From Blastobasis lacticolella (taxonomy: Eukaryota > Arthropoda > Insecta > Lepidoptera > Blastobasidae), in the NCBI GenBank assembly GCA_905147135.1, contig LR990049.1, positions 14,773,428-14,837,427 on the forward strand: a stretch of DNA of 64,000 nt. The letters are read 5' to 3'. Positions 1-64,000 of this stretch are shown piece by piece. Both the position numbers and the translations under genes were made by a program. The notes beneath the pieces were generated by a model. That model was not told the DNA's origin and searched no databases. It worked only from the letters and a program-made list of their open reading frames with translations. Numbering within the stretch: the stretch's first letter is position 1; the number at the start of each line of letters is the position of its first letter.

Positions 1-3000
1 TCTGTTTCCGGAAACAAATAACCTTGTTTTAAAAAAATATTTGAAGCTATTGGATCTACATGGGGTTTTTCAAGGTCGTGCACATGTCTACCATGCAACT
101 CTTTACTTCTCCAAGAATTCAGCTTATTTTTAACTTGCTCGGTAACTGGGATAAATTCTTTTTCTTTATGTTTCAGATTAAGAGGCGTGTAATTATCATC
201 TGTTAAAGTTGTAGCTAGGTGTACAACACTGTCACTTATTTTGCTATAGAAGAAATCTCTCAAATTTTTCAGTTGATTTTGCCAGAGAATGTTTAAATCA
301 ATTAATCCTCTTCCTCCCAGTTCTCTTTTGGTGGATATTCTCTCTATTGCTGACTTCGGGTGTAAGTATTTATGTTTTGTTAGAGTGGTTCTAGTTTTAA
401 TTTCCAGGTTCTTTATATCGGTTTGTGTCCATTTTATTATCCCAAACGAGTATGTTAGTATCGGCGTGGCATATGTATTTATGGCTTTTGTTAAGTTGCG
501 GGCATTAAGCTGTTTTTTACACACTTTATTAACTCTCCTAATGTACTCTGAGGTAAGATCTTTTTTAATCTGCGTGTGGTTTATCGATTTTGTTTGTTGT
601 ATTCCTAAATATTTGTACATTTCATCATTATCCATGGCAGTAATACAGATATCATCACTGATATTGTAATCGCCTTCAATTATTTTTCCCTTCTTTATAT
701 GCAATGTTTTACATTTGTCTAAACCAAAATTCATATTTATGTCTTTACTAAATTCGGCAGTTATTTCGAGCAATTCTTTCATGCCATGATCAGTTTTTCC
801 ATAGAGTTTGATGTCGTCCATGTACATCAGGTGAGTGATTGAAGTGTCGCGGGTAAGTTTATAGCCGTGTTTAGATTTGGAGAGGAGTTGTGAGAGAGGG
901 TTCAGGGCCATACAGAACCACAAAGGGCTGAGGGAATCTCCCTGGAAGATGCCATTTCTAATTTGGATTTGCTCGGTTATTAACTTTGCAGTTTTCACTG
1001 ATAAAGTTAGTGTCGTTCTCCAGTTAGCCATGGCATGTTCCAGGAAAGCTATGATTGAAGGATGAATCTTATATATTTGTAGGACGCGAATCAACCAAGA
1101 ATGCGGAACACTGTCGAAAGCTTTTTTATAATCTATATAAGAAATATTTAGATTTCTATTGTGTTTGTGAGCGTGTTTTAGAACAGTAGAATCTATGATA
1201 AGCTGTTCCTTACATCCTCTGTGGTTCTGTCGGCAGCCTTTCTGTTCTTCAGCTATAATGTTGTGCATTTCTAGGTGGTTAACTACTTTATTGGTTATAC
1301 AAGATGTTATCAGTTTATAGGTAGTGGGTAAACATGTTATAGGCCGGTATTGAGATGGATCTGCAGTATTAAGTGATTTTGGGAGCATTAATGTTATTCC
1401 AGTAGTTAGAAATGGCGGTAGCGGCGTTGTTCCATGGATCAGTTCAGTGACTACTTTAGCAAGACTGCTATGGAGCACCGTGAGATGCTTAAGCCAAAAA
1501 TTTTGTACTCCGTCCAGTCCAGCAGCCTTCCAATTTTTCATTTTGCTTGTAACTGTACATATGTCATCTTCCGTGACATCTGTTAAAACCATTTCTTCTA
1601 TATGGTCCCAATGTTGAGCCTCATCGTTGACCCACTTTGCTGAGCGATTAAATTCTGTCGATTTGTCCCATATTTCTGCCCAATAGTGTCTCAGGTCCTC
1701 CGCACTTGGTATTTCTGTTGAGTTTTGGTTATCCGATCCACTGTTGTGTAACGACCTATAGAACCCTTTTTCATTTGTGTTGAATAGATTATTATTAGTT
1801 TTTCTTTGTAGAGCTTTATTATATCTCCCTAATCGATGTGATTTTAAGGCAAGCTTTTGTTTCAGCGTGTCTAAGTACTCTTGTGGTCTATTGTTTGCTG
1901 GCTCATGAGTGGAATGGATTTTGGTGTTTCTAAATACTGACTCTACTGTATCTGTAACTTTTCTTGACCTATTACCTTTTATGTATTGTGTTAGCCTACC
2001 TATGTTTTTTCTCAATATTTCAATATCCCTTTCTAATCTTGTTTTCCACGTAGGTTTTCCGAAATTTTCTCTGTGTCTGCGGCCTTCAGTGATATTCCGT
2101 TTAACTTCGTAACCCATTTCTTGGCTTATGACTAATGCACTACAATATATAAGTGTGTGTATCTGTGTTAAATCCGAATCTTTGGAGATGAGCTTCGGTA
2201 GAATAACGGTGTTGAAAACTCGCAAAAGTCCGTTCAGTTTTTTATTAACCCTTAGTCTGGGGAGTTTTGGGCGTGTTAGAGGGTCCGTATCTGTAAATTC
2301 TATTAACGTATTTTGTAGTTGTTTTAAAAGTTCTTGGGTATTTGTATTAGTTATGATTGTGTCATTAATGTAGGTGGGGTCACGTTCTGCCGCAGATGTA
2401 TATACAGATCGTTCTGTCTGTGTTTGGGATGATAAAATGGGTGAGTTGAGGGATATATGTAATTCATTTTCGTATTCTGTAGATAATGTGTCCGTTAAAG
2501 TAAGGGATGATAATAAATGCTGCTGTGGGGTTGAATCAACAGAGGACAGTGGGTGAGATATGTATAGTGCTGAAGAGTTGACACGTTCTTCGTCCTCTTT
2601 TAGAAGTGTTGATACTTCCAACTTTATTTGTGTAATAATTGTATCCGATAGAAGTTTATTACGCAGTATTGCTCTCATTTGATCAGCAATACGTTGCTCA
2701 GTCACATTAATATCTGGGTATTCTATTTTAAACCTGTCGAATAGGCGTTTTCTGTACATAGTCTTGTCTGTTTCTAACTTGGTAATAAAATAGTATGTGC
2801 GCATGATAAACAAGTTAACATCATTACTCCATCTCATGCGCACTCGAGGTTTCCCAGCCTTAGTGGACGCGGGTAAAAAGGTATGCACCTCCCGCGCAAC
2901 ATCCAAGTTGGGTATATCTACGTCTATGTGTTCTTCATCCACAGATGCCAATGATGGGGTGTAAGATATTGTACTTGGGCTATAAGGTTCGCTAACGTCT

Positions 3001-3194
3001 GAAATAGCTGGTGATGGACTTCTATATCTATTGTTGGTAATTCTACGACTTCTTCTAATTGTAAGTGTTTCACTCTGTTCTAAGCAATCATGTGGCGTCT
3101 GTGGTGAAGTTAATGAAGAATTACGGACAGATTCCGTGTTTACAACAGTTGATAACTGGGTAACATTTATATTTTTCTTTTTAATTCTTCTCAT
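1..3194 (-). CDS. Reverse transcriptase ORF of R4/Dong-like LINE, N-terminal 1064 aa
   Basis: The frame opens at ATG 3194; an in-frame TGA lies about 55 nt upstream, so this is the first usable Met. Residues ~113-175 (RMRWSNDVNLF..., then NVTEQRIADQMRA) look like a Myb/SANT-type DNA-binding domain; no CCHH zinc finger precedes it. RT motifs follow in order: KAAGLDG near residue 556, QYRPITCLPTTYKLI, SYIDYKKAFDSVPHSW, GIFQGDSLSPLWF, the catalytic YMDD at residues 791-794, FGLDKCKTL and YKYLGI. YMDD is in frame with the start, which supports an unbroken frame. The visible protein ends at GYLFPETD, where such proteins normally continue to a CCHC motif and nuclease. Its role is target-primed reverse transcription of its own RNA. 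Confidence 0.85.
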   Translation of the reverse strand, partial: MRRIKKKNINVTQLSTVVNTESVRNSSLTSPQTPHDCLEQSETLTIRRSRRITNNRYRSPSPAISDVSEPYSPSTISYTPSLASVDEEHIDVDIPNLDVAREVHTFLPASTKAGKPRVRMRWSNDVNLFIMRTYYFITKLETDKTMYRKRLFDRFKIEYPDINVTEQRIADQMRAILRNKLLSDTIITQIKLEVSTLLKEDEERVNSSALYISHPLSSVDSTPQQHLLSSLTLTDTLSTEYENELHISLNSPILSSQTQTERSVYTSAAERDPTYINDTIITNTNTQELLKQLQNTLIEFTDTDPLTRPKLPRLRVNKKLNGLLRVFNTVILPKLISKDSDLTQIHTLIYCSALVISQEMGYEVKRNITEGRRHRENFGKPTWKTRLERDIEILRKNIGRLTQYIKGNRSRKVTDTVESVFRNTKIHSTHEPANNRPQEYLDTLKQKLALKSHRLGRYNKALQRKTNNNLFNTNEKGFYRSLHNSGSDNQNSTEIPSAEDLRHYWAEIWDKSTEFNRSAKWVNDEAQHWDHIEEMVLTDVTEDDICTVTSKMKNWKAAGLDGVQNFWLKHLTVLHSSLAKVVTELIHGTTPLPPFLTTGITLMLPKSLNTADPSQYRPITCLPTTYKLITSCITNKVVNHLEMHNIIAEEQKGCRQNHRGCKEQLIIDSTVLKHAHKHNRNLNISYIDYKKAFDSVPHSWLIRVLQIYKIHPSIIAFLEHAMANWRTTLTLSVKTAKLITEQIQIRNGIFQGDSLSPLWFCMALNPLSQLLSKSKHGYKLTRDTSITHLMYMDDIKLYGKTDHGMKELLEITAEFSKDINMNFGLDKCKTLHIKKGKIIEGDYNISDDICITAMDNDEMYKYLGIQQTKSINHTQIKKDLTSEYIRRVNKVCKKQLNARNLTKAINTYATPILTYSFGIIKWTQTDIKNLEIKTRTTLTKHKYLHPKSAIERISTKRELGGRGLIDLNILWQNQLKNLRDFFYSKISDSVVHLATTLTDDNYTPLNLKHKEKEFIPVTEQVKNKLNSWRSKELHGRHVHDLEKPHVDPIASNIFLKQGYLFPET

Positions 3195-3369
3195 ATAATT
3201 CCCACGAGTTGCAAGGGACAACAGGTCAATCACGGCAGAGCCCTGCGTTCACCGCGACAAGGGTACTTTAAACTGGAGGGCCCCTGATCTCCAGAGTTCG
3301 CATGTTCTAGACTATACTTCCCTATAGCCACGCAGCCCTCGGCACATCCTGTTTCACCTTGGCTTGGGT

Positions 3370-3498
3370 TGTATCCCTCTTGGTCTGGATCCTCGCCTTA
3401 GGCCTGTCCTGCATGAGTAACTCTACCGGCATAGCCCTAAGGGTCATTGAATCACGCAAGCCCCGCCACGACGTCAACGTGGGGATACAGTGGCGGGG
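3370..3498 (-). ncRNA. Candidate HDV-like self-cleaving ribozyme at LINE 5' end
   Basis: Read on the minus strand from 3498, the first nine bases (3498-3490, CCCCGCCAC) pair perfectly with 3469-3461 (P1). The next eight (3489-3482, TGTATCCC) pair perfectly with 3377-3370 (GGGATACA, P2). Between the P1 strand and P2 3' strand, 3442-3436 (CCTTAGG) pairs with 3402-3396 (CCTAAGG, P4). P1-5', P2-5', a small P3 possibility, P1-3', P4, P2-3' is the nested double-pseudoknot order of HDV ribozymes. A possible catalytic C lies in the P4-P2 joiner (CCAAGA just before P2). HDV-like ribozymes are known at 5' ends of several LINE clades. P3 is weak and P1 starts with C, which is unusual, so activity is unproven. 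Confidence 0.5.
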
Positions 3499-3500
3499 TT

Positions 3501-3530
3501 ATCATTATTATTATTATTATTATTATTAAT
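3501..3530. repeat. (ATT/TAA)n microsatellite, insertion site of the R4/Dong-like element
   Basis: About nine ATT units (TAA on the minus strand). The tract is the 3' tail of the LINE to its right (minus strand) and touches the 5' end of the R4/Dong-like element to its left, with only GATAA between the last clean units and the element's first C. Confidence 0.9.
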
Positions 3531-3962
3531 CATTTATTTCAGACCATATAAATACGATTTCTAACAGTCCATATTATATTGTGTTAGTTAAATTACTTAT
3601 AATATATTGTTAAAATCATTGCATAATTAAACATTCAATTCATGAAATTCAAAAAAACATCACAATATCATAATAAAAATTAATTCAAAATTCAAATAAA
3701 ATGTCAAATTCTTAAGTAGGCAAATATTTTATTCATAAAAATTAAGTCCCAGATGCAACATGGAGTTTAAGCCAGTGTTGCATCATGGAACAGTCCAGTC
3801 TGTTTGCCCACATATTTAGGAGGCTGTTATGGCTCCCCCGGACACGCTGCAGGATTGACGCAACCCTTTTTCGCATGATAGCGTGAAAACCATCCGTCCT
3901 TGCTGCCGCAAACATGCCCGACGCACTTCAGTGTCTCCGAAGCCCCAACAGCATCCTAAACA
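3505..3962 (-). pseudogene. Degenerate LINE 3' end (RT C-terminus, 3' UTR, TAA tail)
   Basis: On the minus strand a C-terminal RT frame is recognisable (FRMLLGLRRH, then SASGMFAAARTDGFHAIMRK, ILQRVRGSHNSLLNMW), ending in a stop near 3746. It has an internal stop after LGLRRH. This type of C-terminus is common in lepidopteran LINEs. A ~230-bp AT-rich 3' UTR with AATAAA and a (TAA)n tail follows. It is a dead 5'-truncated copy that later served as target for the R4/Dong-like element. Confidence 0.75.
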
Positions 3963-4044
3963 TGTTATATTATGCATTGTAAATTGTACCTACTTACGAA
4001 TCATTCTTAATATCTATTTAGTTTGTAAGTTGGTATAACTTCAA

Positions 4045-4308
4045 TTGGCCGTGTGGTGTCCGACAGAGTAGAATAGCACCACCACCATACGCTCGTGGGT
4101 GTCGTACAAGGCGACCAATGTTTTCGAAGCAAAACTTCTGGAGTTTCCGTAGGCTGAAAAATGGCAGCAGCGTTTTCCATTGTTATATTTATAACACTGC
4201 TATCTCCAACCCGCCTGCCAAGCGTGGAGATTATGGCAATAACCTCCCTTTGGCAGAGGGGAGAGGCCTTAAGTCATACAGTAGACTGATATTGGCTGTG
4301 ATGATTAT
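4045..4308 (+). mobile_element. RTE-tailed SINE-like repeat, family A copy 1
   Basis: Starts TTGGCCGTGTGGTGTCCGAC and ends in GGCTGTGATGATTA. It shares its whole length with copies at 9523, 10769, 44721 and 50122. It has no coding capacity. The 3' end (GTAGACTGATATTGGCTGTGATGA) resembles the terminal codons and GATGATGA tail of RTE-clade LINEs, suggesting RTE machinery moved it (inference). Confidence 0.75.
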
Positions 4309-4345
4309 ATATTCAATATCTACTTATTTCGTAGCTTGGTAAACA

Positions 4346-7050
4346 TTTAATACGCAACTGCTTTGCAATAAGACGACGGTGACTCACAAGAAAATTGCGC
4401 TGCAAATTATACCTTCCTATACGTATATCTCGTAAGATTGAACCGACATTGGGTTTATCGTAAAATAAACCGTAGTTTTATAGATTATGTAGGTACTTAC
4501 ATTTATCTGTGTAGTTATTTAAAGTTAAATGTAAAAAATTAGCTCGTACGCGTGGCTTAATTTGCATGGAAGGGGGCTAAAAGCCTTTGTCTATCTTCAA
4601 CCCTTTGAACCAGGGCGATGCCCGCGCTGTGACATCTCAAATTTGACATTTTCTCTGGCCAAAACTGTATTAAAACGTCACTGACACTAATCTTCGACAA
4701 TATACGTCTGTAGTTGTACTGAAAATAGTTGAGAAGATATTTTTTGGCTACAATGTCACAGCGCATGAATTAGGCCCCAGGAACCTGGGTAAAAATTATG
4801 CTTTAGTCGCAAATACGAAATAGGATCAATTATTACAAATAAAAATATGACGAAACCATGCCACATTCAAAAAAGTTTAGAGTGGCCAATATAGAGTTGG
4901 TTTTTGAGTTTTTTTGCAGAAGAGGACCGCTTTCTCTATTATTAAGACATCTCTTATTTTCGAAAAAAATATTTATTTGATAGAGTATCTTCCCATTTTC
5001 TGTATAACAATCAAAATTAAAAAAGCCTATGTCCATTTATATAATTTTCAAATAAAACAAAATTATTTACTGTTTCTTCTTACCCCTACGGGGAAGAGTA
5101 GGTAGGGACATTAAAAAAAGTATAAATAACCCCGACAGAGTTTACCTAAATAATTATACGTACTCAAATTTTGAAACTACAAAGCTAAGAACTATCTCAG
5201 TTAAACCACATCTAAATCAGTCCATATACTTATCCGTTCGGGTGCTACGACTCCATAGACAGATATACATTAACAGTCTTTTTGCATCGTTCAACCATAA
5301 CGATGACAAAATTGGTCCTCTACGTACCTATTCGGTCTACCTTTCATTAATCTAATACATATTAAAATTACTAGTTACAATATATTGTAATTAGATTGGA
5401 ATTGTGGATTATAATCCAAAGTTGCAATCCAAGTATCCAACAGCCAATGGCGTATCACCTGCTTACTACGTGAATGTAATTAAATGAGTAAGTGGTTTAG
5501 TAATTGTTTAGAAAGTTGCCATCGCCAATAATTCTCTTCTCGAGGAGGCGGCCTGGTCAAACCAGTTGGGAGACGCGCAGACAGTTTGTTTACCTCACGA
5601 AAGGTGTTTATTTACTTTCATTCGTGTCCTCCAGGCTGGCAGGGACCACTTTGTGACCTTCTCCTTAACCACCTTTTGATGACAATAACTTGATGTTTTT
5701 ATTTGCCGCCGTACCGTCTGGGAACCATTAGTTGCGAAGGTAATACAAAAATAAAACTTTTCTGAATAAATTAGGTACCTAAAGTTCGTTTCAATAGAAA
5801 ATAGCAAAAGTAGAGCACGTTATCCATTAGTATTTTCCACGGATATCTAAATAAAATTACTGACTGAATTTATCTGGAGAAATTTAAAAAAGAATCTACG
5901 TTTATTTAAATAAGTCAAACTATTTAGGTTTCTGTGAAATATACTTTTCGATTACGTGCTCTACCTAATTTTGATATTCTCTATTTAAATTTACAGTTGT
6001 ACCTATAGTTTTTTACATGAGTGAAATGTAACTCAGCTGTGTTACTTATAGAGTACATATCTTTGAAATATCGATATTGGTGTTTCCGGTAGGTCAATCA
6101 CATACCGATCAACGTAATTCATTCAGTGTAAGATATTTCCTTCAATCAGCATTGTATTTAAATGTGCTACCTACAGTTTCGTAAATTATCAATGTATCAC
6201 TAAGCAAGCATGAACGGGCAAGCCAGACTGGAGCCGGCGACCGGCGCGTGAGTCACATGCTTTCTATCCAAGTACGAGTAATAGCCACGGGTCGATGACA
6301 CTATCCTATAGAACAAACTGGATCTATTACGCTAGCACTGAAACTTACTATGGGCATTATAAATGTGGTTCCGTACGCACTGCGTATTATTAGAATTGCT
6401 GAAATATTAGAATTGTTATAATAAAGGATTTCTCATTAATATTCCGCTCTTCATTTCATTTTGGGTCTTTGGGAAACTTTGTTATTTATATCTCTATATC
6501 TGTGTTTTATAAAATGATGCTCGTTCTGACATAATGTGTTTAACGCGGTAGGAAACCCGGAACATACCCTTAAAATGTTGTTTTTACATTTTTAGGATAT
6601 TCTATTATTGTTTAATTGATTAGTGTAGGTAATATTTTAATAAACGTCCTACATAGTTACTTTAGCAACTTACTAATTTCCATTATTGTTTCTAACATAA
6701 TTAATTTTGGGCTTTAGAGGCAATTGGAGATTACTCCAAGTCTACTTAAAATTTTAGCGAGTGCCGAAAAAGATAGTATATCCACGTGATATGGTTTCAT
6801 TTAGTTTTTAGTCGGTATGGGTGGCTATGCGTTAGTGCCAAAATTTTCCATTTTACTCACAACACAACACTTAGCAGCCAATGTGCCTTTAAGGTCATCA
6901 ATAAGGAAACTCGAACGACCTCAGGCAGGTACCTACTCAATGTAATGCGAGCACAATAGCTAACGTGGCATTCTTTCATCTGTTTTGGTAATTGCGAAAA
7001 TGATTCGAACCAATATTTATAATATTTTTTATATCTGTAGTAGGCCTGAA
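4346..7050. other. No gene recognised; AT-rich intergenic DNA
   Basis: Only short non-conserved frames, of low complexity and without splice-site context, are present. I see no domain, RNA gene or full repeat. The AT-rich texture matches the intergenic DNA elsewhere in the window. Confidence 0.6.
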
Positions 7051-7053
7051 GAG

Positions 7054-7368
7054 GAGCATCGGTGGCCGAGCGGTTAGGATATCCGACTCGTAAGCGAGAG
7101 GTGCCGGGTTCGAATCCCGCTGCGTCCATGTACCAATGACTCTTTTCTGAGTGAGGGAAACATCGTGATGAAACCTGCACATTCAAAGACTGAATGTGTA
7201 ATCATGATCCAATTTGGTCAGTTTCCCTTGGTAGCAGGTTCACAGAGGTCAGATGGCAAATAGCTCCACTATAATTAGCTGATCCCCCAAATCCTAGATC
7301 ACGGTCAAGGCGGACCCTGGGCCCTTGTGCTTGAGAGCACAACCAGGACATTAACGCCAAGATGATTA
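7054..7368 (+). mobile_element. tRNA-headed SINE, family B copy 1
   Basis: The head is tRNA-like: box A TGGCCGAGCGGTTAGG and box B GGTTCGAATCC, spaced as in a tRNA. A conserved non-tRNA body follows (CATCGTGATGAAACCTGCACATTC) with a 3' end ACATTAACGCCAAGATGATTATA. The same unit recurs at seven other places here. A true tRNA is unlikely because the head runs straight into the repeat body and acceptor-stem pairing is imperfect. SINEs of this type are transcribed by RNA polymerase III and need LINE machinery in trans. Confidence 0.85.
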
Positions 7369-7534
7369 TACACAGCCAGGGGAGTTTCTACGGTGAAATG
7401 CGGGATCTGGGCTTATCGGCCTCCTCTACCTAAAGCACTATTATATTATAAGATAAGCTGCCCTCTCTATTACTTTCGGCTACGGGAAATAGGTTATCGG
7501 CACCCCACATTATCATTTTTTTTTTTAATAGAGG

Positions 7535-7650
7535 GTGGCCAACGAGCAAACAGTTCATTTGATGGTAAGTGATCACCGCCGCCCATGGACATTCGCAACA
7601 GAAAGCAGCGGGAAGACCGCTGCAGGAAGATACCTAACTGAAAGAATATT
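7535..7650 (+). repeat. Short interspersed repeat, family D copy 1
   Basis: Contains the lepidopteran repeat core CAACGAGCAAACAGTTCATT, GATGGTAAGTGATCACCGCC and CCCATGGACATTCGCAAC. Related cores occur at 33865, 46300 (inverted) and 63358. No coding potential. Confidence 0.65.
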
Positions 7651-8177
7651 CTTAAAACAAACTGTACTGCTTATGGACAACTGTATTTGTGGGTGTCAAG
7701 AAGTGCGCCCGCCCAAAGAGCCACCAGCAAGTAAACGTGCGCATCACGGTGATGCGCACGCTTAATTAGGTTTGACGCGGTCCGTATGACCGAAAGGACG
7801 ATGGGACCCTGGTGGAGGAGAGTGTTACCCAAATAAGCACTTGTTGACAAGTTAGCCGCAATGGAAATAATTGTCTATATTTCAATTTAAATAAAGTGAC
7901 CAAGACGTGTCGGGCTCTGTTACCATCCCCCTGCCTTTACCCCGTTATTAGGTGGGGTCGGCACAATATATCTCTTTAAGTCATGCTGTAAGATATTTTA
8001 TAAACCAGCCGCCTGCTTGACGTCTACCCTCCTCCTTGGGAGTGTTGTCGAGATCCCTGTGATGAAATTACACAGTAAAAAATTCTGATGGCCATTTTCT
8101 GGTCTACGAAGGTCCTAGCTGGTAAGCTTTAGTACGATACACACAAACGTATAAATAGGATCATTTGTGACCCGAAA

Positions 8178-8560
8178 TTGATTGAAGCTAAGCTGCAGAG
8201 CCTCGAGTATCCGCGTAGGGTTGCGCGTCTGTCGGTGTTCTACATGTTGGTTTTTGGAGAGTGTGCGAAGCAGTTGCACGACCGCTCCCTCCGGCCCCTT
8301 TCCGCCATCAGGATACGCGATCCGAAAGAACGCTTCATTTTTATGTCGTGGATCTTCCAGCTATTCGCACGAGCCGCTTTGATTTAACCTTTATAATGCG
8401 AACGGCTAAGGAATGGAACATATTGCCTGCGAGTGTGTTGATCATTATAATATGAACGCATTCAAGGCTAGAGTGAATAGGCTGTTCATAGACATTCATG
8501 CACCATCTTCGGCCGCATCATCACGGTAAGATGACGGTCAAATGCCTGGCTAGTCTAATT
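8178..8560 (+). pseudogene. LINE RT C-terminal fragment, frameshifted (family F copy 1)
   Basis: Conceptual peptides in shifting frames match one RT C-terminus: KLQSLEYPRRVARLSVFY, GECAKQLHD, then VVDLPAIRTS, MRTAKEWNILPASV, then FKARVNRLF. The same sequence recurs at 29495 and 34200. Frameshifts and a deletion show a dead copy. The exact clade (CR1/L2/Daphne-like) cannot be fixed from the tail. Confidence 0.75.
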
Positions 8561-8867
8561 AAGAAAATATATAGTCGAGGACACCGTACGGCAAAGTGAA
8601 TAGGGTTCTTTAGTTGCCTGTGTGTGTTTATCTTTATCCCACTATATTTTATAAGTTGGTCGACTATTATGTTTTTAATTTTCGTGATTGTGAGTCAAAT
8701 AGATTGGAAAGTTAGCTACGTTCATGGCTGAGCAAATTTCTTTTTTGCTCTGTTTTGTGAGTTGTCGTTGTTGGCTGTCTGTCAAAAGTTCAAGTTTCAG
8801 CCGCGAGCATAGTTATCTTGCGCGCACTTTAGTTGCTAGTAATAAACCAATACAATATATACTTACG

Positions 8868-9033
8868 ACTCGCCCCGGATTTGCACGAGTAATAATCTTA
8901 CCAAATTGTACACCTTAACTTTCCTCACTGAATCACTCTGTCTATTGGTGAAAATCCGTTTAGTATTTTTTGAGTTTGTCGCGAACAGACAGACAAACGC
9001 GGCATGGGACTTGTTTTATATTATATAATGAAG
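8868..9033 (+). mobile_element. Degenerate non-autonomous Helitron-like repeat
   Basis: Has the body of the repeat seen better preserved at 37482-37684: TGAATCACTCTGTCTATTGG, AAAATCCGTTTAG, CAGACAGACAAACGCGGCAT and TTGTTTTATATTATATAATG. The CCCGG...CACGAG segment at its left end corresponds to the Helitron 3' end, so the element would run on the minus strand. Old copy. Confidence 0.5.
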
Positions 9034-9522
9034 TGTGTTTGTATTTACACCAATCACAGCAGCCAATAAATCCAAAACCATTTGTTATTCTAAAGTTCTA
9101 GACTAAGGTTCTAAAGTGTCTAAGTTTGTAATTTTCGCAAAACCAAACAGTAGCAGAGTTGTGGTGAGGTAATCACAGGTCTGTGACAGTGAATGAATTG
9201 GGTACAAAAAATGCTAAACCTGAGTAACTGTAAGACGTAATTCACAAAAAAATTTTGCTGTAAGAATAAACTCTCCGGCTTTATTATTAAAGACTATCTT
9301 TAGGTGACTTGGTTTTGTTGTGATGATGTAGCCAAAAGTTTTTTATAGGTTTAGCGGATACAAAGCATGAGTCACTATTTAATGCGGGTTGCAGGCGTGG
9401 ATGACGTGTCAGAGTAACAATTTTCGAATTTAATATGGTTTTACTTACCTATATTTGTATGCATGTAGAATGCGTGGGCGATGCCCCTGGTATTGCAAAC
9501 GTCCATAGATTTCGGCCGTCCA

Positions 9523-9788
9523 TTGGCCGTGTAGTGTCCGACAAAGTAGAATACGACCAACCCCTTACAATCGTGGGTGTCGTATTAGGCGACTAATGTT
9601 TTTGAGACAAAATATCCACAGTCTCCGGTAACTGGAAAATGGGCAGCAGCGTTTTACATTGTTATTTTTATAACACTCCGATCTCGAACCCGCTTGCCAA
9701 GCGTGGAGTTTATGGCAATAAACTCCTCCCCTTTCGTGGTTGAGGCTCTAAGTCCTGTAGTGGACTGTTATGGGCTGTGATGATGATA
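9523..9788 (+). mobile_element. RTE-tailed SINE-like repeat, family A copy 2
   Basis: Full-length relative of the 4045 copy, from TTGGCCGTGTAGTGTCCGAC to GTGGACTGTTATGGGCTGTG and a GATGATGATA tail. The immediate right flank (CGGTGACTGCTTACCATCAG) looks like an inverted piece of family D. Confidence 0.75.
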
Positions 9789-10018
9789 GGCTGCGGTGAC
9801 TGCTTACCATCAGGCAGGCCTTAGGCTTCTTTGCCACCTTACTGGTATAAAAAATACCTCCAAATAATTTGCTTATCTTGGCCAAAGTTAGTGTAGTGTA
9901 AAATCAAGCGCCACTTCACACGTTACGAAAAAATCTTGTCAAGCAGCAAGTTCTATTGACGAGCGTTTTAGATGGTGACTAATGTAATGTAGACTTGTAG
10001 AAGTAGACCAAGTAGAAA

Positions 10019-10182
10019 AGAAGCAGCAGCGTTTTTGTAGATCATTTTTTTATATCTACTGCGATACCCAGCCCGCCTGCCTAGTATGGAGATTAAGGCA
10101 ACGCCCTACCTACACGAATGAGTGGGAGGTGCTAGTCCAGCAGTGAAATGTGATGTACTGTTAATGATGGATGATGATGATA
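10019..10182 (+). mobile_element. RTE-tailed SINE-like repeat, family A copy 3 (5'-truncated, diverged)
   Basis: Aligns to the 3' half of family A: GCAGCAGCGTTTTTGTAG, CCCGCCTGCCTAGTATGGAG, and a tail ATGATGGATGATGATGA. Diverged relative to the 9523 copy, so an older insertion. Confidence 0.6.
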
Positions 10183-10768
10183 AAAGATTTCTAGTTCTAA
10201 TTACAGTCATGTCACAGTCTAGATGACTAATAATACCCGATTGCACTAAACTTTAGATGACGCATAAGTTGATTTCAGGTATTCTAAACAAGAAAAGCAT
10301 TGCACGAATCACCAATCTTGGGTGAAAACTAAAGTCGCTATACCCGTTTTCACTAAACGTAGGAATCGCCTAAATCCGATGCCCAATAACTTAGGAATTG
10401 CTTACGAAAGAAAATGCGTTCCACCAACCGCTAGGAAATAACTATCGTCGCTAGATAACGCTTAAAGTTAGGAAGTGGATTGGGCGGTACTTAGCCACCT
10501 AGCCATCGCCTAAAAGTACATTGCGGTCTGTTTCTCACAGCAAACTTATCTGACGCAGTGGCCAAAACTGGAACTAAGTGGCGACCCATTTTGAAATTAC
10601 ACTTTGTTGTCAACAACAGCGACGCTGTCACCGGTTCTGATAAGTTTGTGGCACTCTACAGTTTACTAACATCACCGAATCCATAGTAAGTCTTGCCTAG
10701 AGGTGTAGGAGGTTTGGTGAAATAGACCAATTGGATATGGCCATTCCTAAAGACAAGAGTTTCCTAGT

Positions 10769-11030
10769 TCATCATCACAGCCTATAACAGCCCACTGCAG
10801 GACTTAAGGCCTCTTCCACGAAAGGGAAGGTTATTGCCATAATCTCCACCCTTGGCAGGCGGGTTGGAGATCCACAGTGTTATAAATATAACAATGGAAA
10901 ACGCTGCTGCCCATTTTCCAGCCTACGGAGACTCTAGATCTTTCGCCTCGGAAACATTAGTCGCCTTGTACGACACCCACAAGTGTAAGGGGTTGGTGCA
11001 ATTCTACTCTGCCGGACACCACACGGCCAA
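10769..11030 (-). mobile_element. RTE-tailed SINE-like repeat, family A copy 4
   Basis: Inverted full-length copy: starts TCATCATCACAGCCTATAAC (the reversed tail) and ends CCACACGGCCAA. Well conserved against the copies at 44721 and 50122. Confidence 0.75.
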
Positions 11031-11690
11031 GTGTTCCCTAGTTAGGTAATGCTTAATTCGAGTTTAGTGAAAACGGGTGTTTGTCACTCTTACCTTCATG
11101 ACACCGATTTTCTAACGCCTAAATGCTTGGGAACATCTTATGGTGATCACTTAAGCGTCGCCTAAGTTTGCAATAGTGGGTTTAAGAGATAGTCGATAGC
11201 ATCGAAAATGTTAAATAAGAATAAACTTACTTTAGTTCGACTCTGGCATATGACTAGTGATATGACAAATCCATGGCTATGAAATAATTCATAATTATTT
11301 ATTATTATTATTAGTTTTCGACATTTTATTATTATTATGTATATTAATATGATGAAGATAAATTCTGACATAATTTATTACAAATATTATTTTTATATTG
11401 ACATCATTATTGTGTGATTATTGTTATGATAATTATTATCATTTTTTCATTTTATTGACATGGATTATTATTATATTTAAATTTGTATGTAGAAATTAGT
11501 ATTTAAGATCTACATTTAAGTGTTTTTACTGTTATGTTGTGACGTTCATAAGTGTTTCGTCGAAACCTAATTTGAATTAATGATTTTTGAATTTTGAATT
11601 TTGAACAGTCTGGCAACTGGTTTCAGGGAAGACAGGGACAGGTTAAAATAATTATTTTACATACAATTAGTATGGGAACAAATTGAGTTA

Positions 11691-11906
11691 TCTTGGCGTT
11701 AATCTCCTGGTTGTGCTCTCGGGTACGAGGGCCCGGTGTCCGCCTTGACCATAATCCAGAATTTGGCAGATCAGATGATTACAGTGGAGCGACTGCCATC
11801 TGAACTCTTTGGCCCTGCTACCAGGGAAACCTAACCAGATTGGATCATGGTTACATGAATGTGCAGGTTTCATCACGATGTTTTCCTTAACCGTCAGAGG
11901 GCCCAA
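11691..11906 (-). mobile_element. tRNA-headed SINE, family B copy 2 (head missing)
   Basis: Inverted 3' two thirds of family B: CTTGGCGTTAATCTCCTGGT at its left end and GTGCAGGTTTCATCACGATG near its right end, followed by a stump of the body. The tRNA-like head is absent, consistent with 5' truncation at insertion. Confidence 0.75.
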
Positions 11907-11999
11907 ATGAGTAAGTTTGATTTAAAAATGGCTGACCCTATTGCAACCGTATCGTCCGGCTTACTTCCATAATATAACATCTATTAAATTATTCAAATG

Positions 12000-12744
12000 T
12001 GAAAGAAAAGATATATAACATGGCATAAAATTTATTGTAATAGGGGTAAAATCGATTTTCTGAGATAAACATTTTATAAAAAGGGAGTATTACAATAAAA
12101 AACTTAAAATTAGAAACAGATCGAGTAAGTACAGCTTAACCTAATACAAGTACGCCTCACATATCCACTTGCTTATCAGATCCACTTTTATAATATTATT
12201 ATTAAAAATTACAAAATTATTTTGCTTAGGTACGAAAAGTAACGTAGGTAAGTATAATATGAGTAGCAAATAATTACGATCAAAAACACATTCGATCGTC
12301 AATACACTATTATTATCAGTATCACACTGGTGTAGTATGCTTAATATCTACTTATTTGTCATTTTCTGACAAAGATTATTATGACGTTACTTTGGATTCG
12401 TTATTTTACCTTTAGATGAAAAAAAAACGAACATTAAATTTAAATTAGTGGCGCCGAGTAAAATCGATTTCTTCGATCGAAAGACATCTCATCGATAATT
12501 AAAATATGGACGGAAGTATACCTTAATTAATATAAATACTACGATATTTACCTAACTATATTTACAAAATGACTTAATTTAAAAAACGAGTATACAAACT
12601 TTTAGCTTAGCTTTGTACCGAGTATTTTGCAAAACCCGAGAGCCCTTATAAAATAAGTCATACCTACTTCAAATCAGTGTATAATACTCAAATCAGTGTA
12701 TAATTAACCAATGAATTAACTCATGACATAATATTATGATGGAC
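12000..12744. other. No gene recognised; left flank of the giant LTR element
   Basis: AT-rich DNA without ORFs above background. A small direct duplication (AAATCAGTGTATAAT twice, 12671-12705) sits about 45 bp outside the LTR element and is the only structure I notice. Confidence 0.55.
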
Positions 12745-13581
12745 CTACTGTAACAGTCTGACCCTTAGGCCAAAATATTTCACGCGAAAAATATCCCACA
12801 AATATGTACTTCGAGTTCGGAAGTCGATACCTTTTTTTAAATAGATTATAGGATCAAGTTATAATTAAACGGCTTTGTTCAAAACTGATCGATCACTGAC
12901 GAGTTGCGAGAGATTCGTAATTATTTTGTTAGTTGGTGTCCATAGGGCGAATCTTTCATATCTGTTCCGCAACTAACGCCATCTGTAGATTTCGATAGAT
13001 ACGATTTGACGAGGTCGCTCAATATCACGTTAACAACGTCATCTATGTGCGGAGTATGGTAACTGTTATACAGTTCTCTCATGTTTGAAATGTGTTTATC
13101 TATTATTTGAGTGTTTTAAAATTATCTTTGTTTTAATACTTATAGGTTTAAATATTTATAGGGTTGTTGAAATCAAAAGAAATCATGTCAATGTGTATGG
13201 CTGTATGAATATAATTTGTGGCCACAAAGCTTAGAGAAAGAAAAAAAGTAAGCATGAGGCCTACCTCCTAAGGTGGGGTGGATTGATAGGCAAGGTCGAG
13301 TCGACACGAACCGTCGGGTTCCGTAGCTGTCTTTCACTATCCATAATTTAAAAGACGAGTAGTTTATGCTGTATTTAAACATATTTTAGGACAGTAAATG
13401 CATCTCATTTTGATGTCATTCAATAGGTACCGATTAAAGAAATGTCTGGTTATCAAATAGGTACGTCGCGAGTAAGACTTGTTGATTGAGGGGTTTTCAT
13501 GTTTCGCTGAAGGAACCCTATAAGGTGGCGTGATCGCTGTGTTGTTTTTGTTCTCGAAAGATCGACAGATTTTTGGAATCG

Positions 13582-13589
13582 ATATATAA
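13582..13589 (+). promoter_or_regulatory. TATA box candidate within 5' LTR
   Basis: GATATATAAGGGAG contains TATATAAG, the best TATA-like motif in this part of the LTR, about 25 bp before the ATG at 13606 and 235 bp before the intron-like donor. Repeated at 21835-21842 in the 3' LTR. No transcript evidence is available. Confidence 0.4.
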
Positions 13590-13605
13590 GGGAGTGGAAG
13601 GTTCG

Positions 13606-13984
13606 ATGGGGGCTTTTTTTCGGTTCAACAGTCGACGAAGGCGGACGTCCAGGCTTTTTCTCGGTTCAACAGTCGACGAAGGCGGACGTCCAGGTTTTTT
13701 TTCTCTGATCAACATTCGACGAAGGCGGACGTCCGGGCGGGACGTATTCAATACATTTGGGGTTTTCCACTCGAGCTTTAGCTTCGAGGCAGTAGATTCA
13801 GTGTGGTACAAAACCAGGTATGTTAGTGTTTTAGAACAGTGATGAAAAATACTAATTGTTTGTTTTTGTTTCAGGGACCCCTTGGCAAGGCATTGCACAC
13901 TGCCCTTGCTTATGCTTTCAGGTCCTACTAAGGTTGAAGACCTTAGGCCGTTTGATTCGGACAGCAAATGGCTGGATGTTACAT
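13606..13984 (+). CDS. Possible spliced small ORF in LTR (13606-13817 joined to 13875-13984)
   Basis: ATG at 13606 opens a frame with repeated RRRRTS-type segments. At 13817 a donor CCAG|GTATGT is followed by a TACTAAT branch-like motif, a T-rich tract and TTTCAG at 13874. Removing these 57 nt keeps the frame open to TAA at 13984, giving about 106 residues ending KWLDVT. A short intron with donor, branch point and acceptor is a better signal than the ORF, which is Arg-rich because of the tandem repeats. The opposite strand is also open here. The product is unrecognised; it could be a non-coding transcript. Confidence 0.3.
13613..13740 (+). repeat. Tandem array of ~42-bp units in 5' LTR
   Basis: Three units, each a T-rich run followed by CGACGAAGGCGGACGTCC, starting at about 13631, 13672 and 13715. 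The third is most diverged. Duplicate array at 21866-21993. Confidence 0.85.
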
Positions 13985-14750
13985 AATATTCCATTATTAA
14001 CCTTTTGTTCCGATTGGAATTAAGTAATTGTCTAGTATCTTTCTCTGGAATTTTTGTGTGACATTCATAGATCGTCTGACTTGGAATTTAGGCACTACGA
14101 AAGGATCTGGGATTCGTCAAGTGTTTCCACGCAAGGTTGCAAGGCCCTCGCCTTCGCTTCCCAACAGTAAGCCCCGTAGTGCCGAGGTTCCGAGGTCTTG
14201 TCACACAATGTATTCGGCATGTCCCCAGGCAGTATCATGTCGGATATTCTTAGGAATAGGTACAACTTCTGGCTACACTGGTCAGACCCACCACTGACTG
14301 GCCCAGGAGACGATAGGGAATACCTTAGTACTTGGTTGAGCGATCTCGGTCGCTATTCCAGTGCTGAAAGTTAGGTTTAGCTAGTCTTTAATTTAGATAT
14401 GCATAGGACTTATGTATGGGACACTTACATCACACTTACACAGTAAACGGGGAATTTATTTGCACAAGGATATGCTTAGGCTTCGTCTATTGGGATAAAG
14501 AAAGGGGTAGGCCCAAAAGTAGTTCGCTTAGGTTATCTTTTAAATAAACAAAAATCGACTCATCAAGTATTGTAGGAATTTAGGCGTAGATTAATATATT
14601 CATATTTCGTTATATATCCACTAAATAATCATTAAATCTGTAAAATAATACGGAATTCCTGAAGAGTTTTGGTTTCGGAGAATTTTATGAAATACGACCG
14701 ATCTAATAGTGGTAGCATATTTCGCCGCGCGTTAAATAAGTTAAAGTTGC

Positions 14751-14818
14751 TAGTCTAGCGAACGTTCGACTTTACCGCGGAGTCAACCGACGGACCCGGG
14801 TTCGATCCTCAGAGCGGA
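14751..14818 (+). other. tRNA-like box B inside LTR
   Basis: CCCGGGTTCGATCCTCAGAG includes a perfect pol III box B core (GGTTCGATCC, ~14799). Box A is weak and the acceptor stem does not close, so this is not a tRNA gene. It may be a captured tRNA fragment. Repeated at 23004-23071. Confidence 0.35.
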
Positions 14819-15680
14819 ACATCATAAGTTTTAAATATGGAATTTTAAATTACTTTTTATGAAATTTCAGCCGCGTCACATTTAATACGGTTATTAATTA
14901 TCGTTTATACGTACTTCAATCTTAGGTTGTCCTTTACTAAATTATCTAAAAGTAACGCGGTAGACGGCTTCTGTTTTGTACTATGTACAGTTATTATACT
15001 CTATTATTTGAAAAGGATTGAAACAATTACCGTATAAATCAATGTAATAAAGGAATAGATTTGAGAGAGATAGAGAGAGAGATGAGCGAGAGTGAGTGCG
15101 TTAGATGTACTAAAGATTTTCTAGTCCGAATGGATTTAGGGGCGAGAAATGAATATCATACATTCCTTCGTTGTCAATCAGTATGTACCTACGTGAGAAA
15201 GACAGAGCGTGCGTTTTTGGTCTATAGTATGGACGATGTTAGTGAGTATGTTATGTGTGTATGAGTGCGTGTCAGTATTAGTATGAGCGCGAATGTTAGT
15301 TGCCTTTAAGTAAATTAATAAAGTTGTAGGCCATTATTTGTATTAAAACAAGTAGGCTATTAGGAGTTGATGTGTTCTCACATCTTGAGAATAAATTTAT
15401 AACGAGCATTTATTAATTCGCTATTTTGAACGTTTAGGGCTGTTTGGAATGAAATACTTTAGAAGTGGGATGACTTCATTGAGCATTGTAATTTGGATTT
15501 TAAATTCTTAAATTATTTTCTTTATAACTTTAATGAGTAGATATTACTTTAAAGATATTTATTAGAGATGGCATGGAACATGATTTTGATAAAATAATAT
15601 TTAGTATCCTTCTATCGGGTAGCATACGTGACAGATCGGGTTTTATGATTGGGGTCCTGTTGGAACACCAGTATTTTAGG

Positions 15681-16215
15681 GCTTAGTCCGCGCAATCCAT
15701 TTATGGGTGAGTTGGTGTTATGGTGATGTGGAGAGATTACGGTCTTGAGATATCATTATAGCAGCTAACCTATCTGAATCTAAGGTATGTTGCGAAAACG
15801 TCCTAAAATCAGTCTTTTCTCTTCTAAATCATCTTAGAGCTTAGTCCGCGCAAGTCAATTTTTGGGCGAGTTGGTGTTATCGCGATGTTAATAGATTGCG
15901 GTCTTGAGACATCTGGATAGCAGCTGACCAGTCTAAACCTAATGCATGTTGCGAAAAGGTTCTAAAATGTATTGGCAAAGCTGGAGTCCGCATAGACAAA
16001 CTTTTGGGTGTACCGTTGTTATCGTGATATTGAGGGACTTCGGTCTTAAGATGTCCGGATAGCAGTCTGTCAATCCAAATGTATTGCACATAGCGAAAAC
16101 AGCGATGTTAATGTTTGTTTGTTGTTTTGATGTTGAGGAAGCTCGCTTCCAATATAACGAGATAGCAGCTAGTCTTTCTGAATCCCATGGTTTTTGCAAA
16201 ACCTTTCTAGAACTT
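15681..16215 (+). repeat. Imperfect ~150-bp tandem repeats in 5' LTR
   Basis: Units start with CTTAGTCCGCGCAA (15681), CTTAGTCCGCGCAA (15839) and CTGGAGTCCGCATAG (15981), with a decayed fourth. Each carries GAGTTGGTGTTAT, CGGTCTTGAGA, GATAGCAGCT and TGTTGCGAAAA in the same order. Periods are about 158 and 142 bp. Duplicate at 23934-24468. Confidence 0.8.
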
Positions 16216-17540
16216 AGTGGTGTGCCGATGGGACAACTTTAATACGACCAAATCTGTACGTTGGGATTGCTTAGGACCAATGAATAAAGTTCATTGTTAT
16301 TTACTTTCATAACTAGATGGTTCAACAGTATACAGACCCCTGATACAGTTGTAACATCAATAATATTCTATATATAGAAATAAACTTTGGAGCTACCTTT
16401 TTATACCAACTGGAGTCCAGCATTTGAAATATTTAATTGAGAATACCTGAAGTTACAGGCCTCAATTACCAGTTGTTTATTACAATATTAATTATTTTTA
16501 TAACTAATTTAAATTAGCCTTGAGCTATTTATCGATACTGAAGATATCTATCATTTGTACAACTTACTTACTTGGGAGATTTATATGAAGAACTTGATGT
16601 GATACATCAAATACATTTGGGACTACCAATTGAAATCATGATCCTGTTCGCCTGCTGTTTTTACATAATTTCAAGGATTGAGTTTTGTACCCGTGAGATG
16701 TTTGGCTGTGTGAGAAGTTGGCCGCTTCGTTCCTCACATGTAGGTTCCATTTCCGGAGCGGTGGTAGCCTAAAATATACCTGCACTACCTTACGGACTGA
16801 CCTATGGGACTCTATCTCTTTCCCTTTAATTATTACTAAAATATTGTGGCTTTAGCCATTTGGAACAACACCATGGTTCTCTGGAACTTATCCATCACTG
16901 GATTTTGAAGAAATATTACAAACTGAAAACTTTATTATGCATAATCTGCATTTGTGTATGGAGCACTCTCTCCAGGGCTAACTGCCGATTCTATACTATT
17001 CTACCTATACTATATCTGTGCTGCTGAATTCGGGCCCTTTATTGTTGTCGAAGGAACACTGTTGTAGTCCGCCTTTGTATGCTTATGAGGTATCCAAATC
17101 TACATCGTCGAGTCTATTGGACCCTGCATACGCGATTGACTCAACCTGTGGTGTATCCTAAGACTTGTCATTATGCTCATGAGTAAGCTCTGGTACATGA
17201 TATACGTATCTACAACAAGAAGATGTGGAGAGACCTGGAGTAAGCTACATGCTTTATTGAATTAATCACACCTACAATTATTATATGGATATGATCCACA
17301 GGCATTGGTTGTTGTTGTTGTGCCCTCTTACATTATATATTATGAAATATTAATTGACTTGACAAAGACCTAGAATCTTGTGCCATCTCTTAAATAAATA
17401 TCAGGGTAGGATGAGGATGTCTCTGGTTGACTCATATAGTAAGCTGCGGAGTGAAGCATGGGCTACGAGTAGCGAAGTTCATGCTGGAGTCAGTTACCTG
17501 GCTTTGGAGCAGCTTACCCCTCCTCTAATGAGGGGGGCCC

Positions 17541-17696
17541 TGTTTGTTTCCCTTGAACATATTATCTGTTTGTTTCCCTTGAACATATTATCTGTTTGTT
17601 TCCCTTGGACGTAATATCTGTTTGTTTCCCTTGGACATAATATCCGTTTATTTTCCCTTACACATAATATCTGTTTATTTCCCTTAGACCTAATAT
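17541..17696 (+). repeat. 26-bp minisatellite near LTR 3' end
   Basis: Six units of TGTTTGTTTCCCTTGAACAT plus ATTATC, progressively diverged to the right (17541, 17567, 17593, 17619, 17645, 17672). Duplicate at 25794-25949. Confidence 0.9.
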
Positions 17697-18010
17697 ATAA
17701 ATCTGATTTTAAATTTAGCTATAAAACTCTTGGAAAATTAATCTCTAGTATATCTTCTCTTGTATTTATTTAATTATATAATTTCATACCTGTTTATACT
17801 TCTCCACTCTAAAAGCATCGGGGTTACTAACATCATAACGTAGAGTTCCATAGACGATCACAAATGGCCTTATTTAGTTTAAAACGTTAATAATAGATTC
17901 TATAGTCTTACGGTTTAGAAATGGTAGTTTTAGAGCTTAGGTTTCAGTGTGAATGAGCGTGTGTGTGAAAGTATGAGAGAGTCTGTTTTGCTGAGAGGGC
18001 GAACGTTACA

Positions 18011-21001
18011 ATATTGGTAAGCGTGACCAGGATATTACCACTGCTATATCATCATCTGTTTTATCATCATCATCACAAATATAATCGTCAACTGTGACGA
18101 TATTTATACCATAAAAAACTTGTAATTTACACGAGGTTAGTGGCTTTCTTCAAGAGAGCACAATTTGTTGTTCGTGAAATGGAGAGAGTGGAAGTATTAA
18201 ACAGGTTATTCCTAAAATTATGAGCAAAATATTTGTAAATCTTCTATATTGACATTATTTTGTATTTCTGTCAGAGTAATGATAATAAATTTACAGCATT
18301 TCGGACAAATCAATAAGTCGTTTAGGATGTTGCGCAATTGTCGTTTTTAGGCCCAATAACAGTTGAATTGTTTTAGAGGGAAAACGTGTGAAACGGTTTT
18401 TCGTATAAATTGCTATGAGTGGCCATCATAGTTATTTGGTTTAGAGAAGCCGTAGATCGCAACCCTGTGAAATAATTTTCCTGGACAGGTGACCGAGTAA
18501 AGTTAGTTTTTAACTTATTTAAACCTAGTACAACGAAAATGTCATCAAAATTTACCAATTATTTACTTCATCGATCTCAATTACAGGAACTAGGTTGTAC
18601 ATGCTTTTAAAGGATAAGGAAAATAGCTCATATTAACACGTAAACGTTTACAGGATTCACTCTTCTTACTTATCATTAGAGAATGTGTACATGTATGATT
18701 GTGATGGAATGAAGTTGGTACTAATTAAAATATATACAAGTTGACTCTTGAACATTTAGGTATTTGAAAAACACGTAATATTGTGACGCCAAAAGTTGTC
18801 ATTAACGTCTTAAAATTCCTAAGGTGACCGACAGCATTCATAGGGTTAGCAATTCATTCGTTCCTTATATTTAGGTAGGAGGTTTGTCTTAAGCATATAT
18901 GCTTTTTAGGTATTATACGGTTCCTCGCGCTTGTGTGTTCCGAGTATTTCTGGATAGTTAAAAAAATCATTCGTATGATCAGTTCTCAATTAATAAGAAT
19001 CCTAGCGATCGTAATATACTTTTTAAGGTTCGCAGAATAGTCCTACCTTATAGACTTTCCTCTTGAGTCGCACTGTCTGTTGTTGGGGACCGCGTTGGGG
19101 TCCGTTGCGTGGTTTAATAGTTACTGCGTTGCGTTGTTAGTTATTGTGTTGTGTACTAAGTATGTATAGAAGTAGCGGTGAACACTTTATTTCCATTATT
19201 GGCCCACTTTCCTGTTGTCTGTTAGGTTAGAGTAACAATATAATCCAAACATAAATAAAGAAATTTCCACCAACGGTCATTTTTAAGTATAGGTGTTTTT
19301 GTATGCGGGTCGGAGTTACTTAACGTATACGAGAGATGGCGCTTCTGGTTTTATATATCGCGCTATTGACGTTTGCCATGACTTTAGGAGATGTATAATC
19401 ATAAAATTGATTTAACTTTTTATAGCTGGGGTATACAAGCAACATGCGAGGTGGAGGAGCTGCCAATTAGTGGCGCTAATCCGAAATATATCGTATAAAA
19501 ACTTGAGATTAACGTCATAAGTTTTATAAATTTATTTACTCGTAGTTAGGCAAATAAATTATTGGTGCATTTGTGGATGTTCCAACACATCAAAGAAAAA
19601 TAGGTACATAAATCTGATGGTGTAAAATTCTAATAATTTCTAACGAATAGTCTCTTATAAGTTATATCATGGCTACGTAAAAATAAAATAAAAAATTATA
19701 AACAAAATCTGCATAGGTAATTTAAAAGCATTTAGAAATGCAATGAATTTATGCACAAATATGTTTAATGTTATATGTGGTCACATGTTTGTAGAAATAG
19801 CAAAGTTTGTAGTATAAAACACACCACTTCAATGAATCTTAGGTGCACGCGCATCATAGGTATTTCACGTATTTTATTTACTTTTCGCCGCGTTGGCTAG
19901 TCTTTACTTTGCTTGCTGTCTGTCACAAATTACAAAATATTATCTGTGATTTAATTTTGCTTAAGTAATGAGTAAGGTAAAACCTCTAATCACTTTTGCA
20001 GCTAGTTCGCGCGTTGTAGTCTTTTTCTTGTCCCCTAGTTTGCCCAAAATATTGAAACTAACGAAAGTCGCAAGACATAGAATCGTCAGCAATCGGTGAA
20101 CAAAGCATAAAGCGGTGAAGAATACTACATACACTCATGAATCACGGGTGGATTGCAGTTTTGTGTGCGATTCGAATGTGTCTTTAAAGCTAATTTAAAT
20201 AGGCACTTATTAAACAATACTTTAGGTACCATTATCTGAACATTCGAAATATTTTATGATCCTGAACTTCTTAGACATGCCCAGAATTGAAGAGCCTTTG
20301 ACCTCTATGTAATTAGGCTATGCTGCCGTTTATTGTTGTTTGACTAAAATCCATATTAAATTTTATCAATTTTAACATTATTAGGTATAAACATTTTTAA
20401 CATATAGGTAATAAAACTTCATTATAATAAGTTTACAGATGCAAATCTAGACAGGTCTGGAAGGTTTCTTTTTATCCGCACGGTGTTTCTGGTGTAAGCT
20501 ATTGTGCTGCCCTCTATAGTTAACGCACGCTCTCTATGATCTTTAAAAATGCATTATTTGTTTTTCTCTTTTTATTTTGCTACTTGCGCAAAATGTAGTG
20601 GTGGACCGGGAGCTGGAATGGGTTTACCCACCAGTCAACTCGACCGCGACGTGTCTGTTTTAACGTAATCTGAATTGCAGTTCGTCTGACTTAACACATT
20701 TGTGTAACACAAGTGTAGGTACATGTTCATTCAAAATAACTGAAGCTTACGACTAGGGCATGAAGTGACTTAAAAGTAGTGCCTTGGTAAAAAAAAATTT
20801 TGTTATTAGCAAACTAAATCAAACATAGTTAAATATTTATGATAATTTTATAGACAAATAAACGGTTGATCGAAAACTCGGATAAACAATTGATTAAAAT
20901 TATACCTTGAAACATTTTGGTTACTTTAGAAAATATTTAGATAAATAGTACTTAGACGAATTTTTATTCGCTTTTAATGTTCATAAAAATTCAGGGGCGA
21001 T
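18011..21001 (+). other. Non-coding interior of LARD-like element
   Basis: The longest frame here is about 61 codons (18373-18558, minus strand) and resembles nothing. A TGG at 18015, four bases after the LTR, could open a primer-binding site, but I cannot match it to a particular tRNA. Just before the 3' LTR, AGGGGCGA (20994-21001 region) is a short imperfect polypurine stretch. A TCATC-rich segment lies at 18049-18075. Confidence 0.7.
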
Positions 21002-24000
21002 TGTAACAGTCTGACCCTTAGGCCAAAATATTTCACGCGAAAAATATCCCACAAATATGTACTTCGAGTTCGGAAGTCGATACCTTTTTTTAAATAGATT
21101 ATAGGATCAAGTTATAATTAAACGGCTTTGTTCAAAACTGATCGATCACTGACGAGTTGCGAGAGATTCGTAATTATTTTGTTAGTTGGTGTCCATAGGG
21201 CGAATCTTTCATATCTGTTCCGCAACTAACGCCATCTGTAGATTTCGATAGATACGATTTGACGAGGTCGCTCAATATCACGTTAACAACGTCATCTATG
21301 TGCGGAGTATGGTAACTGTTATACAGTTCTCTCATGTTTGAAATGTGTTTATCTATTATTTGAGTGTTTTAAAATTATCTTTGTTTTAATACTTATAGGT
21401 TTAAATATTTATAGGGTTGTTGAAATCAAAAGAAATCATGTCAATGTGTATGGCTGTATGAATATAATTTGTGGCCACAAAGCTTAGAGAAAGAAAAAAA
21501 GTAAGCATGAGGCCTACCTCCTAAGGTGGGGTGGATTGATAGGCAAGGTCGAGTCGACACGAACCGTCGGGTTCCGTAGCTGTCTTTCACTATCCATAAT
21601 TTAAAAGACGAGTAGTTTATGCTGTATTTAAACATATTTTAGGACAGTAAATGCATCTCATTTTGATGTCATTCAATAGGTACCGATTAAAGAAATGTCT
21701 GGTTATCAAATAGGTACGTCGCGAGTAAGACTTGTTGATTGAGGGGTTTTCATGTTTCGCTGAAGGAACCCTATAAGGTGGCGTGATCGCTGTGTTGTTT
21801 TTGTTCTCGAAAGATCGACAGATTTTTGGAATCGATATATAAGGGAGTGGAAGGTTCGATGGGGGCTTTTTTTCGGTTCAACAGTCGACGAAGGCGGACG
21901 TCCAGGCTTTTTCTCGGTTCAACAGTCGACGAAGGCGGACGTCCAGGTTTTTTTTCTCTGATCAACATTCGACGAAGGCGGACGTCCGGGCGGGACGTAT
22001 TCAATACATTTGGGGTTTTCCACTCGAGCTTTAGCTTCGAGGCAGTAGATTCAGTGTGGTACAAAACCAGGTATGTTAGTGTTTTAGAACAGTGATGAAA
22101 AATACTAATTGTTTGTTTTTGTTTCAGGGACCCCTTGGCAAGGCATTGCACACTGCCCTTGCTTATGCTTTCAGGTCCTACTAAGGTTGAAGACCTTAGG
22201 CCGTTTGATTCGGACAGCAAATGGCTGGATGTTACATAATATTCCATTATTAACCTTTTGTTCCGATTGGAATTAAGTAATTGTCTAGTATCTTTCTCTG
22301 GAATTTTTGTGTGACATTCATAGATCGTCTGACTTGGAATTTAGGCACTACGAAAGGATCTGGGATTCGTCAAGTGTTTCCACGCAAGGTTGCAAGGCCC
22401 TCGCCTTCGCTTCCCAACAGTAAGCCCCGTAGTGCCGAGGTTCCGAGGTCTTGTCACACAATGTATTCGGCATGTCCCCAGGCAGTATCATGTCGGATAT
22501 TCTTAGGAATAGGTACAACTTCTGGCTACACTGGTCAGACCCACCACTGACTGGCCCAGGAGACGATAGGGAATACCTTAGTACTTGGTTGAGCGATCTC
22601 GGTCGCTATTCCAGTGCTGAAAGTTAGGTTTAGCTAGTCTTTAATTTAGATATGCATAGGACTTATGTATGGGACACTTACATCACACTTACACAGTAAA
22701 CGGGGAATTTATTTGCACAAGGATATGCTTAGGCTTCGTCTATTGGGATAAAGAAAGGGGTAGGCCCAAAAGTAGTTCGCTTAGGTTATCTTTTAAATAA
22801 ACAAAAATCGACTCATCAAGTATTGTAGGAATTTAGGCGTAGATTAATATATTCATATTTCGTTATATATCCACTAAATAATCATTAAATCTGTAAAATA
22901 ATACGGAATTCCTGAAGAGTTTTGGTTTCGGAGAATTTTATGAAATACGACCGATCTAATAGTGGTAGCATATTTCGCCGCGCGTTAAATAAGTTAAAGT
23001 TGCTAGTCTAGCGAACGTTCGACTTTACCGCGGAGTCAACCGACGGACCCGGGTTCGATCCTCAGAGCGGAACATCATAAGTTTTAAATATGGAATTTTA
23101 AATTACTTTTTATGAAATTTCAGCCGCGTCACATTTAATACGGTTATTAATTATCGTTTATACGTACTTCAATCTTAGGTTGTCCTTTACTAAATTATCT
23201 AAAAGTAACGCGGTAGACGGCTTCTGTTTTGTACTATGTACAGTTATTATACTCTATTATTTGAAAAGGATTGAAACAATTACCGTATAAATCAATGTAA
23301 TAAAGGAATAGATTTGAGAGAGATAGAGAGAGAGATGAGCGAGAGTGAGTGCGTTAGATGTACTAAAGATTTTCTAGTCCGAATGGATTTAGGGGCGAGA
23401 AATGAATATCATACATTCCTTCGTTGTCAATCAGTATGTACCTACGTGAGAAAGACAGAGCGTGCGTTTTTGGTCTATAGTATGGACGATGTTAGTGAGT
23501 ATGTTATGTGTGTATGAGTGCGTGTCAGTATTAGTATGAGCGCGAATGTTAGTTGCCTTTAAGTAAATTAATAAAGTTGTAGGCCATTATTTGTATTAAA
23601 ACAAGTAGGCTATTAGGAGTTGATGTGTTCTCACATCTTGAGAATAAATTTATAACGAGCATTTATTAATTCGCTATTTTGAACGTTTAGGGCTGTTTGG
23701 AATGAAATACTTTAGAAGTGGGATGACTTCATTGAGCATTGTAATTTGGATTTTAAATCCTTAAATTATTTTCTTTATAACTTTAATGAGTAGATATTAC
23801 TTTAAAGATATTTATTAGAGATGGCATGGAACATGATTTTGATAAAATAATATTTAGTATCCTTCTATCGGGTAGCATACGTGACAGATCGGGTTTTATG
23901 ATTGGGGTCCTGTTGGAACACCAGTATTTTAGGGCTTAGTCCGCGCAATCCATTTATGGGTGAGTTGGTGTTATGGTGATGTGGAGAGATTACGGTCTTG

Positions 24001-26263
24001 AGATATCATTATAGCAGCTAACCTATCTGAATCTAAGGTATGTTGCGAAAACGTCCTAAAATCAGTCTTTTCTCTTCTAAATCATCTTAGAGCTTAGTCC
24101 GCGCAAGTCAATTTTTGGGCGAGTTGGTGTTATCGCGATGTTAATAGATTGCGGTCTTGAGACATCTGGATAGCAGCTGACCAGTCTAAACCTAATGCAT
24201 GTTGCGAAAAGGTTCTAAAATGTATTGGCAAAGCTGGAGTCCGCATAGACAAACTTTTGGGTGTACCGTTGTTATCGTGATATTGAGGGACTTCGGTCTT
24301 AAGATGTCCGGATAGCAGTCTGTCAATCCAAATGTATTGCACATAGCGAAAACAGCGATGTTAATGTTTGTTTGTTGTTTTGATGTTGAGGAAGCTCGCT
24401 TCCAATATAACGAGATAGCAGCTAGTCTTTCTGAATCCCATGGTTTTTGCAAAACCTTTCTAGAACTTAGTGGTGTGCCGATGGGACAACTTTAATACGA
24501 CCAAATCTGTACGTTGGGATTGCTTAGGACCAATGAATAAAGTTCATTGTTATTTACTTTCATAACTAGATGGTTCAACAGTATACAGACCCCTGATACA
24601 GTTGTAACATCAATAATATTCTATATATAGAAATAAACTTTGGAGCTACCTTTTTATACCAACTGGAGTCCAGCATTTGAAATATTTAATTGAGAATACC
24701 TGAAGTTACAGGCCTCAATTACCAGTTGTTTATTACAATATTAATTATTTTTATAACTAATTTAAATTAGCCTTGAGCTATTTATCGATACTGAAGATAT
24801 CTATCATTTGTACAACTTACTTACTTGGGAGATTTATATGAAGAACTTGATGTGATACATCAAATACATTTGGGACTACCAATTGAAATCATGATCCTGT
24901 TCGCCTGCTGTTTTTACATAATTTCAAGGATTGAGTTTTGTACCCGTGAGATGTTTGGCTGTGTGAGAAGTTGGCCGCTTCGTTCCTCACATGTAGGTTC
25001 CATTTCCGGAGCGGTGGTAGCCTAAAATATACCTGCACTACCTTACGGACTGACCTATGGGACTCTATCTCTTTCCCTTTAATTATTACTAAAATATTGT
25101 GGCTTTAGCCATTTGGAACAACACCATGGTTCTCTGGAACTTATCCATCACTGGATTTTGAAGAAATATTACAAACTGAAAACTTTATTATGCATAATCT
25201 GCATTTGTGTATGGAGCACTCTCTCCAGGGCTAACTGCCGATTCTATACTATTCTACCTATACTATATCTGTGCTGCTGAATTCGGGCCCTTTATTGTTG
25301 TCGAAGGAACACTGTTGTAGTCCGCCTTTGTATGCTTATGAGGTATCCAAATCTACATCGTCGAGTCTATTGGACCCTGCATACGCGATTGACTCAACCT
25401 GTGGTGTATCCTAAGACTTGTCATTATGCTCATGAGTAAGCTCTGGTACATGATATACGTATCTACAACAAGAAGATGTGGAGAGACCTGGAGTAAGCTA
25501 CATGCTTTATTGAATTAATCACACCTACAATTATTATATGGATATGATCCACAGGCATTGGTTGTTGTTGTTGTGCCCTCTTACATTATATATTATGAAA
25601 TATTAATTGACTTGACAAAGACCTAGAATCTTGTGCCATCTCTTAAATAAATATCAGGGTAGGATGAGGATGTCTCTGGTTGACTCATATAGTAAGCTGC
25701 GGAGTGAAGCATGGGCTACGAGTAGCGAAGTTCATGCTGGAGTCAGTTACCTGGCTTTGGAGCAGCTTACCCCTCCTCTAATGAGGGGGGCCCTGTTTGT
25801 TTCCCTTGAACATATTATCTGTTTGTTTCCCTTGAACATATTATCTGTTTGTTTCCCTTGGACGTAATATCTGTTTGTTTCCCTTGGACATAATATCCGT
25901 TTATTTTCCCTTACACATAATATCTGTTTATTTCCCTTAGACCTAATATATAAATCTGATTTTAAATTTAGCTATAAAACTCTTGGAAAATTAATCTCTA
26001 GTATATCTTCTCTTGTATTTATTTAATTATATAATTTCATACCTGTTTATACTTCTCCACTCTAAAAGCATCGGGGTTACTAACATCATAACGTAGAGTT
26101 CCATAGACGATCACAAATGGCCTTATTTAGTTTAAAACGTTAATAATAGATTCTATAGTCTTACGGTTTAGAAATGGTAGTTTTAGAGCTTAGGTTTCAG
26201 TGTGAATGAGCGTGTGTGTGAAAGTATGAGAGAGTCTGTTTTGCTGAGAGGGCGAACGTTACA
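21002..26263 (+). repeat. 3' LTR (5,262 bp) of LARD-like element
   Basis: Direct copy of 12749-18010 with identical length. The only mismatch I found by eye is T at 15506 versus C at 23759. All internal arrays and signals recur 8,253 bp further right: TATA ~21835, intron-like 22071-22127, box B ~23051, ~150-bp units 23934-24468 and 26-bp array 25794-25949. Such identity indicates a recent insertion or gene conversion. Confidence 0.88.
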
Positions 26264-26267
26264 CTAC

Positions 26268-27051
26268 TTTCGTAGAAATAAAAATTATACATTATAGGTA
26301 AACCATCTAATAAACTTCTTTGTAAAACTCATAACTTTATCAACAAAGTGTCAAAGTCCTTTAATACTAGCTAAATTATTATCTACATTTGATTCGCCTA
26401 TTCTGATGTCTTATCTTACTTATTCTCTACCCACAATAAGTGCATTGCTTTATCACAGCGTATACATAAGTACATATACAAATAACAATGCTGCATAAAA
26501 GTTATTAAGTATTGGATTATGGTCTGTAGAGAATATTAATTTAGTATGCTATGAATTCGAGTATTTAATACTTTTTGCTCTTCATCTTAGCATCTAAGCA
26601 ATTGTTTAAATCTAGCGAGTAGCGAATTCGAAACGTGATGAGTGAGACTACGTTTCTAATAACGTCAGCAGTTCATCGTATCTTTATTTGATAGGAATTA
26701 CTGTAATCAGTAATATCCACCAAATTAATTACATACACTTTCTTTAACCAAATATTACTTAAAAGGTATTCTAACGCAGAACTTTTAAAACTTAATGAGA
26801 GAAAGGTTAGTTAAAGAGTGGTGTTGTGACGTTCTATTCTATTTATAGCACCTAACTGCAGGACATCGGCATCTGGAGGTGTTTCGCTTAAGTCAATAGA
26901 TTCATACGGTACCGGAGCGGAGTACAGGCTATAACATCATATTTCTCCCCGCTCGCTACGCTACAGCAGGAATCCGACCTGTAATACGCCACCGACATCG
27001 ATACTAACGCAGCCGTACCAGTAGCAGTGTTCCGCGTCCCTCGCTGCCTAC
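26268..27051. other. Downstream of Corin-like exon 9; no exon recognised
   Basis: Minus-strand continuation after exon 9 shows scattered stops and no Cys-rich, SRCR or protease motif. It is either the start of a very long intron or a 3' UTR. The right edge of the LARD-like element is at 26267, only ~785 bp from the exon. Confidence 0.6.
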
Positions 27052-47753
<20,702 letters not shown>

Positions 47754-47814
47754 TTTGTACGGGTTCGCGCTGCTTAATCTCACAGTAGCGTGACAATCAC
47801 AATTGGTTAGTTCT

Positions 47815-47846
47815 CAAGCTTCACATTATATTTTAAAACTTTATAT
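47815..47846 (-). promoter_or_regulatory. TATA-like motif upstream of Corin-like exon 1
   Basis: Minus strand reads TAATATAAAG at 47848-47839, about 90 bp before the ATG, with a CCAAT sequence further down at ~47800. It could mark a proximal start site, but the region is AT-rich and the match is weak. Confidence 0.2.
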
Positions 47847-48439
47847 TATCGCCTCATGTTAACGGTCCTTGAGGCTAGGCGGTGATGAGTAAATTGGCGG
47901 CTATCACTGTCCGCACGGCTCAATTGCTACACGCACAATACTATAAAACATGAATGAAATCACTAAAGGCGACTTGTTTGTTTGTTTATTTGCTTTGATT
48001 GAAGCGGACACTGGACATGAAACAAATTCTTTCTCCTTAATTACAAACTGATTTAATGGAATGACTGAAACAGCGGATCAGTGAACGTTATTGTGTCAAT
48101 AAACATTGTCAACAATGTAATTTCAGTGCATAGTTGTAAATGAGTTTTGCATTGTACTTTAAATAGCTTTTTTGCCCACAACTTCCCCTGCGTAATTTCG
48201 GTTACCTACAATTTTCCGGACTAGTTTCACTACATTGAATTTCGGGAAAAACTACGTTACTCGCTGATAAAATAGCTTTATATATTTGATAGAAAAAGAA
48301 AACAAACAATCAAATCTTTAAATAGCAAGTATGATATAGTAACCAACAAGCATACAGAACCTGCATAATGAGAACAGACAATGTTGTAAATCGAAGTACT
48401 TAGCTAGATAATAAGATAACATTCGGAGCGTTATGTCGG

Positions 48440-48530
48440 CCATGATTGTTTGGGCGCAGTTCCCGCGCTTTTTGCACCGTTTGCGCGGGAAAATTCTCAA
48501 CGCGCATGCGCGACAATGGCGGCCGGCAAG
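48440..48530. promoter_or_regulatory. GC-rich promoter-like patch (E2F, NRF1 and YY1-type motifs)
   Basis: Within 60 bp: TTTGCGCGGGAAAA (E2F-type), CGCGCATGCGCG (NRF1-type palindrome) and ACAATGGCGGC (YY1-type). CpG-dense in an AT-rich surround, ~750 bp upstream of exon 1. It may be a distal promoter of the Corin-like gene or of an unrecognised divergent transcript. Motif identities come from general knowledge of these factors. Confidence 0.4.
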
Positions 48531-49377
48531 ACAACAAGAGTGACTTACTGCGATTGTGCAATCCTGCACATACTTTATGCAACTGATGCGATGCTTTAGC
48601 ACTTTGCAAGAGATCAAAGATATCCCAACGATAAACTGTATGGTTAGTTGTGGCAATGTTAGCGGAAGATCTATTATGACTGGATCGCAGGCAGGTCGAT
48701 GTGCGTGAGCAGATAACGTCAATCTAGCATCATTAAAGCACTCGTGCACTAGAGCTTGCATAAGGATGAATGCAACCAACCTCCCTTCCATTGATCATAG
48801 TTCACTTCCTAATATTAAATATTCAGCCACTAAGTATCCTAAAGCCGCGATTCCATTAGGAAACTATTGCAAGATAACTTGGTCTTGGATTTTAGGATTA
48901 AGATGAAATATTATTTTAAAGCGAATTATTAAAGTTTGCGACTTTGACCTTAAAATTACATAGCACTAGAGCAACAATTTCATCTAATCGCGCTTATTGT
49001 AACATCACCGTATAATAACAAAGTCGGTCCTTGATCTATGTGTAGGCAGGCGAGTATTTCGCAACTTAATATTATAACAATGCATAGCTCTGCCACGAAA
49101 CCCTGTATTAAAGTTCGGATGATCGCTATTTGCTATACCGAGCGTACCTACATCGCGTCTGCGACCCGATTTCATCTCGAAAGGTACAAGCTATGAACAA
49201 ATTGAGAATAACCAGTGAGTATCTGTAGCTGTCTCTCCAAGCAATGTTCACACGTTTAGCTCTGTTCCCGTCACCTTGAGATATATACTATATTGGGCAA
49301 CCATTTTGGCCTTTTTAAAAATTATACCGTAGGTATATTAGATTAGGTAACGTGCTGTCTACCTATGCATTAGGGAT

Positions 49378-49530
49378 ACAAAGGAAATAGGAGTCTAAAA
49401 ATGCCGGTATCAGGAAAGACATCGCCGACTTGGATGCCGTAGATCGAGCAAAATGGAGAAAAATAGCAGGAAAATGGATACTGGTAGAAGCTGGGGTTAA
49501 CCATTTGGATGGTGATGATAATGATGTAGA
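49378..49530 (+). pseudogene. Possible LINE 3' tail
   Basis: A frame reading RKDIADLDAVDRAKWRKIAG followed by GATGGTGATGATAATGATG resembles the terminal RT codons and GATGAT tail of RTE-like LINEs. Short, so weakly supported. Confidence 0.4.
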
Positions 49531-50121
49531 TATGTAAGGTACCTACTCATATTTCATATTATTACTAATCTATAAACTTTATTTCGATATCAATTACTTT
49601 AGTTCTAACCACGTTCACTTTGTTTAATCATTGTTATGACCTTTATTACCAATCAACATGAACTGATTAGCTCTCTTTGCAGCATCTGATACCTACCCGT
49701 ACAGTTCACATTTACGTTATAATCTTAGGAATGTGTATGTATAATAGACTGCATTCATTATGAGAATTATCATTAGCTCAGCTTACTTTGTGCTTAACAT
49801 AACTAAGATCATTACCAAGTAATGCGGATATAAATTACAGTGACCGCTGCAGTTGTTACCAGCAGCTAGTGTTAGATCTACAGAACAATAAAAGGCAACC
49901 GTTAAGATTCCACAGTATGTGATTGCCATGTGTACAAGTAAAACTATTTTTAGATTTACCTTATCTACAATACCTGCGGTACTATTCTTCCGCTTGGAAT
50001 ATGTTAAACTGTAAGATTTCTGAATTATGAGTACCTACCTAGTACATAATATTATTTAAATTTAGAAACTTTAATACAGAAACAGGGTCGATATTAGACT
50101 CACTTCCGTAGATTTAACCCC

Positions 50122-50374
50122 TCATCATCACAGCCCGTAATAGTCCACTGCAGGACTTAGGGCCTCTCCCACAAAAGGGGAGGTTATTGCCATAATCTCC
50201 ACGCTTGGCAGGCGGGTTGGAGATCGCAGTGTTTAAATATAACAATGGAAAATGCTGCTGCCCATTTTCCAGACTACGGAGACTTTTCATCTTTTCCTCG
50301 AAAATATTAGTCGCCTTGTACAACACCCATGAGCATAACAGGTTGGTGCTATTCTACTCTGCCGGTCACGGCCA
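50122..50374 (-). mobile_element. RTE-tailed SINE-like repeat, family A copy 6
   Basis: Inverted copy: CTCATCATCACAGCCCGTAA to GGTCACGGCCA, with a small deletion in the 5' terminal CACCACACGG segment. Confidence 0.75.
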
Positions 50375-50399
50375 GATTTTACCCTTATTACCCCACAAT

Positions 50400-52085
50400 T
50401 TACTAATCGAGCTTCAGCACCGCAAAGAGCTCGCTACTCGTTAAGCGTGGCTCCTCCTAATACCGTTGGCGAAGCGAAGCGAGGTTTACCAATTCCACTG
50501 AAGGCCCTGAGACTGTTAAACAGTCTTGGGAGCTGATTGGCAACCCGTGTCGGTATATTAATACTCCACAAGTTACCCCATTACGGTGTGGTTAGTTCTT
50601 TTCTCGGTTGTAGCTGATCACTACCATCCAACTTTACACCACCAAAGAGCTTGCACCATATTCCTGGGAAACCGATTTGATGGTAGAATCTACGCAATTA
50701 CGCTGAATAGGTAGACCACCACCGATCAGACGAACGTTTCAGCGACCCTGCCTTGCCCCTACCCATTCGAATATACGGTATGCTCCATCATAGTTATCAG
50801 GCAGTAGTAGACATCAAATGCTGGCCGTCAAATACTTGCTTGACTATCAATTACAAAACATCCAAAACGCGGCTAAGCAGACGAAATAGCAGTACAAATA
50901 TTTTTGAATTGTTATTATACGCATGTGATATTGAATGGTTATTGTCCGAAGATGAAACCAAAACAAACATGAAATCATCGATTATCTCTTAAAAATCGCA
51001 TAATGCGTTATGACTACACCGATATAAATATCGTTCAAAAAGAATAGACCAAAAATTCGTGAAGCGTATTTAAAAAATTTAGTTTATAAAACAATATCGA
51101 TTTAGTCTGATCCCGCTAGGTATAGACTTTATGGTCAGGTCAATATCAAATACTTTACCGTATTCTATCACTGGTAATCTATCTGTGCCGTGACGCTAGT
51201 TTGACAAGTAGCTTATCATTACCATAAGTGGACTACGCATAATAAGTCGGGTGTTTAGCAGTCCATGTTGAATAGCGGTACCAGTCATCGCTCCGTGAAC
51301 ACTGCATATGCACAGCCGTCTAGACATACTAGCGTGTGAGATAAAGATGCATAGAGAGCTACTACCGATCTAATGTACTAAAATAGTGGCTCCTACAATT
51401 CATCGACCCGGTGTTTGAATATCCGTTCCGAAGCTACGATGCCAGCTGACTCTACCATGAAACATAAGGGTGGAGCTACGAACGTACTTTCGCTTTTTAA
51501 GAGATTACCAGTAATCTTTGGATTTAGGAGGTATGTTGTTATGAATCTTTACACATATTTGTTTAATTTACATATTAACATTCCTTATCGTTCACCTACT
51601 CGGAGAAACCATTTTAAACCTTCATAACGTCTTAAAATTCAAACAACACAACGCTCTCATTTCCACAAATTAGGGTCAAACACAATGTGTGATTAATAAT
51701 GGCCGCTATTTTATTGTGCTAATTACGAAAGCCTCAGTTACAACACGTGTGATAATTCGGTACCCACCATCACTCGTAATACTTAAACAAATCGTACCAT
51801 AAACATATGTTATGAAAAGAATAACTGTCTATAGATATCGTAAATGGTAAATCGTAGTGGGGCGAACGCGAGGACCATGAAATAGTCATTAGTTAGTAAG
51901 GCGTTCGCGGAGTTATTAGAGCATTGAACTGTGACACGTGCGATTAGCATTCCGATGACCGTTACTAATAAATAGTGGGTAAGTGAGCGTGTTTTCAGGA
52001 GAAATCAGCGCGGCCGTCGACTTCTGTAAGTGCACATGACAGGTATTCGATGGCGCTTGACCGATAATTGCAACTACTATTTATT
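50400..52085. other. No gene recognised
   Basis: Short frames at 50753-50992 and 51415-51627 have no domain, Kozak context or splice pattern. I see no clear repeat. Confidence 0.5.
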
Positions 52086-52089
52086 TAAG

Positions 52090-52215
52090 AAACCTTGTAG
52101 GGTTGTATGGAGCTCATGGATGGCAGAGGCAAAGAGTCGATCTTGAATGGAATGCCTGGGGGGAGGCCTATGTTCAGCAGTAGATGTCCAATGGCTGAGA
52201 TGGTGATAATGAAAA
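52090..52215 (+). pseudogene. RTE-type LINE 3' remnant
   Basis: RVDLEWNAWGEAYVQQ then stop, followed by GAGATGGTGATAATG. The GEAYVQQ ending is typical of RTE RT C-termini. About 125 bp only. Confidence 0.55.
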
Positions 52216-52219
52216 AACC

Positions 52220-53850
52220 GTCCTACTAACAATCGCTAATAACATCTGCCCTACGATATTTAGGTTTCATGTAACTAACTAAAGAGATCAAGCTAACATA
52301 TCCATGTGAGTGCACCTAATTACATTGGCTAGCTCATTCTTCAAACGTTACCATGACAACGCAACAATTATTGCTAAGTCGAAATCGATAAGATGCCTTG
52401 AAAGGACTACTAGTAGTTCAGTATGAGTGTGTATAAATGGTGGTTACTACGTAAATCGCCGACTGAGCTTAGGTAAGGTAGGCTTGGGAAGGTATTCTAC
52501 ATTACATAAAAGTCATGTCATGACTCACATCACACTAACGTAAATATTTATTTTATTATATCAAATTGTGTATAACTACATCACTATCCATTAATATCTA
52601 ACAAGTATCCATTTATGCCCTAACATTTACAAAAATGCAACTAAAACTGAACTTTCTCCATAAATAGGTACCTAAGAATGGCCACCTAATGGCATCAACA
52701 TTTTTATTATCTGCAATCAGGTATACCATGCCTAATAAAACTAAACTGCAATCGCTGCTATCGCTGTGGCTCGAAGCGCACGTTTTAGCTGTTAGGTTAC
52801 GTTTTACGGGAGTATCTACTGTCGTTTTGGTAAGCGATGCTGCATTCGATGCTATCGCTTGCGGTTGAACTCTCGCGTGCCGAACGCCCCGCCCATGCAT
52901 TTACTACGAATATAACACTCGCAACCAATTACATAAGGTTATACGTAATTGTCTATTGCACTTTCCAAAGCAATAGAGCTCAATTTTATTAATACAATGC
53001 AATAACTCGCGGTTTTTGTTTACCAACAAGCAAAGGTCGCAATGTCCAAACAAACAAACCGCATTGGGCTATTTCGATTGCTCAAACACTAGTGGGCACA
53101 AGCACAACACTGAACAGTCCACCACCAGCACTGGCGCATAGGTTCTTCGGTTTTGTACGCGGCGTCGGTTGCACTTGTGACGCGGGGTGTGCGATGTACT
53201 TGCATCAAATAATGCGTGAAACAATAGCATGTGTAGTTGACAGTGCAAGGCTGCGCGTGGCGCGCGACTGAGGTGCCGCCACCAGATCACCACCGTTGCA
53301 CCACCACGCATTGTCGAGAAATCACCGTGGAAACCTGCGCCTGCGACTACGATTTACGCAACCCATTATAATCTGGAAGATACATAGATAAAAAATAGCG
53401 ATTCTTTCTGGCCGAATTAGTACCTAAAACAAAGCAACAGCAGTTAAGTAACGGTGCCGTGAAATTCGAAATGTTTCTTAGATCCTTGAAGTTAAATTAG
53501 CAAATTCATTCAGTTTATTTGGCCATGCACAATCTTCACAGACACTATTTTCAAAAGTTGGTGAGACTTAAACCTTATGCGAGTATCATGCGGACTTGTC
53601 GCTATGGTGATCTCGTTTTATTGCAATTTACAATGCTTGTATTGAAGCCAAAGCAATTTAACCAAACCTAAAACCAGAACCAAACCTTGTTAAGATTTCA
53701 ACTAATAGTTACCATATTCGCATACTACCCATAAATTAAAGCTACACATATCACTCCCGAACAAAAAAGCGCCTACCGTTCGCAAACCGAAACCAATACC
53801 CAATTTATACGATTTCAATCGACAGACGGACACGTAAAGTAGCAAATTAC
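52220..53850. other. No gene recognised
   Basis: Two GC-richer patches (52790-52910, 53090-53340) give short minus-strand frames without domain or splice support. Could contain upstream untranslated exons, which cannot be seen by eye. Confidence 0.45.
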
Positions 53851-53972
53851 AAGGTGTACCAATATTATCCCCAGTTCCAACGCTATCGAGCAATTCCCGC
53901 GGCGCTGGCCTAGTTCCCATAGCGAGGGGGGAAGAAGTGTCCGTTGTGAGCCGCGTCCGGTCCGACGGTTGC

Positions 53973-54002
53973 GAGACGTAACGTGACGTGACGTGAGCGT
54001 GA
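53973..54002. promoter_or_regulatory. Tandem ACGTG/TGACG (CRE-like) motifs
   Basis: GACGTAACGTGACGTGACGT carries four ACGT cores at 5-6-bp spacing, with overlapping TGACG half-sites for bZIP factors. Lies in a GC-richer ~200-bp patch (53870-54060). No nearby coding exon. Confidence 0.3.
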
Positions 54003-54220
54003 ACGCTGCCAATTGCCATGGCAGCGCGCGTTTCGGCTTCAGTGAACCAGAATTTTGGGTTGGAGACTACTTAGGTACGTGGAGTGTAGTGTGGCCATGG
54101 CCGGACACCAGTCCGGTATAATAAAATATAGCACAAACATATTCCATTCAAGAATGTCGTATATTATGTAAATAATTTAGAGGCAGGACAGCTAGAATCT
54201 CCGAAAGCAAAAAATGTTAA

Positions 54221-54310
54221 AAATGGGCAGCAGCGTTTTCTGATGGGCATTTTCAATACTGCAACCTTCATACCGTCTGCTAACCGTGGAGATTAGGGCA
54301 AAACCTTTCA
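54221..54310 (+). mobile_element. RTE-tailed SINE-like repeat, family A remnant
   Basis: AAATGGGCAGCAGCGTTTTC and CTAACCGTGGAGATTAGGGCA align to the middle of family A. Old and partial. Confidence 0.5.
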
Positions 54311-55640
54311 AGAATGTGGTAAACTTCAAGTTCGGCATAGGAATGGTAATGACAGTGACAGACAGCAAGGTATGTATGGGTATATCTATAGATAGTGGTT
54401 CTATTGTTATATTTTTCGAGAATAGTTTTCGTTTTCGCGTTGATATTGTTTCGTTATAGAGAGCTTTTCCCAAAGACGATTGATTGACGACATCGCTATA
54501 GGTCGACAACTTAACTGGTGTATCGCCTGCGGTATGAGGGGTCAGAATGGGTGACGTGAAAATTAGGTTTTTCGTCTCGGGATATTATACTTAATCTTGT
54601 GACAAGTTCGGGCATAATCTCGTGTGCATTCTTTTTCCGAGGAACGTCATCAACTGACGTTTCGCGGAAGAAAATGCTCACTGCCCCGCGCCCCGCACCC
54701 CGCGTTCATGCACGAAAAGTCACCCTCCCACCTACCTCACCTACCGCAGGCGATATACCAGTTAAGTTGTCGACCTATAGTAATTGTGCTCAAATGAAAA
54801 TACAAATAAAGTTAGCTAATAGCATCATTACACAATTAACTATGATTGTTTTAATTACAGCTATATATCATATTTATTTTCTCCACGTATTGTAATCCTG
54901 AGGGTCATAATTCCGCTTTCGGAAATTTTAATTGACCATTTTATGCCATTCGTATGTATTTATTGGCCTCATGATGTATGGCGAAACTTGGTGCCTTTAT
55001 AGCAGATATTATCGAACCATCCACTTCGCCCACTACTTTTCGTCAACTTTGTCAGTAACTCTACGTGGCTTTTGGTTTTGTCGTTCATTTCTGTATATGT
55101 TCATTCCACCGTTTTATCTGAAGGAAATGAAGACTTGGCCAAAAGACAGAGAGCGTGGTTGGTAAGTCGGAGACTACGGAGGCGGCACACTAGACCTGAA
55201 AAAATTTCCTACAGGCTATATTGAATGCGCTGATCTGATATTACTTAGCTCAAAACTCAGAGTTCTTCTACTTCTTCAACTTCAAATAAACTCAAACTTC
55301 AGAGAAAATATACCCGAACAGAAAAAAAAGATACTTGTACAGTGAAACTAAGTTTTGTAATAAGTATAACGATTAGCAGCCCAATGGAAACGCAGCGGAA
55401 CGGTTAATCGAGGCTCACGCGCATGCGCTAGCTTGTATTGTATGTTACTATGAATAAAACAAGAGACGCACTCGTTGTGCAACCGGGCTAGGTAAAGCGG
55501 CATGCGTTCGAATGGGTATAATTAATAAGTAATTTACAAACAAAAATTAAAGTTATTTTTGTAATTCTATTAGAGTGCGTCCAGAATCCAAATCTGGCAA
55601 ATGCGCCACTTTTGTTCAATCAGATTTTACATGGTTATTG
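54310..55640. other. No gene recognised
   Basis: AT-rich DNA; a C-rich short patch at 54680-54740 (CCGCGCCCCGCACCCCGCG) is the only compositional oddity. Confidence 0.5.
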
Positions 55641-55649
55641 AAAAGGCCA

Positions 55650-55760
55650 GGCGCCGGTGACCGAGTGATTAAGATAGCCGACTCATAAGCGACAGGAGCA
55701 AGATGGCAGGAGCGACTGCCATCCGACCTCCGGGACCCCGCTACCAGACGAACCTAACCC
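55650..55760 (+). mobile_element. tRNA-headed SINE, family B copy 5 (internally deleted)
   Basis: Box A-like TGACCGAGTGATTAAG and anticodon-arm region (GACTCATAAGCGA) join directly to a body segment (GGCAGGAGCGACTGCCATCC). Box B and the 5' body are missing, a large internal deletion. Confidence 0.65.
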
Positions 55761-55899
55761 GATTCTAACCGGAAGTTAGATACACTTACTATTAGAACAT
55801 TGACTTATGATTCCTTTTAAGGATGCTCGGGATAATATAAAGTTCAAAAAGTCTAGAATTCTGTATCGATGTTATCCCGGGAAAATATAATTCATCATC

Positions 55900-57060
55900 A
55901 TATTAAAGTGACTCAATGTCCAAGTGTCTATATGGATTTGCAACTACCACCTGTGAAATTTCATCGTGGTCGGACCGATTAATGTTTAGCAACAAACGCA
56001 TGTTGTATACAATAAGAAATTCACTTGCGATTAGACTGTTTAACCATCGTAGGCGCTCGTGAATGAGATTCGTGACAATAAAGACAATGTGGGTAAAACA
56101 GAAACTACAATCGCGACCTCGCATACAATTGATATACCTAATTGCAATTAGACAGAGATCATTATGTAGCTGGTCAAATCCTCTTATGAAATTCGGTTAC
56201 CAGAGTAACATAGACGGCATCTCTTGGTAGGAAATTAAAAGTGTCTCATAGTTTTATTACGACTACAATGCCTTCATCAATTTGGAACATCTTGATCTCG
56301 ATAAAGATAAATGGGCTTCGGAATTAGATTGTGTTTATTTTTTTGTTTTGGGATGGTAATTTTATAAAAGATTACTTATTATCTGAGCTTTTTCGGACAG
56401 TGTACCTTTCTGCGCGCGTTGATGTCTTTTGTATAGAATATTTGATTACCTTACTACCTAATATTAGAACGGTGGAGGTTTTTAGATTTCATTACTTACG
56501 TATATTAAATTAATCTACAATACTCGATGACACAGGATTATGCTGATGCTGTTCATCAAAATCTTCGCAAACGAAATCGTGGACGAAAGCTAATACAAAT
56601 TAAGAAACAGAATTTAATTTATGTATGTTATTTTTATTAATAATAGAGTGTTGTAATAAATGTATTCTAGATTAATTAGTTAATCGTTTAAGATTACAAA
56701 AATAAAATAAAGTAATTAAGTTTGTAGATCTTAACAATGTCGGCCAAAAATGTTAGAAAACTCGTATAAATTGTTTGTCCATGAAGTTCGTACGCATGAG
56801 TGCCTACAAAGCATCCTGAACGGTTGTTGTGAATTCCGATTACCTACATCGATATAGGTGTTATGTTTAGACTGTTATTACTTAATTGCACTCTACCAAT
56901 TGATATGTCTTCAATTCAATTTTATGCCCGATTTCACCGATTCCGATGTTTTAGATTCCGATTTTAATGTTGTATATTTTACATTCTCCTCTGGTAGGTA
57001 CTGCTAGTGCACAATTATGGTTTCTCACGCCAGCATCGGCGTGTGCACATTGACAGATGA
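55900..57060. other. No gene recognised
   Basis: No RNA gene, domain or full repeat seen. The frame at 56331-56513 is short and low-complexity. Confidence 0.5.
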
Positions 57061-57062
57061 AT

Positions 57063-57240
57063 CATCATAATCATATCAGCCGTAAGACACATGCTGCTGA
57101 GCATAGCCCTCGCCTAGAGATCTGCACAAAGGCCGGTCTTGTGCCTTCTGCATCCACCTGGTACCTGCAATCTTTACCAGGTCGTCTATCCACCTAAGGG
57201 GAGTTCTACCTACGCTGCGTCTTGCTGACAGATGCTTCAC
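57063..57240 (-). pseudogene. RTE-clade LINE 3' remnant
   Basis: Minus-strand frame RRSVGRTPLRWIDDLVKIAG, TRWMQKAQDRPLCRSLGEGY, AQQH ends at a stop near 57076 and a TGATTATGATGATT tail. GRxxxRWxDD and W.Q.AQDR...LGE are RTE signatures. 5'-truncated. Confidence 0.75.
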
Positions 57241-57409
57241 CCTACTTGTATTAAAAAACAGAGGCGACTCGACAAAAGGACATATTTTGCAGTGAAGATA
57301 GTTAATTGACAATTATAAGCGTTTGACAATCATATGGAACTCAACTTAAGTGGTTGCCAATACGTCGACGCAGGGATGTGCATATTATAAATATAATAAA
57401 AAGAATAAT

Positions 57410-57673
57410 AATAATAGTGGACAAATTTACACAGCGCCATCTAGCCCCAAACTAAGCAAAGCTTGCACTATGGGTGCTAGATAACTGATATACTACATAT
57501 ATACTTTTTTTTAAATACATGCTTATTATACATAGAACACCCAGACCCGTAACAGAAATTAAAATTCATCATTAATTTCTAGTTCTGCCCGGCCGGGAAT
57601 CGAACCCGGGACCTCTTGCGGGACACACCGGCTTGTTGTTGGATGTTGACCACTGAACCACTCAGGTCGTCTA
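57410..57673 (-). mobile_element. tRNA-headed SINE, family C
   Basis: On the minus strand the head has box A TGAGTGGTTCAGTGG and box B GGTTCGATTCC within GTCCCGGGTTCGATTCCCGG, closing near 57665. The 3' body has GTTCTATGTATAATAAGCAT and GGGGCTAGATGGCGCTGTGT. The head differs from family B, so an independent SINE. A true tRNA is unlikely: the anticodon arm does not fold properly. Confidence 0.7.
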
Positions 57674-57699
57674 TATTCTCAGCACATTATATAATATAC

Positions 57700-58155
57700 T
57701 TAAAAATCCTTTGGCTCCTCAGTACCTCCGTGAGCGCTTTGAGTATCTGGTGCCCAAGGATTAGCCTACTCGTTCCATCAGATCCCTTCTCCTAAAGATC
57801 CCGTCCCACACCTCAAGCCGCTACGGCGGTTCCTTCACTGTACACTCTTGTGCGTTTATGGAACTCCATACCACCTTACATCCGTGCTAGTCCTTCACTG
57901 ATTACATTTAAAAGGAATTTAAAAGAGCATTATCTCTCTCACTAATATACAGTTATAGTACGTATATATTTATAGTATTTATTTGGTTTACTTGTGTGCA
58001 CTTTCTATGCCTAAATGCTGACTTACAGGTTCTTTGACTCCAAGGTTTGCTAGTAGAAAACTCAACTGTTGAGTTAAGCTCGCCTTTGTACTTAAGTTAC
58101 CTTCTGTAAAATTGTATTTTATTATTTTTGTGTACAATAAAGAATAAGAATGGCA
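57700..58155 (+). pseudogene. LINE 3' end (RT C-terminus plus 3' UTR)
   Basis: RLWNSIPPYIRASPSLITFK then RNLKEHYLSH ends at TAA 57943-57945. The upstream PQYLRERFEYLVPKD is in a broken frame. The 3' UTR ends GTGTACAATAAAGAATAAGAAT with polyadenylation-like AATAAA. Jockey/CR1-like group; exact clade uncertain. Confidence 0.7.
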
Positions 58156-58573
58156 TATGGTCCTATCGATATACGCTATAGGACAACTTACTATTACTGT
58201 CTCGCGGTTCCAATAAAAGATTAATATGAATGAACGGCTCTTGGTTACTAGCACACGACGTCTGACTAAAACTCATACTAATAACACTAGGCTTTCAATG
58301 TTTTATTTCAAAACGTTCTGCCGTTTGCAACTCGATGGACCATAACAAACGAATTAATAAAGTCCGTAGATAATTACGATGCAAATCCAATAAAACGGTT
58401 CGTGAATGAAACCTCTTCACTTTACGATTACTTTTACTGTGTGTTATTGCTAAAGACAAATACCTATAGAATCAATAAGATCGCTAAAAATACACTAACC
58501 CATGCTATTTAGAAATTGAAATATAAATCTTTATTTGCCTACAAATTAACAGATTTTTGTAATAATGTATGTT

Positions 58574-58890
58574 ACGTACGAGGCCGTTTTCCGCCTTGCC
58601 CATGGTCTAGGATTTGGCAAATCAGCTAACTATAGTGGAAGGACTGCCACCTGTACTCCGTTACCCTGCTACCAGGGAAACCTGATCAGATTTGATCATG
58701 GGTACATATTCAGTTGCCTGAATGTGCCGTGTTCATAACGATATTTTCCCTCACCGTAAGAGCATCGGTTAGCACTCAACTAATGTACATAACTCAGAGA
58801 AGAGTCATTGGTACATAGCCACAGTGGGATTCGAACCCGGTACCTTTCGCTTACGAGTCAAATACCTTAACCACTCGGCCACCGGCGCTC
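58574..58890 (-). mobile_element. tRNA-headed SINE, family B copy 6
   Basis: Inverted near-full copy. Right end CCACTCGGCCACCGGCGCTC is the reversed box A; GGGATTCGAACCCGGTACCT is the reversed box B region. The distal 3' end (left) is shortened. Confidence 0.85.
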
Positions 58891-59216
58891 CTTTCCTTCC
58901 TTTAATACAACAGTTTCTTATAGACAAAATGGTCTGTGGCGTATGGGTGAAGGTGAACCCGCTAGTATTCTGTCATGGCCAGACTTAAGACTAAAATCAC
59001 CAAGTAGGTCGTTACAATTAAGTTATGTATGTTACAAATTAAATTAAAATTACTTAAATACTTTTGTCGAGATAATTAGCTCATTGAACATCACAAGAAA
59101 CTGTGGTCTTTGCCTTCAATACAGTAACCCGTGAATACTTCAGCAGCAGCCGTTTTGCACATTCCTTGCGAAATGAGGGAGAAGCTTGAGGGATAGGGGA
59201 ACACTTCGTGAGGCAA

Positions 59217-59400
59217 CCTGGCACGTTCAGGCGACTGAATATGTAACCGAGATTCAATCTGCTCAGGTTACACCTGTTAACCTGTTAACAGGGTCTCGGA
59301 GCTAGGATAGTAGGCGCTCTACTATTAATCCTGGAGCATTTTCAAGCCGGACCCTAAATACCCTAAATAGACCCGGAATATAAACGCCAAGACGATTATT
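59217..59400 (+). mobile_element. tRNA-headed SINE, family B copy 7 (3' part)
   Basis: Starts in the body (CACGTTCAGGCGACTGAATA) and ends GGAATATAAACGCCAAGACG. The head is absent. CCTGTTAACCTGTTAACAGG is a small local duplication within it. Confidence 0.65.
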
Positions 59401-59404
59401 ATAA

Positions 59405-60890
59405 TAAGACCTTAAACTAAACACTTATCAAACAAAAATACAAATGATAATGAAGTTGTTAAAACTCCGTTCTATTTATAAATACATTATGTCTAACACA
59501 CCATGTGCTAATGATACCTTTAAATCATTATTTATCAGCCGGATCTGTCGTTGGCTGATTATAGATACGTCGATATAATTATATAATAGCTCGGTAATTG
59601 ATTAGAGATATCCGTTGCGGTATTATGCCCACTTCTCTCATATGGCGTGAACGTTATTTGTTTATTTAATTATGATTAATTGATTATTATGTGACTTTAA
59701 TTTGAATTGTAAAACTGTGAAATGATCTAATAAATAAATAAATAATAAATAAATCATATTAGAGATCACATAGTTAACGGTTAGTTTGCTTTGGCGCTAA
59801 TGCTGATGCTGCTACTATGACGATTATTAATTATATACACTTTTTTATCGTAAGAAGATTATTTCATTAAACAATTGCACTTCCCGTCAAGCATATTCCA
59901 ACGAAGTGGTATGATAAAGTGAATTTACTAACAATATGCTCTACTACTATGATTGCAAAGTTGGTAATTCATTTCCATCGTTTTAGTTTTCATATACAGC
60001 TAAAAATATTGCATAATCTAAAAGTACGCCTAACCATTTGATTGCGAAGAAACAAGTTACGAACTTCGCGAATCGACAACGCCCATAGAAATATTTGAAC
60101 GGTCTCAATATCTCCTTCTGTACCACGGCCACAATGTAAACAGATGTAAATGTCAACATATCAGTTATATAACGTGAATAAGAATCAGGTATTATTGACA
60201 GGTGGTCACCGACATCGATTAGTTGCTAAATGCGCACATTAAAGTTTTATTACCTTTCGCGATGCTTAATCAGGCGCCGGCGCCGTGCTGACAGCTAGTT
60301 TAGTGTTATATCTCTGCAGTAATGAGAATGGGTGCGCAGGCGCAGGTAGGATACAATTTTTCGTCAAAAAATACTACTGTGGATATGAGTTCCTAGCTGG
60401 TGGAAACAGGGATTTGGGGCAATTATATTTATTTCACGGGAGTTGTATTTACTACGCAAATAATATAATGACTAAGGTAGGAGGTGTCATGTCCGAGAGC
60501 TGTTCTTACAGACTCTTACTTGGTTACTGATTGTTGCATCATATCGCAGAGTATAGACACAGATACTTTAAGCCCTTCAATAAATCTTGTCTATTGTTGA
60601 TTTTGTCTACAGTGTCTAGTGTTGAACTGCATGCATTGCCACAATTATCGCATCGCATTCATAGGACCGTGGTATGGGTAGCTCAATTTTCTAGCAATTA
60701 ACCTGATGGGACCGGTTTCTATTACACTACCCAGTTAGGTCCGCAGCCGTCTAATAATTCACGGTATGTGCTCGCCATCTAATGGTTGGCCGTTTGCAGG
60801 CTCGAGGCGAGAGACGTTATTCGAGGAATGTTCACTGAACACACGTTATGTGAACTGTCAGTTCAGTGTAACGTTTAATAGATTAGATTT
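59405..60890. other. No gene recognised
   Basis: AT-rich; a TAAATAAATAAATAATAAATAAATCA run at 59728-59753 looks like a LINE-type tail without a recognisable body. The frame at 60285-60530 has no domain. Confidence 0.5.
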
Positions 60891-60899
60891 CCAACAAGT

Positions 60900-61625
60900 T
60901 CATTATATTCATTGTCCCAAGTTTTGACTGTTAGACAAATCTATATTTTTCGCACCATTATTCGTCGACATTCACATAATCGCCCTAAAATCGATAATAG
61001 CAAACGAAATACCAGAAATATCTGTGTAGTAGATTCTCATAAAACCACGTTCGCCTCTCGTCAGTACTACATAATTAACTCAGTTCTCTACAATAAAGTA
61101 AACAAAATCCTCAATATCAATTCCCTAACAAAATATGAAATCAAAAAGAAGACCCAAGATTGGCTACAAAAGTTAACTTATATGGAAACCGAAGAATTGC
61201 TAACGTGTTGATCGAGCATCTTCAACTAACCTACCTGTACATAAGAACACTTACAGACACACATACGCATACACACAGACGCACACACACACACGCGCAC
61301 ACACACACACACGCACACACACACGCATACACACACACGCACACAAACACGCACACACAAACATATATATATATATATATATAAATACTTATTATATAGT
61401 CGGAATTTCAGCTGAAGTGGATAGAATATGTATTGGAACCTAATACGCACGGGCTTTCACTGATTCCTAAAATACAGGTATATCCTAGTTTAGGAATCAG
61501 AATATCCTGGTCTTATGTTAAAACCTTATAGCGTTCTTCCAACGAATGAATATATTTCAGATTAGCATAAGAAAAATGTATACTCTATTTGGTAAATAAA
61601 GAATTTATTATTTATTATTTATTTA
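60900..61625 (+). pseudogene. Jockey-like LINE 3' end with microsatellite in its UTR
   Basis: The frame 60912-61211 (RRHSHNRPKIDNSKRNTRNI, later NSVLYNKVNKILNINSLTKY, WLQKLTYME) has the layout of LINE RT C-termini (HSHNTRNK..., KxYNKxP, FKKxLKxxL). It ends at TGA 61209. The following UTR contains the CA/TA microsatellite and ends in GGTAAATAAAGAATTTATTA, a polyadenylation-like tail. Confidence 0.55.
61255..61384. repeat. Compound (CA)n-(TA)n microsatellite
   Basis: About 105 bp of interrupted CA (CACACA with CGCA and CATA variants) followed by about nine TA units. Frames called across it on either strand are artefacts of the repeat. Confidence 0.95.
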
Positions 61626-61629
61626 TAGA

Positions 61630-62725
61630 TCAGATATCTAGACTACCTTTGGTCAGCGACTGTAAAATGTAAAATGCAGTTGTTTCCGTGGGAACACATT
61701 GAACTTCGGGATAAGTTGGGTATGACCTTTAGATGTGCGTTATCCTGGGTTTATATGTTTGAAACTACTCGCATCCATTCTTTCTCACTCGTGGTAAGTT
61801 GCTAGGGATAGAAAAGACAGGCATTAGAAGGCGATCAAAAATAGGACTCCTGGGCGACAGCTGTACAAAATTTCATCAGAATCAGGTTAGTATCCAAACA
61901 CTCATCCTCACAAACTTTCACATTATAATATTAGTTGATGTGTAATATGGATTGATGGGATTCCGTTATTTTATAGAAAGCCGACCACTAACCTTTACAA
62001 AAAGAACGCATCGTCTTCCAATCGAAATGGATTGTTCGTGAGTAATCTTTATCGATTACTACCTGAAATCATTACTTGCGTACAGACAATGTTGCCTAAT
62101 ATTAATAGGTATTTCCTCATTGGTTACCAACTAATTGTAGTGCTTTCACAATGCGTGCTAAAGCTGCGTATCAACACGCTACAGGTCTACTAAAAAAGAG
62201 GGCAATAGAATTCCGTTAACAATAAATTGTGTGCTTTAAATTATCATGATAATGTGTTACTTGACATCTTATTTTGATGTTACGCGGAAACATCAGTGTA
62301 TGAAATGGACGACAATGTCAGAAGTCACACGCTTAATCGTGCCGCGGTCCAGATAGAGACCGAGGTGTTACCGAAATTGCGCAAGCTGTTATGCGCGGGC
62401 GCAGAGGCGTGGTCTCGGTCATCATTTTCTTCACTATAATTTAATATTTATTATAATTTTTAATTAAGTATTATATTATTATATTATCTATTGTATACAA
62501 ACTTAATTAGATACATCAAACGAAAATTAGTTCAATGGCGAACTTATCTCTATAAGAGATTTCCACCCGCTAACTACAGTTGGTGTGAAGCAAATTGTAT
62601 AGCGGGACAGGCAAAGCATACAAAGCTAGAACATAATTAAACTGATAGGTAGACGAAAGAGAAGTGCAAACTAGCTAAATTCAGTAAAACCCACCATTGA
62701 TTGAACGCACAACGGCTAAATTACA
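61630..62725. other. No gene recognised
   Basis: No domain or RNA gene; a GC-rich patch at 62335-62415 (GTGCCGCGGTCCAGATAGAG, GCGCGGGCGCAGAGGCG) may be an old repeat fragment. Confidence 0.45.
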
Positions 62726-62731
62726 CTCGTT

Positions 62732-63086
62732 TAGAGTGTCGGCGCTCTAACGGCTTTCGGGTCGGATTCGTAAGCGAGGTACCGAGTTCGATCCCCAGTA
62801 CCGCCCTGTACCAATTACCTTTTTCTGAGTTATGTAAATTAGTTGAACACTAACCGATTCTCTCAATGAGAGGGAACACATCGTGTGACACCCAACTAAA
62901 TGTGAAACCATGATCCAATTTGGTCTGGTTGCCTTGTTAACAGGGTCACTGTGGTTAGATGGTGGTTGTGGCTGGTAGTGGATGTGGTTCTCCTGTTATC
63001 ACCTCATCTGCAAAATGCTGGATCATGGTCAAGGCGGACCCCGGGCCCTCGTGCGCGGCCGGAATATTGACAGCAAGATGATTTTA
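62732..63086 (+). mobile_element. tRNA-headed SINE, family B copy 8
   Basis: Head GTGTCGGCGCTCTAACGGCT with a damaged box A, box B GAGTTCGATCCC, body TTTTTCTGAGTTATGTAAAT and 3' end AATATTGACAGCAAGATGAT. Nearly full length but diverged in the head. Confidence 0.75.
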
Positions 63087-63354
63087 TTTTAATTTTACTC
63101 TCGTTTAGTTTTTACATCGGTTAATTTATCCGAAAATACAGCAAACATTAAAAACTAAAGATATGAACAGGAAACGTGTTAAATTCCGATTTCCTTCTCA
63201 AAAAGCGGAGACAGCAAAAATGTACATGATTTAAAGTAATTAATAATGTAGTGTTTGTGTGTGTGTGTTACCATTTCGGTCTGCTAATAAGCCACTGCTA
63301 GCTGCTGCTAGTCGGGAAAAAATAGAATATGAAACGTTATTTTAGTTTTCTGTG

Positions 63355-63425
63355 TGTAGGCAAACGAGCGAGACGATTAACTGATGGGAAGTGATTACCA
63401 CCGTCCTTGGACAGCAACACCAGGA
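63355..63425 (+). repeat. Short interspersed repeat, family D copy 4
   Basis: GGCAAACGAGCGAGACGATT, ACTGATGGGAAGTGATTACC, ACCGTCCTTGGACAGCAACA. Diverged copy; the rest of the window to 64000 shows nothing recognisable. Confidence 0.6.
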
Positions 63426-64000
63426 CTACTTACTACATTCTAAAAATCAAATACAATATTGCGTTCATTATCCCCTCAATAGAAGCGCGCGGATGTTATC
63501 TGTTGCGGTTTCCGCTGCAGCGTTGACGTGACCACTCTACTTGTCAATTAGATATCCTTTCGTTGTGATATCAAAAACATAATTTGCGTAATATTTTCTT
63601 TATAAAAATAAACGTAACATAATGTTTTAAACTAAACGTCATAAGTAATAAAGAGTAAAGTGTCACTTGAAAGAGTGGAACAGCTCCGTATAGTTGCAGA
63701 TTTCGACAATGCAATTTTCATTGATATAACCTATACTCGTTACTGTAATTTAACAGTCCAAGTCATTGCATACGCTCAATTAAACATCATTTATAATATT
63801 ACATAAATTCCGGGAAGTTCCAATAGATTAAATCTTTGGCAGACCTTCCGGAAAATAATTACCTAATTAATTGGGCTTGATTCATTGTGCGCAAATAACC
63901 TTTACTTGCATCTAAATGTCTACTATATTGTGTATTTTATTACACGCTTTATGATCAATACTAAATATTAAAGATATAGTTTTTTTATATGATCAATTTA

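What the first reader, a model, noticed from the sequence alone, without database searches (positions are those of the whole stretch)
12745..26267. A LARD-like element with 5.26-kb LTRs in an insect genome
Seen directly: two 5,262-bp direct repeats with TGTAAC...GTTACA ends, a 2,991-bp interior without gag or pol, and flanking CTAC on both sides. Large retrotransposon derivatives with ~5-kb LTRs and ~3-kb non-coding cores are known from grasses; I know of no standard insect counterpart. LTRs longer than the interior, with no coding, raise the question of which element mobilises it.
Basis: partly seen in the sequence, partly recalled or inferred. Interest (0 to 1): 0.9.

Follow-up and report, generated by a model that had tools for sequence, protein, structure and literature searches.

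The report
Noncoding giant-LTR retrotransposon family in Lepidoptera
A moth or butterfly chromosome carries a recently inserted jumping element that has no genes of its own and is mostly two huge terminal repeats; relatives are scattered through the same genome, so it most likely borrows another element's enzymes to copy itself.

Summary
In detail: two 5,262-bp LTRs (1 mismatch), a 2,991-bp non-coding interior and a CTAC target duplication. The host is lepidopteran and its 577-Mb assembly was searchable. The element is one copy of a dispersed family ("A"). All 8 full copies read through both flanks have their own perfect 4-bp duplication and LTR pairs differing at 0-4 sites; 7 solo LTRs also have duplications. 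In the 8 interiors measured no stop-free run exceeds 88 codons. Related non-coding families B and D (D: LTR 6,164 bp, interior 1,696 bp) share with A similar LTR ends, a tRNA-His-type primer site, a ~70-nt leader block and the polypurine-tract region, the signals needed for copying in trans. This fits the structural definition of a LARD. No autonomous partner was found; 25 of 44 exact tRNA-His primer sites remain unassigned. "LARD" annotations exist for Drosophila, bumblebee and Culex; my limited searches listed none with 5-6-kb LTRs. Anomaly: 7 of 9 A copies read, this one included, carry an altered primer site yet spread recently. New lepidopteran LARD clade, not a new kind of system.

The parts
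12745..12748 (.). 5' target-site duplication CTAC
12749..18010 (+). 5' LTR, 5,262 bp, TGTAAC...GTTACA
13611..13738 (+). tandem repeat inside LTR (41-bp unit, about 3 copies); indels here differ between family copies
15676..15968 (+). tandem repeat inside LTR (159-bp unit, 1.8 copies)
17540..17696 (+). tandem repeat inside LTR (26-bp unit, 6 copies); indels here differ between family copies
18011..21001 (+). non-coding interior, 2,991 bp
18015..18033 (+). primer-binding site, altered tRNA-His form TGGTAAGCGTGACCAGGAT (canonical form in two sister copies TGGTGCCGTGACCAGGAT)
18140..18212 (+). leader block conserved between families A, B and D; candidate packaging or dimerisation signal (function inferred)
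20957..21001 (+). conserved 45-nt 3' interior tail with polypurine tract TTCAGGGGCGAT at 20990-21001
21002..26263 (+). 3' LTR, 5,262 bp, 1 mismatch to 5' LTR (23759)
26264..26267 (.). 3' target-site duplication CTAC

Best explanation
It is a young insertion of a non-autonomous, non-coding LTR retrotransposon family of LARD type in a lepidopteran. SHOWN: LTR-interior-LTR structure, independent 4-bp target duplications, conserved LTR ends, polypurine-tract region and leader block, and a tRNA-His-type primer site. INFERRED: an LTR promoter makes an RNA that carries the primer site, leader block and polypurine tract. The Gag, reverse transcriptase and integrase of an unidentified autonomous element package, copy and insert it in trans. 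The 4-bp duplication would suit a Gypsy-type helper (general knowledge, not tested). The very long LTRs close together then recombine, leaving solo LTRs and LTR-interior tandem arrays. Fast loss of full copies in that way would explain why all full copies read are young although they come from diverged source lineages; LTR gene conversion is not excluded.
For: Other copies: of 193 LTR candidates 40 were scored, and of 162 interior candidates 40 were scored; all those scored match. Target duplications: 8 of 8 full copies and 7 solo LTRs, 10 different words among 15. LTR pairs: 12 mismatches in 43,893 bp over 8 copies, while copies differ from one another by 2-5% in the LTR. Mosaicism, as expected from copying two co-packaged RNAs: the window and C5b interiors are 99.5% identical but their LTRs 97.0%; C4 is 97.8% identical to the window over the interior, but 88% in one 300-column block while the other blocks are 96-100%. 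Primer site: 2 of 9 held A copies have the exact 18-nt tRNA-His site, and 15 tRNA-His genes with the matching acceptor were found; 44 exact sites genome-wide against 0 in the reversed control. Polypurine-tract junction: 52 exact against 0. Leader block: top 60-nt window of the A-B interior comparison, 0.95 against a mean of 0.50 with gaps counted as mismatches, and 81-85% identical to D. Passages of PMC10886601 say that for animal Helenus elements only autonomous Gypsy elements matched the primer region, one of them in a bivalve using tRNA-His.
Against: No helper element was identified, so mobilisation in trans is inferred. Seven of 9 held A copies and 12 of 15 D places (8 of 11 D loci, one locus being a five-unit array) have a primer site that pairs poorly with the tRNA-His 3' end, which standard tRNA priming should rewrite. 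The leader block is not unique in its conservation: other windows of the A-B interior reach 0.90-0.92. The leader's predicted RNA fold is ordinary (z -0.89). Only the best part of the candidates was scored, so copy numbers are lower bounds and the 8 full copies read are biased towards the closest relatives. No transcript data were seen.
Confidence: 0.88

Rival explanations
1. The 5.26-kb direct repeat is an assembly or segmental duplication, not an LTR pair.
For: The repeats are almost identical. One locus, C5:3.50-3.54 Mb, really is a tandem segmental duplication carrying a solo LTR.
Against: The repeat ends coincide with TGTAAC/GTTACA. 8 of 8 full copies lie in different flanks with their own 4-bp duplication. 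The interior differs from the LTRs and is itself dispersed.
Confidence: 0.02
2. The elements are recent internal-deletion derivatives of one autonomous family with the same LTRs.
For: Many non-autonomous LTR elements arise this way (general knowledge). The 25 unassigned tRNA-His primer sites could include such an element.
Against: The A, B, C and D interiors read have no long frame. No gag or pol remnant was found in the window copy by Pfam in six frames; for B, C and D only frame lengths were examined. Of 52 polypurine-tract junctions, 41 are A or B by position (one of these 5.7 kb from its interior match), 10 by sequence, and 1 was not checked. A and B interiors are homologous over most of B's length and non-coding, so the non-coding state probably predates their split.
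Confidence: 0.07
3. Full copies are old, and their LTRs look identical because of gene conversion between them.
For: All 8 pairs are nearly identical while copies differ by 2-5%.
Against: Target duplications are still perfect in 8 of 8. Solo LTRs and tandem arrays suggest that recombination between LTRs tends to remove or multiply interiors.
Confidence: 0.08

Closest known systems
LARD elements of grasses (Kalendar et al. 2004, Genetics; not held here, known from citing passages in PMC6431247, PMC7215508 and PMC3286476 and from recall; Sukkula and Dasheng recalled)
   Same: LTRs of several kb, non-coding core of about 3 kb, primer site and polypurine tract kept, dispersed, presumed to move in trans.
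   Different: Lepidopteran host, sequence relation not tested, tRNA-His-type primer site, 4-bp duplication; in D the LTR (6,164 bp) is 3.6 times the interior (1,696 bp); altered primer sites in most copies read.
Culex non-coding LTR families cqUNK_1-45 (PMC3286476, section on non-autonomous elements read)
   Same: Insect, no coding capacity, clear primer site and polypurine tract, highly similar LTRs, no known master copy.
   Different: LTRs of 125-931 bp, tandem repeats between the LTRs, mostly 5-bp duplications, other tRNAs; none with tRNA-His in Table 2.
Insect repeats labelled LARD by annotation pipelines or libraries (Drosophila PMC9005704, bumblebees PMC4414376; passages read)
   Same: Same label.
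   Different: Drosophila LARD is described as one of the oldest superfamilies; in bumblebees LARDs were left out of detailed inspection unless they carried coding features. The passages read gave no LTR length.
Cassandra tandem arrays in plants (PMC7215508, passages read)
   Same: Non-coding LTR element forming LTR-interior tandem arrays.
   Different: Cassandra is a TRIM with a 5S-derived promoter in its LTRs; here units are 7.9-8.7 kb.

Membership tests
LARD (large retrotransposon derivative) | Long LTRs (several kb) with TG...CA ends | tested here: met
   5,262 bp here; 5,445-5,661 bp at 9 further loci
LARD (large retrotransposon derivative) | Internal domain of a few kb without gag or pol | tested here: met
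   2,962-3,066 bp in 8 copies, longest stop-free run 61-88 codons; no Pfam domain in the window copy
LARD (large retrotransposon derivative) | Primer-binding site and polypurine tract retained | tested here: met
   Last 45 nt of the interior identical in 9 of 9 A copies; primer site exact tRNA-His in 2 of 9, altered in 7 of 9 including this one
LARD (large retrotransposon derivative) | Dispersed copies with independent target duplications | tested here: met
   8 of 8 full copies; 6 of 8 single LTRs (2 not resolved) plus one more solo LTR
LARD (large retrotransposon derivative) | Conserved RNA secondary structure of the core | tested here: inconclusive
   Only the first 230 nt of one copy were folded, z -0.89; no covariation test was made
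LARD (large retrotransposon derivative) | Mobilised in trans by an autonomous element | not testable with these tools
   No helper identified; 25 of 44 tRNA-His primer-site places unassigned
Autonomous Gypsy-type LTR retrotransposon | gag-pol between the LTRs | tested here: not met
TRIM | Very short element with LTRs of a few hundred bp | tested here: not met
   Element is 13.5 kb

The most novel reading that the evidence does not exclude
A long-lived clade of LTR elements (A, B, D) has diversified while purely non-coding, keeping only LTR ends, primer site, a ~70-nt leader block and the polypurine-tract region. Many of its members prime reverse transcription from something other than normal mature tRNA-His: they carry an altered site with extra bases around the tRNA discriminator position, and in D one base of it is free (A, C or G). 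None of the 15 tRNA-His genes found encodes this altered site, yet it is present in 7 of 9 A copies read and 8 of 11 D loci.
Probability: 0.3. Interest if true: 0.72.

Novelty: new variant of a known kind. Interest (0 to 1): 0.52.

Why it matters
LARDs were described in plants, and the question of which enzymes move elements that are almost all LTR has been hard to answer. This genome offers at least 8 young full copies, tens of further matches, and three related non-coding families that share only short signals, so the minimal signals for mobilisation in trans can be read by comparison. The altered primer site in most A and D copies read asks directly how reverse transcription starts. Tandem LTR-interior arrays of up to seven units suggest a route from retrotransposon to satellite-like DNA.

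Tried and rejected
The C5:3.50-3.54 Mb locus, with LTRs 16.66 kb apart, looked like an autonomous copy with an 11-kb interior. It is a solo LTR (duplication GTAC) inside a host segment repeated in tandem; six-frame Pfam scans of the first 11-kb stretch gave only one weak match, LIM at E 0.034, below its cut-off. C17, with LTRs 13.0 kb apart, has the family interior interrupted by other sequence. A 25-base match to the LTR start in viral contig L001 sits in a phage-like contig and was taken as chance. The leader and polypurine-tract patterns gave 0 matches in viral contigs, and the LTR-start and leader patterns gave 0 in prokaryote contigs. A conserved antisense protein in the LTR was rejected. 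A tRNA-His gene variant as source of the altered primer site was sought with one pattern for the T-arm end: 15 of 15 matches had the standard acceptor; variants with a changed T arm would be missed. No known RNA family and no tRNA was found in the window. A count of all LTR 3' ends and of A copies with the altered primer site did not complete by the tool. Notebook corrections: the entry says the altered site is in 8 of 10 held A copies; one search shows 7 of 9. It also says family D has no ORF of 147 aa or more; one search lists stop-to-stop frames of 146, 109 and 108 codons, all lying in the LTR part of the piece.
Full report
OBSERVATION. The window holds a complete LTR architecture. The 5' LTR is 12749-18010 and the 3' LTR 21002-26263, both 5,262 bp with one mismatch. 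The interior is 18011-21001 and CTAC lies on both sides. Six-frame Pfam scans of LTR and interior gave nothing above a curated cut-off. The longest stop-free run in the interior is 61 codons; 99 of 100 Markov shuffles reach that.

HOST. The 202-aa ORF at 47175-47783 (-) has 37 relatives; the four with organism names are Papilio xuthus, Diatraea saccharalis, Leptidea sinapis and Euphydryas editha (67-73% identity). The host is therefore lepidopteran. The window lies in a 577-Mb assembly of 45 contigs.

A DISPERSED FAMILY. The first 1,500 bp of the LTR gave 193 candidates, of which the tool scored 40, all matching at 90-100%. By position these 40 are 12 loci with two LTRs (24 hits; 11 of them spaced 8.2-8.7 kb, one 13.0 kb), five hits in one array on C3, three hits in one duplicated segment on C5, and eight single LTRs. 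The first 1,500 bp of the interior gave 162 candidates, 40 scored. Eight full copies were read through both flanks: the window copy, C17, C5 (2.13 Mb, "C5b"), C16, C4 (22.13 Mb), C11, C12 (1.03 Mb) and C25 (12.45 Mb). Their duplications are CTAC, AAGT, GTAT, CTAC, ATAA, TCGC, ATGT and TCGC, 8 of 8 perfect. A ninth (C3, 22.73 Mb) was cut at its 3' end. Of eight single LTRs, six are solo LTRs with perfect duplications; for two the 3' end was not found in the fetched piece. The C5 segment holds a seventh solo LTR (GTAC).

AGE AND LOSS. LTR pairs differ at 1, 4, 2, 0, 2, 1, 2 and 0 sites, 12 in 43,893 bp. With 2.9e-9 mutations per site per generation (Heliconius value, recalled) the window copy would be about 33,000 generations old (Poisson range 0.8-183 thousand). 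Yet LTRs of different copies differ by 2-5% and interiors by up to 7%, so several lineages have moved recently, unless LTRs were homogenised. Long LTRs with a short interior should recombine easily. Solo LTRs and tandem arrays fit this: C3 20.40-20.46 Mb has seven interiors at an 8.69-8.70-kb period, and family D on C14 has five units at 8,531 bp. Two interiors in tandem occur at C4 16.65 Mb, C30 5.32 Mb and C30 20.44 Mb. These arrays are known from match positions; they were not read. That recombination made them is inference.

MOSAICS AND LTR UNITS. Interior and LTR disagree on relationships. The window and C5b copies are 99.5% identical in the interior and 97.0% in the LTR; C11 and C25 are 99.6% identical in the interior but have different primer sites. 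This is what template switching between two RNAs in one particle would give (inference). All 10 other LTRs aligned (9 loci) carry an extra unit of about 260-300 bp at the LTR 5' end that the window copy lacks; the solo LTR at C9 17.16 Mb had no match to that unit either.

PRIMER SITE. Two of nine held A copies have TGGTGCCGTGACCAGGAT just inside the LTR, the exact complement of the 3' 18 nt of tRNA-His; seven, including the window copy, have TGGTAAGCGTGACCAGGAT. Fifteen tRNA-His genes were found by one pattern, all with the standard acceptor. The exact 18-mer occurs 44 times, 0 in the reversed control. By position and sequence these are A 5, B 3, C or C-like 7, D 4 and unassigned 25. In D, 3 of 15 leader-block places have the exact site and 12 an altered one, TGGNTTAGCCGTGACC with N = A, C or G; counted as loci, 3 and 8 of 11, since one locus is a five-unit array. 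One B-like locus (L114) also has a changed site. Because primer sites are normally rewritten from the primer in each cycle (general knowledge), persistence of altered sites in recently spread copies is not explained.

RELATED NON-CODING FAMILIES. B (L034, L035, L067 and others) has interiors of 2,122 and 2,179 bp, about 72-75% similar to A over the longest aligned parts. D (C6 21.10 Mb and others) has a 1,696-bp interior and a 6,164-bp LTR by coordinates; its longest stop-to-stop frames over the 7,450 bases read are 146, 109 and 108 codons, all in the LTR part. C (L032, L033 and others) shares the primer site, GTTACA end and a similar polypurine tract but no longer similarity; its interior is 1,893 bp. 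None of the four 4-kb pieces of B and C has an ORF of 100 aa. LTR ends are TGTAAC...GTTACA in A and B and TGTGAC...GGTACA in D. A, B and D share a leader block (window 18140-18212), the top 60-nt window of the A-B comparison (0.95 against a mean of 0.50, gaps counted as mismatches; the next separate windows reach 0.90-0.92) and 81-85% identical to D. They also share the interior tail ending TTCAGGGGCGA(T/A). The exact junction TTCAGGGGCGATTGTA occurs 52 times, 0 in control. By position 41 belong to A or B loci (one 5.7 kb from its interior match), 10 fetched ones are A (1) or B (9), and 1 was not checked. So no coding element with this junction was seen.

TARGET SITES. Fifteen duplications use 10 words. 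CTAC occurs 4 times (binomial P 2e-7, about 6e-5 after allowing for 256 words), and 8 of 15 end in AC against 0.84 expected from the window's composition. The integrase seems to prefer certain targets.

MECHANISM. The elements keep what a helper needs to see: LTR ends, primer site, leader block, polypurine tract. The most likely course is transcription from the LTR, packaging and reverse transcription by a helper's proteins, and integration with a 4-bp stagger. The helper is not identified. Of the 40 primer-site neighbourhoods examined over 390 nt, three had frames over 100 codons (L051 105, L055 102, L060 115), but 390 nt cannot settle coding. L050 and L051 look by eye like host exons.

LITERATURE. 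Kalendar 2004 is not held; LARD definitions are from citing passages and recall. Searches for LARD or non-autonomous LTR elements with Lepidoptera, insect, Drosophila, butterfly or moth terms, and for tRNA-His primer sites in insects, listed no paper whose title or abstract start points to insect LTR elements with 5-6-kb LTRs. Each listing showed 12-20 of 24-315 papers, and only the passages named were read, so this is weak evidence of absence. Insect use of the label LARD exists.

VERDICT. This is a real, young, multi-copy, non-coding LTR retrotransposon of LARD type, one of at least three related non-coding families in a lepidopteran. The kind is known. The host, the size of the LTRs relative to the interior, and the altered primer sites are the new points.

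Noticed in passing
window 3-3233 (-): Open frame of over 1,000 codons with a reverse transcriptase domain (RVT_1, E 1.1e-29), running off the window start; apparently a LINE-type element, unrelated to the LTR element.
   Followed up: partly
window 4041-4309, 9519-9788, 10765-11032, 44718-44983, 50122-50369: A ~265-bp interspersed repeat family in both orientations, 79-93% identical.
   Followed up: no
G000 C5:3499400-3539399 (L012-L015): Host segment of ~16.66 kb with a solo LTR (duplication GTAC), three LTR copies in tandem: a recent segmental duplication.
   Followed up: yes
G000 C14:12721198-12755412: Tandem array of family D, five leader blocks at an 8,531-bp period, each with the same altered primer-site start.
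   Followed up: partly
L050, L051: Exact tRNA-His primer-site sequence within 400 bases of cysteine-rich frames that look by eye like host exons.
   Followed up: no
15 insertion sites: Target preference: CTAC in 4 of 15 duplications, NNAC in 8 of 15.
   Followed up: partly
window 12749; The LTR 5' end is a ~290-bp unit that is doubled in all 10 other LTRs aligned but single in the window copy.
   Followed up: partly
window 13518-13994 (-) and homologous LTR region: Minus strand of the LTR is unusually open (189 stop-free codons here; 145-167 in shifted frames in 4 other copies), but no single frame is kept.
   Followed up: partly
L001 6750-6774: A 25-base exact match to the LTR 5' junction (window 12743-12767) in a phage-like metagenome contig, taken as chance.
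   Followed up: partly
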